Source: Acidimicrobiia bacterium (GTDB taxonomy: Bacteria > Actinomycetota > Acidimicrobiia > Acidimicrobiales > AC-14). Taken from it: a stretch of DNA of 64,000 bases. Below are positions 1 to 64,000 of this stretch, piece by piece (within the stretch, counting starts at the first letter, position 1; each line of letters opens with the position of its first letter). Where the stretch lies: positions 62,001-126,000 of the forward strand of contig JAHFUR010000008.1 of NCBI GenBank assembly GCA_023264995.1, in the 5' to 3' direction. Under the pieces are notes generated by a model that was given only the letters and a program-made list of their open reading frames with translations, was not told the DNA's origin and ran no database searches. Both the position numbers and the translations under genes were made by a program.

Positions 1-284
1 CGGGGCACCGGCTCGAACAGCTCCTGGAAGTCGACGTGGAGCATGCCCGCGACCGGCCGGAGGCAGCGCCGGCACGGCCCGTCCCAGGCCCCGTCCGCCG
101 TGCCGGTGGCCAGGAGGCCGTCGGACACCCATTCGAGCAGGGTGTCCACCACGACGGGGACCTCAGTACGGAGCGTGGAGTCGACGACGGTGACCGGCTC
201 GGCCAGGCGCCCCTCGACCCGCTCCCGGCGCCGCGCCCCGGGCCGGCCGACCAGGTCGGCGACGTTCACGAGAAACGGGTTCAC
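1..284 (-). CDS. YceD/DUF177 family protein (partial, runs off left edge)
   Basis: The reverse strand from a GTG at 284 encodes a protein beginning MNPFLVNVADLVGRPG. It contains the CRRCL segment near residue 80 that is typical of the DUF177/YceD family, small proteins of unclear role usually encoded just before rpmF (ribosomal protein L32) and linked to 23S rRNA or ribosome maturation. The C-terminus and second Cys pair lie outside the window. The start is 3 nt after the stop of the upstream coiled-coil gene, so the two are probably co-transcribed. The order coaD, SepIVA-like, YceD matches the actinobacterial arrangement. Confidence 0.8.
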   Translation of the reverse strand, partial: MNPFLVNVADLVGRPGARRRERVEGRLAEPVTVVDSTLRTEVPVVVDTLLEWVSDGLLATGTADGAWDGPCRRCLRPVAGMLHVDFQELFEPVP

Positions 285-287
285 AGC

Positions 288-848
288 TCACCACTGGTCC
301 TGGTCGAAGAAGACCTCGCCGCTGTCGGCGTCGGCGTTGGCCGCGATCTGGTCGCCCTCGGAGGACTCCGGCAGCGGGGCCACCCGCAGCTTCTCCCGGC
401 CGCCGACGACGGTCTTCATGATCCGCTCCAGCACGATCTCGAAGCTGGCCAGCTTCTGGTCGACGTAGTCCTCGGCCTCATGCTTGAGGCGCCGGGCTTC
501 GTCGTTGGCCTGTTCCAGGGTGCGGTTGGCCACCCGCTGGGCCTCGCGGACCAGCTCGGTGCGCTGCACGATGCGCTCGGCCCGCTCCCGGGCCGCGCTG
601 AGGATCTCGTCACCCTCCCGCTGGACCTTGGCCAGGTACTCCTGACGCTCCTTGAGCAGCCACCGGGCCTGGCGCATCTCCTCGGGAAGGCGGTTGATGG
701 CCTCCTCCAGCATCTCCACGACCTCGTCCTTCTCCAACCGGACGGTGGAGGAGAGCGGCATCTTGGGCGCAGAGTTCACCTGGTCGAGGACCCGCCGGAG
801 CAGGACCTCGGTATCGGGCGCCTCGTTGTGGCGATCGGGGACGATCAC
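288..848 (-). CDS. SepIVA-like coiled-coil protein (DivIVA-like)
   Basis: A 186-residue charged protein starting at GTG 848. Residues about 35-150 are rich in Glu, Arg and Ala with a heptad pattern, predicting a long coiled coil, and there is an acidic C-terminal tail. There is no signal peptide or membrane segment. It resembles actinobacterial proteins once annotated as ATP synthase B-like, including mycobacterial SepIVA, a cytoplasmic DivIVA-like protein tied to septation and envelope synthesis. Those are encoded next to a YceD gene, as here. The gene lies 33 bp after coaD and 3 bp before YceD. Function is inferred from family and synteny; the exact cellular role here is unknown. Confidence 0.65.
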   Translation of the reverse strand: MIVPDRHNEAPDTEVLLRRVLDQVNSAPKMPLSSTVRLEKDEVVEMLEEAINRLPEEMRQARWLLKERQEYLAKVQREGDEILSAARERAERIVQRTELVREAQRVANRTLEQANDEARRLKHEAEDYVDQKLASFEIVLERIMKTVVGGREKLRVAPLPESSEGDQIAANADADSGEVFFDQDQW

Positions 849-881
849 CGCGTCACCGTAGCCCGGCTCCCGCGACGCGCA

Positions 882-1361
882 TCATGCGCTGAACCTCTCT
901 TTCAGCCTTTGGGCGATGGGAGCCGGCACCATCGAGGACACGTCACCGCCGAACCGGGCGACTTCGCGGACCAGGCTGGAGGACAGGAAGGAGTGCTCGG
1001 GCGCGGTCGGGAAGAACACGGTGGCGATCCCCGACATCCTCTCGTTGACCTGGGCCATCTGCAGCTCGAAATCGAAGTCCGAGACGGCCCGCAACCCCTT
1101 CACGATGGCCTGCACGCCCTGGGCCAGGGCATAGTCTACGAGCAGGCCCTCGAAGGCGCCGATCTCGACGTTGGCCAGGTGGGCGGTGACCTCGGCCAGC
1201 ATGGCCTGGCGCTCGTCGAGGCTGAACAGGGGCGGGGCCTTGCCCGGGTTGCCCACCGCGGCCACCAGGACGTGGTCGAACAACCGGGCCGTGCGCTCGA
1301 TGACATCGAGGTGGCCGAAGGTCACCGGGTCGAACGAGCCAGGTATGAGGGCCTTCGGCAT
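882..1361 (-). CDS. coaD: Pantetheine-phosphate adenylyltransferase
   Basis: 159 residues, the usual length for bacterial PPAT. It transfers AMP from ATP to 4'-phosphopantetheine, the penultimate step of coenzyme A synthesis in the cytoplasm. The nucleotidyltransferase motif GSFDPVTFGH is at residues 8-17 (the TxGH signature) and the C-terminal LSSSLVR loop (ISSTxVR equivalent) is near residue 125. The ATG at 1361 follows the rsmD stop codon with no gap, a common rsmD-coaD arrangement, so both are likely read from the promoter before rsmD. Confidence 0.95.
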   Translation of the reverse strand: MPKALIPGSFDPVTFGHLDVIERTARLFDHVLVAAVGNPGKAPPLFSLDERQAMLAEVTAHLANVEIGAFEGLLVDYALAQGVQAIVKGLRAVSDFDFELQMAQVNERMSGIATVFFPTAPEHSFLSSSLVREVARFGGDVSSMVPAPIAQRLKERFSA

Positions 1362-1907
1362 CTACCCCTGTTCCTCATGCGGCGCCTCGGCCTCTCGGCG
1401 GGCGAGGGTCACCACCGTATCGCCGTACCGCTTCGAGCGAAGGGGGCGCCACCCCGGCGGCAGGTCGACGTGGGCCCGGGCCTCTATGGCCACCAGGCGG
1501 GCTGGCAGGACAGCCAGGAGGGCGGGCCACCCGTCGAACGCGTACGGGGGGTCGGCGAAGGCCAGGTCGACGAGGGTGGGGGCGCCGGCGAGGAAGCGGC
1601 CGACGTCGGCCTGCACGACCCGGGCCTTGTCCGCCAGCCCGGTGACCCTCAGGTTGGCGGTGACGGCGGCCACGGCCTGGGGGTCGGCGTCGACGAACGT
1701 CGCCGATGCCGCGCCCCGCGACAGGGCTTCGATGCCCAGCGCGCCAGTGCCGGCGAAAAGGTCGAGCACGGTGGCGCCGGCGATGGCGTCGAGGCTGCCC
1801 AAGGCGTTGAACAGGGCTTCACGGACGCGCTCGCTCGTCGGGCGGAGCTGGCGGCCGCTCGGGGCCGTGAGCCGGCGTCCCCCTGCGACACCTGCGACGA
1901 CCCTCAT
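1362..1907 (-). CDS. rsmD: 16S rRNA (guanine(966)-N(2))-methyltransferase RsmD
   Basis: 181 residues with a Rossmann methyltransferase fold. The SAM-binding motif is LDLFAGTGALGIEA near residue 48 and the catalytic DPPY motif (ADPPY) is near residue 118. It methylates N2 of G966 in 16S rRNA. The N-terminal TSERVREALFN segment is characteristic of RsmD. The start at ATG 1907 is preceded by TACCGT on the minus strand with a 6-nt gap, suggesting a leaderless transcript. It heads the operon rsmD-coaD-SepIVA-like-YceD. Confidence 0.93.
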   Translation of the reverse strand: MRVVAGVAGGRRLTAPSGRQLRPTSERVREALFNALGSLDAIAGATVLDLFAGTGALGIEALSRGAASATFVDADPQAVAAVTANLRVTGLADKARVVQADVGRFLAGAPTLVDLAFADPPYAFDGWPALLAVLPARLVAIEARAHVDLPPGWRPLRSKRYGDTVVTLARREAEAPHEEQG

Positions 1908-1969
1908 GCGGCGACGGTAGCCGCGCGCCCTCTGCGCCGCGGGACCGCCGTGTAAGTTCTGGCCCGCTG
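1908..1969. promoter_or_regulatory. Divergent promoter region (rsmD and secreted protein)
   Basis: The 62-bp gap between divergent genes. On the minus strand TACCGT (1919-1914) lies 6 nt before the rsmD ATG, the spacing of a leaderless start. On the plus strand TAAGTT (1953-1958) lies 11 nt before the ATG at 1970. Both match the actinobacterial -10 consensus TANNNT. No convincing -35 box was seen. Confidence 0.45.
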
Positions 1970-3601
1970 ATGTCTACCGTGCGTCGTGCCCTCATCCTGC
2001 TGCTCGTGCTCGGGTCGGCGGTGGCCGGCGGCGGCCTCCTGGCGCCGGCTTCCGCCCAGGTCCGCCCCGACGACCCCCGCGCCGGCCTGGTCTACGCCGG
2101 CCTCCGCCAGGCCGCGGCCGGCAGCTTCTGCGCCGGCGCGTTCGAGTCGGTCCTGGCCGAGCGGGTGCCGGCAGGGTTGAAGAACGTCCTGTGCACCCAC
2201 GGCCCCGATGCGGCTCCCGACGGCGTCGACGTGCGGGTCAACCGGGAGCCCGACCTGACCGCCGAGGTCCCCCTGCCCTCGGGCGCCACCGCCGCGGCCG
2301 AGACGCCCCCGTTGGGGTGCTACGGCACCGGGAGCGACGGCTACCGGGTCCAGCTCATCTATGCCCGCAGCGCCTCGGGTTCCGACCGGTACTCCGCGTA
2401 CGCCGCGTCGTTCAAGGCCTGGGCCGCCCGGCTCGACGATGTGGTCAACCAGAGCGCGGGCCAGACCGGTGGCACCAGGCATGTCCGGTTCGTCACCGAC
2501 TCGAGCTGCAACCCCATCGTGCAGCGCGTCACCCTCAGCGACTCGGCCATGTCGAACTTCGGGAGCATGGTGACCGCGCTCCACAACGGCGGGTACGCCC
2601 GGACCGACCGCAAGTACCTCGTGTGGGCCGACGCCAACGTCTACTGCGGGATCGCCGAGATCTACAACGACGACAGCGCCGACGCCACGCCCGGCCGCAA
2701 CTACAACAACGGCAACCGGGCCATCCAGGGATCGGTCGCCCGGGTCGACAACGGGTGCTGGGGCCAGCCGAACATGGTGGAGGCCCACGAGCTGCTCCAC
2801 AATCTCGGCGGGGTGCAGCTGACGGCGCCGAACGCCACGGGTGGCTACCACTGCAACGACGAGTCCGACCGCCTCTGCTACGCCGACGGCACCCGGTCTT
2901 CCACCATGCGCCAGGTGTGCCCCCTCGACCACGAGGCGCTGTACGACTGCAACAACGACGACTACTTCAGCACCGCGCCCGACCCCGGCTCCTACCTGGG
3001 CACGCACTGGAACAGCGCCAATAGCGCGTTCCTGACCAGCCTGGCGCCCACCGTCCCGGGGACCACCACCACCACTGCGCCGCCATCGACGACCACAACC
3101 ACGACCGCGCCGCCGCCGACGACGACCTCCACGAGCACCACGACGACGACCACCATCGCTCCCCCGCCGAGCACGACCACCACCGTCCCCCCGGGCACGA
3201 CCACGACCCTTCCGCCGTCGGGCACCGTGCCCTCGGCACCGCAGGGGCTCAGCGCCACCCAGCCCCAGGTGGGCGGCGGTGTGCAGCTGGTCTGGCAGGC
3301 GCCGGCCACCGGGCCGGTCACCGGGTACCGCATCTACCGCGGCACCAGCCCGTCCAGCCAGACGCTCCTGGCCACGGTCGGCAACGTGCTCGGCTACGCC
3401 GACACCAGCGCCGGGCGGCTGCTCTACTACTACCGGGTCACGGCGTACAACGCCGCCGGCGAGGGGCCGGCGTCGAACCTCACCGGGATGATCGGCAAGG
3501 TCGCGACCTCCGCCGGCATGGTGAGCGAGGACGTCGACCGGAGGCTGGTCGTCTCCAGCACCGTGGGCAGTTCGCCGCTCGTCGCCCGCCGGTGGGCGTG
3601 A
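1970..3601 (+). CDS. Secreted metalloprotease-like protein with Thr-rich linker and FnIII domain
   Basis: 543 residues. Residues 1-30 form a signal peptide (RR, hydrophobic run, AxA-type site). The catalytic-like region spans about 35-360 and holds HELLHNLG at 273-280, an HExxHxxG zinc motif; several Cys pairs (for example C117, C180, C226, C263, C295) suggest disulfides. At the position where metzincins place the third zinc ligand (HExxHxxGxxH/D) there is Gln283, so the third ligand must come from elsewhere or activity is altered. A Thr/Pro linker covers about 362-405 and a fibronectin type III domain about 410-500. It is probably an exported enzyme or adhesin. It appears monocistronic. The substrate is unknown. 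Confidence 0.7.
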   Translation: MSTVRRALILLLVLGSAVAGGGLLAPASAQVRPDDPRAGLVYAGLRQAAAGSFCAGAFESVLAERVPAGLKNVLCTHGPDAAPDGVDVRVNREPDLTAEVPLPSGATAAAETPPLGCYGTGSDGYRVQLIYARSASGSDRYSAYAASFKAWAARLDDVVNQSAGQTGGTRHVRFVTDSSCNPIVQRVTLSDSAMSNFGSMVTALHNGGYARTDRKYLVWADANVYCGIAEIYNDDSADATPGRNYNNGNRAIQGSVARVDNGCWGQPNMVEAHELLHNLGGVQLTAPNATGGYHCNDESDRLCYADGTRSSTMRQVCPLDHEALYDCNNDDYFSTAPDPGSYLGTHWNSANSAFLTSLAPTVPGTTTTTAPPSTTTTTTAPPPTTTSTSTTTTTTIAPPPSTTTTVPPGTTTTLPPSGTVPSAPQGLSATQPQVGGGVQLVWQAPATGPVTGYRIYRGTSPSSQTLLATVGNVLGYADTSAGRLLYYYRVTAYNAAGEGPASNLTGMIGKVATSAGMVSEDVDRRLVVSSTVGSSPLVARRWA

Positions 3602-3628
3602 GCTGGTCCTGAGACCCGCCGGCGGGCG

Positions 3629-5368
3629 ATGAGCAGTCCCGGGGCGGCTCCTCGGCTGGCCCACGGCACCTGGGCCCGCCGGGCCCACCATCTCGGCGAG
3701 GCAGGCGTGGGCGGCCTCTCGCCGGCGGCGGTCACCTGGTTCGGGCCGGCCCGGTACGAGCCCGGCCGGCCGGGGAGCGAAGCCACGGTCCAGGCCCTCT
3801 CCGGGCTGATGGAGGTCCATGGCCGCGATGCGGGCGCGCCGCGCCGGCTCGGGCTGGAGGTGGCGTCGGTGGCCGCCGGGCTCCTGGCCGTCCAGGGGAG
3901 CCTGGCCGCGGCCATCGCCGGGCTGCGGAGCAGCCCGGTCCCCGCCGTCCACACCTCGGTGCTCCAGGCCGCGTTGGTACTCCTGTCGCACTACATCGTG
4001 GTCGCCACCGGGCTGCCCGACGCGGTGCCCGGTCCCCCCCTGCCCGCCCCGGGGCCGCCCTTCGCCAGCGCCGGCGGGCAGTGGTTCGAGATCGAGACGC
4101 TCGACGCCGGCGCGTGGACCGAGTTCTGGACCGCCCTCGGCGCCGGCCACGTCGACCTCGGGCGGGCCTGGACGCAGTTCCTGTGGCGGTACGAGCGCGC
4201 CGCCTGCTCGCTGCCAGCCGGCCTCCACGAGGCTACGGCCTGCCGTTCCTTGGCCGACCTGGAGGGTGTCGCCGCGCAGGCCGGCGTCAGCCTGGTACCG
4301 CTGCGGGAGTACGCCGGCGTGCTGTCCGAGCCGGGACGGGAGGCGGCCTTCCCCGCCGTCCGGGCTCTGGCCGGTCCCAGCCCCGCCCGAGCGGTGGCAA
4401 CCGCCGGCGGCCTGCCCCTGGCCGGCATCGCCGTGGTCGAGGCCACCAGCCGCATCCAGGGCCCGCTGGCGGGGATGCTGCTCCGCATGCTGGGGGCCGA
4501 GGTCACGCGGGTCCAGCCCCCCGATGGCGACTACGGGCGGGCGGCGCGCACCCTCCACCGCGGCAAGGCCGCCGTCGCCCTGGACCTGGGCCGGCGGTCC
4601 GGGCGCGACGACCTCGTCGACCTGGTGGCCGGCGCCGACGTCTTCCTGCACAACTGGCGACCGGGCAAGGCCGCCGAGTGGGGCGTCGAGCCCGCGGACC
4701 TGGTGACCCGCCGGCCGGGGCTGGTCTATGCCGCCCTCTCGGGCTGGGGCGAGCGGCCCCCGACCGGCGGGCCCGTCGGCACCGACTTCCTCGTCCAGGC
4801 CTACGCCGGCGTCGGCCAAGGCTTGCACCCGGCAGGCGATCCGCCGGTCCCGTCCCGCATGGTCCTGAGCGACCTGTTCGGCGGCATCGTGGCCGCCGAG
4901 GGCATCCTCGCCGGCCTGTACCGGCGGGAGCGGACCGGGCAGGCCCAGGTCGTCGGGTCCTCGCTGCTGGCCGGGGCCATGGCCGCCCAGGCCCACGTGC
5001 TCGACGGCCTGGCCGCCGGCGCGGAGGACGGCCGCCGGGGCGGCCGTCCGGCGTGGGGGCTGCTCGACCGCCCGGTGCCGACGGCCGACGGCGACCTGAT
5101 GGTGCGCGCCGGCGACGACGAGAGCTTCGCTCGGTTGTGCCGAGCCTGCGGTCTCGATCGGGCACGTACCAGCGAGCGGCAGATCTACGTCCGGCTGCGG
5201 GAGGGCGTCGCCGCCGACATGGAACGGGAGCTCGTCGGTGCCGGCGTCGACGCAGCCGCGGTGTGCGGGGACCTGGCCACCCTGCCGGCCGACCCCCGGG
5301 TGGCCGACCTGTTCGAGCCCGTCGCCGGCGGGGGCGTCGCCCCCCGCTCGCCCTGGGGGTTCACATGA
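3629..5368 (+). CDS. CaiB/BaiF family CoA-transferase-like protein (duplicated or permuted)
   Basis: 579 residues. From about residue 262 to the end it is a recognisable family III CoA-transferase: the segment around GPLAGMLLRMLGAEVTRV, then GTDFLVQAYAG near residue 385, whose Asp matches the catalytic Asp of CaiB/FRC enzymes. The first 260 residues look like a second, weaker copy of the family's C-terminal lobe, so the protein may be a tandem or permuted fusion. Such enzymes move CoA between carboxylic acids or epimerise 2-methylacyl-CoAs. It shares a 4-nt ATGA overlap with the AMP ligase that follows, suggesting joint activation of an acyl substrate for the cluster. The substrate is unknown. 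Confidence 0.7.
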   Translation: MSSPGAAPRLAHGTWARRAHHLGEAGVGGLSPAAVTWFGPARYEPGRPGSEATVQALSGLMEVHGRDAGAPRRLGLEVASVAAGLLAVQGSLAAAIAGLRSSPVPAVHTSVLQAALVLLSHYIVVATGLPDAVPGPPLPAPGPPFASAGGQWFEIETLDAGAWTEFWTALGAGHVDLGRAWTQFLWRYERAACSLPAGLHEATACRSLADLEGVAAQAGVSLVPLREYAGVLSEPGREAAFPAVRALAGPSPARAVATAGGLPLAGIAVVEATSRIQGPLAGMLLRMLGAEVTRVQPPDGDYGRAARTLHRGKAAVALDLGRRSGRDDLVDLVAGADVFLHNWRPGKAAEWGVEPADLVTRRPGLVYAALSGWGERPPTGGPVGTDFLVQAYAGVGQGLHPAGDPPVPSRMVLSDLFGGIVAAEGILAGLYRRERTGQAQVVGSSLLAGAMAAQAHVLDGLAAGAEDGRRGGRPAWGLLDRPVPTADGDLMVRAGDDESFARLCRACGLDRARTSERQIYVRLREGVAADMERELVGAGVDAAAVCGDLATLPADPRVADLFEPVAGGGVAPRSPWGFT

Positions 5369-6984
5369 CGGGAGGCCGGTCCATCGTTGCGGAGCCGCTG
5401 GCGCCCAGCATGCACGACGCCTGCCGGCGGTGGGCCGATCGTCCCGCCGTCACGGCCAACGGGACGACCACCACGTTCGGCGAGCTGGGCCGGGGTGTGG
5501 CCCGCCTGGCCGCCTCCTACCGGCGGCTCGGCATCGGCCCCGGAGACCGGGTCGTATGCCAGCTCCCCAACTCGGTCGAGCACGTCATGGCCGTCAACGC
5601 GGCGTGGGCCGCCGGCGCCGTGCACGTCGGTACTGACAGCGACCTCACCGGGCCCGAGCTGGCCTGGCTGGCCGACCATACCGGCGCCGCCGCCGTGGTC
5701 CTCCGGCCCGACCTCCGCGCCGCCGACCCGCTGGCGCCGGCTCGGCACGTGGCCGCCGCCTCGCCGGGCACCCGCATCATCGTCCACCCCGACCCAACTG
5801 GTGGCATGGGCGGCGGGCCTGCCCCCCGTTCCTGGCACCGGCTCGACGAGCTGCTCGCCGGCCCCGACGAGCTCGACGACTGGGCCCCGCCCCACGGCCC
5901 GGCGGACACCGGCCACCTCCTCCTCACATCGGGCACGACCGGGAGGCCGAAGGCGGTCATGGAGACGTTGCCGGCGTGCTGGGCCAAGATGCAGTTCTTC
6001 GCCGACGCCTTCGCGCCCGGCCCCGACGACGTGCACCTCCTGTACCTGCCGATGGCCCACGTCTTCGGCCTCCGGCTGGCCATGCTCGCCCTCCTGAGCG
6101 GAGGCCGCCTCGTCCTCACCGAGCGCTTCTCGCCCGCCGGCGCCCTCCGCCTGATCGGCCAGGAAGCGGTGACCGTCCTGCCCGGCATGCCCGCCCACTT
6201 CACCCTCCTCCTCGACGCCTTCGACCCCGAGGCGCACCGGGCCGGCAGCCTCCGGTGGGCGATCTCCGCGGCCTCGTCGTTCCCCCGGCCCCTCCTCGAC
6301 CGGCTGGACGAGCATTTCTCGGTCGACCTGCTCTATGTCTACGGCTGCAGTGAGAACTTCACCGTCCTGACAACCGACCGCGACGACGTCCGCCAGGGCT
6401 CGGTCGGCCGGGCCGTCTTCAGGGGCCCCGCCGGCACCCCGCCCGACGGGCGGGTGGCCGTGTTCGGGCCCGGCGGCACCACCCCCCTCCCGGCCGGCAC
6501 CGTCGGCGAGATCGCCTTCGGCGCCGCCTCCCCGGTCCGGTACTGGCGGGCGCCCGACGCGGCCACCGACGGCTGGTACCGCACCGGCGACCTGGGCCGC
6601 GTCGACCCCGACGGTCGCGTCTATATCGTCGGCCGGCTCAAGGAGCTGGTGAACCGGGGTGGCCTCCACGTGTCGCCCGCCGAGGTGGAGACGGCGGTAC
6701 GCCTCCACCCGGGGGTCGCCGACAGCGCCGTCGTGGCCACGCCCGACCCGGTGCTCGGCGAGGCCGTCTGCGCGTGCGTGGTCGCCGCCGCCGGCGGGGC
6801 TCCCACCCTGGCCGAGCTGCGTGACTTCCTGGCCCCGGTGCTGGCCCGCCACAAGCTCCCCGACGAGCTGTGCCTGGTCGAGGCCATCCCCCGCACCAAG
6901 ATCGGCAAGGTGGACCGGCCGGCGCTGCAGGCCACCGTGCTGGGCACCGGCCAGGCCCGCCAGCGCCTGCGCCCCGGCGGGTGA
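5365..6984 (+). CDS. AMP-dependent acyl-CoA synthetase/ligase
   Basis: 539 residues of the ANL superfamily. The adenylation motif LLTSGTTGRPKAV is near residue 190, WYRTGDLG near 405, and the C-terminal catalytic Lys lies in PRTKIGKVDR near 515. It activates a carboxylic acid as acyl-AMP and transfers it to CoA or to a carrier protein. The start is ATG 5365, overlapping the CoA-transferase stop (ATGA). It is followed with a GTGA overlap by a sulfotransferase. Together they form a three-gene transcription unit at the left border of the NRPS cluster. Whether the acceptor is CoA or a carrier domain cannot be read from the sequence. Confidence 0.85.
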   Translation: MTGGRSIVAEPLAPSMHDACRRWADRPAVTANGTTTTFGELGRGVARLAASYRRLGIGPGDRVVCQLPNSVEHVMAVNAAWAAGAVHVGTDSDLTGPELAWLADHTGAAAVVLRPDLRAADPLAPARHVAAASPGTRIIVHPDPTGGMGGGPAPRSWHRLDELLAGPDELDDWAPPHGPADTGHLLLTSGTTGRPKAVMETLPACWAKMQFFADAFAPGPDDVHLLYLPMAHVFGLRLAMLALLSGGRLVLTERFSPAGALRLIGQEAVTVLPGMPAHFTLLLDAFDPEAHRAGSLRWAISAASSFPRPLLDRLDEHFSVDLLYVYGCSENFTVLTTDRDDVRQGSVGRAVFRGPAGTPPDGRVAVFGPGGTTPLPAGTVGEIAFGAASPVRYWRAPDAATDGWYRTGDLGRVDPDGRVYIVGRLKELVNRGGLHVSPAEVETAVRLHPGVADSAVVATPDPVLGEAVCACVVAAAGGAPTLAELRDFLAPVLARHKLPDELCLVEAIPRTKIGKVDRPALQATVLGTGQARQRLRPGG

Positions 6985-8096
6985 TCTCGGCGGCGGCGAT
7001 GGTGGCGGAGGCCGGCCACCGGGATGCCGACTGGCCCGACGAGGTCCCCTTCCTGGCCAACCTCGAACGGCTGGTCGACGACTGCCGGTCAGCGGCGAAC
7101 CTGAACCCGACGGGTCGCATGGTGCTGCACAAGACGGCGGTGCGGCACCTGCGCAACCTGGGCGCCCTCCACCGCGTCACCGACCCCCCCGGCGGTCCCG
7201 TCACCCGGCCCCTGGTCGTCACGGGCCTCCCGCGCACCGGGACGACCCTGCTCCACCACCTCTTGGCCCTTGACCCCGCCCACCGGGCCCTGCGGCTCTG
7301 GGAGGCGCTCGACCCGGCCGGCGTGGCCGACGGCGCCAGCCGGCGGGCAGCCGCACAACGGTGGGTGGACGGCTTCTCTCGTCTCGTGCCCGACTTTCGC
7401 GCCATCCATGCCCCCACCGTCGACGGGCCGGAAGAGTGCGACCTGCTGCTCCAGAACACCTTCGCCAGCCAGCATTTCGACGACATGTTCGACGCCCCCC
7501 ACTACTCGGCGTGGCTGGCCGGCGCCGACCTGACGGCCGAGTACGCGCACTACGCCTTCCAGCTCCGGGCTCTCGGGACCGGGCCCGGGACGACGTGGGC
7601 GCTCAAGTCGCCCAGCCACCTCGGCCACCTCGACACCCTCATCGCCGCCCTGCCCGGCGCCACGGTGGTCGTGTGCCACCGCGATCCTCGCCAGGCGGTG
7701 GCGTCCTACGCCAGCCTCATCGCCACGCTGCGCCGGGCCTACAGCGACGACGTGTCGCCGGAGCGCATCGGGCACCAGGCGCTGGACCGGGCGTCGGCGG
7801 CCATGGGGCGGGCGCTCGATGCCCGCCGGCGGGCCGGCGAGGCGTCGTTCGTCGACGTGGCCTACGACGACCTCGTCGCCGACCCGCGCCAGGCCCTGCG
7901 GTCCCTCTACGTGCAACTGGGACGGCCGATGGCCGCCGCCGTGGAGGACGCCATCGGCGCATGGGCGGCGGCCAACCCTCGTCACCGCCACGGCGAGCAC
8001 CGCTATGACCTGGCCCGTTTCGGCCTCGTAGCCGCCGACGTCGATGCCGCGTTCGCCGCCTACATGGGCCGCTTCGGCCCGCTGGCCGGCGGCTGA
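6981..8096 (+). CDS. Sulfotransferase family protein
   Basis: 371 residues from GTG 6981, which overlaps the upstream stop by 4 nt; ATG 6999 is an alternative start. The PAPS 5'-phosphosulfate-binding loop GLPRTGTTLLHHLL is near residue 82 and a 3'-phosphate-binding segment VVVCHRDPRQAVASY near 226. These are the two landmarks of cytosolic PAPS-dependent sulfotransferases, which sulfate hydroxyl or amine groups of small molecules. Bacterial members of this subgroup occur in natural-product and lipid loci. Here it could sulfate the NRPS product or a glycosylated intermediate; that is inference. It is the last gene of the plus-strand block and faces the minus-strand ligase. Confidence 0.8.
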   Translation: MISAAAMVAEAGHRDADWPDEVPFLANLERLVDDCRSAANLNPTGRMVLHKTAVRHLRNLGALHRVTDPPGGPVTRPLVVTGLPRTGTTLLHHLLALDPAHRALRLWEALDPAGVADGASRRAAAQRWVDGFSRLVPDFRAIHAPTVDGPEECDLLLQNTFASQHFDDMFDAPHYSAWLAGADLTAEYAHYAFQLRALGTGPGTTWALKSPSHLGHLDTLIAALPGATVVVCHRDPRQAVASYASLIATLRRAYSDDVSPERIGHQALDRASAAMGRALDARRRAGEASFVDVAYDDLVADPRQALRSLYVQLGRPMAAAVEDAIGAWAAANPRHRHGEHRYDLARFGLVAADVDAAFAAYMGRFGPLAGG

Positions 8097-8109
8097 CCTC
8101 CTGCCCGGT

Positions 8110-8159
8110 CGAGTGTGGGCGGTTCGCGCTGCCCCACGGCACCGAAACGCCCACACTCG
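8110..8159. repeat. Perfect-arm hairpin with 26-nt centre between convergent genes
   Basis: Arms 8110-8121 (CGAGTGTGGGCG) and 8148-8159 (its exact reverse complement) are separated by 26 nt. Inside, TTCG (8123-8126) pairs with CGAA (8143-8146) after one mismatch, extending the stem. It lies between the stop codons of the sulfotransferase (8096) and the ligase (8162). There is no T-tract on either side, so a simple intrinsic terminator is not obvious. The spacing equals that of the two elements at 15445 and 56876, though the arm sequence differs. Confidence 0.8.
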
Positions 8160-8161
8160 GC

Positions 8162-9619
8162 TCAGGGGAGCGGGTGGGACCGGAGGGCGAAGCGTTGCAG
8201 CTTCCCGGTGGCGGTCCGGGGGAGGGCGGCGAGGTGCACGACGCGCCGGGGGACCTTGAACGGCGCCAGCTCGGCCCGGGCCAGGGCCAGTAGCTCAGCG
8301 TCGAGGGTGGCTCGAGGCGGGCCGACGACGAAGGCCACCAGCTGCGAACCACCCCGCGGCCCGACCACCCCGGCCACCGCCACCTCGGTGACGGCCGGGT
8401 GCCGGCTGAGCACGGCCTCCACCTCCAGCGGCGACACGGAGATGCCGCCGACCTGCTCGATGTCATCGGACCGGCCTTGCAGCCGCACGGTCCCGTCCTC
8501 GTCGAGGGTGGCCAGGTCGCCGGTGGCCAACCACTCCCCTGGCGCCGGCGCCGGCCCGCCGAGGTAGCCGACGGGAAGCGTCGGGCCAGCCACCCACAGG
8601 GCGCCCACCCCGCCGGCCGGCACGTCCGCGCCGGACCCGTCGACCACCCGTACCCGGTACGGCGGCAGGGACCGGCCCACCGTGGCGTCCTCCCACCGGT
8701 CGAGGGTGTTGCTGGCGAAGGTCTGGCCCACCTCGGTGGAGCCCAGGCCGTCGAGCACCGGGCAGCCGAGCGTCGCCCGCACGCGCGCCGCCAGCGCCGG
8801 CGTCAGGGGTTCGCCGGCCGACACCGCCACCCGCAGCGACGGGAGCGGCCCGTTCGCGGCGGCGACGAGCTGGGCGAAGAAGGTGGGGACGCCGAACAGC
8901 ACCGTCACCCCGTGCTGGCCCACCAGGGCGGCAACGTCGTCGGGGCGGGGGTGGGCGGCGTGGAGCACGGCGCGGCAGCCGGTCAGCAACGGGAAGAACA
9001 GCGTGTTGCCCAGGCCGTAGGCGAAGTAGAGCTTCGACACCGACAGGACGACGTCGGCACGGGCCAGGCGGACGGCCGGGCCGGCAAAGGCGTCGGCGTA
9101 CACGAGCGGGTGGCCATGGGCGTGGACGGCGGCCTTGGGCGCCCCGGTCGTCCCCGAGGTGTACTGGGCGTAAGCCGGGGCGCCGGCGTCGACCGCCGCC
9201 GGCGCGCACGGCGGGTACCCGGCGATCGTCGCACCGAGGCGCTCGCCAATGACCACTGGCCGACCGTCGAACCGCTCGGCGAGCGCCGCCTCGCACACGA
9301 CCAGCACGGCGCCGGCGGCCGTGGCGGCGGCGGCATGGTCGGCGGCCGTCAGCCGGGGGTTGACCGGCACCGCCACCGCCCCGAGCCGGACCGCGCCCAG
9401 GAAGGCCCACACCAGCTCCGGCCCGTCGGGTAGGGCGATGAGCACGCGGTCCCCACGACCGACCCCCCGGTCGGCCAGCAGCGACCCGGTCCGGGCCGCC
9501 CCGTCGTGCACCTCGGCGTGGGTGAACGTGCGGTCGCCGGCGACGAACGCCACCTCGCCGGCCCAGCCGCCGACCGTGGCGCGAGCCTCCATCACGCCGG
9601 CCAGGTTGGCGTCGCTCAC
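8162..9619 (-). CDS. Benzoate-CoA-ligase-like AMP-dependent ligase
   Basis: 485 residues from GTG 9619. ANL motifs: AQYTSGTTGAPKA near residue 155, LATGDLATLDEDG near 365 and the C-terminal PRTATGKLQR. The stretch KLYFAYGLGNTLFFPLLTG is typical of benzoate-CoA ligases and related aryl-acid activating enzymes, so an aromatic or cyclic acid is a plausible substrate. It is the last gene of a four-gene minus-strand operon (SDR, di-iron protein, unknown, ligase) with GTGA overlaps at each junction. With the PaaA-like oxygenase it may make or consume an aryl-CoA building block. Substrate assignment is inference. Confidence 0.8.
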   Translation of the reverse strand: MSDANLAGVMEARATVGGWAGEVAFVAGDRTFTHAEVHDGAARTGSLLADRGVGRGDRVLIALPDGPELVWAFLGAVRLGAVAVPVNPRLTAADHAAAATAAGAVLVVCEAALAERFDGRPVVIGERLGATIAGYPPCAPAAVDAGAPAYAQYTSGTTGAPKAAVHAHGHPLVYADAFAGPAVRLARADVVLSVSKLYFAYGLGNTLFFPLLTGCRAVLHAAHPRPDDVAALVGQHGVTVLFGVPTFFAQLVAAANGPLPSLRVAVSAGEPLTPALAARVRATLGCPVLDGLGSTEVGQTFASNTLDRWEDATVGRSLPPYRVRVVDGSGADVPAGGVGALWVAGPTLPVGYLGGPAPAPGEWLATGDLATLDEDGTVRLQGRSDDIEQVGGISVSPLEVEAVLSRHPAVTEVAVAGVVGPRGGSQLVAFVVGPPRATLDAELLALARAELAPFKVPRRVVHLAALPRTATGKLQRFALRSHPLP

Positions 9620-10041
9620 AGGGTGCTGACCACCAGGCGGCCGCCGCTTGGCCCGATCGGCCACCAGCCCGCGGCCAGCAGCGTGGCCCACGCCCGGAAG
9701 GGATCGGGCTCGGCCCCGCTCAGCGCCGATGCAATCGCTCCCGAGAGCAGCCAGAGCCGAGCCCCGGACGCCACCCGCCCATCGTCGTCCAGGCCGGCGG
9801 CACCGGTGGCCGCCACCAGCGCGTCGTGGAGCGCGGCCTCCAACGCCGCGCCGCGACCGGCGGCGACGGCGGCCTGACGGGCGGCGGCGCGGCGGCAGTC
9901 GACCTCGGAGAGCCAATCGGGGTCGACGGATGCCGCGGCCTCCACCCCGGCGCGCAGGGCCACCGCGACCAGCGGGAGGTCGACGGGACCAGCCGGGGTC
10001 ATCCGGGCCAGCGCGCCCAGGTCAGCGGGCGTCGACGTCAC
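9616..10041 (-). CDS. Hypothetical protein in aryl-CoA operon
   Basis: 141 residues, GTG 10041, coupled by 4-nt overlaps to the di-iron protein upstream and the ligase downstream. Alanine-rich and mostly helical, with a Trp pair (AAGWWPIG) near the C-terminus. No signal peptide, membrane helix, Cys cluster or known catalytic motif was seen. I do not recognise the family. Its position between a PaaA/PaaC-type protein and an aryl-CoA ligase suggests an accessory or assembly subunit for the oxygenase step. Confidence 0.6.
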   Translation of the reverse strand: MTSTPADLGALARMTPAGPVDLPLVAVALRAGVEAAASVDPDWLSEVDCRRAAARQAAVAAGRGAALEAALHDALVAATGAAGLDDDGRVASGARLWLLSGAIASALSGAEPDPFRAWATLLAAGWWPIGPSGGRLVVSTL

Positions 10042-10748
10042 CCGTCCCAGTGCCGGTCGACGGTGGGGAACCGCAACCCGAGCTCGCCCTCCACGAAGCG
10101 GCTGCACCGCCGCACCCAGGCGGCGCGCGCCTCGTCGTTGGTCCACCGCTTCACGCCCCAGCGGCGGAACGTGTCGTTGTTGGCGGACACGCTGCGGCCA
10201 AAGAACGGCACGGTGAAACCGACCAGGTCGTCGACCGCCTGCTGGACCAGCCCCACCTGGGCCGGGTCGGCGGCCAGCTCGCGGGCCCGCGCCTGGCCGA
10301 ACGACACGTGAAAATGCTCCTCGGGGAGGAGCCGGACGACCAGGTCGCGCAGCGGGAGGTACGACGCAGCCGCCAGGTCCTCCATGAGGACCACCTCGGC
10401 CTCGTCGACGAGCGCCTTCAGGACCACGAACTCCGTCCACGACGTCAGCTCGAAGTCGAAGACCGACAAGGTCCGGCCGGGAGCGGCGGTGTCGAGGCCC
10501 AGGTCCGAAGCCAGGCGGGCGAACTTGAGATGATGGCCGTACTCCTCCATGGCGATGCGGCAGGCCAGCCACTTCTCCCGCGGGCCGGGAGCCAGCCCGA
10601 TCGCCGGCTCGTCGAACGCCGTGGCGCCGGCCAGCTCGTTGCGCACATGGCTGGTCACGACCTTGCCCACCGCCTGGACGTACTCGGTGCCCAGGGCGTG
10701 GGCCGCGGCGGCGTCGGCCACCTCGCCGGCGAACGTCGGGCCGCTCAC
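10038..10748 (-). CDS. PaaA/PaaC-type ferritin-like di-iron protein
   Basis: 236 residues from GTG 10748. The helical bundle carries two ExxH motifs, EEYGHH (E69 and H72) and PEEHFH (E144 and H147), with E38 and acidic residues around 116-123 as further ligand candidates. This is the pattern of phenylacetate-CoA oxygenase/BoxB-type bacterial multicomponent monooxygenases. Such enzymes epoxidise or hydroxylate aryl-CoA thioesters. No reductase or PaaB/D/E partner genes are adjacent, so it may act alone with a general reductase or do different chemistry. Located between an SDR and an unknown protein with GTGA overlaps on both sides. Confidence 0.75.
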   Translation of the reverse strand: MSGPTFAGEVADAAAAHALGTEYVQAVGKVVTSHVRNELAGATAFDEPAIGLAPGPREKWLACRIAMEEYGHHLKFARLASDLGLDTAAPGRTLSVFDFELTSWTEFVVLKALVDEAEVVLMEDLAAASYLPLRDLVVRLLPEEHFHVSFGQARARELAADPAQVGLVQQAVDDLVGFTVPFFGRSVSANNDTFRRWGVKRWTNDEARAAWVRRCSRFVEGELGLRFPTVDRHWDG

Positions 10749-11701
10749 TGGCGAACGCGTGCCGGACCGGCCTCCCGGGCCGCGGGACCGGCCACGACCA
10801 GGGGAGGACCGCCGAAGAGGTCGAACTCCGACTCGAGGGGCACCAACATCGGGCCGAGCGCGTCCCGGGCCTCGGTGAGGGGCCCGGCCTGCCAGCCGGC
10901 ATGGTCGACGAGCTGCACCACCGGGCGGGGCTGGGACCAGAGCGTCACCTCGGCGCCGCGTGCCCCGAAGACCTGGCCGGAGATGCCGGCCGCGGCCGGC
11001 GAGCACAGCCACGCGACCAGGGGGGCGACGTCGTCCGGCCGGGCCGCCGGCGCGGCGGCGAGGTAGGCCCGGAGCTGCTCGGTGGCCGGCGGGATGGACT
11101 CGGTCATGCGGGTGTAGGCGAACGGGGCCAGGTAGTTCACGCCGACGTCGCGGCCGGCCATCTCCAAGGCGACGGCGCGCATGAGCCCGAAGAGCGCGGC
11201 CTTGGCCACGGCGTAGGGCGCCTGGCCCACGCTCCCGACCAGGCCGGCGGCGCCGCCGACGTACACGATGCGCCCGTAGCCGCCCCGGCGGAGGGGGCCG
11301 GCCATGGCCCGGGTGAGCTCGACGGCCACCGAGAGGTGCGACCCCATGACCTCCGCCCAGTCGTCGTCCGACCCGTTGTGCACCATGGCATCGCGCAGGG
11401 TGCCGGCGGCGTGGACAAGCACGACCGGCGCCTCACCCGCCCACGCCGTCGCCGCCGCCACCAACCGCTCGGCGCCGGCCCGGGTGCGGGCGTCGGTGGC
11501 GTCGTTGAGCGCCCGGCCGCCGACGGCGCCGATCTCCGCGGCAACGGCGTCGGCCGGCCCGGGGTCGGGAGCACCCCCGCCCAGGTCGACCCCGGTGTCG
11601 TTGACGCACACGGCGTGGCCGGCGCCGGCCAGGGCCAAGGCGACGGCTCGCCCGATCCCGCGACCCCCGCCGGTCACGATGGCGACCCCCGGCGTACCCA
11701 C
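10745..11701 (-). CDS. Short-chain dehydrogenase/reductase, MFE-2-like, lacking the catalytic Ser
   Basis: 318 residues from GTG 11701. N-terminal NAD(P)-binding TGGGRGIG (10-17) and catalytic YAVAK (Y163, K167) are present, and a NDTG segment at 34-37 resembles peroxisomal multifunctional-enzyme SDRs. The usual Ser about 13 residues before the Tyr is replaced by Gly (VGGAAG, about 149-154). Residues beyond 260 form a C-terminal extension. It would normally interconvert a 3-hydroxyacyl and 3-ketoacyl thioester or similar. TACGCT on the minus strand (11713-11708), 6 nt upstream of the GTG, indicates a leaderless start. First gene of the aryl-CoA operon. Confidence 0.8.
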   Translation of the reverse strand: MGTPGVAIVTGGGRGIGRAVALALAGAGHAVCVNDTGVDLGGGAPDPGPADAVAAEIGAVGGRALNDATDARTRAGAERLVAAATAWAGEAPVVLVHAAGTLRDAMVHNGSDDDWAEVMGSHLSVAVELTRAMAGPLRRGGYGRIVYVGGAAGLVGSVGQAPYAVAKAALFGLMRAVALEMAGRDVGVNYLAPFAYTRMTESIPPATEQLRAYLAAAPAARPDDVAPLVAWLCSPAAAGISGQVFGARGAEVTLWSQPRPVVQLVDHAGWQAGPLTEARDALGPMLVPLESEFDLFGGPPLVVAGPAAREAGPARVRQ

Positions 11702-11752
11702 GCGGCGAGCGTAGATCGTGGGCCGGCAGGGACCGCCGGTACCGTGGCCGGC
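11702..11752. promoter_or_regulatory. Divergent leaderless promoters (SDR and PPTase)
   Basis: A 51-bp gap between divergent genes. Minus strand: TACGCT (11713-11708), 6 nt before the SDR GTG. Plus strand: TACCGT (11740-11745), 7 nt before GTG 11753. Both fit TANNNT at leaderless spacing. The plus element decides between the two candidate PPTase starts (11744 and 11753) in favour of 11753. No clear -35 boxes were seen. Confidence 0.5.
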
Positions 11753-12439
11753 GTGGAGCTCTGGGTGGCGCCGCTCGACCCCGGACCGGCGCTCCGGGCC
11801 ACGCTCCTCGCCAGCCTGGCCCCGGCCGAACGTGACCGGGCGGCGCGGTTCCGGTCGCCTGACGACCGCCGGCGGTCGGCCGTCGCCCGAGGGTGGCTGC
11901 GCCACATCCTGGCCGAGGCCCTCGGCGTGGCCCCCGCCGGCGTCGTGTTCGCCGGCGAGCCTGGGAAACCCCAGCTGGCTGGCCGGGACGGCCCGTGTTT
12001 CAACGTGTCCCACGCCGGCGAGCTGGTGGCCGTGGCCGTGGCCGACGGTGCGGTGGGGGTCGACATCGAGCCGGTGCCCGGCCCGCCAGGGACGCTCGAC
12101 GCCGCCCGCGCCGCCTGCACGCCCGCCGAGGCCGAGGTGCTCGCCCGGCTTCCCGCCGGCGACCGGCCGGCCGCGTTCCTGCGCATGTGGACGGCCAAGG
12201 AGGCGTACCTCAAGGCCACCGGCCAAGGGCTCACCACCGCGCCCGACCACGTCGAGACCGGCGCGGCCTGGTCCGGAGTGCCCGTGGCGGTGGGCGACCG
12301 GGACTCCTGGTGGGTGCGGCCCGTCGACATCCACCCCGGCTACGTCGGTGCGGTCGCCGCCCGCGGCCGGGGTTGGCCGGTCGAGCGGCGCAGCCCATCT
12401 AGTCTCGGGTCGCTCGTCAGGTGGACGGAGGCACCATGA
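11753..12439 (+). CDS. 4'-phosphopantetheinyl transferase (Sfp type)
   Basis: 228 residues, the usual Sfp-type length. Two signature motifs are intact: GVDIEP with D104 and E106 (Mg binding), and WTAKEAYLKATGQGL with K149 and E150. It transfers phosphopantetheine from CoA to the Ser of carrier domains, activating the T domains of the A-T, A-MT-T-C and A-T-C proteins in this cluster. The start GTG 11753 is chosen because a TACCGT -10 box lies 7 nt upstream. Its stop overlaps the glycosyltransferase ATG (ATGA), so both are coupled. It heads the plus block 11753-17145. Confidence 0.92.
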   Translation: MELWVAPLDPGPALRATLLASLAPAERDRAARFRSPDDRRRSAVARGWLRHILAEALGVAPAGVVFAGEPGKPQLAGRDGPCFNVSHAGELVAVAVADGAVGVDIEPVPGPPGTLDAARAACTPAEAEVLARLPAGDRPAAFLRMWTAKEAYLKATGQGLTTAPDHVETGAAWSGVPVAVGDRDSWWVRPVDIHPGYVGAVAARGRGWPVERRSPSSLGSLVRWTEAP

Positions 12440-13626
12440 GGATCCTTTGCACGTGCCTGCCCGGCCATGGCCACTTCAACCCGATGCTGGCGCTGGCCCA
12501 GGCTCTCACCGGCGCCGGCCACGAGGTGGCCTTCTCCACCGCGGCCGACTTCTGCCCCCACATCGAGGCGACGGGCTTCGACGCCTTCCCGACCGGCCTG
12601 GCTCTCGCCCCGCAGATGGAGAAGGCCCGCCGGCGCTACCCCAAGCCGGCCGCACTCGAGGCCATGGACCGCTTCGAACAGTTCGTCCCCCGCATGCTGG
12701 CCGGCGTGGCCGCGCCGGCCCGCGCCGCCGATCTCGTGCCCCTCGTCGAGCGGTGGGCGCCCGACCTGCTCGTGCACGACGAAACCGAGATGGCCGGGCC
12801 CATCGCCGCCGCCGTCGCCGGCATCCCCTGGGCCGACCAGAGCGTCGGGATCCTTCGGCCGAGGGCCATGGCCCGGCTGGCCGGCGAGACGCTCGCGCCG
12901 CTCGCCAGGAAGTACGGGGTCGATGTCGGCCCGCATGCCGGCCTGTACCGGTACCTGTACCTCGATGTCGCCCCGCCGAGCCTCCAGTCGCCCGAGATCC
13001 ACGAGGTCGACGTCGCCCACCCCGTCCAGAACGCCACCTTCCTGCCCGGCGCCGAGGGCGAGGTGCTGCCCGGGTGGGCCCACGACCTGCCCCACGACCG
13101 TCCCGTCGTGTACGTGAGCCTCGGGACGGTGTTCAACGCCGGCGCCGACGACGTGTTCGAGGCGGTCCTCGACGGGCTTCGCGCCGAGCCCCTGACCGTC
13201 ATCGTCACCGTCGGGGCCGACAACGACCCGGCGGCGTTCGGCCCCCAGCCCGACAACGTGCGGGTCGAGCGCTTCATCCCGCAGTCGCTGCTGCTGCCCT
13301 ACTGCGACGCGGTCGTCAACCAGGGAGGCACCGCCATCCTCCCGGTCCTGGCCCACGGGCTCCCCCTGCTCCTGCTCCCCCAAGGTGCCAACCAGTTCCA
13401 CAACGCCCAGGCCTGCCTGGCTGCCGGCGTGGGCCGGCGCCTCCTGCCCGGCGAGGTCACCCCCGAGGCGGTCCGGCGCGACGTCGACACCCTGCTCCAC
13501 GACGCCGGCCCTCGGGCCGCCGCCCGCCAGGTGCAGCGCGAGCTGGGGGCCATGCCCGGCCCGGAGCGGGGGGTCGAGCTGCTCGAACGGCTGGCCGCCG
13601 ACCGCCGACCGCTGGTGCCCCGGTGA
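12436..13626 (+). CDS. Glycosyltransferase, MGT/UGT-like (GT1/GT28 fold)
   Basis: 396 residues from ATG 12436, preceded by GGAGG at 12427-12431. The N-terminal PGHGHFNPMLALA motif and the C-terminal VNQGGTAILPVLAHGLPLLLLP nucleotide-sugar region (about 300-325) define the macrolide/UDP-glycosyltransferase type. These move a sugar from an NDP-sugar to small-molecule acceptors in the cytoplasm. No deoxysugar genes are nearby, so the donor is probably a common NDP-sugar. Placed between the PPTase and an aminotransferase with 4-nt overlaps at both ends, it is likely a tailoring enzyme of the cluster, or an intracellular self-protection enzyme. Confidence 0.85.
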   Translation: MRILCTCLPGHGHFNPMLALAQALTGAGHEVAFSTAADFCPHIEATGFDAFPTGLALAPQMEKARRRYPKPAALEAMDRFEQFVPRMLAGVAAPARAADLVPLVERWAPDLLVHDETEMAGPIAAAVAGIPWADQSVGILRPRAMARLAGETLAPLARKYGVDVGPHAGLYRYLYLDVAPPSLQSPEIHEVDVAHPVQNATFLPGAEGEVLPGWAHDLPHDRPVVYVSLGTVFNAGADDVFEAVLDGLRAEPLTVIVTVGADNDPAAFGPQPDNVRVERFIPQSLLLPYCDAVVNQGGTAILPVLAHGLPLLLLPQGANQFHNAQACLAAGVGRRLLPGEVTPEAVRRDVDTLLHDAGPRAAARQVQRELGAMPGPERGVELLERLAADRRPLVPR

Positions 13627-14972
13627 GCGGCCCGTTCGACCCCGAGCTGGCGCCGCTGGTCCGCACGGCGGTCCCCGGGCCGCGCTCGGAGGAGCTGTGG
13701 GCGCGCGACGCCGCCCACCATGCGTCGAACTCCTCGCCGGCCGCCCAGTGGTTGCGGCTGGTCCTCCAGGACGGCCAGGGCGCGGCCGTGCGCGACGTCG
13801 ACGGCAACCTGTTCGTCGACTTCTCCTCGGGCGCGGTCGTGGCGAACATCGGCCACGCGCCGCCGGCGGTGGCCCGCGCCGTCGCCGAGGAAGCCGGGCG
13901 GCTCATGCACTACTTCGACTTCGCCACTCCGGCTCGCGCCGCGTTCTTCGAGGCCCTGGCGGCCACGCTCCCGCCGGCGTTGCAGACCTTCCAGATGTAC
14001 TCGACCGGCGCCGAAGCGGTGGAGGCCGCCCTCCGGCTGGCCAAGTCCTACACCGGCAACTACGAGGTCCTGTCCTTCCACCAGGCGTGGCACGGGCGCA
14101 CGCTCGGCGCCATGTCGGCGATGGGCGGCTTCCCGATGAAGACCGGCTACGGCCCCTTTGCCCCCGGCGCGCTCCACGCCCCCAACGCCAACTGCTACCG
14201 GTGCCCGCTCGATCTCACGCCCGACCGCTGCGGGGTGGCATGCGCCGGCCTGGCCGACCGGGTCGTCGCCCAGTCGAGCGAGGGGCGGCTCGCCGCGGTG
14301 CTCGTCGAACCGGTGCAGGGCGTCGGCGGGGTGGTCCCGTTCCCGCCGGCGTTCCTCGCCCACCTTCGTGACCTGTGCGACCGGACCGGCGCCCTCCTGA
14401 TCTTCGACGAGATCCTCACCGGCGTCGGGCGCACGGGGCCGATGTGGGCGTTCGAGACCTCAGGCGTGGTCCCCGACGTCCTCCTGGCCGGGAAGGGGCT
14501 GGCATCGGGGTACCCCATCTCCTTGATCGCCTCCCGGCGCGAGGTGCTCGACACCGGCCCGTTCGGCCGGCCGGGCGCCGGCGCCTCCACCTTCGCCAGC
14601 GGGAACCTGGCCTGCGCCGCCGGCGTGGCCACCCTCGGCCTGCTCGCCGACGGCGACATCCTGGCCAACGGCCGGCGGGTCGGGACGGTCATGCTGGCCG
14701 CCTTGCGGGAACTGGCCGGGCGCCACCCCATCGTCGGCGACGTCCGGGGTGCCGGCATGCTCCTGGCCGTCGAACTGGTGGCCGACCGCGTCGCCAAGAC
14801 GCCCGTGGGCCCGGCCACGGTCCGGCGCCTGCTCGAGGCCCTGGCCCGGCGGGGCGTGCTGGTGGCCGGCGCCGGCCCGGTGGTGCGTATCACGCCGCCC
14901 CTCGTCATCAGCGAGCGCATGGCCCTCGCCGGCGTGCAGGCCCTCGACCAGGCCTTGGCCGAGGTGGCGTGA
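13623..14972 (+). CDS. Class III PLP-dependent aminotransferase
   Basis: 449 residues from GTG 13623 (GTGA overlap with the glycosyltransferase). The PLP Lys is K291 in LLAGKGLASGYP; the DEILTGVGRTG segment about 25 residues earlier carries the Asp that contacts the pyridine nitrogen. It belongs to the GABA/ornithine-type fold and transfers amino groups to terminal aldehydes or ketones. An insertion near 195-215 contains several Cys (CYRCPLD and CGVAC), as in some putrescine/GABA-type members. In the cluster it could make an unusual amino acid monomer or aminate a released aldehyde. Substrate is not inferable from sequence alone. Confidence 0.88.
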   Translation: MSGPFDPELAPLVRTAVPGPRSEELWARDAAHHASNSSPAAQWLRLVLQDGQGAAVRDVDGNLFVDFSSGAVVANIGHAPPAVARAVAEEAGRLMHYFDFATPARAAFFEALAATLPPALQTFQMYSTGAEAVEAALRLAKSYTGNYEVLSFHQAWHGRTLGAMSAMGGFPMKTGYGPFAPGALHAPNANCYRCPLDLTPDRCGVACAGLADRVVAQSSEGRLAAVLVEPVQGVGGVVPFPPAFLAHLRDLCDRTGALLIFDEILTGVGRTGPMWAFETSGVVPDVLLAGKGLASGYPISLIASRREVLDTGPFGRPGAGASTFASGNLACAAGVATLGLLADGDILANGRRVGTVMLAALRELAGRHPIVGDVRGAGMLLAVELVADRVAKTPVGPATVRRLLEALARRGVLVAGAGPVVRITPPLVISERMALAGVQALDQALAEVA

Positions 14973-15517
14973 CGGTGTTCGGGCCGGTGCACCACGTCGG
15001 CGTGACCGTCGCCGACCTCGACCGGGCGGCGGCGTTCTGGGCCCGCCTGCTCGGCGTGGCCGCCCGCGACCGCACGGTGCTCCGAGGCCCCCACCTCGGC
15101 ACCCTGGTCGGGTACCCGGGTGCCCAGATCGAGAGGTGCTGGGTCGACCTGCCCGGCGGCGTCGCCCTGGAGCTGCTCCGCTACCTCGACCGCGACGACC
15201 GGCCGAACGACCCGGGGACGGCCCACCCGGGCAACGTCCACATCTGCCTCCACGTCGACGACATCGACGCGGCCCACGCCCACGCCGTGGCGTGCGGGGC
15301 CACCGCGGTGAGCGAGCGCCCGATCGAGGTAGCCGCCGGCCCCCGGGCCGGCGCCCGGCTGGCCTACCTGCGCGACCCCGACGGCGTGACCATCGAGCTG
15401 GTCCAGGGCCCGAGCGGCCCCCCGAGCGGGCGGCAGGACCCCCTCCCCCCAACTGGTGACGGATCCGGGGGGCCGGCCGGTCGCGCCCGTCACCAGTTCG
15501 GTGGGGGGCAGCGATGA
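14969..15517 (+). CDS. VOC family protein (glyoxalase/epimerase-like)
   Basis: 182 residues from GTG 14969 (GTGA overlap with the aminotransferase). Two beta-alpha-beta-beta-beta repeats: HHVGVTVADLDRAAAFW at the N-terminus and VHICLHVDDIDAAH in the middle; the C-terminal half ends in DPDGVTIELVQG with the metal-binding Glu. Resembles methylmalonyl-CoA epimerase and glyoxalase-fold enzymes. The last 35 or so residues are low-complexity and are largely encoded by the palindromic element at 15445-15508, so the native C-terminus may once have been shorter. The stop lies just inside the start of the A-T gene (ATGA). Confidence 0.8.
   Translation: MTVFGPVHHVGVTVADLDRAAAFWARLLGVAARDRTVLRGPHLGTLVGYPGAQIERCWVDLPGGVALELLRYLDRDDRPNDPGTAHPGNVHICLHVDDIDAAHAHAVACGATAVSERPIEVAAGPRAGARLAYLRDPDGVTIELVQGPSGPPSGRQDPLPPTGDGSGGPAGRARHQFGGGQR
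15445..15508. repeat. Palindromic element, copy 1 (26-nt centre)
   Basis: Left arm: six C then AACTGGTGACG (15451-15461). Right arm: CGTCACCAGTT (15488-15498), CGGT, then six G (15503-15508). The centre is exactly 26 nt and begins GATCC. The element is shared with 56876-56943, which has the same arm core, the same centre length and a GATC start. It sits at the VOC to A-T gene junction and encodes the C-terminal tail of the VOC protein. Confidence 0.85.
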
Positions 15518-17145
15518 TCGTCCCCGACCTCCTCCGGGCCCGTGCGGCAGAGACGCCCACGACGGTGGCCCTCCGGGCCGGCGACGAGGAGGCGCTCACC
15601 TACGGCGCGTGGGACGCCCGGTCCAACGCTGCGGCGCGCGGCCTGGTGGCCGCCGGCGTCCGGCCCGGTGACCGGGTGGCGCTCGCCTTCGGGAACGAGC
15701 AGTGGGCCGACTACGCCGTCTGCTACCTCGCCGTCCACAAGGCCGGGGCCGCGGCCGTCCCCCTCGGCTCGCGCTTCGCCGGCGCCGAGCTCGAACGGGT
15801 GGTGGCCCACGCCGGCGCTGGTCTCGTGGTCACCGACGCCGGCGAGCTCGAAGCCGGCCAGCCCACCGACGCGCTCCAGGCCGAGGTTGGCGCCGACGAC
15901 CTGGCGGAGATCCTCTACACCTCGGGGACCACCGGCCTGCCCAAGGGCGTGGCCTGCTCCCACCGGAGCATCATGGCCCACGACCTCCCGGCCGACGCGG
16001 CGACGGTCGCCGGCCCGGTGTCGTTCCTCCACGCCTTCCCGATCGGCACCCAGGCCGGCCAGGAGACGCTGCGGGTGCCCCTTCGCATGGGCGGGCGGGT
16101 GGCCGTCACCCTGGCGTCGTTCGACCCTGACCGGGTGGGCGCGCTCGTCGCCCGCCACCGCATCACCCGTCTGCAACTGGTGCCGGCCATGGCCCACCTT
16201 CTGGTCGCCTCCGGCGCATGGCGCGACCACGATGTCTCGTCGGTCCGGCGGGTCATCCTGTCGTCGGCGCCGGCCGCCCCCGCCCTCTTCGCCCGCCTGG
16301 CCGCGGCCTTCCCCCTGGCGACGATATGGAACGCCTACGCCCTCACCGAGGCCGGTGCGGCCCGCACGATGATGCAGTGGGACCCGGCCCGGCCGACGGC
16401 GGTGGGCCGGCCCGTGGGCCAGACCGAGGTGCGCATCGTCGAGGGCGAGATCTGGCTGCGCCGGCGGGGCACGCCTCCCCGCTGGTACTACGACGACCCG
16501 GAGGCGACGGCCCGCACCTTCGCCGGCGCGTGGGTGCGCACCGGCGACCTGGGCCACATCGACGGCGACGGCTACCTCCACCTCACCGACCGGTCGAAGG
16601 ACCTGATCATCACCGGCGGGTCCAACGTCTCGCCGGTCGAGGTCGAGAACGCCCTGTTCGAGCACCCGGCGGTGGTCGACGCTGCCGTCGTCGGCGTCCC
16701 CCACCCCGTGCTGGGCGAGGACGTTGCCGCCGCGGTGGTCGTCCGGTCACCGACCGCCGCCCGCGAGCTGCAAGACCTCGTCCGGGCCGCGCTGGCCGAG
16801 CACAAGGTGCCCCACCGGGTGCTCCTCGTCGACGGGCTCCCCCGCAACCCGTCGGGCAAGGTGGTCAAGGCCGAGGTGCGGGCCATGTTCGCCGCCGCGG
16901 ATGCGGGCCCCGGCTTCGCTCCCCCCCGGGACCGGGCCGAGGCCGCCGTCGTCTCGGTCTGGGAGGCCGTGCTCGACCGGCCGGGCATCGGTGTCCACGA
17001 CGACTTCTTCGCCCTCGGCGGCCACTCCCTGGCCGCGGCCCAGATCGCCGCCCGCCTGCGCGACGCGCTCGGGGTCGAGGTGGCCGTCGCCGCCGTTTTC
17101 GAGTCGCCTACGCCCGCCGAGCTGGCCCGGGCGCTGCGGCGGTGA
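15514..17145 (+). CDS. NRPS adenylation-thiolation didomain protein
   Basis: 543 residues from ATG 15514. Adenylation domain about 1-455: YTSGTTGLPKG at 135-145, VRTGDLG at 341-347, catalytic K449 in PSGKV. Thiolation domain about 470-543 with FALGGHSL, Ser505 being the pantetheine site. It activates an amino or aryl/acyl acid and holds it as a thioester. The three NRPS proteins on the opposite strand end in or contain C domains, so this stand-alone A-T could be the acceptor for the terminal C domain. Its 3' end overlaps the convergent A-T-C gene by 38 bp. The decayed A domain of 24507-27275 resembles this one closely. Confidence 0.88.
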   Translation: MIVPDLLRARAAETPTTVALRAGDEEALTYGAWDARSNAAARGLVAAGVRPGDRVALAFGNEQWADYAVCYLAVHKAGAAAVPLGSRFAGAELERVVAHAGAGLVVTDAGELEAGQPTDALQAEVGADDLAEILYTSGTTGLPKGVACSHRSIMAHDLPADAATVAGPVSFLHAFPIGTQAGQETLRVPLRMGGRVAVTLASFDPDRVGALVARHRITRLQLVPAMAHLLVASGAWRDHDVSSVRRVILSSAPAAPALFARLAAAFPLATIWNAYALTEAGAARTMMQWDPARPTAVGRPVGQTEVRIVEGEIWLRRRGTPPRWYYDDPEATARTFAGAWVRTGDLGHIDGDGYLHLTDRSKDLIITGGSNVSPVEVENALFEHPAVVDAAVVGVPHPVLGEDVAAAVVVRSPTAARELQDLVRAALAEHKVPHRVLLVDGLPRNPSGKVVKAEVRAMFAAADAGPGFAPPRDRAEAAVVSVWEAVLDRPGIGVHDDFFALGGHSLAAAQIAARLRDALGVEVAVAAVFESPTPAELARALRR

Positions 17146-20100
17146 CCGGCAGCTCGGAGAGCCGCAGCGACGGGTCGGCGCCGACCGCGTCGAGCAGCCG
17201 GCCGAGGTCGCCGGCGAGGCGCTCGATCGTGGCCGGCTCGTAGAAGTCGAGCTTGTAGCTGCACGCACCGGTGAGCTCGACGCCGTCGTCGAGCAGCGTG
17301 ATGCTCAGCGGGTGGAGCTGGCCCCGGAAGAACAGCTCCTGGTCCTGGCTGACATGGAAGTACTGGAACTCGGTGGGGAGGGCGGCGGCCAGGTCGACCC
17401 CGCTCGCGGGGAACCCCGGGAGCACGGCGTCCCGCACCCGCAGGAACGGGATGTCCTGGTGCTCGAACATCCCGAGCACCCGCTCCCGGGCCCGCTCGAC
17501 GATCGTGCGGAAGGGGGCGTCGCCCGACAGGTCGACCCGCAGGCGGCCGATCCCGGAGAACGTGCCGACGAGGTCCTCGACCTCGGTGCGGGTCCGCCCG
17601 CTGAGCGTCGTGCTCATCACGACGTCGTCGGTGCCGCCGGTATGGCCGAGCAGCGCGCCGGCCCCGGCGACGGCGACGGAGAACAGCGTGGCGCCGGTCG
17701 ACCGGGCGACCTCGTCGAGGCGGGCGCGGGTGCCGGCGGCCAGGGCCACCGGGACGGACGCCATGCGGCGGGCCGGGGCGGTCGGCACGTGGTCGAACGG
17801 CACGGCCGGGCCGAGCGGCATGCCGTCGAGGAACCGCCGCCACCAGTCGAGCTGGCGCTGCTGCACGGCCTCGGTCACCGTGGCCCGCTGCCAGACCGCG
17901 AAGTCGGCGAACTGGACGGCCAGCGGCGGCAGCGCCGGCTCCGGCGTCTCGTAGGCGGCGACCAGCTCGCTCATGAAGACTGCCGCGCCCGTGCCGTCGC
18001 AGATTAGGTGGTCGAGCGTCACTGCCAGGCAGCCGCCGCCGGCACCGCCGTACAGCCCGGCACGGGCCAGCGGGGGCTGCCCCGGGTCGAACGGTGCGGC
18101 GTCCTGGGCGGCCAGCCGGCGGTCGAGGTCGTCGCCGGGCTCGGTCCGCAGCCCGACGGCGGCGCCGGGCACGACGAACTGGACCGGCCGGCCGGTGCCG
18201 GCGTCGAGCGCGAACCCGGTGCGCAGGATCTCGTGACGGCCCACGACCAGGTCCAGGGCACGGCGGAGCGCGGCCAGGTCGACTGGCGCCTCGAAGCGGT
18301 GCAGGGCGGTGATGTTGTAGAGCCCGGGGGGGACGGCCGCCGCCTCCAGGTCCCACATCTGCTCCTGGGCCAGCGAGAGGGGGAACCGGTCGCCGGCCCG
18401 GCGGGGCACGGCGACGAGCGGCGGCGGTGCCCCGCCGGGGGCCTCGGCCTCGATGGCCGCCGCCAGGCCGCCGAGGCTCGGCGATTCGAAGATGGTGCGC
18501 AGGGGCGTTTCGGTGCCGAACTCGTCGCGCACCTGGGCGACGACCTGGGTGGCCAGCAGGGAGTGGCCGCCCAGGGCGAAGAAATCGTCGTCGGGACCGA
18601 GCCCGGCGGCGTCGAGGTGCAGGACGCGCCCCCAGATCGCCGCCACCCGGTCCTCGGCCGGCGAGCGGGCACCAGCCGGTGGCACCGGGGCCACGGCGGG
18701 CGCCGGCAGGGCGGCCCGGTCGACCTTGCCGTGCGGCGTCAGCGGCAGCCGGTCGACGTCGACGAAGGTCGCCGGCACCATGTGGGCCGGGAGGCGGCCG
18801 GCGAGGAACCGGCGCAGGTCGGCCTCGGCCGGCGCGACCGCCCCGGCCCCGACCACGTAGGCGACCAGACGCGTGCCTCCGGGAGGGACGTCGCGGGCCA
18901 CCACGGCTGCCTGGCCGACAGCGGGGTGGGCGACGAGGGCCGCTTCCACCTCGCCGCACTCGACCCGGAACCCCTGGACCTTGACTTGGGCGTCGGCCCG
19001 GCCGACGAACTCGAGGTCGCCGCCGGCCCGCCGGCGCACCAGGTCGCCCGTGCGGTACATGCGGGCCGCGCCGGGGGTGCCGGGCGGCCACTCGACGAAC
19101 CGGGCGGCGGTGAGCTCAGGGTCGTCCAGGTAGCCCCGGGCCAGGCCGGCGCCCCCGATGAGCAACTCGCCGGTGACGCCGGCCCCGAGCTCGTGGAGGT
19201 CGTCGTCGACCACCGCCACCGTCGTCGCCGGCAGGGGCCGGCCGATCGGCGGGTCGGCCCCCTCGGCCCCACCCGCACCCGGCGGCCGCTCGTAGTACGT
19301 CGACATGCAGGTGGTCTCGGTCGGCCCGTAGGCGTTGACCCACCGCGACCGGGCCCCGCCGGCGCGGTCCCAGGCCCGGCAGGCGGCACCGAGCGCCCGC
19401 TCGCCGCCCACCACGGTGAGGCGGATGCCGGCCGGGACGGTCCAGCCCGCCCGGTCGAGCTCGTGGGCCCAGGCGTGCCAGTAGCCGGTGGGCAGGTTCA
19501 CCACGGTCACCCCCTGCTCGTCGACCCACTCCAGCCAGCCCCGCCCGAGCAGGGGCCGGTCCTCGGGCCGGAACACCACCGTGGCTCCTGCCGCCCAGGT
19601 CGGGAACATCTCCTCGATGCTGGCGTCGAAGCCGAGCGAGCAGAACTGCAGCACCCGGTCGCCCGGCCCGAGGCCGTAGAGGTCGACGGTGGCCCGGTGG
19701 TGGCTGACCAGCCCCCGGTGGGTCAGCATGACGCCCTTGGGCTGCCCGGTCGACCCCGACGTGTAGATCACGTAGCCAAGGTTCTCCGGCCCCGTGGACC
19801 GGCGCACCGGCGCCGGCGCCGGCGGCGGTCCCTCGCCGTCGACGCGGACCACCGGCGGCGCGCCCGGCGGGAGCCGGGTGGCCAGGCCGGCACCGGACAC
19901 GACTGCGACCGCCCCCGCGTCGCGCAGCATGAACGCCATCCGGTCGGCGGGGTACCCCGGGTCGAGCGGGAGGCAGGCGGCGCCGGCCTTCTGCACGGCC
20001 CACAGGGCGACCGCCAAGTCGGGCGACCGGTCGAGGCACACGGCCACCCGGGCGTCAGGGCCGGCGCCGGCCGCCTGCAGCCGGTGGGCCAGCCGGTCGG

Positions 20101-20230
20101 CTGCCGCCCCGACCTCGGCGTAGGTCAGGGACGCGGCCCCGCCGACGACGGCGACGGCCGCCGGCCACCGGGCGACGGCTGCGTCGAGCAGGTCGCCGAC
20201 GGTGGCGGCCTCCCGGTCCACCACGTTCAC
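17108..20230 (-). CDS. NRPS protein, domains A-T-C
   Basis: 1040 residues from GTG 20230. A domain 1-510: YVIYTSGSTGQPKG (153-166), FDASIEE (201-207), YGPTETT (301-307), MYRTGDLVR (391-399), GRADAQVKVQGFRVE (410-424), catalytic Lys in HGKVDR (500-505). T domain 525-595 with Ser557 in LGGHS. C domain 615-1025; the HHxxxDG motif reads DHLICDG (740-746), so the first His is Asp but the catalytic second His is kept. The protein ends in the C domain with no thioesterase or reductase. It follows the A-MT-T-C protein with a GTGA overlap and is the last gene of the NRPS operon. Its condensation partner must be in trans. Confidence 0.9.
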   Translation of the reverse strand: MNVVDREAATVGDLLDAAVARWPAAVAVVGGAASLTYAEVGAAADRLAHRLQAAGAGPDARVAVCLDRSPDLAVALWAVQKAGAACLPLDPGYPADRMAFMLRDAGAVAVVSGAGLATRLPPGAPPVVRVDGEGPPPAPAPVRRSTGPENLGYVIYTSGSTGQPKGVMLTHRGLVSHHRATVDLYGLGPGDRVLQFCSLGFDASIEEMFPTWAAGATVVFRPEDRPLLGRGWLEWVDEQGVTVVNLPTGYWHAWAHELDRAGWTVPAGIRLTVVGGERALGAACRAWDRAGGARSRWVNAYGPTETTCMSTYYERPPGAGGAEGADPPIGRPLPATTVAVVDDDLHELGAGVTGELLIGGAGLARGYLDDPELTAARFVEWPPGTPGAARMYRTGDLVRRRAGGDLEFVGRADAQVKVQGFRVECGEVEAALVAHPAVGQAAVVARDVPPGGTRLVAYVVGAGAVAPAEADLRRFLAGRLPAHMVPATFVDVDRLPLTPHGKVDRAALPAPAVAPVPPAGARSPAEDRVAAIWGRVLHLDAAGLGPDDDFFALGGHSLLATQVVAQVRDEFGTETPLRTIFESPSLGGLAAAIEAEAPGGAPPPLVAVPRRAGDRFPLSLAQEQMWDLEAAAVPPGLYNITALHRFEAPVDLAALRRALDLVVGRHEILRTGFALDAGTGRPVQFVVPGAAVGLRTEPGDDLDRRLAAQDAAPFDPGQPPLARAGLYGGAGGGCLAVTLDHLICDGTGAAVFMSELVAAYETPEPALPPLAVQFADFAVWQRATVTEAVQQRQLDWWRRFLDGMPLGPAVPFDHVPTAPARRMASVPVALAAGTRARLDEVARSTGATLFSVAVAGAGALLGHTGGTDDVVMSTTLSGRTRTEVEDLVGTFSGIGRLRVDLSGDAPFRTIVERARERVLGMFEHQDIPFLRVRDAVLPGFPASGVDLAAALPTEFQYFHVSQDQELFFRGQLHPLSITLLDDGVELTGACSYKLDFYEPATIERLAGDLGRLLDAVGADPSLRLSELPVTAAAPGPARRA

Positions 20231-23200
20231 AGCACGACCACCCCCGGGTTGGCGGCGACGTCGGCCAGGAGCCGCCGGTACCCCTCGACCAGGGCCGCCA
20301 TCGACGCCGGCGCGTACAGGTCGGTGGCATAGACCAGGGTGGCGTCGAGCGCCCCGCTCGCCTGCTCCTCGACCAGCAGCTCGAGATCGAGGCCGACCGC
20401 GGTGCCCCGGCCCTCCCCCGCCCCGTAGTCGGCGCCGCTGTAGCCGCCGACGTCGGCGCAGGCCACCACGCCGCCCAGGTCGGCCGGCGCCGGCGCATGC
20501 TCGCGAAGTTCGAACGCGACCTGCACCACCGGATGGTGGCGCAGGTCGCGGCGGGGATTGAGCCGGCGCACCACCTCGTCGAACGGCGCCTCTTGGTGGT
20601 CGAAGGCCTCGACGACGGTGGCCCGCACCCGGCGCACCACCTCGTCGAAGGTCGGGCGGCCCGACAGGTCGGTCCGCAGAGCCAACGTGTTGGCGAACAG
20701 CCCGACCATGCCCTCCAGCTCGGCGCGGTCGCGGCCCGACGCCGTGACGGCCACCACGATGTCGGTGCGACCCGTGGCCCGGGCCAGCAGGACGTCGAAC
20801 GCGGCCAGCAGCGTCATCTGCAACGTGGCGCCGGCCACGGCTGCGACGGCCCGTAGGGCGCCGGCAACGGCCGGCGGCACCTTCACCCGGGCCATCGCCC
20901 CCCGGTGGGACGGGAACGCCGGCCGGGCATGGTCGGGCGGCACCTCCATGAGGGCCGGCGCCCCGGCCAACCGGGCTGCCCACCAGGTGAGGTGGCCGTC
21001 GAGGACGGCACCGCCCATCGACGCCCGCTGCCAAAGGGCATAGTCGGCGTACTGGACCGGGAGCGGCGCCAACGGCGACGCCTCCCCCCGGTGGAAGGCG
21101 CCGTACAGGGCCGACAGCTCACCGAGGAGCACCGCGGCCGACCACCCGTCGGAGACGATGTGGTGGACGGTGAGCAACAGCACGTGCTCCTCCTCGCCCA
21201 ACTGCAGCACGCGGGCCCGGAGCAGGGGGCCGCGGGCCAGGTCGAACGGCGCCGCCGCCTCGGCGGCCGCCCGCCGGCGGGCCTCGGTCGCTCCCCCGGC
21301 CCGCAGGTCGTCGACGGGTACCACCACCGGCGCCGGCGGCCCGATGCGCTGGTACGGCCGCCCGGCCTGGTCCGGGAAGGTCGTCCGCAGGGCCTCGTGG
21401 CGGGACACGACCTCCGTGACGGCCCGTTCGAGGCACCCCACGTCGAGCGGTCCCCGGAGCGCGTACGCCGATGGCATGGCGAAGCCCGTCCCCGGCGAGA
21501 GCTGGTCGAGGAACCACAGCGCTTCCTGGGCGAACGACAGCGGCGGGGCCAGCCGGTCGGCCGGGGCGGCGGGGACCAGCGGCGGGGCCGGCTCCCGGGC
21601 CGGCTGGTCGCGCGCCGCATCGACCAGCCGGGCCAGCCCGCCGACCGTCGGGGCATCGAACAGGGCCCGCAGCGCCACGTCGACCGAGAAGGCGTCGCGC
21701 ACCCGGGAGATGGCGCGTACGGCCAGGAGGGAATGGCCGCCCAGCTCGAAGAAGTCGTCGTCGGCCCCGACGCCGTCCACGCCCAGCACGTCCGCCCAGA
21801 TGGCGGCGACCACCTGCTCGGTCCGCGTGCCCGCCGGCGTGGCCGTCGACCGGGCCGGCGCCGGCGCCGGCAGGGCGTGGCGGTCGACCTTGCCGTTGGC
21901 GGTCCGGGGCAGCTCGTCGAGGACCACGAACACAGAGGGGACCATGTACTCGGGGAGCGACGCCCGGAGCCGGGCGCGAAGCGCGGGGCCCAGGCGGCGG
22001 GCCGCCTGCCGTCGGCGGCGGGGCGCCAGCGGGTCAGTGCTGAGGGGCCGCTCCGGCGCCCCGCCCGCCGGCGGGAAGGCGACGATGCGGCGGGCGCTCG
22101 GCCCGGGGCCGAAGAAGGCGACGTCGAACTCGCCACGGTCGCCGGCGCCGGCCCAGCTGCACTCGACCTGGCGCCCGAGCTCCTCGCCCAGGGCCCACAG
22201 GTCGGCGGGGTCCACGCCGGCCTCGACCTGGGCGCCGGTGCCGTCCAGCCCGTCCAGCACGGCGAGCGGGCCGGCGAGCCGGGCGTTCGGGACCGATGTG
22301 AACCCGACCGCGTCGACGGTGCCATCGGCCAGAAGGCGGCGAAGAGAGCCGAGGCTCATCCCCTGCGCCTGCCAGTCGGCCCACTCGGGCACGCCGCGCA
22401 CGCCGGCGGCGGCCCCGACGTGGAGAAGCACGTCGTAGCGGAAGCAGGTGAGCTCGTTGTGGCGCCGGCCCGGCCGTAGCAGGACCTCGACGGCGCCGGC
22501 GCCCGGCAGCGTGGCGAAGAACGCCGGGTCGAGCACCAGCTCCTGCTCCCCGGCGACGCGGCGGTCGACCTCGGCCCCCAGGGCCGAGGCGGGAACGCCG
22601 GCGGCGGCGGCGACCGACGCGTGGAAGGCCCGCAGCAGGGGCAGGCTGCGCACGTCGCCGACGAACACCGTCCCGCCGGGCCGCACGTGGGCCACCGCTT
22701 GGCCCAAGACCTGGCGGAGGTGGGCGGCGCTCGGGAAGGCCTGGACGACCGAGTTGACCACGACGACGTCGAACGGCTCGACGGGGACGCCGGCGAAGTC
22801 GGCCGCCTCGCGGTGGAGGAGCTGCACGTGGTCGAGCCCGGCGGCGCGCACCCGGCCCTCCAGGGTGGCGAGTGTGGCCGCGGACAGGTCGGTGCCGACG
22901 TAGACCTGGCACCGGGGCGCGAGGCGCCACAGGAGCAGGCCCGTACCGCACCCGATCTCCAGGATCCGCGCCGGCCCCAGGGCCAGGATGCGGGCCACGG
23001 TGGCGGCCACCGCCTCACCCATCTCCGCCGCGTCCAGCGGCTGGCCCGTGTAGCTGCTGACCCACCCGGCGGTGTCGAAGGCGGGGTCAGCCGGGCCGGC
23101 GGCGCCGCCCTGGGCCTCGTCGTACACCTGCTGCCACTCGGCCACCTGGGCCCCGGCGAGGACCGACGGATCCTCAGCCGCGGACGCAGGGACGATGTAG

Positions 23201-24510
23201 GCGACGAGCCGGAGGTCGCCTGGCGCGGCCTCCTGGGCGGTCACGACCGCGGCCCGCACCCCGGGATGGGCGTCGATGGCGGCCTCCACTTCGCCGCACT
23301 CCACCCGGAAGCCGCGGATCTTCACCTGGTGGTCGGCCCGCCCGAGGAGCTCCAACTCGCCGTCCTCCCGCCACCGGGCCACGTCACCGGTCCGGTAGAG
23401 CCGAGCGCCGGGGGTGGCGTCGAACGGGTCGGCGACGAAGCGTTCGGCCGTGAGGTCGGGGCGGTCGTGGTACCCGCGGGCCAGCCCGGCCCCGCCGATG
23501 TGCAGTTCGCCGGTGACCCCCACGGGCGCCGGCGCCCCCCGGCCGTCCAGGACGTGGACGGTGGTGTTGTCGATCGGGCGCCCGATCGTGATGGGCGCCC
23601 CGGCCCGGGTGATCTCCGCAGCCGTCGACCAGATGGCGGTCTCCGTCGGCCCGTACAGGTTCCACAGGTGCAGGCCGCGATCGAGCAGCTCGGCGGCGAG
23701 GGCGACGGGCAGCGCCTCACCCCCGCACAGCGCCTTCATCCCGGGGCGGCCGGGCCAGCCGCTCTCGACGAGCATGCGCCAGGTGGTGGGGGTGGCCTGC
23801 AGCACGGTGGCGCCCGCGCTGTCGAGGAGCCCGGCCAGCCGGACCGGGTCGGCCGCCACGTCGCGGGGCGCAATGACGACGTGCGCCCCGGTGACGAGCG
23901 GTAACCACAGCTCGAGAGCGGCGATGTCGAAGGTGAGGGTGGTGATGGCGACCAGCACGTCGCCGGCGCCCATCCCCGGGCGGCGGGCCATCGCGCCCAG
24001 GAGGTTGACCAGCGCCCGGTTGGGGATCTCGACGCCCTTGGGCCGGCCGGTGGAGCCCGACGTGTAGATCACGTAGGCCAGGTCGTCAGGCCCGGCCGGC
24101 CAGGCCGGGCCGGGCGCCGCTGCGACCTCCTCCGCGGCCCCGCCCACGAGGAGCACGTCGCCCGAGTGCGGCGGCAGTGCGCCGAGCAGGTCGTCCGACG
24201 TCACGATCACCTTGGCCCCGCTGTCGCCGATCATGTCGGCGGTGCGGCGCAGCGGGAACCCGGGGTCGAGGGGGAGGTAGGCCCCGCCGGCCCGGGCCAC
24301 GGCCAGCAGGGCGACGACCATTTCCACCGAACGGTCGAGGAAGACCCCGACCAGGACGTCCGGCCCCACGCCCAGGGCCGCCAGCCGGGAGGCCAGGGCG
24401 GCGGCCCGCGCCCCGAGCTGGGCGTGGGTGACCGTCGTCCCTCCACAGGTCACCGCCGGGCGGTCCGGGGCCCGCGCCGCCTGGGCCGCCACCAGGCCGG
24501 CGACGCTCAC
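20227..24510 (-). CDS. NRPS protein, interrupted A domain with methyltransferase: A(MT)-T-C
   Basis: 1427 residues from GTG 24510. A core 1-440: YVIYTSGSTGRPKG (146-159), YGPTETA (286-292), LYRTGDVARW (371-380), KIRGFRVECGE (397-407). A methyltransferase domain (about 455-800; SAM motif ILEIGCGTG at 516-524) is inserted before motif A10 (PRTANGKVDR, 868-877). T domain about 893-965 with Ser927 in LGGHS. C domain about 990-1427 with an intact HHIVSDG (1116-1122). Such A(MT) units methylate the aminoacyl residue (N, O or S) on the carrier. Flanked by GTGA overlaps with both neighbouring NRPS genes. No thioesterase. Confidence 0.92.
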   Translation of the reverse strand: MSVAGLVAAQAARAPDRPAVTCGGTTVTHAQLGARAAALASRLAALGVGPDVLVGVFLDRSVEMVVALLAVARAGGAYLPLDPGFPLRRTADMIGDSGAKVIVTSDDLLGALPPHSGDVLLVGGAAEEVAAAPGPAWPAGPDDLAYVIYTSGSTGRPKGVEIPNRALVNLLGAMARRPGMGAGDVLVAITTLTFDIAALELWLPLVTGAHVVIAPRDVAADPVRLAGLLDSAGATVLQATPTTWRMLVESGWPGRPGMKALCGGEALPVALAAELLDRGLHLWNLYGPTETAIWSTAAEITRAGAPITIGRPIDNTTVHVLDGRGAPAPVGVTGELHIGGAGLARGYHDRPDLTAERFVADPFDATPGARLYRTGDVARWREDGELELLGRADHQVKIRGFRVECGEVEAAIDAHPGVRAAVVTAQEAAPGDLRLVAYIVPASAAEDPSVLAGAQVAEWQQVYDEAQGGAAGPADPAFDTAGWVSSYTGQPLDAAEMGEAVAATVARILALGPARILEIGCGTGLLLWRLAPRCQVYVGTDLSAATLATLEGRVRAAGLDHVQLLHREAADFAGVPVEPFDVVVVNSVVQAFPSAAHLRQVLGQAVAHVRPGGTVFVGDVRSLPLLRAFHASVAAAAGVPASALGAEVDRRVAGEQELVLDPAFFATLPGAGAVEVLLRPGRRHNELTCFRYDVLLHVGAAAGVRGVPEWADWQAQGMSLGSLRRLLADGTVDAVGFTSVPNARLAGPLAVLDGLDGTGAQVEAGVDPADLWALGEELGRQVECSWAGAGDRGEFDVAFFGPGPSARRIVAFPPAGGAPERPLSTDPLAPRRRRQAARRLGPALRARLRASLPEYMVPSVFVVLDELPRTANGKVDRHALPAPAPARSTATPAGTRTEQVVAAIWADVLGVDGVGADDDFFELGGHSLLAVRAISRVRDAFSVDVALRALFDAPTVGGLARLVDAARDQPAREPAPPLVPAAPADRLAPPLSFAQEALWFLDQLSPGTGFAMPSAYALRGPLDVGCLERAVTEVVSRHEALRTTFPDQAGRPYQRIGPPAPVVVPVDDLRAGGATEARRRAAAEAAAPFDLARGPLLRARVLQLGEEEHVLLLTVHHIVSDGWSAAVLLGELSALYGAFHRGEASPLAPLPVQYADYALWQRASMGGAVLDGHLTWWAARLAGAPALMEVPPDHARPAFPSHRGAMARVKVPPAVAGALRAVAAVAGATLQMTLLAAFDVLLARATGRTDIVVAVTASGRDRAELEGMVGLFANTLALRTDLSGRPTFDEVVRRVRATVVEAFDHQEAPFDEVVRRLNPRRDLRHHPVVQVAFELREHAPAPADLGGVVACADVGGYSGADYGAGEGRGTAVGLDLELLVEEQASGALDATLVYATDLYAPASMAALVEGYRRLLADVAANPGVVVL

Positions 24511-27275
24511 CGGCGCTCCGCGGCCATGGCCGCCTCCAGCATGGCGGGCGTACGGCAGCGGGCCACTTGCTGGTCACTGATGGCCAGACCGGCCTCGCGA
24601 GCCTCGGCCAGGACGGCGAGGAACGAGAAGTCCTGCCAGTAGCTGTCCGTCGGTGACGCCGGCCGGCCCCGTCGCTCGGCCCACATCGGGGCCAGGACGC
24701 CCGCCGGCCGCCCATCCTCGGGACCGGCACCGGGCGCCGGCATGGCGTCGCCGTCGGGAGCCCCGTCGGGCCGGCGGGCGATGGCGGCGACGAGGACCAT
24801 CGCCGCCGGCCACACCACCCCGGGGAGGGTGGCCCACAGGGCCTGGCACAGCTCGGCCAGCGCCGGCGGCCGCCCGGGATCCGACGCCACGACGTAGGCG
24901 ACCAGCTGCGGGTCGCCGCCGGCGTCGGCCCGGACGGCGACGCCGACCTCGGCGACGCCGGGGCACGCGGCCAGCGCCCCCTCCAGCCGGCGCCGTGACA
25001 CCCGGAAGCCCCGCAGGTCGACCACGTCGGGTTCGACCTTCGGGGCGGGGTGCCCGAGTGCCTGGGTGGGGTTGGCGACCAGCTCGGCCAGGAGCGCCTG
25101 GAAATCGCCGAGGAGCCGCTGGGCGCCCGGGCGGGAGAACACGCCCCGGGCGACGAGCGCCAGCCCGGCGGGCGTCTCGGCCAGCGAGAGGATCAGGAAG
25201 CTGCCCAGGTACATGCCGTCGCCCCAGGTACCTGCGCCGGCACCGGCGCTGAAGTGCCGCTCGCTGCGGGCATCCGCGGCCACCTCGTAGGGGCCGATCG
25301 TGAGGCCAGGCATCGTCAGCGTGGCCACCTGGGGCGCCTCGGCCTGGAAGACCACCGCGACCTGGGGGACGACGCCGTGCCGAGCCGCCGGGCCGGCGAG
25401 GGACTCCGCCAGCGCGGCGTCGAACGCCAGGTCCTGATGGGCCAGCGCGCCGAGCAACGCGGTGCGGGCGCGGCCCACCAGCTCGGCGAAGGTCGGGCCG
25501 CCGTCGAGCCGCAGGCGGAGCGGCACCTTCTTGGTGAAGCAGCCGATGAGCGGCTCCAGGTCGCTCATCGCCCGGTGGGCGGCAACCGTGGCGATCAGCA
25601 GGTCGTCCTGGCCGGTGGCCCGGGACAGGAGCACGGAGAACGCGGCGAGCACCGTCATGAACGGCGTGGCCCGGAGCCGGGGGGCGAGGGCGCGCAGGTC
25701 GGCGACCAGCGGCGCCGGCAGGTCGAGGCGCAGCGGGCCTCCCGTGTCGCCGGCGCTCGGCAGGCCGAGCGGGAGCTGCACGGCCAGGGGGGCGCCGGCC
25801 AGCTCCTGGCGCCACCAGGCCCGGTCGGCGTCGCCCCGAGCGCCGGCCAGGGCGGCCTGCTCCCGGCGGCAAGCTTCGACGAAGGTGGTCGCCGGCTCGG
25901 CCAGCGGCGACGGCGCCCCCCTTCCGCGTACCGGAAACCCATGTTCTTGGCGGTCTGGGGGACGCGGAACGAACGACGCGGCGGCGTAGAGCGCCGACAG
26001 CTCGCGGCGGAACAGGTCGACCGACCAGTCGTCGAACACGGTGTGGTGCAACCGGACCACGAGCAGGTGGTCGTCGGGCCCGAGGCGGACGAGCCGGGGC
26101 TCGAACAGTGGGCCGGCGGCCAGGTCGAAGGGCCGGCTGGTGGCCTCGGCAATCAGGCGGGCGGCTTCGGCATCCCGCTCCCGCGGACCGAGGCCCCCCA
26201 GGTCCACGTACCCGACCACGAACGCCCGGTGGTCGCCGACCAACTGCCCCGGCCGGCCGGCGGCCAGGGCGAACGTGGACCGCAGCGGCTGGTGGCGCCG
26301 GGCCATCTCACCCAGCGCCCACCGGAGCGCGCCGGCGTCGAGCGGGCCCTGGTAGCGGCGGACCAGGCAGGGCAGGTTGAAGCTCCCCGGCGCGAGCTGC
26401 TCGTGCCAGAGCATGCCCTCCTGGGCGACCGCCGCCGGCGCCCACCCCTCCATGGCCGGCGCCGGCGATGGCGTCCCCAGTTCACAGACGACCGCGCCGG
26501 GGAAGGCCTGCGCCAACCGGTCCCGCAGGCCGGCGGACGGCGGCCCGCTCACGACCACCTGCGCGACCGACGACACGTCGTGGCCGCCGGGGGCACCGGA
26601 CGCCACGAGCGCGCCGGCCAGCGCCGGCGTGAGCCCGCAGGCCGTGGCCCGGTGGCGGGCGACCAGGGCGCACAGGCGGTCGGCATCGAACGGCGCCAGC
26701 GTCACCACCGGCTGGGCACGGTCCGGCTGGCGGGCCACCCCCAGCGCCCACTGGCCCCCGGGCGTGCCGGGCGCCCACCCGTGGACGAGCACCCCGTCGA
26801 CCTGCGGGTCGACGGCGTCGGTACCGGGCACGCGCCACGGCGCCGGCGGGGCCAGCGGGGCCGCCGGGTAGAGCAGCTCGGGCCCCGCACTCGGGCCCGG
26901 CCGGGGGACCGGCAGGCCGTCGCCCTCGCGTTCGAGCTCGTCGGGGTGCGCCACCCACACGCCATCGGGCGCCGGCGGGAAGGGCCGGGCCGCCAGCAGC
27001 CCGGCCACGCCGGAATGGACGACCGCCCGGTCGAGGTCGGCGCCGGCGGCCCCCGGCGAGAACAGCACCGCCACCGCGCCAGCCCGCACGGCCCCGCTGT
27101 GGGCGACGGCGAAGTCGGCCCACGACCGGCCGTCGAAGCGGAGGCCCACCCGGGTGCCGGCGCCGGCGCCACGCGCCGCCAGCCCACGCGCCACCGCGTC
27201 CGAGCGCTCCTCCCAGGCCCGGCGGTCGAGGTCGTCGCCTCCCTCGACCACCAGCGCGACGGTGGCGCCGGTCAT
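24507..27275 (-). CDS. NRPS-like protein: decayed A domain split around a C domain, atypical carrier
   Basis: 922 residues from ATG 27275. Residues 1-270 resemble the N-subdomain of the A-T protein at 15514 (shared features ALVARHR, LVASGA, DVSSV), but the SGTTGxPKG loop is replaced by a Pro/Ala stretch (about 136-150). A C domain spans about 280-740 with HHTVFDD (410-416), the usual Gly being Asp. Residues 750-850 resemble an A C-subdomain (DLRGFRVS) but the NGKVDR Lys is lost. Residues 875-922 look like a shortened carrier, QDFSFLAV replacing GGHSLLAV. Probably an initiating or coupling condensation protein. First gene of the NRPS operon. Domain decay is seen; function is inference. Confidence 0.8.
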   Translation of the reverse strand: MTGATVALVVEGGDDLDRRAWEERSDAVARGLAARGAGAGTRVGLRFDGRSWADFAVAHSGAVRAGAVAVLFSPGAAGADLDRAVVHSGVAGLLAARPFPPAPDGVWVAHPDELEREGDGLPVPRPGPSAGPELLYPAAPLAPPAPWRVPGTDAVDPQVDGVLVHGWAPGTPGGQWALGVARQPDRAQPVVTLAPFDADRLCALVARHRATACGLTPALAGALVASGAPGGHDVSSVAQVVVSGPPSAGLRDRLAQAFPGAVVCELGTPSPAPAMEGWAPAAVAQEGMLWHEQLAPGSFNLPCLVRRYQGPLDAGALRWALGEMARRHQPLRSTFALAAGRPGQLVGDHRAFVVGYVDLGGLGPRERDAEAARLIAEATSRPFDLAAGPLFEPRLVRLGPDDHLLVVRLHHTVFDDWSVDLFRRELSALYAAASFVPRPPDRQEHGFPVRGRGAPSPLAEPATTFVEACRREQAALAGARGDADRAWWRQELAGAPLAVQLPLGLPSAGDTGGPLRLDLPAPLVADLRALAPRLRATPFMTVLAAFSVLLSRATGQDDLLIATVAAHRAMSDLEPLIGCFTKKVPLRLRLDGGPTFAELVGRARTALLGALAHQDLAFDAALAESLAGPAARHGVVPQVAVVFQAEAPQVATLTMPGLTIGPYEVAADARSERHFSAGAGAGTWGDGMYLGSFLILSLAETPAGLALVARGVFSRPGAQRLLGDFQALLAELVANPTQALGHPAPKVEPDVVDLRGFRVSRRRLEGALAACPGVAEVGVAVRADAGGDPQLVAYVVASDPGRPPALAELCQALWATLPGVVWPAAMVLVAAIARRPDGAPDGDAMPAPGAGPEDGRPAGVLAPMWAERRGRPASPTDSYWQDFSFLAVLAEAREAGLAISDQQVARCRTPAMLEAAMAAERR

Positions 27276-27367
27276 TCGTCGAACCCGTCCGGCCGCACGG
27301 GCCCAGCCTACGGTCGGCGCCGGCGGCGCCATCCCCGCCGGCCGGGCCTACCGGTAGGGTCCGCCCC
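27276..27367. promoter_or_regulatory. Divergent promoter region (NRPS operon and MBL hydrolase)
   Basis: 92 bp. Plus strand: TAGGGT (27355-27360) lies 7 nt before ATG 27368, a leaderless arrangement; it overlaps the 12-bp perfect palindrome CCTACCGGTAGG (27347-27358), a candidate operator. Minus strand: TAGGCT (27307-27302) is about 26 nt before the NRPS ATG and could be its -10. A regulator bound at the palindrome would block the plus promoter directly. Confidence 0.45.
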
Positions 27368-28360
27368 ATGGCGACGGCCCCTCCGCGACTGGTGCTGCTG
27401 GGGACGGCCGGCGGCCCCCTCCCGTCGCCCGCCCGGTCGGGGATCGCGTCGGCGGTGGTCGTCGGCGGGCGCACGTACGTCGTCGACTGCGGGAGCGGGG
27501 TGGCCCGCCAGCTCCGCCGGGCCCGCCTGCTCGCCGGGCTGCACCGGGTGTGCATCACCCACCTCCACTCCGACCACACGTGCGACTACTTCAACCTGTT
27601 CCTCCTCGGCTGGCCCATCCTCCAGTGGGCCCCGCCGGTCGTGGTCCACGGTCCCGGGCCGGCCGGCGGGGCCGGCGCCTTCCCGCCCGACGCCGCCGGC
27701 CATCCCGTGCCGCTGCACCACGGGGCCAACCCCACGCCGGGGCTGGCCGACCTCACCGAGTTGCAGTTCGAGGCCCACGCCTACGACATCAACATCCGCA
27801 TGCGGGAGTCGGGCCGTCACGACCTCCGGCCGCTGATCGTCCCCCGGGAGATCGTCGTCCCGGCCGGCCTGGGCGCCGGCGGGCCCGACCGGGTGGCGCC
27901 GGCCATGGAGCCGGTCCTCGTCGAGGAGGACGACGACGTCCGCATCACCGCCACCCTGGTCCGCCACGCGCCGGTGTTCCCCGCCTTCGCCTTCCGCTTC
28001 GACACCGATGGCGGCTCGGTGGTCTTCTCGGGCGACACCGCCCCGTGCGCCAACCTGGTCCGCCTGGCCCAGGGCGCCGGCACCCTGGTGCACGAGGTGT
28101 ACGACGACAGTCCCGACCCGGGAGGCGCGGGTGAGCCCGGCTCCTGGGAAGCCCGGCGCCGCCACCATCACCTGGTCACCTCCCATACCCCCCTCAGCGC
28201 CGTGGGCGGCATCGCCGCCGACGCGGGGGTGGGGCGGCTGGTGCTCACCCACTTCATCCCCGGCGACGACGTCCTGCCCGACGCGCACTGGGCCACGGGC
28301 GTGGCCGGGTTCGACGGCGAGGTGGTCGCCGGCGCCGACCTGATGGAGCTGGACCTTTGA
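27368..28360 (+). CDS. MBL-fold metallo-hydrolase
   Basis: 330 residues. The zinc motif HxHxDH appears as THLHSDHTCD near residue 65, with a later VFSGDTAPCANL (metal-bridging Asp) near 222 and a C-terminal LTHFIP His. The order and length match RNase Z/arylsulfatase-like MBL proteins (AtsA type). In vivo these cleave phosphodiesters, sulfate esters or lactones. Near a sulfotransferase, an arylsulfatase-like role is possible but unproven. Start ATG 27368 is supported by a TAGGGT -10 box 7 nt upstream. Its TGA overlaps the TTG start of the aspartyl-tRNA synthetase paralogue. Confidence 0.85.
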   Translation: MATAPPRLVLLGTAGGPLPSPARSGIASAVVVGGRTYVVDCGSGVARQLRRARLLAGLHRVCITHLHSDHTCDYFNLFLLGWPILQWAPPVVVHGPGPAGGAGAFPPDAAGHPVPLHHGANPTPGLADLTELQFEAHAYDINIRMRESGRHDLRPLIVPREIVVPAGLGAGGPDRVAPAMEPVLVEEDDDVRITATLVRHAPVFPAFAFRFDTDGGSVVFSGDTAPCANLVRLAQGAGTLVHEVYDDSPDPGGAGEPGSWEARRRHHHLVTSHTPLSAVGGIAADAGVGRLVLTHFIPGDDVLPDAHWATGVAGFDGEVVAGADLMELDL

Positions 28361-29634
28361 ACCCAACGCCGGCCCATCCCCGCACCCTGGTCGGCGACCT
28401 GGCCGGCATGGACGGAGCCACCGTCCGGCTGTGCGGGTGGGCCCATGCGGTGGCCGCCGGCGTGATCACCCTGCGCGACCACACCGGGCAGGTGGCCCTT
28501 GTCGGCGGGCACCACGGCAGCGCGACCGTCACTCGCGAATCGGCCATCGAGGCGATCGGCACCGTCAGCCGGGGCGCGGCGGGCACGACCGTCGCCGTGG
28601 CCGAGCTGCGCGTGCTCGGCCCCGCCCTCGACCCGCCGCCCGTCGACGCCGCCTCGCCCCTCGCCGCCCGCCTCGACCACCGCCACGTCGACCTGCGCCA
28701 GCCCCGCAACCGGCTGGTCTTCGAGGTGCAGACCACCGCGGAGCGGGCCATGCGGGCGTGGTGGGCCGACCACGGGTTCCTCGAACTGCACACGCCCAAG
28801 TTCCGGGCCAGCCCCAACCGGTCGGGCCGGGAGCTGTTCTCGGTCGACTACTTCGGCCGCCCGGCCTACCTGGCCCAGTCCCCCCAGTTCGCCAAGCAGA
28901 TGGCCATGAGCGCCGGGTTCGAGCGGGTCTTCGAGATCGGGCCGGTCTTCCGGGCCAACCCCCTGGTGACCGACCGTCACGACACCGAGTTCGTCAGCGT
29001 CGACGTGGAGGTCTCGTGGATCGGCTCGCACGAGGACGTCATGGACATCGAGGAACGATGGCTGGCCCATGTCGTCGGCGAGGTCGCCGCCGCCCACGGG
29101 GCCGACATCGAGCGGCTGTTCGGCCGGGTCGTCCGGGTGCCCGAGACGCCGTTCCCCCGCATCACCATGGCCGGCGCCCTGGACATCCTGACCGGCATCG
29201 GCCACGTGCCGGCCGGGCCGGCCGGCGACATCGACGCCGAGGGCGAGCGGCTCCTGTGCGCCCACCTCGCCGCCGAGCACGGCCACGAACTGGTCTTCGT
29301 CACCGAGTACCCGGCCGCGGTCCGGCCCTTCTACCACATGCGTATGGAGGACGGCTCGGACCTCACCCGCAGCTTCGACCTGCTGTGGAACGGCTTGGAG
29401 GTGACCACCGGCGCCCAGCGGGAGCACCGCCACGACCGGCTGGCCGACCAGGCCGGCGCCGGCCCAGGCCGGCGGGCGGCCATCGCTCCCTACCTCGACT
29501 TCTTCCGCCACGGCTGCCCGCCCCATGGCGGCTACGGGCTCGGCCTCAGCCGCCTGCTCACCCGCATCCTCGGCCTCGACGACGTCCGAGAAGCCACCTT
29601 CCTCCCCCGTGACCGCCACCGCTTGTCGCCGTAG
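28357..29634 (+). CDS. Archaeal-type aspartyl-tRNA synthetase paralogue, shortened N-domain
   Basis: 425 residues from TTG 28357, overlapping the MBL stop (TTGA). Class II motifs: FRAN region (motif 2) about residue 200, and GYGLGLSRLLTRILG (motif 3) with the archaeal-type ending FLPRDRHRLSP. Length and ending fit the archaeal/eukaryal-type AspRS or AsnRS family, not the 590-residue bacterial AspS with its GAD insert. The N-terminal OB fold (RLCGWAHAV to GQVALVGG) is shorter than usual, so tRNA anticodon recognition may be altered. It could serve Asn-tRNA formation, act as an amino-acid-activating enzyme for the cluster, or confer self-resistance. Presence is clear; role is open. Confidence 0.8.
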   Translation: MNPTPAHPRTLVGDLAGMDGATVRLCGWAHAVAAGVITLRDHTGQVALVGGHHGSATVTRESAIEAIGTVSRGAAGTTVAVAELRVLGPALDPPPVDAASPLAARLDHRHVDLRQPRNRLVFEVQTTAERAMRAWWADHGFLELHTPKFRASPNRSGRELFSVDYFGRPAYLAQSPQFAKQMAMSAGFERVFEIGPVFRANPLVTDRHDTEFVSVDVEVSWIGSHEDVMDIEERWLAHVVGEVAAAHGADIERLFGRVVRVPETPFPRITMAGALDILTGIGHVPAGPAGDIDAEGERLLCAHLAAEHGHELVFVTEYPAAVRPFYHMRMEDGSDLTRSFDLLWNGLEVTTGAQREHRHDRLADQAGAGPGRRAAIAPYLDFFRHGCPPHGGYGLGLSRLLTRILGLDDVREATFLPRDRHRLSP

Positions 29635-29642
29635 GAACGGCG
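29627..29642. terminator. Short hairpin between convergent genes
   Basis: CGCCGT (29627-29632) pairs with ACGGCG (29637-29642) across an AGGA loop. It spans the stop of the AspRS-like gene and abuts the stop of the convergent FixH/YtkA-like gene. No T-tract follows; it may act as a weak bidirectional terminator. Confidence 0.35.
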
Positions 29643-30059
29643 CTACCGCACGTCGATGGGCAGCTCGATCTTCACCGGCTTCCGTGTGCCCGTGTCGACG
29701 ATCACCGTGCCCTGCCACATGCCGCCCATCTCGAAACGGACGGGCACGTCGTACTGGCCGGGCGAGGTTTCGCGCGCCACGTCGCTGACGCCCATCCCCG
29801 ACATCCGGCCGATGCCCCCCATGTCGGCCCGCAGGCACACCTGGGCGCCGGCCACCGGGACGCCGGCGCGGGTCACCCGGAGGGTCTGGGTCGTGGGGTC
29901 CACGCTGAACGGCGTGAGGAACTCGACGGCGTAGGCCGGGTCGTGGACCGCGTCCATCTGGCACTCCTTGGCCGGCACGGCCTTGAAGTTCACCAGCGCC
30001 ACGACGAAGGCGAGCACGGCCAGGGCACTCACCACCGTCAGCCGCCAGATGCCCCGCAT
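29643..30059 (-). CDS. Membrane-anchored FixH/YtkA-like protein
   Basis: 138 residues. One N-terminal membrane segment (about 7-25) is followed by an extracytoplasmic beta-sandwich domain of the FixH/YtkA type, ending in GTVIVDTG and KIELPIDV. These domains are common in copper-handling and cbb3-oxidase assembly contexts, but many are uncharacterised. It is Met-rich (MGGIGRMSGMG), which could bind copper. It is divergent from the ABC exporter genes and about 2 kb from a His/Met-rich cupredoxin lipoprotein, a hint of a metal or redox theme. The start is ATG 30059; no clear Shine-Dalgarno was seen. Confidence 0.6.
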   Translation of the reverse strand: MRGIWRLTVVSALAVLAFVVALVNFKAVPAKECQMDAVHDPAYAVEFLTPFSVDPTTQTLRVTRAGVPVAGAQVCLRADMGGIGRMSGMGVSDVARETSPGQYDVPVRFEMGGMWQGTVIVDTGTRKPVKIELPIDVR

Positions 30060-30136
30060 GTCAGCCGGTCGGGGCCCAGGTCGCGACCGCTCGCACTACG
30101 CTGACGGTAGCAGCCCGAAGGTCGAGAGGGAGCCCC
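30060..30136. promoter_or_regulatory. Promoter region of ABC exporter
   Basis: TACGCT (30097-30102) fits TANNNT and lies about 34 nt before the TTG start. A purine-rich GAGAGGGAG (about 30124-30132) is a Shine-Dalgarno-like sequence at suitable spacing. No -35 box was recognised. Confidence 0.4.
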
Positions 30137-31147
30137 TTGTCCACCGACTCCAAGGCCGGCGGGCCGCGGACGTCGGAGGCCCTCGGCGGCGCCGAGCCAT
30201 CGCGGCCCGAAGTCATCGCCACGTCGCGGCTGACCAAGACCTATCCGTCCCGCGACGGCCGGGCCGCCGGCCTGACGGCGGTCGACGGCCTCGACCTCTC
30301 GGTGCGGAGGGGCGAGATCTTCGGCCTGCTCGGGCCCAACGGCGCCGGCAAGACGACCACGGTCGGCATGCTCACCACCCGCGTCGTGCCCACCTCGGGC
30401 CACGCCGAGGTCAACGGGGTCGACGTCGCCGCCGACCCCGCCCTCGTCAAGCACTTCATCGGCGTCGTCCATCAGGTCAACACCCTCGACCGCAGCCTCA
30501 ACGCGTGGGAGAACCTGTACTTCCACGGTCGCTACTACGGCATGGGGGCCAAGGCCGCCCGCGACGCCGCCGACGAGCAACTCGAGCGCTTCCGCCTCTC
30601 CCACCGGGCCCGGTCGGAGGTCCGCACGCTCTCCGGCGGCATGGCCCGGCGCCTCATGGTGGCCCGGGCCCTCCTCCACCGCCCGGCCGTCCTTTTCCTC
30701 GACGAGCCGACCGCCAGCCTCGACCCCCAGAGCCGCCTGGCCCTGTGGGAGGTGCTGAAGGAGATCCGGGCCGACGGCCAGACCATCCTGCTGACCACCC
30801 ACTACATGGAGGAGGCGGAAGCATTCTGTGACCGGGTGGCCATCATGGACCACGGGCGCATCCTGGCCCTCGGCACGCCCGCCCACCTCAAGCACGCGGC
30901 CGGCGACGGGCGCGGCGCCGGCCCCACGGTCAAAGCCTGGCTGGCCCGGCTGTGGGCCGAGACGAGGGCCGCCGACCCTGACGCCGCGGACCACGGCCGG
31001 CGGCTTGACCGGCCGGCGGTGGAGGCCACGCTCGTGGAGGTGGTGGAAGCCGCCGAACGCCTCGGTCTCGGCCTCGACGACCTCGGCCAAGGCGTCACGC
31101 TCGAGACCGTCTTCTTCCAGCTCACCGGCCGCGACCTCCGGGAGTGA
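30137..31147 (+). CDS. ABC transporter ATP-binding protein (DrrA-like)
   Basis: 336 residues from TTG 30137, chosen because a GAGAGGGAG ribosome site lies just upstream. Walker A is GPNGAGKTT (about residues 69-77), the signature LSGGMARR about 171-178 and Walker B LFLDEPTASLDP about 191-202, followed by the switch His in TTHYMEEAEAF. The C-terminal 80 residues are the regulatory extension of the DrrA/daunorubicin-resistance group. It energises the following ABC-2 permease, with which it shares a GTGA overlap. Substrate is unknown; product export from the cluster or lipid transport are options. Confidence 0.88.
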   Translation: MSTDSKAGGPRTSEALGGAEPSRPEVIATSRLTKTYPSRDGRAAGLTAVDGLDLSVRRGEIFGLLGPNGAGKTTTVGMLTTRVVPTSGHAEVNGVDVAADPALVKHFIGVVHQVNTLDRSLNAWENLYFHGRYYGMGAKAARDAADEQLERFRLSHRARSEVRTLSGGMARRLMVARALLHRPAVLFLDEPTASLDPQSRLALWEVLKEIRADGQTILLTTHYMEEAEAFCDRVAIMDHGRILALGTPAHLKHAAGDGRGAGPTVKAWLARLWAETRAADPDAADHGRRLDRPAVEATLVEVVEAAERLGLGLDDLGQGVTLETVFFQLTGRDLRE

Positions 31148-31971
31148 CCGCCGTGCCCCCCGCCTCAGCCCAGCGCCCGCGCCGGCCGAACTGGACCGCA
31201 TTTGGAGCCCTGCTCCTCCGTGACCTCACCGTGCTGGACAAGGACCTGAAGGAGTTCCTGCCCAATACCCTCATGCAGCCGGCGATGCTGGTCTTCGTCT
31301 TCACCTACGTGTTCCCGCGCATCGGCCAGGGCATCGGGGGCAGCGGGAACGTGGGGCGCTTCTCCACCTTGCTGCTGGGTGGTCTGGTCGCCCAGTCCAT
31401 TGCGTTCCAGGGACTGTTCCGGGTGGCGCTGCCGCTCTCGCGCGAGCTCGACATCACCAACGAGCTCGAGGACCGGGTGCTGGCCCCGACCCGGGTCTCG
31501 GTGATCGCGTTCGAGAAGATCGTGGCCGGCGGCCTCCAGAGCCTTTTCGCCGGGTTGATCGTGTTCCCGGTGGCCGCCTTCCTGCCGTCGACGCCCATCT
31601 ATCTCCGGGCCCATTGGTCGACGTTGGCCATCGTGACCGTGCTCTCCTGCTATGCGTCGGCCGCCCTGGGCCTGACCATCGGCACCCGCATCGAGGCCCG
31701 CCTGGTCCCGATCCTGGTTGGCTTCGTCGCCCTACCCCTCGGCTTTTTCGGCGCCATCTTCTATACCTGGGACGCCCTCACGCCGATCGGCTGGCTCAAA
31801 GCCGCGGTGCTCGTCAACCCGATGGTCTACATGAGCGAGGGGTTCCGGGCCTCCCTTTCCATCGGTGTCGTGCACATGCCCCTCGGTGCCATCTACTCCG
31901 CATTGGTCGCGTTCTCGGTCCTCTTCACCGTGCTGGGCATCCGCGGGTTCACCAAGCGGGTGCTGAGCTGA
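31144..31971 (+). CDS. ABC-2 type transporter permease
   Basis: 275 residues from GTG 31144, coupled to the ATPase. About six hydrophobic segments are visible (around 45-65, 80-100, 130-155, 165-185, 195-215, 245-265), as in DrrB-type ABC-2 permeases. An amphipathic N-terminal region (LTVLDKDLKEFLPN) precedes the first helix. With the ATPase it forms an exporter. Being 0.5 kb past the NRPS cluster border it is a candidate product exporter, but the intervening convergent gene argues that it may be an independent unit. Confidence 0.85.
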   Translation: MTAVPPASAQRPRRPNWTAFGALLLRDLTVLDKDLKEFLPNTLMQPAMLVFVFTYVFPRIGQGIGGSGNVGRFSTLLLGGLVAQSIAFQGLFRVALPLSRELDITNELEDRVLAPTRVSVIAFEKIVAGGLQSLFAGLIVFPVAAFLPSTPIYLRAHWSTLAIVTVLSCYASAALGLTIGTRIEARLVPILVGFVALPLGFFGAIFYTWDALTPIGWLKAAVLVNPMVYMSEGFRASLSIGVVHMPLGAIYSALVAFSVLFTVLGIRGFTKRVLS

Positions 31972-32002
31972 CCCACTCGACCATCTCTCACCTGGAGGTC
32001 CC

Positions 32003-32467
32003 ATGAAGCGACGCCCGGTCCTTTCCGCAATGGTGGGGCTGGCGACCCTCGTCGTCGCCGGCTGCGGCGGGAGCTCGTCGGGGGCCGGCGAGCCGGCGGC
32101 GGCCGGCGGTGGCACCCGCACGGTCGAGGTCACCATCACCCCGGCCAAGCAGTACCAGCCGGCCTCCGTCACGGTGGCCCCCGGGGAGGTGGTGACGTTC
32201 AAGGTGACGAACGCCTCCGGCGAACTGCACGAGTTCATGATGGGAGACAGCCACGCCCACGCCGCCCATGAGAAGGAGATGGCGGGCATGCCGATGGCGT
32301 CAATGAAGATGGCCGACACACCCAACTACGTCGATATCGATCCCGGCCAGACCAAGCAGCTGACCTGGAAGTTCCCGGCCAAGGCCGGGATGACGGTCGT
32401 CTTCGGCTCCCATATTCCCGGCGATTTCACGGGGGGCTTGAAGGGCTCCGTCACCGTCGGCGGGTGA
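32003..32467 (+). CDS. Cupredoxin-like lipoprotein
   Basis: 154 residues from ATG 32003 with TGGAGG at 31993-31998. The lipobox LVVAGC (Cys21) indicates export and lipid anchoring. A plastocyanin-like domain follows: VTVAPGEVVTFKVTN, then ELHEFMMGD and a His/Met-rich insert (SHAHAAHEKEMAGMPMASMKM, about 80-100), ending with VVFGSHIPGDFTGGLKG. No conserved Cys ligand follows, so a classical type 1 site is doubtful; His and Met could bind copper. Extracellular copper binding or electron transfer is likely. 31 bp downstream of the permease gene. Confidence 0.75.
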   Translation: MKRRPVLSAMVGLATLVVAGCGGSSSGAGEPAAAGGGTRTVEVTITPAKQYQPASVTVAPGEVVTFKVTNASGELHEFMMGDSHAHAAHEKEMAGMPMASMKMADTPNYVDIDPGQTKQLTWKFPAKAGMTVVFGSHIPGDFTGGLKGSVTVGG

Positions 32468-32489
32468 CACGCGCCCACCGCCCGGGCCC

Positions 32490-32518
32490 TTGACAGGTAG
32501 GTGACCGCTCTTTAGCGT
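32490..32518 (+). promoter_or_regulatory. Promoter of VOC gene
   Basis: TTGACA (32490-32495) and TAGCGT (32513-32518) are separated by 17 nt, a canonical housekeeping spacing. A GGAAGAGAGG ribosome site follows before GTG 32550. This is the best -35/-10 pair seen in the window. Confidence 0.6.
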
Positions 32519-32549
32519 AACGGTCCGACTGCGGAAGAGAGGTGGCTCT

Positions 32550-32960
32550 GTGCCCACTGACAAGGCTGTCCGACTCACCCATCTGGGCCTGCCGGTGACC
32601 GACCTGGCCAAGAGCATCGCCTTCTACGAGAAGTGGGCGGGCATGAGCGTGCAGCGCCCGGGCGACCAGCTCGGCATCCGCGGCGCCCGCCTGGCGCAGA
32701 AGGGGGGCACCTTCGTGATCTCCCTCCTTGAGCTCCCCGTCCAGCAGGCCCTCCCCATGCCCGGCGTGATGCACCTCGGCCTCGAATGCAACAGCAAGGC
32801 CCAGGTCGACAAGATCGCGACCGACGCCAAGAAGGCCGGCATCCTCATCTCCGGCCCGGTCGACAGCGGCCCCGACCTCGGCTACCAGACCTACATCTCC
32901 GACCCCGACGGCAACAGCATCGAGTTCTCCTTCGGCCAGCAGGTCGGGCTCACCGAGTAG
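32550..32960 (+). CDS. VOC family protein (glyoxalase-like)
   Basis: 136 residues from GTG 32550 with a purine-rich ribosome site upstream. Typical VOC pattern: LTHLGLPVTDLAKSIAFYEKWAG at the N-terminus, GVMHLGLECNS in the middle and ISDPDGNSIEFSF near the end, with His and Glu metal ligands. Members include glyoxalase I, dioxygenases and antibiotic-binding resistance proteins; this one cannot be assigned further. It has its own promoter and lies 48 bp before a HAD-type gene, possibly co-transcribed. Confidence 0.75.
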   Translation: MPTDKAVRLTHLGLPVTDLAKSIAFYEKWAGMSVQRPGDQLGIRGARLAQKGGTFVISLLELPVQQALPMPGVMHLGLECNSKAQVDKIATDAKKAGILISGPVDSGPDLGYQTYISDPDGNSIEFSFGQQVGLTE

Positions 32961-33008
32961 GCCGGCCCGACCGGGGCTCCCGGCCCCCCAACCGAAAGGA
33001 CCGAGCTG

Positions 33009-33707
33009 GTGGCGAAGGGATCCCAAGCGCTGGGCAGCCCGAGCCCGCCCGAGGTCGTCGCCTTCGACGTGATCGGGACGCTGTTCTCGCTGGCCTCGCT
33101 CGGTCCGCTGTTCGACGCCGCCGGCGCCCCGCCCTCGACTGCCGACGTGTGGTTCTCGCGGCTCGTGGGCGACGGTTGCGCCCTGACCGCGGCGCGCGAC
33201 TACCAGCCCTTCCGCGACGTGGCCCGGGCCAGTCTCCGCGACGTCCTGCCGGGCACCAAGGCCGCGGCCCGCGACAAGGTCCTCGCCGGCCTGGCCAAGC
33301 TCGACGCCTTCCCCGACAGCGCCCCGGCCATGGGCCGGGTGGTCATGAACGCCCGCGTGGTCGTGATCAGCAACGCCAGCGCCGACAGCACCCGCAAGCT
33401 CCTGGCCCGCGGCGGCCTCGATGCCTTCGTCGACGCCGTCATCTCGGCCGAGGACGTCAAGAAGTGGAAGCCGGCATCGGACCCCTACGCGTTCGCCGCC
33501 GCCACCCAGGATGTGCCCCTGGAGCGGATGGCCATGGTCACCGCCCACCCGTGGGACGTGGTCGGCGGCCGGGGGTCCGGGCTGGTCACCGGGTGGTGCA
33601 ACCGGTCGGCCGCCACCTTCCCCGCCCCCTTCGGCTCGCCCGACGTCACCGGCCGGAACCTGCTCGAGGTGGTGGAGCGCCTGTTCGCGCTCACGGGCAC
33701 CACCTGA
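33009..33707 (+). CDS. HAD superfamily hydrolase, haloacid-dehalogenase type II-like
   Basis: 232 residues from GTG 33009 with AAAGGA upstream. Motif I AFDVIGTLF (nucleophilic Asp), motif II VVISNAS, motif III KKWKPA (Lys) and motif IV TAHPWDVVGG with the HxWDxxG pattern of 2-haloacid dehalogenases. It has the usual C1 cap. It could dehalogenate 2-haloacids or dephosphorylate small molecules. Convergent with the heme peroxidase; only 23 bp separate the stops. Confidence 0.75.
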   Translation: MAKGSQALGSPSPPEVVAFDVIGTLFSLASLGPLFDAAGAPPSTADVWFSRLVGDGCALTAARDYQPFRDVARASLRDVLPGTKAAARDKVLAGLAKLDAFPDSAPAMGRVVMNARVVVISNASADSTRKLLARGGLDAFVDAVISAEDVKKWKPASDPYAFAAATQDVPLERMAMVTAHPWDVVGGRGSGLVTGWCNRSAATFPAPFGSPDVTGRNLLEVVERLFALTGTT

Positions 33708-33730
33708 GCTGGCGGTGCGCCGGTCGGGAG

Positions 33731-35197
33731 CTAGGCCACGCCGGCGAAGTGCAGGAAGTCGGCCATGGTGAACTGGCCGGGTGTCGACGAGGGCAGTTCG
33801 GGGGCCCAGGTCGGGGCCACCCGCAGGAACGACGACGGGTCGCCGGCCAGGAGACCGACCAGCACCTCGGCCACGATGGTGGCCCCCGTCGGGCCCAGCC
33901 GCAGGCCGCCTGAGTCCACCTCGGCCTCCCGCAGGAGGTAGTACCAGAGCGGTGTCTGGCCGCGAAGACCGAGATCGTGGCGGGCCGTGCCCATCGCCGC
34001 AGCAACCGCCTCGCCCGAAGGCACCCCGAGCGCCCGGCCACGGAGCATGTCGAGGAGAGCCATGGCCCGTTGCTCCGGGTCGATCGACGACGGGAGCCGG
34101 CCCAGGGGGCCGGTGACCTTGGTGTCGATCCGCCGGCTGAGCTGGGGCGTCGAGCCGCCGATGGTGAAGTAGAGGTCCCAGCTGATCCGCCAGCCCTTCG
34201 GGAGGGGGCGGAAACCGGTGAGGTGCTCCAGGGGGTCGGCGTTGTCGAACGGCAGCATGATGTGCAAGGGCGGCAGCTTGGGGTTCAGGACGTACGTGGC
34301 CCGGATCTGGCTGTGCCCGAAGCGGTAAGCCGCGGCCGAGAACTCCACGGGCATGAAGGGGTCGTTCTTCCAGGCGTAGAAGCGCAGGTCGGCCCGCCGG
34401 CTCCCGGTGGCGGGGTCGACGACGAGGGCCTTCCGGAGCACCTCGGGGCCGGCGATGCGGGCCAGGAAGTCCTCGACGACGACCCACTGGTAATGCCAGC
34501 GGGTGAGCCGCTGGGCCTCGGCGAACACCTCGGGCTCGGCGACGTGCTGGCTGCGGGCCAAGTCGACCGCAGCGTTGTGGAAGCGGAGGACGGCCAGCGT
34601 GAGCTGGGAGAGGATCACGTGGACGTCGTTGCGGGGGTCACCGATGAGGGCGCGGCCCTGGGCGTTGCGGGGCAGGTCCTCGGGCTCCTCGCCCCGGCCG
34701 CGGTTGTGGCCGATGAGCAGCTTGGCCGGGTCGTCACGGTCGTAGAGGAACGGTTGGTCGTCTGGCCCCGAGCCGTAGATGGAATCGAGGTCGAACCGGG
34801 GCGTGCGGTAGTCGACGATGGCGTCGGGGTCGTTGCGCCGCATCAGCACCGAGGTCGGGTCGAAGGTGATGTCGTGGTCGACGAACTGGCCGAGATAGGT
34901 GTAGCCGGCGGGGATGTCGGGGTTCTCACCGGGCTGCGGAGTGCCGGGCGCGGCCGGTGCCGGTGGGGGGCTCCCCGGCGGCCAGGGCAGCATGGAGAGT
35001 GCCAGCTTGTTGAGGGTGGCGTCATGGGGGACGAAGGGGCGGAGCTGGCGGAACATGCGCCCGTAGCGACCGCGCTCCACGCTGGACCGGGGCACGCTGG
35101 CCAGGCCGCGCGACGAGCTTGCGCCGTGGTTGCCGAGCGGGACCGCGGCCCCCGGGACCGCCGGGCCGTCCCCTGGGTCGAGCGTGTTCCCCGCCAT
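33731..35197 (-). CDS. Animal-type heme peroxidase, copy 1
   Basis: 488 residues. Distal site YLGQFVDHDITFD with Gln104 and His108 corresponds to the GQxxDHD motif of myeloperoxidase-family enzymes; the proximal heme His is probably H295 in YRFGHSQIR. No signal peptide was seen, unlike many eukaryotic members. These bacterial peroxidases use H2O2 to oxidise halides or organic substrates; the physiological role is mostly unknown. A second copy, clearly homologous along its length, lies at 48694-50175. Start ATG 35197 has TAGAGT on the minus strand (35209-35204), 6 nt upstream, a leaderless arrangement. Confidence 0.85.
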   Translation of the reverse strand: MAGNTLDPGDGPAVPGAAVPLGNHGASSSRGLASVPRSSVERGRYGRMFRQLRPFVPHDATLNKLALSMLPWPPGSPPPAPAAPGTPQPGENPDIPAGYTYLGQFVDHDITFDPTSVLMRRNDPDAIVDYRTPRFDLDSIYGSGPDDQPFLYDRDDPAKLLIGHNRGRGEEPEDLPRNAQGRALIGDPRNDVHVILSQLTLAVLRFHNAAVDLARSQHVAEPEVFAEAQRLTRWHYQWVVVEDFLARIAGPEVLRKALVVDPATGSRRADLRFYAWKNDPFMPVEFSAAAYRFGHSQIRATYVLNPKLPPLHIMLPFDNADPLEHLTGFRPLPKGWRISWDLYFTIGGSTPQLSRRIDTKVTGPLGRLPSSIDPEQRAMALLDMLRGRALGVPSGEAVAAAMGTARHDLGLRGQTPLWYYLLREAEVDSGGLRLGPTGATIVAEVLVGLLAGDPSSFLRVAPTWAPELPSSTPGQFTMADFLHFAGVA

Positions 35198-35276
35198 ACC
35201 CGCACTCTACGGCGGGCGGCACCATCACGCACCGGCGGCGCCGCTGGTGCCGTGAGGACTCTATGGTCGGCGCAGT
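35198..35276. promoter_or_regulatory. Divergent promoter region (peroxidase 1 and leader ORF)
   Basis: Minus strand TAGAGT (35209-35204) is 6 nt before the peroxidase ATG. Plus strand TATGGT (35262-35267) is 9 nt before ATG 35277, the first codon of a 19-codon leader reading frame. Both fit TANNNT with leaderless or very short leaders. Confidence 0.45.
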
Positions 35277-35336
35277 ATGGGCGACACGCAGGACAGGTCT
35301 CAGCCGGCGGCGGCAGGCTGCTCCGACGCCCGGTAA
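35277..35336 (+). CDS. Possible 19-codon leader ORF
   Basis: ATG 35277 opens a frame of 19 codons ending in TAA at 35334-35336. That TAA shares its last A with the ATG of the next gene (TAATG). The next gene has no Shine-Dalgarno, so reinitiation after this leader could drive it. Composition is unremarkable (Gln, Asp, Ala) and there is no attenuator-like codon run. Confidence 0.35.
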   Translation: MGDTQDRSQPAAAGCSDAR

Positions 35337-35857
35337 TGGAGGACGTGCCGGCGTTCACCCGGTTCCAACGCATGCTCCTGGGCACCGACGGCACGGTGAC
35401 CCACATTCTCGAGGCGTACGCCGACGAGCCGATCGACGTGGTCAAGCTGCAGCAAGAGTTCGGCACCTCCGGCGGGGCCCATCCCGAGCTCGAACTGCCC
35501 GCCGACGACGACAAGGTGCTGCGGCGTCGCGTCGTGCTGCGAGGCCGCCAGAGCGGGCGTACCCTCCTCTACGCCGAGGCGGTCGTCGTCCTGGCCCGGG
35601 CGGCGCCGGCCTTCCTCGATGGGCTGCTCGCCACCGACAAGCCCATCGGGATCCTGCTGGCCGAGCTGCGCACGGAGACCTTCCGCGAGATCCTCCGCGT
35701 CGACCGGGAGCCGGCCGGGGCCACCGGGGCCCACTTCGGCCTCGAGCCGGCCGCCCTGCTCATCTCCCGGACGTACCGGATCGTCACCGGGCACGCGCCC
35801 ACGGTCCTGATCACCGAGAAGTTCCCGCCCAGCTTCTTCCGCGACCTGCCCGCCTGA
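35336..35857 (+). CDS. Chorismate-lyase-like (UbiC/DUF98 family) protein
   Basis: 173 residues from ATG 35336. The core VLRRRVVLRGRQSGRTLLYAEAVVVL resembles the central strand region of UbiC/DUF98 proteins, and a late segment LLISRTYRIVTGHAPTVLITEKFPPSFF matches their C-terminal sheet with Glu. Chorismate lyase makes 4-hydroxybenzoate from chorismate; some family members only bind ligands. It begins immediately after a 19-codon leader frame (TAATG). It is divergent from the heme peroxidase, which might oxidise an aromatic substrate. Catalytic identity is uncertain. Confidence 0.6.
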   Translation: MEDVPAFTRFQRMLLGTDGTVTHILEAYADEPIDVVKLQQEFGTSGGAHPELELPADDDKVLRRRVVLRGRQSGRTLLYAEAVVVLARAAPAFLDGLLATDKPIGILLAELRTETFREILRVDREPAGATGAHFGLEPAALLISRTYRIVTGHAPTVLITEKFPPSFFRDLPA

Positions 35858-35959
35858 CGACGCTCGGGCCACCGGCGTCGTTGTTTGCCCATGGGGCGTG
35901 TGGAAGACTCCGGTACGACGGGGTGCAGGTTGCAACGCGGATGCAAGGAGCTGCAAAGC

Positions 35960-37081
35960 ATGGTCAGAGGTCGTCGGGCTCGGAGGGTCGCTCTCACGGC
36001 CCTGGTGACGGTGGGCGCCGGCGCCTTGGCGTTGTCCGGGCCGTCGGGTGCCGACGTGTCCGCCGTGGTGGGCAGCGCCAACGGGTACTTCGCGAGCGTC
36101 GGCCTCTTCGGCGGCCCGCCGTTCGTGACCGGCCCCACCCCCACGGTCGTCCTGCCCGGAGGTGGGTCCGGCGTCCCCGTCACCGCCACGGCGCCCACCG
36201 GCCAAGCCGGCGCCGGTCCCGCCATCTTCTTCTCGTCGGGCCTGATCGGCCTGAGCACGCAAGGACTGCCCGGGCCCAACGGCTCGGTCACCAGTTCGGC
36301 CACCATCACCAACGTCAACCGGCTGGGCGACGAGGTGTTCACTGCGGCCAGCGTGGCCAGCACGTGCACCGCGTCGGAGAGCGGGGGGCGCACCGCTTCC
36401 ACCACCATCCTCAACGGCACCCTGCGCACCGACAGCGGTGACGACAACCACCCGGCGGTGACGGTGCCCATCCCCACCTCTCCGGCCCCCAACACCCAGA
36501 TTGCCGGCCACCTCCACGTGAACGGCAGCCAGGACAACTTCCGGTTCGTCTTCAACGAGCAGGTCCTCAACGGCGACGGCTCCATCACTGTCAACGCCTT
36601 CCACCAGTACTTCCTCGGCCCCACCGCCGTAGGCGACCTGATCGTCGGCCAGTCCCGCTGCGGCGTCACCATCGTGGCCGGCACCACCTCCACCTCCTCG
36701 ACGAGCACGTCCACCTCCACTTCCACTTCCACTTCCACGTCGACGAGCACGTCGACGTCGACGTCGACGAGCACGTCAACGTCCACCAGCACGAGCACGA
36801 CGATGGCGCCGACCACCACCAGCAGCACCACCACGAGTACGAGCACCTCCACCAGCACCTCGACGACCACGAGCTCGACCACGAGCACCACGGTCTCGCC
36901 CAACGCCTGTCGGGCCTCACTCCTGACCACCCGAACGAATATCACCGCCCAGATCAACGCGGCTCGGGCCTCGGTGCTCCGTACGGTGCCCCGCGAGCAG
37001 CAGGCCCCCTACATGGCCGACCTCGACGCCCGGCAGGCCGAAGCCAACGCCGCCATCGATGCGGCCCTGGCTCGCTGCTGA
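35960..37081 (+). CDS. Secreted choice-of-anchor-P-like protein with Thr/Ser linker
   Basis: 373 residues from ATG 35960, with AAGGAG at 35945-35950. Signal region 1-32 (RRARR then a hydrophobic run). One beta-rich domain about 33-230 with SANGYFASVGLFGG, FSSGLIGLSTQGLPG and ASVASTCTASE, including conserved Cys; two copies of the same domain occur in the protein at 44828-46555. Then a Thr/Ser linker (about 237-310) and a short helical C-terminal domain with Cys at both ends. No membrane anchor or sorting signal at the C-terminus. Probably exported and glycosylated. An inverted repeat TTGCA-N7-TGCAA (35930-35946) overlaps the ribosome site. Confidence 0.65.
   Translation: MVRGRRARRVALTALVTVGAGALALSGPSGADVSAVVGSANGYFASVGLFGGPPFVTGPTPTVVLPGGGSGVPVTATAPTGQAGAGPAIFFSSGLIGLSTQGLPGPNGSVTSSATITNVNRLGDEVFTAASVASTCTASESGGRTASTTILNGTLRTDSGDDNHPAVTVPIPTSPAPNTQIAGHLHVNGSQDNFRFVFNEQVLNGDGSITVNAFHQYFLGPTAVGDLIVGQSRCGVTIVAGTTSTSSTSTSTSTSTSTSTSTSTSTSTSTSTSTSTSTSTTMAPTTTSSTTTSTSTSTSTSTTTSSTTSTTVSPNACRASLLTTRTNITAQINAARASVLRTVPREQQAPYMADLDARQAEANAAIDAALARC
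36681..36898 (+). repeat. Low-complexity (ST)n/TTT coding repeat
   Basis: Tandem ACGTCGACx and ACCTCCACx type codon repeats encode the Ser/Thr linker of the choice-of-anchor-P-like protein. The repeat is imperfect at DNA level and in frame. A TMAPTTT interruption is also found in the linker at 50985-51300. Confidence 0.8.
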
Positions 37082-37195
37082 CCCCACCCTCCATCTGACA
37101 GCAGGCCGCTCCACGCCGCCGCGTGGCGCGGCGGGCCGAAGTACGCGACAGTTCCCGGCACGACAGTCGAACCTGGCGAAAGGCGGCACGTTCTC

Positions 37196-38692
37196 ATGGC
37201 GAATGCGACCGGCACGGCGCAGTACGTCCTGCTCCCCCCTCAAGGCCTCCGGGCCAAGGCGGCCACCACCAGCCCGGAGGCCGTCGAGCTCCTGCGGGCC
37301 ACCCATGACATGGCCGGCACCCAGATGGTGAGCATCGACGGCCGGGACACCGCGATGCGGGTGGTCGACTCCTTGGGCCCCGACGGGGCCAAGCTCGTCG
37401 AGCTCTCGCCGGACGCGGCGCTGTCGGTCCGGGCCGGCCGGCCCGACCTCCGCCTCGTCCCGGTGGTGTACTACACGCCGGCCGTGCTGGCCCCGGAACA
37501 GATCGAGACCGCCGTCAGCCGGGGGAAGGGGGCGGCGGCGGCCGCAGCCATCACCATCCAGGTCGTCTCCAAGAACGGCGCCAAGCCCGTCGCCGACGCC
37601 TTCGTAGTGGCGTTCGTCGACTACAAGGCCCGCACCGGCGCCCAGGGCATCACCGGCGCCGACGGCAAGGTGGACCTGGCCCTCGGCACGGCCAGCATCA
37701 CTCTCGACCGCCTCTACATCTACCCGCTCGATTCCCACTGGAGCCTGGTCAAGAAGAAGCTGGCGGTCACGACGGGCATGTCCGTGACCGTGACGCCGCT
37801 CGACCTCGGTTTCACCGACGGGCTCCGCCACTTCTACGGCAACGCCGCCGACGACGTCGGCGCCGGCGTGACCGTCGGCGTCGTCGACACCGGTGTGTCC
37901 GCCCACCCCGACCTGGTCATCGCCGGCGGGGCCAACACCGTCCCAGGCGAGAACCGGAACGACTTCGGCGACAACGGCAAGGCGCACGGCACCCACGTCG
38001 CCGGCATCATCGCGGCCCGGGGCCACCCGCCCACGGGCCTCCGGGGCGTGGCCCCGGGTGTGTCCCTGCGGGCTTACCGCGTGTTCGCCAAGGGGTCGGG
38101 CCAGGCTTCGAGCTTCGCCATCGCCAAGGCCATCGACGTGGCCATCGCCGAGAAGTGCGACCTGATCAATATGAGCCTCGGTGGTGGCGGGGTCGACCCG
38201 GTCCTCAAGGCCGCGGTCGACGATGCCCGGGCCGCCGGTAGCGTCTGCATCATCGCCTCGGGCAACAACGACCGGGCCCCGGTGAGCTTCCCGGCCAGCG
38301 AAGGCATGGCCCTGGCCGTCTCCGCCGTGGGCCGCAAGGGCACCTTCCCCACCAGCGCGGCGGCGGCCGACGAGGTGGCCGCGCCCTACGGCACCGACAA
38401 GAAGAACTTCGTGGCCGCCTTCTCCAACGTCGGCCCGGAGATCGACCTCACCGGGCCGGGCGTGGGCATCATGTCCACGGTGCCCGGGAGCTACGCCGAG
38501 ATCAGCGGCACCTCGATGGCCTGCCCGGCGGCCACCGGGGCCGCGGCCCGGGCCATCGCCGGCACCGCGGTCATCAAGGCCAAGCGCAACGCCCGCCGCT
38601 CAGAGGCCATCGTCAAAGCCGTGCTGGCATCGGCCACGCTCCTGGGCGTCGGGCCCACCTTCGAGGGGCTCGGCCTGCCCGACCACAAGTAG
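37196..38692 (+). CDS. Subtilisin-like (S8) serine protease with N-terminal domain
   Basis: 498 residues from ATG 37196. Catalytic triad: D231 in VGVVDTGV, H264 in HGTHVAG, S440 in SGTSMACP; Asn in IASGNND (about 357) is the oxyanion residue. Residues about 117-175 form a carboxypeptidase-regulatory-like beta domain before the catalytic domain. There is no signal peptide, and no obvious I9 propeptide. It is followed 7 bp downstream by an 81-residue protein that could supply a propeptide-like or inhibitory function. It may act intracellularly, or be exported by another route. Substrate unknown. Confidence 0.9.
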   Translation: MANATGTAQYVLLPPQGLRAKAATTSPEAVELLRATHDMAGTQMVSIDGRDTAMRVVDSLGPDGAKLVELSPDAALSVRAGRPDLRLVPVVYYTPAVLAPEQIETAVSRGKGAAAAAAITIQVVSKNGAKPVADAFVVAFVDYKARTGAQGITGADGKVDLALGTASITLDRLYIYPLDSHWSLVKKKLAVTTGMSVTVTPLDLGFTDGLRHFYGNAADDVGAGVTVGVVDTGVSAHPDLVIAGGANTVPGENRNDFGDNGKAHGTHVAGIIAARGHPPTGLRGVAPGVSLRAYRVFAKGSGQASSFAIAKAIDVAIAEKCDLINMSLGGGGVDPVLKAAVDDARAAGSVCIIASGNNDRAPVSFPASEGMALAVSAVGRKGTFPTSAAAADEVAAPYGTDKKNFVAAFSNVGPEIDLTGPGVGIMSTVPGSYAEISGTSMACPAATGAAARAIAGTAVIKAKRNARRSEAIVKAVLASATLLGVGPTFEGLGLPDHK

Positions 38693-38699
38693 ACGGCGG

Positions 38700-38945
38700 G
38701 TGACGACGGCCAGGTTCGTCCTCCGCTACCGGGGCGAAGGGACGATGCCTGCCGCCGACCGGTCCCGCGTGCACGAGCTGCACCAGACGGTGGTGGTCGA
38801 GTCGACATCGCGGATGCTCCTGGTGGAGGGCGACCCAACCATGTTGGCCGATCTGGTGGCCACGCTCCCGGGCTGGGTCATGGCGCCGGAGCAGCAGTAC
38901 GACGTACCCGACACCCGGAGGCGCGTCGACGGGCCACCCGAGTAA
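38700..38945 (+). CDS. Small protein downstream of S8 protease (possible inhibitor/propeptide-like)
   Basis: 81 residues from GTG 38700, 7 bp after the protease stop. Pattern RFVLRYRGEG, VHELHQTVVVES, RMLLVEGDPTMLADLVATLPGW, VMAPEQQYDVP suggests a beta-alpha-beta-beta-alpha-beta fold of I9/propeptide-inhibitor size. No signal peptide. I do not recognise the family firmly; an in-trans chaperone or inhibitor for the neighbouring subtilase is inferred from size, fold pattern and position. The ribosome site is weak, so it may be translated by reinitiation after the protease. Confidence 0.5.
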   Translation: MTTARFVLRYRGEGTMPAADRSRVHELHQTVVVESTSRMLLVEGDPTMLADLVATLPGWVMAPEQQYDVPDTRRRVDGPPE

Positions 38946-39011
38946 GGCGCCCGGCGGCGGGCGGCCCGCCGGGCTAGATTTGCGGCAGCGGACACGACGA
39001 CGGGAGTGGCG
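38946..39011 (+). promoter_or_regulatory. Promoter region of YegP/beta-helix gene
   Basis: TAGATT (38975-38980) fits TANNNT, about 31 nt before ATG 39012. CGGGAG (39001-39006) is a Shine-Dalgarno-like sequence 5 nt before the ATG. No -35 box was recognised. Confidence 0.35.
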
Positions 39012-40154
39012 ATGGCTGGTGTAGGCGAGCTCTACAAGACCGCCGAAGGCAAGTGGTCGTTCCGGGTCAAGGCGTCGAACGGCCAGGTCGTGGCCATCGA
39101 CGACGGTCCCGGCTTCGCGGCGAAGGCCGACGCCCGCAATGTGCTGAAGCGGTTGCTGCATGGCGACTACGACGGACCGATCCGTGAGCCCGGGGCCACG
39201 GCGTGCGGGCAGGAGATCAAGTCCAACACCACCCTCGACGGCAACATCCACTGCACCAACGGACCGGCGCTGATCATCACCGCCGACAACATCGTGCTCG
39301 ACCTGGGCGGCTTCACCATCACCGGGGAGGGAGCGGCGGCGGGCGGCGTCCCGGGCATCCTCCTCAAGAACGTCAAGGGTGTCACCGTGCGCAAGGGCAC
39401 GGTCAAGGGCTTCGGCGCCGGCGTGGCCATCGCCGGCGGGGCCAACAACGTCATCGAGAACGTCACCGTCGAGGACAACATCGGCTCCACCGACGGTGAC
39501 TTCGGCGACGGCATCACGGTGAGCGCCAGCAGCGGCAACGTGATCCAGGGCAACACGGTCCGGCGCAACGGGCCGTTCTCCGGGATCTCCCTGGTCGGCG
39601 CGTGCACGAAGAACCAGATCCGCGACAACGTGGTCAGCGACAACAACATGCTGCCCGGCGACCCCAGCAACGGTCGCCAGGACATGGGCATACGCGTCGA
39701 GGGCCCGGCGGCCAACAACAACACCATCAGCGGGAACACCGTGACCGGCAGCGGGGCCGAGGGCATCTGCGTGCTGCCGACCTGCACCGACCCCCAGGCC
39801 GGGTGCGCGGGGACGCCGGGCAACGAGGGCAACGTGATCTCCAAGAACATGAGCCACAGCAACGGCACGAGCGGTCAGGGCAGCGGCATCCGCCTGTTCG
39901 CCGTGCCCCAGCCGGTGGCCGCGTCCAAGACGGTGATCTCCGACAACGTGACCAACGACAACAAGACCTTCGGCGTCGCCATCGACGCCGTCGGCGCGGC
40001 CAACCCCGGCCCGCCGGCCAACACCGCCACCGGGAACAGTGGCAAGGGCAACGGCCAGTTCGACGGGTACGACGGCAACACGCCGGCGTGCGGCAGCAAC
40101 ACCTGGAAGGGCAACACGTTCGCCAAGGTGAACCAGCCCTGCGTGGGCGCCTGA
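39012..40154 (+). CDS. YegP (DUF1508) domain fused to right-handed beta-helix
   Basis: 380 residues from ATG 39012 (GTG 39006 is possible but CGGGAG favours 39012). Residues 1-58 are a YegP/DUF1508 module: GELYKTAEGKWSFRVKASNG and ADARNVLKRLL. From about 65 to 375 there are repeated strands rich in Asn, Gly and Val (NNTISGN, GNVISKN, NQIRDN), the pattern of parallel beta-helix proteins such as pectate-lyase-like or CASH domains. There is no signal peptide. Such helices bind polysaccharides, but no catalytic residues could be identified. The fusion is unusual. It is convergent with a lipoprotein gene. Confidence 0.75.
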   Translation: MAGVGELYKTAEGKWSFRVKASNGQVVAIDDGPGFAAKADARNVLKRLLHGDYDGPIREPGATACGQEIKSNTTLDGNIHCTNGPALIITADNIVLDLGGFTITGEGAAAGGVPGILLKNVKGVTVRKGTVKGFGAGVAIAGGANNVIENVTVEDNIGSTDGDFGDGITVSASSGNVIQGNTVRRNGPFSGISLVGACTKNQIRDNVVSDNNMLPGDPSNGRQDMGIRVEGPAANNNTISGNTVTGSGAEGICVLPTCTDPQAGCAGTPGNEGNVISKNMSHSNGTSGQGSGIRLFAVPQPVAASKTVISDNVTNDNKTFGVAIDAVGAANPGPPANTATGNSGKGNGQFDGYDGNTPACGSNTWKGNTFAKVNQPCVGA

Positions 40155-40163
40155 CGCCGGCCG

Positions 40164-40184
40164 GCCCGGGCGTTAGGCCCGGGC
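40164..40184. terminator. GC hairpin between convergent genes
   Basis: GCCCGGGC (40164-40171) and GCCCGGGC (40177-40184), self-complementary arms around GTTAG, form an 8-bp stem. It starts 9 nt after the beta-helix stop and includes the stop of the convergent lipoprotein gene. No T-run, so it may be a Rho-assisted or bidirectional terminator. Confidence 0.5.
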
Positions 40185-40925
40185 GACCACCTTGTCGAGC
40201 AGCGAACGCTCGAGGTCCTGGGGGAACTCCGCCCCAGGGTTAAGAAAGAACATCCGGATCACGGTGCCCTTGTTGAAGATGACGAGGAAGTCCTGGAACA
40301 GGGGGACGACCAGCTCGTCCAGGTTCACGCTGGCGTTGATGCGCCATGCCATGATCTTGTCGCCGGCGGGAGGGACCTGGCGCGTGGTCACCGTGACCGG
40401 CCCGGGCTTGGCCCCCTCGGGCTTGCTCCGGTCGACGTCGGCGGCGAAGACGCGGGTGAAGCACGCCTGCGCCTTCGGGCCGGCGAGGGCCGTGGCCAAG
40501 GCCGCCGCGTTGGGCTCGGTGGTGTACTCCACCGTCGACCGGCCCTGGGTGGCCAGGCCCCGCAGGTAGGTCGGCGACGTGGCCACGCCCGCCGGGGCAC
40601 CCTTGACCTTCACCCCGAGGCAGGCGGTCAGCTCCTGCCAGACCCGCTCGATGCTGAGGCCCTGACCAGGTTCCTCGGGCTGGGCGGCGAAGCCGGGCGT
40701 GAAGTCCGCCGGCTGGAGGGTGGCGGCCTGGGCCTTGGCAATCAGGGCCTGGTCGGTGCCGGGACGGCCCGGCCCGCTGCTGGCCCCACCACCACCGCAC
40801 GCCGCAGCCATGACCCCAACCACGACCAAGGCGACGACGGGCCGCAAACCGCCCGACACTCGTCCGGTCCGCCGGGCCCTGGCCGTACCTCCTGGGCCCC
40901 TGGCCATGTCAGTTCCCGCCGCCAT
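40173..40925 (-). CDS. Predicted lipoprotein of unknown function
   Basis: 250 residues from ATG 40925 with AAGGAG 7 nt upstream. An Arg-rich leader (about 1-27) precedes a hydrophobic run and lipobox VGVMAAAC. The mature part is soluble and mixed alpha/beta, with Cys in TACLGVKV and QACFTRVF that may pair. No recognised family or catalytic motif. TTGACA on the minus strand (41002-40997) in an AT-rich stretch is a -35 candidate, about 70 nt upstream of the ATG; the -10 is unclear. Convergent with the beta-helix gene. Confidence 0.65.
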   Translation of the reverse strand: MAAGTDMARGPGGTARARRTGRVSGGLRPVVALVVVGVMAAACGGGGASSGPGRPGTDQALIAKAQAATLQPADFTPGFAAQPEEPGQGLSIERVWQELTACLGVKVKGAPAGVATSPTYLRGLATQGRSTVEYTTEPNAAALATALAGPKAQACFTRVFAADVDRSKPEGAKPGPVTVTTRQVPPAGDKIMAWRINASVNLDELVVPLFQDFLVIFNKGTVIRMFFLNPGAEFPQDLERSLLDKVVARA

Positions 40926-41021
40926 GTGACGTCTCCTTCCCTGGTCGCCGCCGACGACCCCGATCTTCACATATTCTCATTTCTCGCGCTCTTTCATGTC
41001 AACAGACGCCGGCGCCAGCGC

Positions 41022-42677
41022 TCAGGACCGGATGGCAGTGCCCACCCGCCGGCCGGTGATGAAGAGCTGCTTGTTGTCCTGGACCGAAGGGAACTGGCCG
41101 GGCGTGAAGTACCACTCGTCGAGCACGTCCCTGCGGAACAGCAGGGTCGTCTCCGGGTAGAACAGGGGCAGTACGGGCAGCTCGTCGGCCAGCAACCGCT
41201 GCATCTGGGCCACGACGGCCTGGCGGCCCGCCGGGTCGAACGTCACCCGCTGGGTCTCGGCCAGGTCGTCGAAAGTGGGGTTGGTGAACGCCGACGCGGC
41301 CTGGAGCGACGGCGGCACCTTGGAGGAGAACAGCACCCGCAGCACGTCGGGGTCAGCATTGGGCCCGCCCGGGCCGGGCCCGGGGAAGAACAGGACGGCC
41401 ATGTCGTAGTTGCCGACCAGCTTGCTGCCGAAGAGCTGCGGGCCGATCTCCACCGGCTTGGGCCGCAGCTCCACGCCCACCCGCCGCAGCGACCCGACCA
41501 GGATTTCCGAAAGCGGCGCCTCGGCGTTGCTGATCAGCAGCTCGAAGCTGAGGGCCCCCCGGCCCGGTGCCTGCCGGATCCCGCCGGCGCCCAGGCGGTA
41601 GCCGGCCGAGTCGAGCAGGGCGGCGGCGCCGGCGGGGTCGAAGTCGTACTGGCGGACCGCGGCAAAGAACGGGTTCGCCGGGCTCAGGAACCCCGGGCTG
41701 CCGGGGAGGCCCCGGCCGGCGGCCAGGCGGTCGACCAGGTCCTTGCGGTCGATGGCCATGGCGCAGGCCCGGCGGAACCGCACGTCGGAGAGCGGGCCCT
41801 CCTTGATCATGTTCCAGTAGAGCGGGAGGGTGGTGGAGCCTTGCTCGGCCACCATCCCGTAGGCCTGGCCCTGGAACGGGGCCAGGGTGTCGGCCCGCAG
41901 CCCGACGCCCCGGGCCACGTCGACGTTCCCCGCGGCCAGGCCGGCGATCGGGTCATCGATGGCCCGCTCCTCGATCCGCTTGATGTAGGGCGGGCCCAGG
42001 AAGTAGTCGGGGCGGGCGGTGTAGAGCAGGGCTCCCCCGTCGCCGTTGTACGACGCCAGCCGGTAGGCCCCGGAGCCGACCAGCACCTTCCGGTGGTCCT
42101 GGGCCGCCGGGTCCTTGATGGTGGACCAGACATGGCGCGGGATGATCGGGAGCGCGCCGGCGACCTGCTCGAGGAAGGTGACCTGCGGGCTGGCCAGGGT
42201 GACGACGACGGTGGTCGGGCCCGCGGCCCGGACGCCGGCGATGCCCTTCGGCGGCTGGATGATGACCGGCGGCGCCAGCGTCTCCTGGGCGGCGTAGTAG
42301 TCGAAGGTGAAGACCACGTCGTCGGCGGTAAGGGGCCGGCCGTCGGCCCAGGTCAGGCCGGGCCGCAGTTCGAAGGTGTAGGTGAGGTGGTCGGCCGATG
42401 CGTCGACCCGCTGGGCCAACCACGGCAACAGCGCGCCGCTGGCGTCCTTCCACACCAGGGTGTCGTAGATCAGGCTCATCTGGTTGTACCCGATGTCGGC
42501 GTTGCACGCGAACGGCGACGGGAAGCCGGTGGCGCCCTGGGCCAGGCGCACGGTGGGGCCGCGGGCCTGGTCGACCGCCGGCGTCGACCGGCACGCCGAC
42601 CCGAGGACGAGGGCCCCCACCCCCCCGAGCGACCCGAGGAGGAACCGCCGGCGGTCGATGAGGAGCCCGTCCTTCAT
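41022..42677 (-). CDS. Oligopeptide ABC transporter substrate-binding lipoprotein (SBP family 5)
   Basis: 551 residues from ATG 42677, which lies inside a hairpin. The N-terminus holds a twin-Arg IDRRRFLLG and lipobox VLGSAC (Cys29), so Tat or Sec export and lipid anchoring are likely. The family 5 landmarks follow: TYTFELRPGLTWADGRPLTADDVVF, a conserved RKVLVGSGAYRLASY region and NPTFDDL near the C-terminus. It captures peptides or nickel-type ligands for the two permeases and the fused ATPase of the same strand. Last gene of the operon; the hairpin at the junction may set its mRNA level. Confidence 0.9.
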   Translation of the reverse strand: MKDGLLIDRRRFLLGSLGGVGALVLGSACRSTPAVDQARGPTVRLAQGATGFPSPFACNADIGYNQMSLIYDTLVWKDASGALLPWLAQRVDASADHLTYTFELRPGLTWADGRPLTADDVVFTFDYYAAQETLAPPVIIQPPKGIAGVRAAGPTTVVVTLASPQVTFLEQVAGALPIIPRHVWSTIKDPAAQDHRKVLVGSGAYRLASYNGDGGALLYTARPDYFLGPPYIKRIEERAIDDPIAGLAAGNVDVARGVGLRADTLAPFQGQAYGMVAEQGSTTLPLYWNMIKEGPLSDVRFRRACAMAIDRKDLVDRLAAGRGLPGSPGFLSPANPFFAAVRQYDFDPAGAAALLDSAGYRLGAGGIRQAPGRGALSFELLISNAEAPLSEILVGSLRRVGVELRPKPVEIGPQLFGSKLVGNYDMAVLFFPGPGPGGPNADPDVLRVLFSSKVPPSLQAASAFTNPTFDDLAETQRVTFDPAGRQAVVAQMQRLLADELPVLPLFYPETTLLFRRDVLDEWYFTPGQFPSVQDNKQLFITGRRVGTAIRS

Positions 42678-42700
42678 GACCGGCCTCCCGGGCCGGTCAT
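42676..42700. repeat. Perfect 10-bp hairpin at permease/SBP junction
   Basis: ATGACCGGCC (42676-42685), loop TCCCG, GGCCGGTCAT (42691-42700): a perfect stem. On the minus strand it carries the TGA stop of the permease and the ATG of the substrate-binding gene. The same GACCGGCC-loop-GGCCGGTC core ends each unit of the tandem repeat at 43606-43805. Confidence 0.9.
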
Positions 42701-43611
42701 GACGGGGACTGGGAGCGCGGGTTGAAGACGGGCTCGAGGGCCACGCCCACGACGGTGAGGGCCAGGAGGGTGAGCGTGAGGACAAGCCCCACCGGCAGCA
42801 CCCACCACACCCACATCGGGCTCAGGTAGATGGACTGCTGGCCCAGCGCCCGGTTCAGCATCAGCCCCCAGCTGATGCCGCTGGGGTCGCCCAGGCCGAG
42901 GAACGTCAGGCCCGCCTCCAACCCCACGGCCACACTGGCCCAGTTCACGAACCCGACGATGATCAGCGGGGCCAGGCCGGGCAGGAAATGCCGGCGCAGC
43001 ACGTAGGTCGGCCCGCCCCCGAAGCCCCGGGCCGAGGCCACGAAGCCGCGCTGGCGCAGAGTGACCGCCTGGCTGCGCAGCGTGCGGGCGTTGGGCGGGG
43101 CTCCGAGGACGGCGATCACGATAATGACCGCCACCCGGCTGTTGAGGGCGAGCGACCCGAGAAGGACCAGGAGGGGGGCGCCGGGCAGGGCGAGGAGGAA
43201 CGTGACGAAGCGGTTCGACGCCCGGTCGGCGACGCCGCCCACCAGCGCCGGCAGGACACCGAGCACGATGGCGCCGGCCATGGCCAACGACCCGGCCACG
43301 GCGGCGACGGTGAGGGAGGCCCGGGCCCCGTAGACCAGTTGGGCGAAGATGTCGCGCCCCGGGACATCGGTGCCGAGCCAGTGCCGGGCCGACGGCTGCT
43401 CGAGGGCCCGGCCGGCGCTGGCGTTGCGGGGGTCGTACGGCGTGAGGAGAGGGGCGAACACGGCGACGAGCACGACGATGCCGAGCACCACCAGGCCGGC
43501 GGTGAGCATCGGGGAGCGGGCACGCCGGCGGCCGGGGCCACCGCGGTCGTCGCGTTCGTCGGGAGCCAGGGGCAGGGTGATGTCGCCCGGCACGCTGACG
43601 GCCTCGGTCAC
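42697..43611 (-). CDS. Peptide ABC transporter permease (DppC/OppC-like)
   Basis: 304 residues from GTG 43611. Five to six membrane helices; the first is about 38-58. The cytoplasmic loop consensus for these permeases appears in SARGFGGGPTYVLRRHFLPG (about residues 190-210), the EAA-type motif that contacts the ATPase. An N-terminal region with PSARHWLGTDVPGRDIFAQ is typical of DppC. It pairs with the DppB-like permease upstream, separated by three 65-bp repeats. Translation starts at the edge of the first repeat copy. Confidence 0.9.
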   Translation of the reverse strand: MTEAVSVPGDITLPLAPDERDDRGGPGRRRARSPMLTAGLVVLGIVVLVAVFAPLLTPYDPRNASAGRALEQPSARHWLGTDVPGRDIFAQLVYGARASLTVAAVAGSLAMAGAIVLGVLPALVGGVADRASNRFVTFLLALPGAPLLVLLGSLALNSRVAVIIVIAVLGAPPNARTLRSQAVTLRQRGFVASARGFGGGPTYVLRRHFLPGLAPLIIVGFVNWASVAVGLEAGLTFLGLGDPSGISWGLMLNRALGQQSIYLSPMWVWWVLPVGLVLTLTLLALTVVGVALEPVFNPRSQSPS

Positions 43612-43805
43612 TGGTCCACCCTCATCGAGGGATGGCCCAGTGAATGCTCGATGGACCGGCCTCCCGGGCCGGTCACTGGTCCACCCTCATCGAGGGATGG
43701 CCCAGTGAATGCTCGATGGACCGGCCTCCCGGGCCGGTCACTGGTCCACCCTCATCGAGGGATGGCCCAGTGAATGCTCGATGGACCGGCCTCCCGGGCC
43801 GGTCA
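43606..43805. repeat. 65-bp tandem repeat, three copies plus start of a fourth
   Basis: Three near-identical 65-bp units begin at 43606, 43671 and 43736, with GGTCA of a fourth at 43801. Each unit folds into two hairpins: CACTGG pairing with CCAGTG around an inner CCCT/AGGG stem, and GACCGGCC pairing with GGCCGGTC. It fills the 191-bp gap between the DppB- and DppC-like genes. 65 is not a multiple of three, and no gene is encoded. Confidence 0.95.
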
Positions 43806-44855
43806 TGCCGGCGCCGCCCGCGGGTCGAGCCGGCGGTACAGGACCTCGGCCAGGGCGTTGACCGTGACCACGCTCAGGCTGAGCACCAGGAACACGCCCT
43901 GGATCGTCGGGTAGTCACGCAGGCCGATGGACTGGAAGAGGAGGCCGCCCAGCCCGGGATAGGAGAAGATGCGCTCGACGAACACGTTGGCGGCGACGGC
44001 GGACCCGAGCTCGACCGCGGTGAGGCCGACCACGGGAAGGAGCGCGTTGCGGGCCGCGTACGCGTACTTGAGCCGCCGGGGCCGCAGGCCCTTGGCCCGC
44101 CCCAGGAGCAGGTAGTCGGCCCCGAGCTCGTTCACCATGCCCGCCCGCATCACCAGGTAGCTGATGGCGGTGAGCCCGGCGGTGAGGACGGCCAGCGGCA
44201 GCACGAGGTGGGCACCGATGTCGACGGCGCGCCGGACCGGGCCGAACGACGAGAACTGCGCCTCGGCGCCGGCGACTGGGAACCAGTGCAGCCTCACTGC
44301 GAACACGAACAGGGCCATCGACCCGAGCAGGTAGGGCGGGAACTGCCACACCGTCACCATGGTGGCCAGCAGGGCGCGGTCGACGGGCTTGTCGCGCCGC
44401 CACCCGGAATGGATGCCGGCCACCATCCCGAGCGCGGTGGCCAGGACCACCGAGCTACCGGTGAGGAGGAGCGTCCACGGCAGGCGCCGGCGGAGCTCGG
44501 TGGTGACGGGCGCATTGGTCTGGATGGAGCGCCCGAGGTCGCCGTGGGCCAGCCGCGAGAGGTAGTGCCGGTACTGGGCCACGAGCGAGCCGTCGAGGTC
44601 GTAGTAGGAGACCAGCGAGCTCCGGGCCGCCTCGCCCAGGCTGAACCCGGCCGGCCCGTTGACGAGGAGCCCGTCGATGGGGTCGCCCGGCATGGCTCGG
44701 GGGAGCCAGAAGTTCAGGGTGACCAGGGCGAAGACCATGACCAGGTACGACGCCAGCGCGCCCCGCCGGCGACGACGGGGGCCCGCCGCCGCCGGTGCGG
44801 CCGGCGCCGCCGGCGCTGGCTCCAGGCTCAGCGCAGGGGCCCCCGTACCGGCCAC
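43803..44855 (-). CDS. Peptide ABC transporter permease (DppB/OppB-like)
   Basis: 350 residues from GTG 44855, overlapping the preceding gene's last 28 bp. Pro/Ala-rich N-terminus, then a first helix (LVMVFALVTLNFWLPRAMPGDP). The EAA loop appears as LLLGRAKGLRPRRLKYAYAARNALLP (about 255-280). A large periplasmic loop with GEAARSSLVSYYDLDGSL and SIQTNAPV is typical of DppB. It ends at the beginning of the repeat region. An alternative start is the internal ATG of VMVFALV. With DppC and the fused ATPase it forms a complete importer. Confidence 0.85.
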   Translation of the reverse strand: MAGTGAPALSLEPAPAAPAAPAAAGPRRRRRGALASYLVMVFALVTLNFWLPRAMPGDPIDGLLVNGPAGFSLGEAARSSLVSYYDLDGSLVAQYRHYLSRLAHGDLGRSIQTNAPVTTELRRRLPWTLLLTGSSVVLATALGMVAGIHSGWRRDKPVDRALLATMVTVWQFPPYLLGSMALFVFAVRLHWFPVAGAEAQFSSFGPVRRAVDIGAHLVLPLAVLTAGLTAISYLVMRAGMVNELGADYLLLGRAKGLRPRRLKYAYAARNALLPVVGLTAVELGSAVAANVFVERIFSYPGLGGLLFQSIGLRDYPTIQGVFLVLSLSVVTVNALAEVLYRRLDPRAAPA

Positions 44856-46555
44856 GGCATATGGCGACCGGGCCGGTGGCGCCACCGGACGCCGGCGGCC
44901 CAGAACATCGTGCTCCAGCCGGCCATGACGAGGAGCATGGCCAGGGCCACGAAGACGGCGATGGCACTGCCGGTGCCGGCCAGTCCCCCGCCGCCGGTCC
45001 CGCCACCGGTCCCGCCGGTCTGGCCACCCCCGCCAGTGCCACCGGTGCCGGTGGCCACCGCCGTCGTGGCGCAGCGGGACTGGCCGACGATGAGCTCGCC
45101 CACCGCCGTGGGGCCGAGGAGGAACAGGTGGACCGCATTGACGGTGATCGATCCCGTCCCCCGCACCTGCTCGTTCAGCACGACGCGGAAGGTGTCGCCG
45201 ACGTTCTCGAGCTTGCCGTTGTAGGACGTGTTGGGCGCCGGGTCGGAGGGAAGCTGGACCACGGTGTCGTCGGCCGTGGAATCGAAGTTGGCGCCCTGGG
45301 AGAGGACCACGTTGCCGGCGCTCACCGTCGCCGAGCCGGTCTGGCCGGTGGAGGAGGACGAACACCGGCTCGAGACCGAGGCCGCGGTGAGCTGCTCCTG
45401 GCCGGAGCGGTTCACGTTGGTGACCGTGGCCGAGCTGGTCACCGTGCCGCCAGCGACGCCCTGGGTGCTCACGTCCAGCCGGCCCGAGCTGAAGATGATG
45501 GCCGGGCCGAACTGGGCGGTGGCATCGGGCGCGGTCCCGGTGACCGGCGCCGCGGACCCCCCTGCCGGCAAGGACACCGTCGGTGCCGGCCCGCGGGTGG
45601 CGGGCGCGCCTCCGAAGAGCCCGACGGTCACGAAGTAGCCGTAGGCGCCGCCGGCGACCCCCGTGGTCGTCGCGGTCGTGGTCGTGGTGGTGGGCACGGT
45701 CGTGGTCGTGGTGGCGGCCGTCGTGCTGGTCGTGGTGGTCGACGACGTGGTCGTGGTCGGGGCGGTGGTCGTGGTCGTGGCGCCCGGCGTGGTGGTGGTG
45801 GTCGTCAGGCCCGTGGTGGTGGTCGTGGCCGCGACCGCCGTGACACCGCACACCGATTGGGCGATGAGCAGGTCACCCTTGGCCGTGGGCCCGAGCAGGT
45901 ACAGGTGGGCGGCGGTGACCGTGATCGAGCCGTCTGAGTTCGTCACCTGCTCGTTGAAGACCATACGGAAGGTGTCCCCCACCCCCTCGATCATGCCGTT
46001 GTACGACGTGTTCGGCGCCGGGCTGGCCGGTACCGGGACGACGACGTCGTCACCGTCCACGTTGGGGTTGCCCTCCGAGGTACGGAGCGTGCCGGTCGTG
46101 ACGGTGGTGGACCCGGTCACACCGGACTCGCCGGCGCTGCACCGGCTCGACACGCCGGCGGCAGTGAAGACCTCTGACCCCGAGGTGTTCACATTCTGGA
46201 TAGTGGCGGCGGAGGTGACTGCGCCGCCGGCGCCGAGGGCGCCTTGGGTGCTGACGTTCAGCGGCCCGGAGCTGAACAGGGTGGCCGGGCCGTACTTCAC
46301 CAGCCCGGTGGCCGCGGTGTTCGTCACGGCCGGGCCCCCGTTGGCCGGCAGCGTGGCCGTGGGGGTCGGGCCCACGGGCGCCTGGGCGCCGTTGAAGATG
46401 GTGATGTTGGTGGCCAGGTACCCGAAGGCGCTCCCCCGGACCGCTGTCACATCGGCCGTTGCCGCCGGCGGCGACCCGATGCCGGTCAGCACCCCGGCAA
46501 TGACGAGCGAGACCACCGCCCACGCCCGGTACCCGCGAGATCGTCCACGCCCCAT
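44828..46555 (-). CDS. Two-domain choice-of-anchor-P-like surface protein with LAXTG sorting signal
   Basis: 575 residues from ATG 46555, with GGAGG upstream. Signal region 1-33. Domain 1 about 34-240 and domain 2 about 305-490 are homologous to each other and to the protein at 35960 (GSAFGYLATNITIFNG and GGAYGYFVTVGLFGG; SSRCS). They are joined by a Thr linker. A Gly-rich stretch leads to LAGTG (525-529), a hydrophobic run and a basic tail: the pattern of a class E (LAXTG) sortase substrate. It is likely cell-wall anchored. No sortase gene is in the window. It sits upstream of the permease genes, unusual for such an operon. Confidence 0.7.
   Translation of the reverse strand: MGRGRSRGYRAWAVVSLVIAGVLTGIGSPPAATADVTAVRGSAFGYLATNITIFNGAQAPVGPTPTATLPANGGPAVTNTAATGLVKYGPATLFSSGPLNVSTQGALGAGGAVTSAATIQNVNTSGSEVFTAAGVSSRCSAGESGVTGSTTVTTGTLRTSEGNPNVDGDDVVVPVPASPAPNTSYNGMIEGVGDTFRMVFNEQVTNSDGSITVTAAHLYLLGPTAKGDLLIAQSVCGVTAVAATTTTTGLTTTTTTPGATTTTTAPTTTTSSTTTTSTTAATTTTTVPTTTTTTATTTGVAGGAYGYFVTVGLFGGAPATRGPAPTVSLPAGGSAAPVTGTAPDATAQFGPAIIFSSGRLDVSTQGVAGGTVTSSATVTNVNRSGQEQLTAASVSSRCSSSSTGQTGSATVSAGNVVLSQGANFDSTADDTVVQLPSDPAPNTSYNGKLENVGDTFRVVLNEQVRGTGSITVNAVHLFLLGPTAVGELIVGQSRCATTAVATGTGGTGGGGQTGGTGGGTGGGGLAGTGSAIAVFVALAMLLVMAGWSTMFWAAGVRWRHRPGRHMPWPVRGPLR
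45655..45845 (-). repeat. Low-complexity Thr-codon repeat
   Basis: Imperfect ACG/ACC repeats on the minus strand encode the Thr-rich linker between the two domains of the 44828-46555 protein. In frame and coding; not a CRISPR or satellite. Confidence 0.7.
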
Positions 46556-46851
46556 ACCGTCGCCTCCGTACCTAGTGCCGTGACCACACCGACTTCACTT
46601 GACCCGCTGCGCCTGCGCTGCTCACCGTCAGTGACGGCGCGCCGGGCCAGTCGCCGCCTGCGAGATGCGCCGGGCCCGCCAGCGTCCTCAGACTAGATCG
46701 ATCCCGCACTGGTGCTGTGCCACCCTCTGTGGTCGAGGCATGCGGTTGGTCGAGACGTGGGCCGGCGGCGCACCGTCGCCCACGTGGGGTACACCCCGCA
46801 GTGGCAGCCTACGAGGTGACATGGGACGACGTCACTAAGGACATCCGACAC
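46556..46851. other. 296-bp intergenic region upstream of surface protein gene
   Basis: It lies between two same-strand genes and presumably contains the promoter of the 46555 gene. CCGTCAGTGACGG (46625-46637) is a 13-nt palindrome, a possible operator. No RNA gene, no clear -35/-10 pair and no T-tract hairpin were seen. Confidence 0.4.
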
Positions 46852-48621
46852 CTAGCGGTCCGGCCCGGGAGCGCTCCCGGGCTCGCGGCGGGCCTCCGCC
46901 GGCCGGAACGCCGATGAGGCGGCCACCAACCGGCGGGCGGTGTCGCTCAGCGGTGCGGTCGACACGACGGACGAGGCGCCCTCCTCGACGACGCGCCCAG
47001 CTTCGAGCACCACTGTGCGGTCGGTCACCTTGCGGACCGCGGCCAGGTCATGGGACACGAGCACCAGCCCGAGGCCCATCTCCACCTGGCGCTCACGCAG
47101 GACGACGAGCAGCCGTGCCTGCTCCGAGGCGTCGAGCATGGCGGTGGGCTCGTCGGCCACCAGGACCTTCGGGGAGCAGACCAGGGCCCGGGCCAGCGCG
47201 ACCCGCTGGAGCTGGCCACCGGACAGCTCGTGGGTGCGGGCGTCGAGGAACGCGCCCGACGGCGGCAACCCGACGCTGTCGAGGGCCTCGGCCACCGCCG
47301 ACCGCTGGGCGGCCGCGTCGGCCCCCACCACGACCAACGGCTCGCCGACCAGCTCGGCCACAGTCAGGCGGGGCGACAGCGCATCGGCCGGGTCCTGCAT
47401 GATGAGCTGGACCCGGCGCCGGCGCATCCGCTCCGAGCCACGCCAGGAGCTCGGCAGGGGTTGGCCCTCGAGCACGACCCGGCCGGAGTCGGCGGCGAGA
47501 TGGCCGGCCAGGATCCGGGCCAACGTGGACTTGCCGCTTCCCGACGGCCCGACGATGCCCACGGACTCGCCCTCGCGCACGACCAGGGAGACGCCGGCCA
47601 AGGCCTCCACCACGTGGCGGCCCCGCCCGAACGACTTAGCCACGTCATGAGCCGAAAGGAGCGTCTTCAAGCCGCCGAAATGGCACAGCACCAGCCGCTC
47701 GCGGGACTCGGCCAGCGCCGGGCGGGCCTCCGCGCAGTGCGCGTCGGCCTGGGTGCAGCGCGGGTGGTACGGGCAACCGGGCGGCACGGCACGGGGGTCG
47801 GGAGGCCGGCCCCGGATCGGGCGCAGGTCCTTGGTGGTGGTCATGACCGGGTAGGCATTGACCAGCGCCCAGGTATAGGGGTGGGCGGGGTCGAGGACGA
47901 CCCGGCTCGTGGCACCGTCCTCCATGACCTCGCCGCCGTAGAGCACGACCGTGCGGGTGGCGAGGGCGGCCGCGTCGGGTAGGTCGTGGGAGATGACGAC
48001 GAGGGCGAAGCCCCGCTCGGCGGCAAGTTCCCCGATGCGCCGCACGAGGTCGGCACGGGTGGCAGGGTCCAGGCCGGCGGTCGGCTCGTCAAGCACGACG
48101 AGGGCGGGGTCGAGGGCCAGCACCATCGCCAGCGCGGCCCGCCGGCGCTGGCCCCCGGAGAGCTCGTGGGGGTACCGGTCGAGGAGGGAAGGGTCGAGCA
48201 GCACGCCGGCGGCCAGCTCGCCGGCCCGGGAGCGGGCCTCGTGGGCGCCCATGCCGAGACGGTCGCGCAGCGGCTCAGCCACCTGCGCCCCCACCGTGGC
48301 GACGGGGTTGAACGGCGAGCCCTGCAGGGCCAGGGCGACGGTGGACCATCGCACGGTGCGCAGGTCCGCTTCGGACGCGCCGAGGAGCTCGACGCCGTCG
48401 ACCCGGACGCTCCCCCGGGCCAACGGCGGCTGCACCAGGCCGGCCAGGCAGCGGGCCAAGGTCGACTTCCCTGACCCGCTCTCGCCCACGATGGCCACCG
48501 ACTCGCCCCGGTGCACGATCAGGCTCACGCCTCGCAACGCGTCGACCCCGCCCCGGTAGCGGACGGCGAGATCCGTCACCTCCAGCAGCGGTGTACCCGG
48601 CGCGCTCCCCTTGTCCTCCAT
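46852..48621 (-). CDS. Fused oligopeptide ABC transporter ATPase (DppD-DppF-like)
   Basis: 589 residues from ATG 48621 (GTG 48627 is possible). Two ABC domains: the first has GESGSGKST, LSGGQRRR and LVVLDEPTAGLDP; the second GPSGSGKST, LSGGQLQR and VLVADEPTAMLD. Between them lies the peptide-transporter C-terminal extension GCPYHPRCTQADAHC with a Cys pattern seen in OppD/DppD. One chain thus supplies both ATPase subunits for the DppB/DppC permeases downstream. It probably heads the operon, separated from the permeases by the surface-protein gene. Confidence 0.9.
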   Translation of the reverse strand: MEDKGSAPGTPLLEVTDLAVRYRGGVDALRGVSLIVHRGESVAIVGESGSGKSTLARCLAGLVQPPLARGSVRVDGVELLGASEADLRTVRWSTVALALQGSPFNPVATVGAQVAEPLRDRLGMGAHEARSRAGELAAGVLLDPSLLDRYPHELSGGQRRRAALAMVLALDPALVVLDEPTAGLDPATRADLVRRIGELAAERGFALVVISHDLPDAAALATRTVVLYGGEVMEDGATSRVVLDPAHPYTWALVNAYPVMTTTKDLRPIRGRPPDPRAVPPGCPYHPRCTQADAHCAEARPALAESRERLVLCHFGGLKTLLSAHDVAKSFGRGRHVVEALAGVSLVVREGESVGIVGPSGSGKSTLARILAGHLAADSGRVVLEGQPLPSSWRGSERMRRRRVQLIMQDPADALSPRLTVAELVGEPLVVVGADAAAQRSAVAEALDSVGLPPSGAFLDARTHELSGGQLQRVALARALVCSPKVLVADEPTAMLDASEQARLLVVLRERQVEMGLGLVLVSHDLAAVRKVTDRTVVLEAGRVVEEGASSVVSTAPLSDTARRLVAASSAFRPAEARREPGSAPGPDR

Positions 48622-48693
48622 CGACACGTCCTGACCAGCAGGTGAGGACCACCCCACCGTTCCACCAGACCAGCGGAGCCAACGGCCTCCGCC

Positions 48694-50175
48694 GTGAAGG
48701 CCAGCTTTCGGGCTGGCGAGATTTCGACCTTGGAGGCGGCGCGGCCAGGTGGCCACCCTGGCATACTTTCGCACACGACGGACTCATTGCCGCAGCACGC
48801 GTCACTGGACCACCACGGAGGGAGCCGGCCCCGCGGCCTGGACAACGTGGCGCGCTCGCCGTCCTTCGAGGGCCGGTACGGGCGGATGTTCCGTTCCCTC
48901 CCCCCGTTCGCTCCCACCGATGCCGCCCTCGACGCGCTGGCGGGCTCCATGGCCGATGTGCCCGGCCCGGCGGGCGACAACCCCGACATCCCGTGCGGGT
49001 ACACCTACCTCGGCCAGTTCGTCGACCACGACATCACCTTCGACCCCGTGTCGAGCCTCGACCGGGCCAACGACCCCGATGCCCTCACGAACTTCCGCAC
49101 CCCACGCTTCGACCTGGACAGCGTGTACGGCCGGGGCCCAGCCGACAGCCCGTACCTGTACGACCAGGAGGACCCCGCGTCGCTCTTGGTCGGGCACAAC
49201 GCCGGCGTCCACGACGAGCCCGTCGACCTGCCCCGCAACCAGCAGGGCCGGGCCCTCATCGGTGACCCCCGCAACGACGTGCATTTCATCGTCAGCCAGC
49301 TCCACCTGGCCTTCGTCCGCTTCCACAACGCCGTGGTCGACCACCTGCGGTTCGACGTCGAACCCGGAGATCTCTTCAATGAAGCGCGGCGGGTCGCCAC
49401 CTGGCACTACCAGTGGATCGTGGTCCACGACTTCCTCAACCGGCTCGTCGGGCCCGACCTCCTCGGCCGCGTCCTCGTGACCAACGCCCGCACGGGCAAG
49501 GCCCGGGCCGACCTGTCGTACTTCACCTGGCGCACACGGCCCTTCGTGCCGGTGGAGTTCTCGGCCGGCGCCTACCGCTTCGGCCACAGCATGGTGCGCG
49601 ACGTTTACCGCATCAACGACACCATCGAGCCGCTTCCCATCCTCACCGACATCCGGGTGGCCAACCGCCTCCAACATCTCGGCGGCTTCCGTACCCTGCC
49701 CAAGGGCTGGACGGTGCAGTGGAAGTACTTCTTCCCGCTCGGCGACCAGGCGCCCCAGCACAGCCGGCTGATCGACGCCCGGCTGGCCGAGCCGATGCGG
49801 AAGCTCCCCCCCCTTATCGACGATGCCCGGCGGTCGCTGGGCCTGCTCAACATGCTGCGCGGCCGGGCGCTGCAACTGCCCTCCGGGCAGGCCGTCGCCG
49901 CGGCCATGGGCACGAGCGTGCCGGACACCGACTTGCACCTCTCCGGCGAGACGCCCCTGTGGTTCTACCTCCTGCGCGAGGCCGAGGTGCTGGCCGGCGG
50001 CCGGCGGCTGGGCCCAACGGGCGGGCGGATCGTCGCCGAAGTCCTCGTCGGGTTGCTCAAGGGCGACCCGTCGTCGTTCCTCCGCCAGCAGCCGGCCTGG
50101 GCGCCCGACCTGCCGTCCGCCGAGAAGGGCCGCTTCACCATGATGGACATGCTGCGGTTCGCGGGGGTGGCGTAG
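48694..50175 (+). CDS. Animal-type heme peroxidase, copy 2
   Basis: 493 residues if GTG 48694 is used; start uncertain, TTG 48787 is an alternative. Distal site YLGQFVDHDITFD (His112) and proximal YRFGHSMVR (His298) match copy 1 at 33731-35197, including NPDIP, RNDVH, RFHNAVVD, MLRGRAL and the ending MLRFAGVA. So both arose from one ancestor. No signal peptide; a H2O2-dependent oxidase is likely. It is divergent from the fused transporter ATPase. Confidence 0.85.
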   Translation: MKASFRAGEISTLEAARPGGHPGILSHTTDSLPQHASLDHHGGSRPRGLDNVARSPSFEGRYGRMFRSLPPFAPTDAALDALAGSMADVPGPAGDNPDIPCGYTYLGQFVDHDITFDPVSSLDRANDPDALTNFRTPRFDLDSVYGRGPADSPYLYDQEDPASLLVGHNAGVHDEPVDLPRNQQGRALIGDPRNDVHFIVSQLHLAFVRFHNAVVDHLRFDVEPGDLFNEARRVATWHYQWIVVHDFLNRLVGPDLLGRVLVTNARTGKARADLSYFTWRTRPFVPVEFSAGAYRFGHSMVRDVYRINDTIEPLPILTDIRVANRLQHLGGFRTLPKGWTVQWKYFFPLGDQAPQHSRLIDARLAEPMRKLPPLIDDARRSLGLLNMLRGRALQLPSGQAVAAAMGTSVPDTDLHLSGETPLWFYLLREAEVLAGGRRLGPTGGRIVAEVLVGLLKGDPSSFLRQQPAWAPDLPSAEKGRFTMMDMLRFAGVA

Positions 50176-50295
50176 GACCGGCTCGTGGGCGCCAGGGGCG
50201 GGAACGGTTGATGCGAGCCCTCCCATGTGCGAGGCTCACCAGTGGTTCGGCAGGCGGATCGTGCGGGGTACGGCGGGTTGAACGAAGGGGAACAC

Positions 50296-51717
50296 ATGGC
50301 AGGACTACCGGCTGTGAGGCAAGTGCGGACGGGCCCGAGGATCCGACGGCTGCTCGTCGTCATCGCCATGGTCGGCGCCCTGCTCAACCTGAGCTCCGGT
50401 AAGTCCTTCGCCACCCAGTTCTGCAACACCACACCGATCATCGGCACGTCGGGGAGCGGGGCGGCCAGCCCCTACCCGTCCACCATCACCGTGTCCGGGC
50501 TGTCCGGCACGATCACCGACGTCAACATCATCCTGCGCGGGTTCACCACCCACCCGGACAACAACAGCCCCGGCCAGCACTGGGCGGAGGACATCGACGT
50601 TCTCGTTGCCGCACCTGACAGCTCCAACGCCATCGTGATGTCCGACGCCGGCGGCGACAACAACGTCTCCTCCGGCGCCGTCACCAACGTCGACCTCACC
50701 CTCGACGACCAGGCCGCCAACCAGCTCCCGGCCGATTCGCACCTGTCCGCCGGGTCCTGGCGCCCGGTCAACGACAACGACGACATCGACCCCCAGCAGT
50801 CGCCGGACGACCTGTGGCCGTCGCCGGCGCCGGCACCCTCCGGCGCCGTGGCGCTGACCACGTTCAACGGCAAGGACCCCAACGGCGTGTGGAGCCTGTT
50901 CGTCACCGACGACTACGTACAGGCCTCCTCTGATTTCAGCGGCGGCTGGTGCATCGACATCCTCACCACTGGCGGAGGCACGACGACCACCCCGACCACG
51001 GCCCCGACCACCTCGACCAGCACGTCGACCTCGACGAGCACGAGCACCTCGACCTCCACGTCGACATCGACATCGACCAGCACCTCGACGTCCACGTCGA
51101 CCACGATGGCCCCGACCACCACGTCGACCTCGACGTCCACCAGCACCTCGACGTCGACATCGACATCCACCTCGACCTCCACCAGCACGTCGACCTCCAC
51201 CAGCACGTCGACGTCGACGACGATGGCGCCGACCAGCACCTCGACTTCAACGCCCCCCAGCACCTCGACGTCGACGACCTCGACCACGCTGCCGCCCACC
51301 ACGGTCTGCAGCGCGCCGCCGCCGGCCACCATCCTCGCCCAGCCCGGCGTGACGACCTTCGGCACCGATGGTGACGACGTGATCTACGGCACGTCCGGGA
51401 CCGACCGCATCTTCGGCCTGGGCGGCAACGACATCATCGTCGGCTTCGGCGGTGACGACCAGCTCATCGGTGGCGACGGGAACGACGCCCTCTGCGGCGG
51501 CGACGGCAACGACCAGCTCTACGGCGACGCCGGAAACGACCTGCTCGTCGGCGACGCCGGCAACGACAGCCTCGTCGGCGGCTCCGACGACGACCGCCTC
51601 ATCGGCGGCACCGGGCTCGACCGTCTGTCCGGCTCCTCAGGCGTCGACACCTGCAACGCCGGCGGCAGCCCCGGTGACTTCTCGGCGCCAGCGCCGGACT
51701 GCGACACGATCACCTAG
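50296..51717 (+). CDS. Secreted P-domain-like / RTX-repeat protein with Ser/Thr linker
   Basis: 473 residues from ATG 50296, preceded by AGGGG. Signal peptide about 1-35. Residues 36-215 form a jelly-roll resembling the proprotein convertase P domain (TITDVNIILRGFTTH, DIDVLVAAPDSS, GVWSLFVTDDY). A Ser/Thr linker follows (about 220-340), with TMAPT interruptions shared with the protein at 35960. Residues 355-465 hold repeats of the GGxGND type (GGNDIIVGFGGDDQLIGGDGND), which bind calcium in RTX proteins. No protease catalytic domain. Probably a secreted, calcium-binding surface or matrix protein. Confidence 0.75.
   Translation: MAGLPAVRQVRTGPRIRRLLVVIAMVGALLNLSSGKSFATQFCNTTPIIGTSGSGAASPYPSTITVSGLSGTITDVNIILRGFTTHPDNNSPGQHWAEDIDVLVAAPDSSNAIVMSDAGGDNNVSSGAVTNVDLTLDDQAANQLPADSHLSAGSWRPVNDNDDIDPQQSPDDLWPSPAPAPSGAVALTTFNGKDPNGVWSLFVTDDYVQASSDFSGGWCIDILTTGGGTTTTPTTAPTTSTSTSTSTSTSTSTSTSTSTSTSTSTSTSTTMAPTTTSTSTSTSTSTSTSTSTSTSTSTSTSTSTSTSTTMAPTSTSTSTPPSTSTSTTSTTLPPTTVCSAPPPATILAQPGVTTFGTDGDDVIYGTSGTDRIFGLGGNDIIVGFGGDDQLIGGDGNDALCGGDGNDQLYGDAGNDLLVGDAGNDSLVGGSDDDRLIGGTGLDRLSGSSGVDTCNAGGSPGDFSAPAPDCDTIT
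50985..51300 (+). repeat. Low-complexity (ST)n coding repeat
   Basis: Repeats of ACGTCGACC/ACCTCGACC type encode the linker of the P-domain/RTX protein. ATGGCCCCGACC and ATGGCGCCGACC (TMAPT) interruptions recur twice and also in 36681-36898, indicating expansion or exchange between loci. Confidence 0.8.
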
Positions 51718-51747
51718 CGCGCCGCCGGCGCCACGACCCATCGGACC

Positions 51748-51762
51748 ACCGCCAACTGCGGT
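51748..51762 (+). terminator. Possible terminator hairpin
   Basis: ACCGC (51748-51752), loop CAACT, GCGGT (51758-51762), followed by CTTT. It lies between the RTX gene stop and the convergent recG stop at 51775. Short stem and short T-run, so weak. Confidence 0.35.
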
Positions 51763-51774
51763 CTTTCGCCGGCC

Positions 51775-53892
51775 CTAACTCTTGAACAGGAATTCGGCCT
51801 CCTCGGGTTCCACCAGCAGGCGCAGCTCCTCGCGCAGCACGTCGTGGCCGGACAGCGTCGGGTCGGCGTCGACGAGGGCGAAGGCCACTTCCCTGGCCCG
51901 CCCCACCCACTCCTTGTCCCGCCGGAGGCTGGCCAGCTTCAGGTCGCTCTGGCCCTTCTGGCGGGTGCCCAGCACGGTGCCCTCGCCCCGGATGTCGAGG
52001 TCGACCTCGGCCAGCTCGAAGCCGTCGGTGCTGCGCTCGACGGCCGCCAGGCGTTCCTCGGAGCCGGGCGTGGTGGCCGTCCCCAGCAGGTAGCACCACG
52101 CCCTTTCGGCGCCCCGCCCCACCCGGCCCCGCAGCTGGTGGAGCTGGGCCATGCCGAAGCGGTCGGCGTCCTCGATGATCATGACGGTGGCGTTGGGCAC
52201 GTCGACGCCGACCTCGATCACCGTGGTGGCCACCAGGACGTCGAGGTCGCCGGCCCGGAACGACGTCATCACCGCCTCCTTCTCCTTCGACGGCATCTGG
52301 CCGTGCAGAAGGGCCAAGCGGAGGTCGGGCCACACCTCCTCGCGGAGGCGGGCGAACTCGACGGTGGCCGCCTTGGCTGCGATCTTCTCCGACTCGTCCA
52401 CGAGCGGGCACACGACGTAGGCCTGCCGGCCGGCGGCGACCTCGGACGCGACTCGCCCATAGGCGTCGGCCTCCTCCATTTCGCTGCGCGCCCAGTGGGT
52501 GACGACCGGTGACCGCCCGGGGGGCATCTCGTCGAGGACCGTCACGTCGAGGTCGCCGTAGACGGTCATTGCCGCCGTCCGGGGAATGGGCGTCGCCGTC
52601 ATGACCAGCACGTCGGGGTCGTCGCCCTTGCCCCGCAGCGCCGCTCGCTGCTCCACACCGAAACGGTGCTGCTCGTCGATGACGACGACGCCGAGGGCGT
52701 GGAAGCTCACCTTCTCCTCGAGCAGCGCATGGGTGCCAATGAGGAGGTCGACGGTCCCGTCGGCCAGCCCGGCCAGGATCCGCCCCCGCTCCCCCGCCGC
52801 CGTCCGGTTCGTGATCACCTCGACCCGCAGGGGACGGTCGCCCATCAGCGTGGCCGGGTCGGGCACCGTCAGCCCTCCGAGCACGTGGCGCACCGACAGG
52901 CCGTGCTGCTCGGCCAGCACCTCGGTCGGGGCCATGAACGCACCCTGGTACCCACCCTGCACGGCGATGAGGAGCGCGGTGACGGCAACGAGCGTCTTCC
53001 CCGATCCCACGTCGCCCTGGAGCAGGCGGTGCATCGGGTGGGGGCCGGCCAGGTCGGCCCCGATGGCGGCGATGGCCCGCTGCTGGGCGCCGGTCAGGGG
53101 GAACGGCAGCGCCCCGTGGAACCGCCGGACCAGCTCGCCGTCGACCACGTGGCGGATGCCCTTCGACTCCCGCTCGATGGCTCGCTTGCGCATGACGAGG
53201 GCCAGTTGGAGCCGCAGCAGCTCGTCGACCACCAGGCGCCGGCGGGCCATCTGGGCGGCGGCCATGGACTCGGGGTTGTGGATCGTCCGGAAGGCCCAGG
53301 TGCGGTCCATGACATCGAGCCGGTCCCGCCAGTCCTCGGGCAGGGGGTCAGCGAGCGGGCCGGCCCGGACGAGGGCTTCCTCGATGAAGGCGGCCAGCTC
53401 CCAGGTGGCCAGGCCGGCCTTCTCCGACTGGGCGTAGATGGGGACGATCTTCCCGGTGCGGTCCCCGACCAGGTCGACGACAGGGTTGGTCATCTGCGGG
53501 CGGCCCTGGAAGCGCTCCAGCTTCCCGAAGAACACGGCCTGGGTGCCGACGGCCAGTTGCTTGGCCCGCCACGGCTGGTTGAAGAACACGACATGCAGGT
53601 AGCTCGACCCGTCGAACACGTCGACATCGACCATGGCCCGGCGCTGGCGGGTCCTGCGGGACTGCACCCGTTTGACCGTGGCCAGGACCATGGCCTCCTC
53701 GCCGACCTTCATCTGGGCGATCGAGGTCTGGCGGGTCCGGTCGAGATAGCGGCGGGGATAGTGGGTCAGCAGGTCGAGGACAGTGGTGATCCCCATGATC
53801 TCGAGGCCGTCGACCGTCTTCGGCCCGACCCCCTTGAGCTCGGCGACGGGAATGGTCGCCAACTGGCCGAGCCGGCGGCCAGCCGCCGTCAC
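51775..53892 (-). CDS. recG: ATP-dependent DNA helicase RecG
   Basis: 705 residues from GTG 53892. N-terminal OB (wedge) domain, then helicase motifs: LLQGDVGSGKT (Walker A), VVVIDEQHRFGVEQR (DEQH box), TATPIPRTAAM, and the late QLRGRVGRG with the RecG-specific region GSEERLAAVERSTDGFELAEVDLDIRG. It remodels stalled forks and Holliday junctions. The GTG start overlaps the DAK2-protein stop by 4 nt (GTGA), a common actinobacterial pairing. Confidence 0.97.
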   Translation of the reverse strand: MTAAGRRLGQLATIPVAELKGVGPKTVDGLEIMGITTVLDLLTHYPRRYLDRTRQTSIAQMKVGEEAMVLATVKRVQSRRTRQRRAMVDVDVFDGSSYLHVVFFNQPWRAKQLAVGTQAVFFGKLERFQGRPQMTNPVVDLVGDRTGKIVPIYAQSEKAGLATWELAAFIEEALVRAGPLADPLPEDWRDRLDVMDRTWAFRTIHNPESMAAAQMARRRLVVDELLRLQLALVMRKRAIERESKGIRHVVDGELVRRFHGALPFPLTGAQQRAIAAIGADLAGPHPMHRLLQGDVGSGKTLVAVTALLIAVQGGYQGAFMAPTEVLAEQHGLSVRHVLGGLTVPDPATLMGDRPLRVEVITNRTAAGERGRILAGLADGTVDLLIGTHALLEEKVSFHALGVVVIDEQHRFGVEQRAALRGKGDDPDVLVMTATPIPRTAAMTVYGDLDVTVLDEMPPGRSPVVTHWARSEMEEADAYGRVASEVAAGRQAYVVCPLVDESEKIAAKAATVEFARLREEVWPDLRLALLHGQMPSKEKEAVMTSFRAGDLDVLVATTVIEVGVDVPNATVMIIEDADRFGMAQLHQLRGRVGRGAERAWCYLLGTATTPGSEERLAAVERSTDGFELAEVDLDIRGEGTVLGTRQKGQSDLKLASLRRDKEWVGRAREVAFALVDADPTLSGHDVLREELRLLVEPEEAEFLFKS

Positions 53893-55484
53893 TCGGCGCT
53901 GAAGAGGTAGGCCGAAAGGGGTTGGCCGCCGAAGTGGACTTCGACGGTGACCTCCGGGCGGTTCTTGGCCAGCCACTCGCCGATGGCCTCGGTGGCTTCG
54001 GGACCCGACCCGTCGCCTTCGATCACCGTGACGACCTCGTGGGTGTCGGCCACCAGGCGGTCGAGCAGGCGGCAGGCGGCATCGGCCAGGTCGGCGTCGG
54101 CCACCGCGATGCTGCCCCGGTCGATGCCGAGCCAGTCGCCCTCCTGCACCGCGCCAGCCGGCGTGCTGGAGGAGTCGCGGACGGCCTGGGTGACCTCGCC
54201 CCACGTCACCATGGAGGCAGCATCCACCATGGCGGCCAGGTTGGCATCGGCCCCGGCCCCGGCGTCGTACGCCAGCAGGGCGGCCATGCCTTCGGCCACG
54301 CTCTTCGTGGGGATCACCCGGACGGGGCGGTTGGCGAGGACGGCGGCCTGCTCGGCCACCGGAACCACGTTCTTGTTGTTCGGCAGCACGATCACGCCGT
54401 CGGCGGTGGTCGACTCGATGGCGTCGAGGATCTGGGCCGTCGACGGGTTCATCGACTGGCCCCCACCGACGATCTCCTGCACACCCAGCGACCGCAGAAT
54501 GCCCTCGATACCCACGCCGGCCCCGACGGCCACGACGGCGGTCGTCACGTGCGCCCGGTGCCGGCGCTCGTCGGCGATCTGCTGGTGGAGGTCGGTGACC
54601 CGGATCTGGCGGGGCCGGCCGCCGGCGTCGATTGCCGCCTCCACGGCGGCGCCGATGTCGTCGGTGTGGACGTGGCAGTTCCAGAGGCCCTCGCCCCCCA
54701 CGACCACGATCGAGTCGCCAATGGCGTCCCACGCGTCCTTGAAGGCCTCGACCGCCTCGTCGTCGACCTCCAGGAAGTACATGACCTCGTAACGGCCACC
54801 ATGCCCGGCACCCTCGTGGGCCTCGTCGGAGGCGCCCTCGACGACCGGCCGGCCGGTGAACATCTCCTCGTGCTCCGGCTCGGGCAGGGGGCGGCCGTCG
54901 GCCACGTGGAGCATGGCGTCGATCAGGAGGACGAAGCCGGCGCCGCCGGCGTCGACCACGCCGGCGTCGGCCAATACGGGCAGGAGCTGCGGCGTCTGCT
55001 CGAGTGACGACGCGGCAGCCACCGACGCGGCCTCGAGCACGGCGACCAAGCTGCCGGCGCGGGCCGCTCCGGCGGCGCGCGCCGCGTCGCGGGCGACGGT
55101 GAGGATGGTGCCCTCGACCGGCCGCATGACGGCGGCGTCGGCCAGCCGGCTGGCGCCCAGGAGGGCATCGGCGACGCCCGCCGGGCCCACGTCGTGGCCT
55201 CCCAGCCCCTCGGCCAGGCCCCTGAGGATCTGGGACAGGATGACGCCTGAGTTGCCACGCGCTCCCATGAGCGACCCGTGGACCACCCCCTTCTGGACCC
55301 CGCCGGCGTCGACGCCGGCCAGGCCGGCCACCACCGACTCAAGCGTCAGCGCCATGTTCGTCCCGGTGTCCCCGTCGGGCACCGGGTACACGTTCAGCCG
55401 GTTGAGACGCTCCTGGTGGGAGCGGAGCAGGTCTCGGTACGCGACCATCGAGGCTCGCAGCTCCTCGGGGCCAAGGGTCTCCAT
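53889..55484 (-). CDS. DAK2 domain protein (FakA/YloV-like fatty acid kinase subunit)
   Basis: 531 residues from ATG 55484. DAK2 motif NVYPVPDGDTGTNM near residue 35, SLMGARGNSGVILSQILRG near 80, a middle insert and a C-terminal DegV-like half (IVLPNNKNVVPVAEQAA). Fatty acid kinase subunit FakA has this order; it phosphorylates FakB-bound fatty acids. No FakB gene is in the window. TACGAT on the minus strand (55498-55493), 8 nt upstream, suggests a leaderless start, shared in a 46-bp divergent region with rpmB. Confidence 0.85.
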   Translation of the reverse strand: METLGPEELRASMVAYRDLLRSHQERLNRLNVYPVPDGDTGTNMALTLESVVAGLAGVDAGGVQKGVVHGSLMGARGNSGVILSQILRGLAEGLGGHDVGPAGVADALLGASRLADAAVMRPVEGTILTVARDAARAAGAARAGSLVAVLEAASVAAASSLEQTPQLLPVLADAGVVDAGGAGFVLLIDAMLHVADGRPLPEPEHEEMFTGRPVVEGASDEAHEGAGHGGRYEVMYFLEVDDEAVEAFKDAWDAIGDSIVVVGGEGLWNCHVHTDDIGAAVEAAIDAGGRPRQIRVTDLHQQIADERRHRAHVTTAVVAVGAGVGIEGILRSLGVQEIVGGGQSMNPSTAQILDAIESTTADGVIVLPNNKNVVPVAEQAAVLANRPVRVIPTKSVAEGMAALLAYDAGAGADANLAAMVDAASMVTWGEVTQAVRDSSSTPAGAVQEGDWLGIDRGSIAVADADLADAACRLLDRLVADTHEVVTVIEGDGSGPEATEAIGEWLAKNRPEVTVEVHFGGQPLSAYLFSAE

Positions 55485-55530
55485 AGCGCCGAATCGTAGT
55501 GGGCAGCCCGGTCGACTACCCTTGTCCCCC
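55485..55530. promoter_or_regulatory. Divergent leaderless promoters (DAK2 and rpmB)
   Basis: 46-bp region. Minus: TACGAT (55498-55493), 8 nt before ATG 55484. Plus: TACCCT (55517-55522), 8 nt before ATG 55531. The two -10 boxes are 18 bp apart, so polymerases on both would clash. Confidence 0.5.
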
Positions 55531-55725
55531 ATGGCCGCGGTCTGTGAAGTTTGTGGAAAGCACCCCAGTTTCGGTATGGCCGTGAGCCACTCCCACCGGC
55601 GCACGCGCCGGCGCTGGAACCCCAACATCCAGCGCATCCGCGCCATCGTCAACGGGTCGCCGCGGCGCCTGTCGGTCTGCACGTCGTGCATCAAGGCCGG
55701 CAAGGTCCAGAAGTCAGTCCACTGA
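55531..55725 (+). CDS. rpmB: 50S ribosomal protein L28
   Basis: 64 residues. The L28 pattern VCEVCGKHPSFGMAVSHSHRRTRRRWNPNIQ is present; CxxC at positions 5-8 and CTSC at 50-53 mark the zinc-binding (C+) form. It is part of the large subunit near the exit-tunnel region. Leaderless start supported by TACCCT 8 nt upstream. Small unknown gene follows 16 bp downstream. Confidence 0.96.
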   Translation: MAAVCEVCGKHPSFGMAVSHSHRRTRRRWNPNIQRIRAIVNGSPRRLSVCTSCIKAGKVQKSVH

Positions 55726-55741
55726 CGCTCGAGCACCGCTC

Positions 55742-56077
55742 ATGATGCAGGAACCGTGGGTCTCCGCCGTGGTGACCGTGTCGGTCCCGGCCAACGACAT
55801 GGCGTCGATCGCCCCGGTGAAGGCGCACTTCACCATGGCCGGCTTCGAGGTGCACGCGCCCCTCGGGTCGAGCTTCGGCATCGCCGGGCCGAAGTCGCTG
55901 TTCGAGAGCACCTTCGACCGCGTCCTGCTGGTCAACGACACCGACCTCATCACCTCGGTCACCACCGACGCCGGCGATGTCGACCTGCCCCTGGACTCCC
56001 TGCCGGAGGACCTGCGCCAGGTCACCGCCTCCGTGCGGTTCATCGAACCGCCGCCCCTCCCCTTCGGCCTGAGCTAG
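55742..56077 (+). CDS. Hypothetical protein
   Basis: 111 residues from ATG 55742. Compact mixed alpha/beta sequence with a SVPANDM segment, VHAPLGSSFGIAGPKSLFESTFD and a closing RFIEPPPLPFG. No signal peptide, membrane segment or known motif was found. It lies 16 bp after rpmB, possibly co-transcribed. Its stop codon overlaps that of thiD on the other strand (AGCTAGCT at 56073-56080). Confidence 0.65.
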   Translation: MMQEPWVSAVVTVSVPANDMASIAPVKAHFTMAGFEVHAPLGSSFGIAGPKSLFESTFDRVLLVNDTDLITSVTTDAGDVDLPLDSLPEDLRQVTASVRFIEPPPLPFGLS

Positions 56078-56955
56078 CTCCCGGCCCCCGCCCGGGCCCA
56101 GCCCGGGTCCACGGGCACTGCGCCCTCACCCAGCGCCGGCCCGGCCTCGATGGCCCGTTCGACGAACCGCTTGGCGGCCAGGCAGGCGTCGGCCGGCTCC
56201 ATGCCCCGGGCCAGCTCGGCACAGATGGCCGCCGAGAGCACGCAGCCCGACCCGTGGGCGCCCCGGGACGGCAGCCGGGCACCCTCCAGCCACACCACGT
56301 CGCCGCCGGCCACCAGCAGACAGTCGGGTGAGCCGTCGCCTCCGAGGTGCCCGCCCTTCACCAGCACCACCGCCGGGCCCATGTCGCCCAGGGCCCGGGC
56401 CGCCCGCGCCATCCCCGCCCGGTCGACCACCTCGGACCCGGTGAGGGCGGCGGCCTCGGCCAGGTTCGGGGTCACGACCGTGGCTCGCGGGAGAAGAAGG
56501 GCTCGGACGGCATCGACGGCGCCGGCATCGAGCAGCCGCCCGCCGGCGGTCGCCACCATCACCGGGTCGACGACCACGTTCCGCACGCCCAGCTCCACGA
56601 GCGTCGCCACCACCGCCTCGACGATCTCGGCCGACGCCAGCATGCCCGTCTTGGCCGCGTCGGCCCCGAGGTCCGACACCACCGAGGCGATCTGGGCCCG
56701 CACGATCTCCGGGGTCAGCACCTCCACCGCCTGCACGCCGAGGGTGTTCTGGGCCGTCACCGCCGTGACCGCCGCCGCCCCCCACACCCCGTGGGCCTCG
56801 AAGGTCTTGAGGTCGGCGACCACGCCGGCGCCGCCGCTCGAGTCCATGCCGGCGATGGTGAGCGCCACCGGCCGGCCCCCCGACGAACTGGTGACGGATC
56901 TGGGAGTCAGGGCGTGTCGGAGCGTCACCAGTTCGTCGGGGGGCGGGAGGCTCAT
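56074..56955 (-). CDS. thiD: Hydroxymethylpyrimidine/phosphomethylpyrimidine kinase with N-terminal extension
   Basis: 293 residues from ATG 56955, which overlaps the thiL stop (ATGA). Core from about residue 28: ALTIAGMDSSGGAGVVADLKTF, VVDPVMVATAGG, and the anion-hole HGSGCVLSAAI. It phosphorylates HMP and HMP-P for thiamine synthesis. Other ThiD proteins begin near the ALTIAG segment; the extra N-terminal 26 or so residues are encoded almost wholly by the palindromic element 56876-56943. Coupled to thiL. Confidence 0.93.
   Translation of the reverse strand: MSLPPPDELVTLRHALTPRSVTSSSGGRPVALTIAGMDSSGGAGVVADLKTFEAHGVWGAAAVTAVTAQNTLGVQAVEVLTPEIVRAQIASVVSDLGADAAKTGMLASAEIVEAVVATLVELGVRNVVVDPVMVATAGGRLLDAGAVDAVRALLLPRATVVTPNLAEAAALTGSEVVDRAGMARAARALGDMGPAVVLVKGGHLGGDGSPDCLLVAGGDVVWLEGARLPSRGAHGSGCVLSAAICAELARGMEPADACLAAKRFVERAIEAGPALGEGAVPVDPGWARAGAGS
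56876..56943. repeat. Palindromic element, copy 2 (21-bp arms, 26-nt centre)
   Basis: Left arm 56876-56896 (six C, GACGAACTGGTGACG) and right arm 56923-56943 are perfect reverse complements; the centre, 56897-56922, is 26 nt and starts GATCT. Copy 1 is at 15445-15508 (same arm core, same centre length). It lies inside the thiD 5' coding region, in frame. Confidence 0.95.
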
Positions 56956-57863
56956 GTGTGCTCCCAGCCCAGCACGGGCAGGTCGGCGTCGCGCAGCCGG
57001 TGCTCGGATGCGTCGGCGGTGCAGCGACCGATCCGCAGCGGCGTGCCCAGGCCGCGCTCGGCAAACAGCGCCTCCACCCGGTCTGGGTCGGGCGCGGCGA
57101 ACAGCAGCTCGTAGTCCTCCCCGCCGCCGAGAGCCAGCAGCTCGGGCGTGTCGCTCACCCGGCTGACCCCGATGGCCACCGGCACCCGGTCGAGCACCAC
57201 CCCCACACCCGAGGCGCTGGCCAGGTGGCGCAGGTCCGAGGCCAGGCCGTCGGAGACGTCGATCATGGCCGTGGCGCCGGCCAGCCGCGCCGCCGTGCCC
57301 TCGTCGAGCCGGGCGCGGGGCCGGCGGTGGGACAGGACGAGGTCGGGCGCCTCCGAGACCCGACCGGCCCGGAGCAGGGCCAGGCCGGCGGCCGACGACC
57401 CGAGCGGGCCGGTCACGAACAGGGTGTCGCCGGCCCGGGCGCCGGAGCGCAGCACCGGCGGCGGCGCCGGCGCCCCACCGTCGCCGACGATGGCCACCGA
57501 CACCATGAGCGTCGCCGACGACGACAGGTCGCCGCCGACGATCGGGCAGTCGTAGGCGGCGGACGCGGCCAGCAGGCCGTCGTAGAGGAGATCCATGTCG
57601 ACGGTGGCCAGCGGGCCGGCCACCGTGACCACCGCGCAGCACGGTCGCCCACCGACGGCCGCCACGTCGCTCACGTTGGCCACCATCGCCTTCCAACCCA
57701 TGTCGTCGAGGCCGACCAGGTCCAGGTCGCAGTGGACGCCGGCCACGACCGCGTCGGCGGCCAGCAGCATCGGGCCGGACGGGCCGGGGACCACAGCCAC
57801 GTCGTCACCGACCCAGGTCTGGCCGGCGGGGCCCACCATGCGGCGCCGCAGCCGTTCGATCAA
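56952..57863 (-). CDS. thiL: Thiamine-monophosphate kinase
   Basis: 303 residues from TTG 57863. Typical motifs: [31 protein letters not shown], a late [11 protein letters not shown], and [10 protein letters not shown]. It phosphorylates ThMP to the cofactor ThDP. It overlaps thiD by 4 nt at its end. It is divergent from the cold-shock-like gene across 53 bp. Confidence 0.94.
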
Positions 57864-57916
57864 GGCGAATTCAGATAACGTCAGGCTCCGACGCTATCCG
57901 CACGTGAGGGGGGCTC

Positions 57917-58165
57917 TTGCAAGGAGTCATCAAGTCCTACGACCCGGGGACCAGCGAAGGCGTCGTCATGCGCGACACGGACCGCTCCGAGTACGACCTT
58001 TCGCCGCACGCCCTGACCGGGTCGGTCTTCCGCATGCTCCGCCAGGGCCAGCGGGTCGTGTTCGACCTCGACGGCGACGGCCGGGCCACCCGGGTGCGCC
58101 TCGGCTCGGAGGTCGACATGGGGACGCCCGGGTTCGCCCCCCGGCCCGACGACAGGCCGCGATGA
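57917..58165 (+). CDS. Cold-shock-domain-like small protein
   Basis: 82 residues from TTG 57917, with GAGGGGG upstream. [50 protein letters not shown] follows the OB-fold pattern of cold-shock-like proteins (the family usually has SGYGFI/FVHFS, here weaker). It probably binds nucleic acid. It overlaps pckG start by 4 nt (ATGA), so the two may be co-expressed. A disordered tail closes it. Confidence 0.65.
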
Positions 58166-59970
58166 CCGACGTCGCGCCTCCCACGCCCAACCAGCGCCTG
58201 CTGGACTGGGTCAAGGAGACGGTCGAGCTGTGCCAGCCCGACCGCGTGGAGTGGTGCGACGGCTCGCAGGAGGAGTACGACCGGCTGTGCCAGCTCCTGG
58301 TCGACGGTGGCACGCTGACCCGGCTCGACGAGTCCAGACGGCCGAACAGCTTCTGGGCCACCTCGGACCCCGGTGACGTGGCCCGCGTCGAGGACCGCAC
58401 GTTCATCTGCTCGGCCAAGGAGATCGACGCCGGCCCCACGAACAACTGGCGCGACCCGGCGGAGATGAAGCAGACCCTCACCGGGCTCTTCCGGGGCTCG
58501 ATGCGGGGGCGCACCCTGTATGTCGTCCCCTTCAGCATGGGCCCCATCGGCTCGCCCATCGCCCACATCGGCGTGGAGCTCACCGACTCGGCCTACGTGG
58601 CCGTCAGCATGTGGATCATGACCAGGATGGGCCAGAAGGTCCTCGACACGCTCGGCCCAGACGGCGCCTTCGTCCCCTGCCTGCACTCCGTGGGCGCCCC
58701 GCTCGCGCCCGGGCAGGCCGACGTGACCTGGCCCTGCGACCCCGACAACAAGTACATCGTCCACTTCCCCGAGGAGCGGTCGATCTGGTCGTACGGCTCG
58801 GGCTACGGCGGCAACGCCCTCCTGGGCAAGAAGTGCTTCGCCCTGCGCATCGCCTCCTCGATCGCGCGCGACGACGGCTGGCTGGCCGAGCACATGCTCA
58901 TCCTGAAGCTGACAAACCCGGCCGGCGAGTCCCAGTACCTCGCCGCCGCCTTCCCGTCGGCATGCGGCAAGACCAACCTGGCCATGCTCGTGCCCACCAT
59001 CCCGGGCTGGAGGGTCGAGACCGTCGGCGACGACATCTGCTGGATGAAGTTCGGCGCCGACGGCCGGCTGTGGGCCATCAACCCCGAGGCCGGCTTCTTC
59101 GGCGTGGCGCCCGGCACGTCGCACCGCACCAACCACAATGCCATGGAGACGCTGCGGTCGAACTGCCTGTTCACCAACACCGCCCTCACCGACGACGGCG
59201 ACGTGTGGTGGGAGGAGATGACCGACGAGCTGCCGGCGCACCTCATCGACTGGGAGCGCAAGGACTGGACACCCGAGTCGGGCACCCCCGCGGCCCACCC
59301 CAATGCCCGTTTCACCGCCCCGGCCGCCCAGTGCCCCACCATCGCCGCCGAGTGGGAAGACCCCAAGGGCGTGCCGATCTCGGCCATCCTCTTCGGCGGC
59401 CGCCGGTCGTCGGTGGTCCCGCTGGTGCAGGAGGCCCGGAACTGGCGGCAGGGCGTCTTCCTCGGGTCGATCATGGCCTCTGAGACCACCGCGGCCCAGG
59501 CCGGTGCGGTGGGCAAACTGCGCCGTGACCCCTTCGCCATGCTCCCGTTCTGCGGCTACAACATGGGCGACTACCTCGGCCAGTGGCTCCACATCGGTGC
59601 CTCGGCCGACCCGGCCAAGCTGCCGAGGCTCTACTACGTCAACTGGTTCCGCAAGAGCCCCGACGGCAAGTGGCTGTGGCCGGGCTACGGCGAGAACAGC
59701 CGGGTGCTGGCCTGGGTCTTCGACCGGGTGGCCGGCACGGCGGCCGCGGTCGAGACGGCGGTCGGCCTGGTGCCGGCGGCCGGCGGCATCAATGTCGACG
59801 GCCTCGACGTGGCCCCGGCCGACATGGCCGAGCTACTTCGGGTCGGCACGGAGGAGTGGCGGGCCGAAGTTCCCTCCATCGAGGAGCATTACGCGAACCT
59901 GGGCGAGCGGCTCCCGGTGGAGCTGCGCGACGAGCTCAACGCGCTGGAGAAGCGCCTTTCCGCGGCGTAG
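58162..59970 (+). CDS. pckG: Phosphoenolpyruvate carboxykinase (GTP)
   Basis: 602 residues from ATG 58162, close to the usual 600-620. GTP-type motifs: [18 protein letters not shown], the P-loop [12 protein letters not shown] with the hyper-reactive Cys, and the [27 protein letters not shown] region. It converts oxaloacetate and GTP to PEP, the first step of gluconeogenesis, or fixes CO2 in reverse. It is coupled to the cold-shock-like gene. Confidence 0.97.
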
Positions 59971-60009
59971 GGCGGTGTCCATCCAATCGATCAAGGCGAG
60001 GGAGGCTCA

Positions 60010-60246
60010 TTGGCAGCGCAGGCGTACGTTCTGATCCAGACCGACGTAGGCAAGTCGGCCCAGGTGGCGGAGGAGGTCGGCGGGATCGACGGCGTGATCG
60101 CCGCCCACAACGTGACCGGCAACTACGACGTGATCGTCCTGGTCGAGGCGGCCTCGATGGACGACCTCGGCCGCCTGGTGGTGAACAAGATCCAGCTCAT
60201 CCACGGGATCACCCGCACCACCACCTGCTCGGTGGTGCACCTGTAG
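60010..60246 (+). CDS. Lrp/AsnC ligand-binding domain protein (stand-alone RAM)
   Basis: 78 residues from TTG 60010 with GAGGGAGG upstream. It corresponds to the C-terminal RAM domain of Lrp/AsnC without the DNA-binding helix-turn-helix: QTDVGKSAQVAEEV, GNYDVIVLVEA, ITRTTTCSVVH. Such proteins bind amino acids and oligomerise. Stop codons of this gene and the convergent membrane-protein gene abut (60244-60249). Confidence 0.85.
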   Translation: MAAQAYVLIQTDVGKSAQVAEEVGGIDGVIAAHNVTGNYDVIVLVEAASMDDLGRLVVNKIQLIHGITRTTTCSVVHL

Positions 60247-60621
60247 CTACCGAGGACCGACCTGCCAGGCCCGGATGCCCAGGCCCATGAGGAACAGGCC
60301 GCCGAGCCCGTAGAGCAGGTAGAGCTTGTCGCGCAGCTGCTGGCGGTAGGAATAGATGATGCCGATCGACGCCAGCGTGACGAACCCGTAGAACATGTGG
60401 AAGTTGAGGTTCTCGGGCACCTTCTTGCCGGCCACCATGCTGACGCCGATGCCGACCTGCACGAACACTGCCAACTGCACGGCGGCGGTGAAGCGCCAGA
60501 GGGACCGCCGCCGCCAAGCCGACCAGCGGCCGGCGGCCAGCGCCCAGAGCCCGGCCAGCCCGTTACCGACGATGACCACCCAGGCGAAGCCGCGGTGGAA
60601 CCCCGCCACCGACGCCAGCAT
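60247..60621 (-). CDS. Small membrane protein (four predicted helices)
   Basis: 124 residues from ATG 60621. Hydrophobic segments around 10-28, 42-62, 72-90 and 103-120 predict four membrane helices, with a basic loop (RWSAWRRRSLWR). No recognised family. It starts 2 nt after the PIG-L deacetylase stop, so they form a transcription unit. Function unknown. Confidence 0.7.
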   Translation of the reverse strand: MLASVAGFHRGFAWVVIVGNGLAGLWALAAGRWSAWRRRSLWRFTAAVQLAVFVQVGIGVSMVAGKKVPENLNFHMFYGFVTLASIGIIYSYRQQLRDKLYLLYGLGGLFLMGLGIRAWQVGPR

Positions 60622-60623
60622 GG

Positions 60624-61418
60624 TCAGGCCAGCCCGTCGAAGAGGTCCGTCTCGACCAGCCCGGGCGGGGCGCCGCAGCGGATGAACCACTCCTGGCCGA
60701 AGGCCCCGGCGAACATCTCGGGGGCCATGGCCAGGAAGAACGATGCCTCGGAGATCTGGCTGGCGTGGGCGGCCATGGAGGCCCGTTTGCGGTCGAGCCA
60801 GGGCAGCACGTCGACCGTGGTGGTGATCCGGTGCTCGGGGACGCCGAGCTCCCCGAAGTCCTCGGGGTTGAGGTCACCCGGCATCGGCGCGCCGGCCTGG
60901 GCAGCGGTGCGCATCGACCGCTGGAGGTAGTCGCGGTTGATGGTGCTCATGTACACCTTCGGCGTGCCTGCCAGCTCGGCCGCCCGCAGGCCGACCCGGT
61001 GCACCTGGATGTGGTCGGGGTGGCCGTACCCGCCGTGCTCGTCGTAGGCGGTGAGGATGTCGGCCCTCTCGTCGATGAGGATGGCCGCCAACCGGGCGGC
61101 GGCCTCCTCGATGTCGGCCTGCCAGAACGACGCCGGCAGCTCGTTCTCGGGCGTACCGATCATGCCCGAGTCGACGTACCCGAGGAACTCCACGCGGGCC
61201 ACACCGAGGACCGCGGCCGACGCCATCGTCTCAGCCACCCGCCGTTGCCACAGCTCCTCGCCGTCGTCGAGGTACCCCTCGGCCACCTCGCCGTGCTCGC
61301 CTTTGGTGGCGACGACCAGGACGACCCGGTGCCCCTCCTCGGCGGCCTTGGCCATCACCCCTCCGGTGGCGATGGACTCGTCGTCGGGATGGGCGTGGAA
61401 CGTTACGAGGGTTGCCAT
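60624..61418 (-). CDS. PIG-L (LmbE-like) deacetylase, mycothiol-type
   Basis: 264 residues from ATG 61418. Zinc site AHPDDE at the N-terminus and DEHGGYGHPDH near residue 130 define the PIG-L family, which includes the mycothiol enzymes MshB and Mca. The region TLVTFHAHPDDESIATGG resembles both; the GYVDSGM segment is like Mca. So mycothiol S-conjugate amidase or GlcNAc-Ins deacetylase is likely, but not resolved. TAGCGT on the minus strand (61433-61428) lies 9 nt before the ATG. Confidence 0.8.
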   Translation of the reverse strand: MATLVTFHAHPDDESIATGGVMAKAAEEGHRVVLVVATKGEHGEVAEGYLDDGEELWQRRVAETMASAAVLGVARVEFLGYVDSGMIGTPENELPASFWQADIEEAAARLAAILIDERADILTAYDEHGGYGHPDHIQVHRVGLRAAELAGTPKVYMSTINRDYLQRSMRTAAQAGAPMPGDLNPEDFGELGVPEHRITTTVDVLPWLDRKRASMAAHASQISEASFFLAMAPEMFAGAFGQEWFIRCGAPPGLVETDLFDGLA

Positions 61419-61450
61419 TGCCCGGCGACGCTACCGGAGGCGCCGCCGCT

Positions 61451-62152
61451 TCACGAGAAGCTGAGCGGCCCGCAGCGGAACGTGCTGTAGGGCGCCAGGG
61501 CGGGATCGTCGGCTCCCAGCATCGACGCGGCCCGGTGCACCTCGTCGAGCACCAGGCCCACCAGGAGGTAGCTGGTCGTCCGGGCCTGGTAGAAGCGGCC
61601 GTCCGACGAGGTGGCGGCGTAGGCCACCAGGCCCGGCCCCTGGCAGCCCACGCCGGCGCGTGACTCGGCCCCGGTCCGCACGGCCAGCTCCGCCGGCTGG
61701 CCAGCAAGGGTCACCCGCTCGACCTTGCAGGCCCGCAGCACGAACAGGCCGACGTTCGGGCCGGCGGCGCTGCGCCCCACGGCCGCGAAGGCGGCCTGGG
61801 CCGGGCCGACGTCGAGCTGGGCCCCGCCGATGGCCTTGACCCCCTCGGCGCCGGCGGGCAGCTCGGTCTCGGCTCCCCCGCCGGCGGCCAGCTCCATCCG
61901 GACCTTCCAGGCGCCGCCGGCGCCGACCCGGCCCGTGACCAGCCGGTCGGGGCGGCCGTCGCCGTCGAAATCGCCGGCCGCAGTGCTGGCTTCGACGGTG
62001 GCGGTGGGCGCGGGGAGGTTGGGGCAACCGGTCGACACGATCGTCGTCGGTCCCGCCCCCACCGGCGCCGTAGGGTCGGCGGTGTCGGTGGCCTTGCCAC
62101 GACAGCCGCCAAGCAGGAGCGCCGCCAGCACGAGAACGAGCACCCGCCTCAT
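61451..62152 (-). CDS. Predicted lipoprotein with FG-GAP-like segment
   Basis: 233 residues from ATG 62152. Signal with lipobox ALLLGGC (Cys17). A GDFDGDGRPDRLVTG segment near residue 60 is a FG-GAP/VCBS-like calcium-binding motif. No other recognised domain. TAGGGT on the minus strand (62165-62160), 7 nt before the ATG, suggests leaderless transcription; it overlaps the -10 box of the divergent GH1 gene. Confidence 0.7.
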   Translation of the reverse strand: MRRVLVLVLAALLLGGCRGKATDTADPTAPVGAGPTTIVSTGCPNLPAPTATVEASTAAGDFDGDGRPDRLVTGRVGAGGAWKVRMELAAGGGAETELPAGAEGVKAIGGAQLDVGPAQAAFAAVGRSAAGPNVGLFVLRACKVERVTLAGQPAELAVRTGAESRAGVGCQGPGLVAYAATSSDGRFYQARTTSYLLVGLVLDEVHRAASMLGADDPALAPYSTFRCGPLSFS

Positions 62153-62176
62153 CCCCGGGACCCTAGCGTGGAGGGG
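62153..62176. promoter_or_regulatory. Overlapping divergent -10 boxes
   Basis: Only 24 bp separate two divergent start codons. TAGGGT on the minus strand (62165-62160) and TAGCGT on the plus strand (62164-62169) share the TA at 62164-62165; each is 7 nt from its own ATG. Two polymerases cannot bind both at once. Confidence 0.55.
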
Positions 62177-63589
62177 ATGACCGAGACCCGGCCCCTGCGC
62201 CTGCCCGCCGGCTTCCGGTTCGGTGTGGCCACGTCGGCGTTCCAGACCGAGGGCGGGATGAACGGCCCCGGGCAGCCGGCCAACGACTGGCTGGCATGGG
62301 AGCGCTCCGGCCGGGTCGAGCCCTCCGGCGCGGCCCTATCATTCTGGGAGCGCTACGAGGACCATCTCGACCGGGCCGTAGCTGCCGGCTGCGACGCCTT
62401 CCGCCTCTCGGTGGAGTGGGCGCGCTGCGAACCGGCCGAGGGCCAGATCGACGAGGCCGCTTTCGACCGCTACCGGGCCATCCTGACCGCCTGCCACGAA
62501 CGGGGCCTGCGGCCGACCGTCTGCCTCCACCACTTCACCCATCCCCACTGGCTCGGCCCCAACTTCTGGCTGGGCCTCGGGAGCCCCGAGCGGTTCGCGG
62601 CGTGGGTGGGAGCGGCCGTCGACCGCCTGGCCGGCGGCTGCCAGAACTGGCTCACGCTCAACGAGGTCAACGGGTACGCCGTCCAGGCCTACGTGCTCGG
62701 CACCCTCCCCCCGGGCCGGAGGCTGGCCTACGGCGACCTCGTCCGGTCCCTCGACCACCTCCTCACCGCCCACGTCCTGGCCCACGCCGCCATCCACCGG
62801 CGCCAGCCGGCGGCGGTGGTGTCGACCGACAACCACTCGTCGTCGCTCTACGAGCTCGACCGGATGCTCATCGACGTGCTGCTGGCCCGGTCCGAGGGCG
62901 TCTCCCGGTCCGGGTTGCGCGACTGGCTGGCCGGGCGCCGTGAGGAGCAGCACACCGCCCTCGGGGGCACCGGGCGGGCCGACGCCCCGATCCAGCGCCT
63001 CACCCGGTCCATCCTGCCCCTCGACCAGGCCCTGCCCCGGGCCGTCGCCGCCGTCTATGACGGGCCGCACGACCGCCCGCTCGACCTCGTGTCGGTGAAC
63101 TACTACGACCCGGTGGCGGCCGACCACCTGCGCCTGCCCGGGCACCGCACCGCCGGCGGGCGCACCTGGTCGCCGGTCGGCAAGCACTGGGACATGGCCA
63201 TCCACCCCGAGGGCCTGCTGACCTACCTTCGCCTCAACACCCACCCCGGCCTGGACATCGAGGTGTCGGAGAACGGGCTGTGCAACCGGGTACGCGCCGG
63301 GCAGGCCTGGCCCCGGGGCGACGGCTGGGACCGGGGCCGCGCGCTGCGCGCCCACCTGAGCGCCGTTGTCGCCGCCATCGACGAGGGCCTCCCGGTCACG
63401 GGCTACTTCCACTGGACCCTGGCCGACTGTTACGAGTGGGGGTCCTACCAGCCCCGATTCGGGCTGTACGGCGTGGACCGCGAGCGTGACGCCCGGTGGC
63501 TCGATCATGACTCGCTGGGGGGCAACGCCGCCGGCGCCTACCGGACGCTGGCCGAGGGGCTACGGGCCGGTGACCGCTCCGTGCTCTGA
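62177..63589 (+). CDS. GH1 family glycosidase (beta-glucosidase-like)
   Basis: 470 residues from ATG 62177 (GTG 62168 is an alternative). Acid/base E163 in TLNEVNGY (normally TxNEP; Pro is Val here) and nucleophile E365 in EVSENGL. N-terminal FGVATSAFQTEGG is the GH1 signature. It hydrolyses beta-linked sugars; the exact sugar is unknown. No signal peptide, so intracellular. TAGCGT lies 7 nt before the ATG. Confidence 0.92.
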   Translation: MTETRPLRLPAGFRFGVATSAFQTEGGMNGPGQPANDWLAWERSGRVEPSGAALSFWERYEDHLDRAVAAGCDAFRLSVEWARCEPAEGQIDEAAFDRYRAILTACHERGLRPTVCLHHFTHPHWLGPNFWLGLGSPERFAAWVGAAVDRLAGGCQNWLTLNEVNGYAVQAYVLGTLPPGRRLAYGDLVRSLDHLLTAHVLAHAAIHRRQPAAVVSTDNHSSSLYELDRMLIDVLLARSEGVSRSGLRDWLAGRREEQHTALGGTGRADAPIQRLTRSILPLDQALPRAVAAVYDGPHDRPLDLVSVNYYDPVAADHLRLPGHRTAGGRTWSPVGKHWDMAIHPEGLLTYLRLNTHPGLDIEVSENGLCNRVRAGQAWPRGDGWDRGRALRAHLSAVVAAIDEGLPVTGYFHWTLADCYEWGSYQPRFGLYGVDRERDARWLDHDSLGGNAAGAYRTLAEGLRAGDRSVL

Positions 63590-63594
63590 CGCCC

Positions 63595-64000
63595 TCACAT
63601 CCGGTCGAGCAGCGTCGCCTTCTTGAGCTCGAACTCGGCCTGGGTGATCACGCCCCGCTGGCGCAGCTCCTCGAGCTTCTCGAGCTGCTCCAAGGGCGAC
63701 AGCTCACGGCGGCCGGCCATCCGGTCCGCGTCGCGCGCCGCGGCGGCCTCGATGGCCCGGTGGATCTCGTTCTGGGTGTCCTGGGGGTGGGCGAAGCTGC
63801 CGAACTGCTCCTGACCTCGCTCGCCGCCGGACTCCACCAGCAGGTCGCCGGCGCCCAGCAGGCGCTGGAACAGGCTCTGGTGGTAGCTGACGTCGTTGAG
63901 GCGCTCCAGGGGGATCTCCTTGCCCTGGCGGGAGACAACGCCCTTGCGGAAGATCAGCCGGTCGGTGGTGAGCACGAAATCAGTGGTGATCCATGCCGCG
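63595..64000 (-). CDS. PH-domain (bPH_2) and SHOCT protein (partial, runs off right edge)
   Basis: The visible 135 C-terminal residues begin inside a bPH_2 domain: TTDRLIFRKGVVSRQGKEIPLERLNDV, followed by GAGDLLVESGGERGQEQFG. The end carries a SHOCT motif: LEELRQRGVITQAEFELKKATLL. The reading frame continues past 64000 (AWITTDFVL). Such proteins are membrane-anchored, of poorly known role. It is convergent with the GH1 gene, 5 bp apart. Confidence 0.8.
   Translation of the reverse strand, partial: AAWITTDFVLTTDRLIFRKGVVSRQGKEIPLERLNDVSYHQSLFQRLLGAGDLLVESGGERGQEQFGSFAHPQDTQNEIHRAIEAAAARDADRMAGRRELSPLEQLEKLEELRQRGVITQAEFELKKATLLDRM

Follow-up and report, generated by a model that had tools for sequence, protein, structure and literature searches.

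A perfect 65-bp triplication at the dppB/dppC junction of an Acidimicrobiales genome: probable tandem copies of a dispersed, MIRU-like element found at stop/start overlaps

We have analyzed a window of 64,000 nucleotides (the whole stretch presented above, to which all coordinates refer) that carries a dpp-like gene cluster on the minus strand. Following the direction of the genes, and according to Pfam, the order is a dppB-like permease, a repeat array, a dppC-like permease and a dppA-like binding protein; the reading frames are mechanical calls. The dppB-like gene (BPD_transp_1) spans 43803–44789, with its stop codon at 43803–43805 and an approximate start, the dppC-like gene (BPD_transp_1, OppC_N) spans 42697–43611 and starts with GTG, and the gene of the dppA-like solute-binding protein (SBP_bac_5) covers 41022–42677, with an ATG start at 42677. 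A sequence-only reading of this DNA had noticed a 65-bp tandem triplication filling the gap between the two permease genes. The triplication is genuine, the gene identities agree with Pfam, and the array (43611–43805) not only fills the gap but also overlaps the junction at both ends. Unit 1 (43741–43805) adjoins dppB, whose stop codon is the first TGA of the unit, unit 2 occupies 43676–43740, and unit 3 (43611–43675) adjoins dppC. The three units had been called near-identical; they are actually identical. Tandem Repeats Finder delimited the array at 43605–43805 (period 65, 3.1 copies, 100% identity, score 402); no other tandem array in the window comes close to it. A 34-base hairpin core occurs three times in the window versus none in 100 shuffled versions. 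The count of three units derives from a draft metagenome assembly, in which 195 bp of perfect copies may be miscounted. Other repeats of the window include low-complexity tracts of 6- to 36-bp periods inside long open frames (36700–36900, 45670–45840 and 51000–51280), for example a threonine-rich linker in the frame at 44828–46555, which has no Pfam match.

The units had also been described as not coding, and this was only partly right: each one contains an open frame of 22 codons that overlaps the frames at its sides. The 3' end of dppB reads GCA TGA, and the preceding A makes an ATGA from whose ATG the first frame opens. This mini-ORF 1 (43738–43806, minus strand, like all features that follow) codes for MTGPGGRSIEHSLGHPSMRVDQ* and its TGA overlaps the GTG of the next. 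Mini-ORF 2 (43673–43741) starts at the GTG within that GTGA overlap and encodes the same peptide except for a V as first residue, and mini-ORF 3 (43608–43676) ends in a TGA that overlaps the GTG start of dppC. The same GTGA overlap thus appears three times, the last one leading into dppC, and the unit length of 65 bases (3 x 21 + 2) fits this chain of stop/start overlaps exactly. Each unit can form two hairpins, as had been claimed, with a folding energy of -33.5 kcal/mol on the gene strand (z -2.5). The 5' hairpin of unit 1 (43784–43804) is perfect, GACCGGCC-CGGGA-GGCCGGTC, and is repeated at 43719–43739 and 43654–43674. The 3' hairpin of unit 1 (43738–43773, repeated at 43673–43708 and 43608–43643) is long, TCACTGG...CCAGTGA, and pairs with the start codon that follows. 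A half-length copy, TGACCGGCCCGGGAGGCCGGTC, is found at the dppC/dppA junction (42674–42700), where an 8-codon mini-ORF, MTGPGGRS*, bridges the dppC stop (ATGA) to the dppA ATG (ATGA).

The array is not specific to dpp but belongs to a dispersed family. The draft genome from which the window comes (3.8 Mb, 81 contigs) contains 37 DNA matches to the array. Allowing up to 3 mismatches, a 22-base core matched there 55 times and the reversed control twice. With no more than 1 mismatch allowed, two genomes of the same genus had 18 and 26 core matches and two genomes from the same family had 1 and 6, and in the remainder of 60 genomes one-mismatch cores were few. Among named records, the element is present in the Acidimicrobiales/Acidimicrobiia MAGs AVDCRST_MAG10, nzgw82 and nzgw83, and at three loci of nzgw85, deposited as Actinomycetes. 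There is also a single, isolated exact match to a 23-base core in the non-acidimicrobial genome of Actinomadura parmotrematis. With a covariance model, 8 out of 298 genomes from the order Acidimicrobiales were found to carry the element; they include two further families with divergent copies (16, 4 and 2 matches), which mostly keep the same design, i.e., a DTGA start (D being A, G or T), a VTGPGGRS mini-ORF and 68, 65 or 50 bases. Outside the order, the model had no match in the 395 genomes of the class and 396 of the phylum that were sampled. The search of the window against Rfam 15 gave no match at the gathering threshold, and an exact scan of IMG/VR with the 22-base core found none either, so that there is no sign of a phage carrier.

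Across the family the orientation of the element follows that of the genes. The sites are operonic stop/start overlaps in which the upstream stop is (A/G/T)TGA, and a TGA is left at both ends. The mini-ORF ([M/V]TGPGGRS...) starts on the upstream stop, and its own TGA overlaps the GTG or ATG of the next gene. In five genomes the 5' end was DTGA in 77 of 82 loci (GTGA 48, ATGA 27, TTGA 2) and never CTGA, while C precedes the stop in 84 of 302 (28%) element-free long open frames ending in TGA; the absence of CTGA would have a probability of 0.72^77, about 1e-11, if the loci are treated as independent in spite of the relatedness of the copies. Considering open frames of 90 codons or more, 71 of the 82 loci had one upstream that ended exactly at the TGA of the element, 57 had one downstream that started at the DTGA where the mini-ORF ends, and 50 had both. 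The 3' end of each unit was set by the palindrome irrespective of frame, as a stem closing on any TGA; setting it by the longest stem was dropped as too crude, since that stem was often paired with the next unit or was an inner one. With these ends, the length was 2 modulo 3 in 61 of 74 distinct units (p 5e-18, uncorrected for the relatedness of the copies), including all the common lengths (50, 59, 62, 65 and 68), and in this way the stop/start chain of the mini-ORF is kept. The other 13 violate the rule, some of them through a mis-set 3' end. A Shine-Dalgarno-like core precedes the downstream start in 35 of 61 units. At 13–14 loci a truncated element is fused in frame to the downstream protein, as in ArgD or PyrD, which indicates that the full cassette is not required. 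The truncated copy at argD is now the N-terminus of the protein (VTGPGGQSVNPTYLMG..., at G000:C59:9166-). PyrD (C59:35383) and some ten further genes have similar in-frame fusions, cases of sequence from a mobile element extending a protein.

The comparison with close relatives provided empty sites. In both congeners the homologous dppB/dppC junctions (48% identity) overlap directly as GTGA and lack the array. Further dppBC pairs, paralogous or more distant, have ATGA or GTGA overlaps or a short gap. In the arg operon of the window's own genome (the names of arg, car and pyr genes were read from the protein sequences) two junctions, argC/argJ and argJ/argB, hold an element and argB/argD holds a truncated one, whereas one congener (G001) has a bare ATGA at all three junctions with matching flanks (GTCTACCCATGAGCG...; ...TCATGAG...). 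When filled and empty arg sites were compared, the duplicated sequence was TGA. At argJ/argB the other congener (G002:C160) has a different insert, flanked by GTGAGTGGGC at both ends and located on the stop/start overlap. In the sister genus (G003) a repeat at the arg junctions was considered as a second coupling element and rejected, being a larger, intergenic palindrome mostly off DTGA overlaps. This GC-rich repeat (GGGTCCTGTCCCTCAGGGTCCCTCCC...CCTCCCTACGGGCCACCC) is dispersed in that genus (G003:C20 and others), mostly between genes, and a copy of its type exists in the window's genome (G000:C61:18292). The three congeners have only about five occupied loci whose positions are clearly orthologous or homologous. 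Arrays range from one to four units, and the number differs between species at carB-pyrD (one truncated unit versus four) and at dppBC (three versus none). Copy number is thus not fixed, and the earlier suggestion of recent amplification with copy-number change is borne out by these differences together with the identity of the dppBC units.

Both hairpins recur across family members. In the 68-base class (21 units), 90.7% of the cells are paired in the two-hairpin structure, with which the 50-base class agrees. Nine pairs have changed on both sides, and the cells with such changes number 28, versus 6.9 in shuffled and 4–7 in slid structures. The covariation is clear in the 3' hairpin, which includes the downstream start codon: the pair that holds the first base of this codon switches from C-G (GTG) to U-A (ATG). 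The same was seen in an orthologous pair of loci (G001:C74 and G002:C50), where TCAC/GTGA in one and TCAT/ATGA in the other are kept while the start switches between GTG and ATG. In helix 2, G-U pairs outnumber A-C on the gene strand (30 versus 5), which points to the sense strand, most simply the mRNA, as the molecule that folds. Local folding gave a predicted unpaired probability of about 0 for the dppC start with one to three units, and a more open start at the joined empty site and at the empty sites of two relatives.

Target, frame, structure and turnover can all be read from the genomes, and from them we infer how ribosomes would be handed over along the array. We consider it probable that the dpp array arose by local tandem duplication of one copy of a small, dispersed, MIRU-type element, whose insertion is tolerated via termination-reinitiation through the mini-ORFs. 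A ribosome finishing dppB would re-initiate on mini-ORF 1, read its 22 codons, melt the 3' hairpin in doing so, terminate on the TGA and re-initiate on the overlapping GTG, and this hand-over would be repeated three times until dppC starts. The hairpin would hide the dppC start from free ribosomes, and dppC would then depend strictly on the chain of mini-ORFs. Such a self-bridging design would let the element land in operons without cutting off the genes downstream, and it may persist there by restoring the coupling that its own insertion breaks. The tandem expansion would most simply come from slippage or recombination between units. If the hand-over is less than fully efficient, the number of units could act as a dial that lowers dppC relative to dppB, so that copy number may tune dppC translation. 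An effect of the array on permease stoichiometry, which had been proposed from the start, is plausible. The dispersed and mobile nature of the element, its stop/start target and its coupled mini-ORF are points that the sequence-only reading missed, and with them the evidence favors translation over transcript processing as the level of action.

The element might be purely selfish, with mini-ORF and hairpins that only make the insertion harmless, a unit number that regulates nothing and arrays that are neutral products of slippage, and we give this a chance only somewhat short of even. Turnover is high, since most sites are not shared by the three congeners, the sites belong to unrelated operons (dpp, arg, pyr and others), and orthologues occur empty as well as filled. 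However, compensatory changes in orthologous copies have kept the start codon paired long after insertion, which suggests more than the bookkeeping of transposition, although the hairpin could also be needed for the movement of the element. Alternatively, each unit might be an imperfect step of termination-reinitiation, with dppC output falling roughly geometrically along an array selected for dosage. The chained GTGA overlaps, the start codon predicted to be fully paired with one to three units and largely open with none, and the variation in unit number, including the one versus four of carB-pyrD, would fit such a rheostat. Nevertheless, arrays are present also in operons where unequal stoichiometry would serve no evident purpose, and the two permease halves of an ABC transporter are usually needed in equal amounts. 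We regard a selected rheostat as rather unlikely.

The transcript-level role first proposed for the hairpins, i.e., attenuating transcription or processing or stabilising the mRNA between the permease genes, appears improbable. The sense-strand hairpins are strong and the G-U bias indicates that the RNA strand matters, but a terminator and promoter scan found neither kind of site, the window holds no Rfam family, and such a role would leave the 2 modulo 3 lengths and the DTGA target unexplained. A palindromic element of the REP/BIME type moved by a Y1 (RAYT) transposase, as could be thought of a short, dispersed and palindromic family with tandem copies, is very improbable and its identity as REP/RAYT was rejected, since the transposase (PF01797) was found in none of 14 genomes (all eight covariance-model carriers included; 5 of 14 control genomes were positive), and the element is directional and sits inside operons at stop/start overlaps.

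Among known systems, REP/BIME sequences resemble the element in being short, palindromic, dispersed and sometimes tandem, but REPs are extragenic, while the Acidimicrobiales element lies at stop/start overlaps with an ORF of its own and without a detected Y1 transposase. Rickettsia palindromic elements are short and palindromic, are found inside ORFs and have a length that lets reading continue. The Acidimicrobiales element has in common with them a reading-compatible length, and its truncated copies extend ArgD, PyrD and other proteins in frame, but in its full form it lies between ORFs and would couple them. Termination-reinitiation at ATGA or GTGA overlaps acts at the very type of junction into which the element inserts and which it re-creates at its distal end; what differs is that a mobile and repeated cassette adds further coupled mini-ORFs.

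The closest likeness is with the MIRUs, on which tuberculosis strain typing rests and which reportedly go back to Supply and co-workers in 1997. MIRU units have 40–100 bp and are found at 41 places (PMC2734929), those of senX3-regX3 having 77 and 53 bp (PMC4213456), and a 2025 review describes their insertion at start codons and an ORF coupled with -4 nt spacing, giving the same coupling interpretation (PMC12548453). The published unit of MIRU292 (PMC7977185), when reverse-complemented, runs from ATGA to ATGA over 53 bases with one ORF of 18 codons. The Acidimicrobiales units, with 50–68 bp and tens of dispersed copies, fall in the same size range, are likewise inserted at DTGA stop/start overlaps along the direction of the genes within operons, carry an internal ORF that overlaps both flanking ORFs and would be coupled to the downstream gene by a -4 nt overlap, and form tandem copies varying in number between species; the MIRU lengths of 53 and 77 bp are also 2 modulo 3. 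However, the host belongs to the Acidimicrobiales and is not mycobacterial, in local alignment the sequence matched MIRU292 no better than its shuffles (155 of 500 were as good, one MIRU being compared), and MIRU292 folds little better than its shuffles (z -0.9), whereas the Acidimicrobiales element has two strong, conserved hairpins. In its architecture, the element would therefore work like a MIRU and probably represents a new MIRU-like family, with a descent link absent at the sequence level for the one unit compared. In the open-access literature we found no paper on MIRU-like elements in Acidimicrobiia. More tentatively, and with the odds rather against it, we propose a family independent of MIRUs by sequence in which the hairpin and the start codon hidden by it evolve together, every unit works as a hand-over gated by the ribosome and the number of units is a heritable dial on downstream translation in operons. 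The recurrence of MIRU architecture in another class of actinobacteria, in a family whose sequence is unrelated, suggests that mobile elements able to mend the coupling they break have repeatedly found a niche at the stop/start overlaps of operons. Beyond what MIRU292 offers, this family has a hairpin that covaries around the start codon and congeners with clean empty sites, through which the coupling mechanism can be tested directly.
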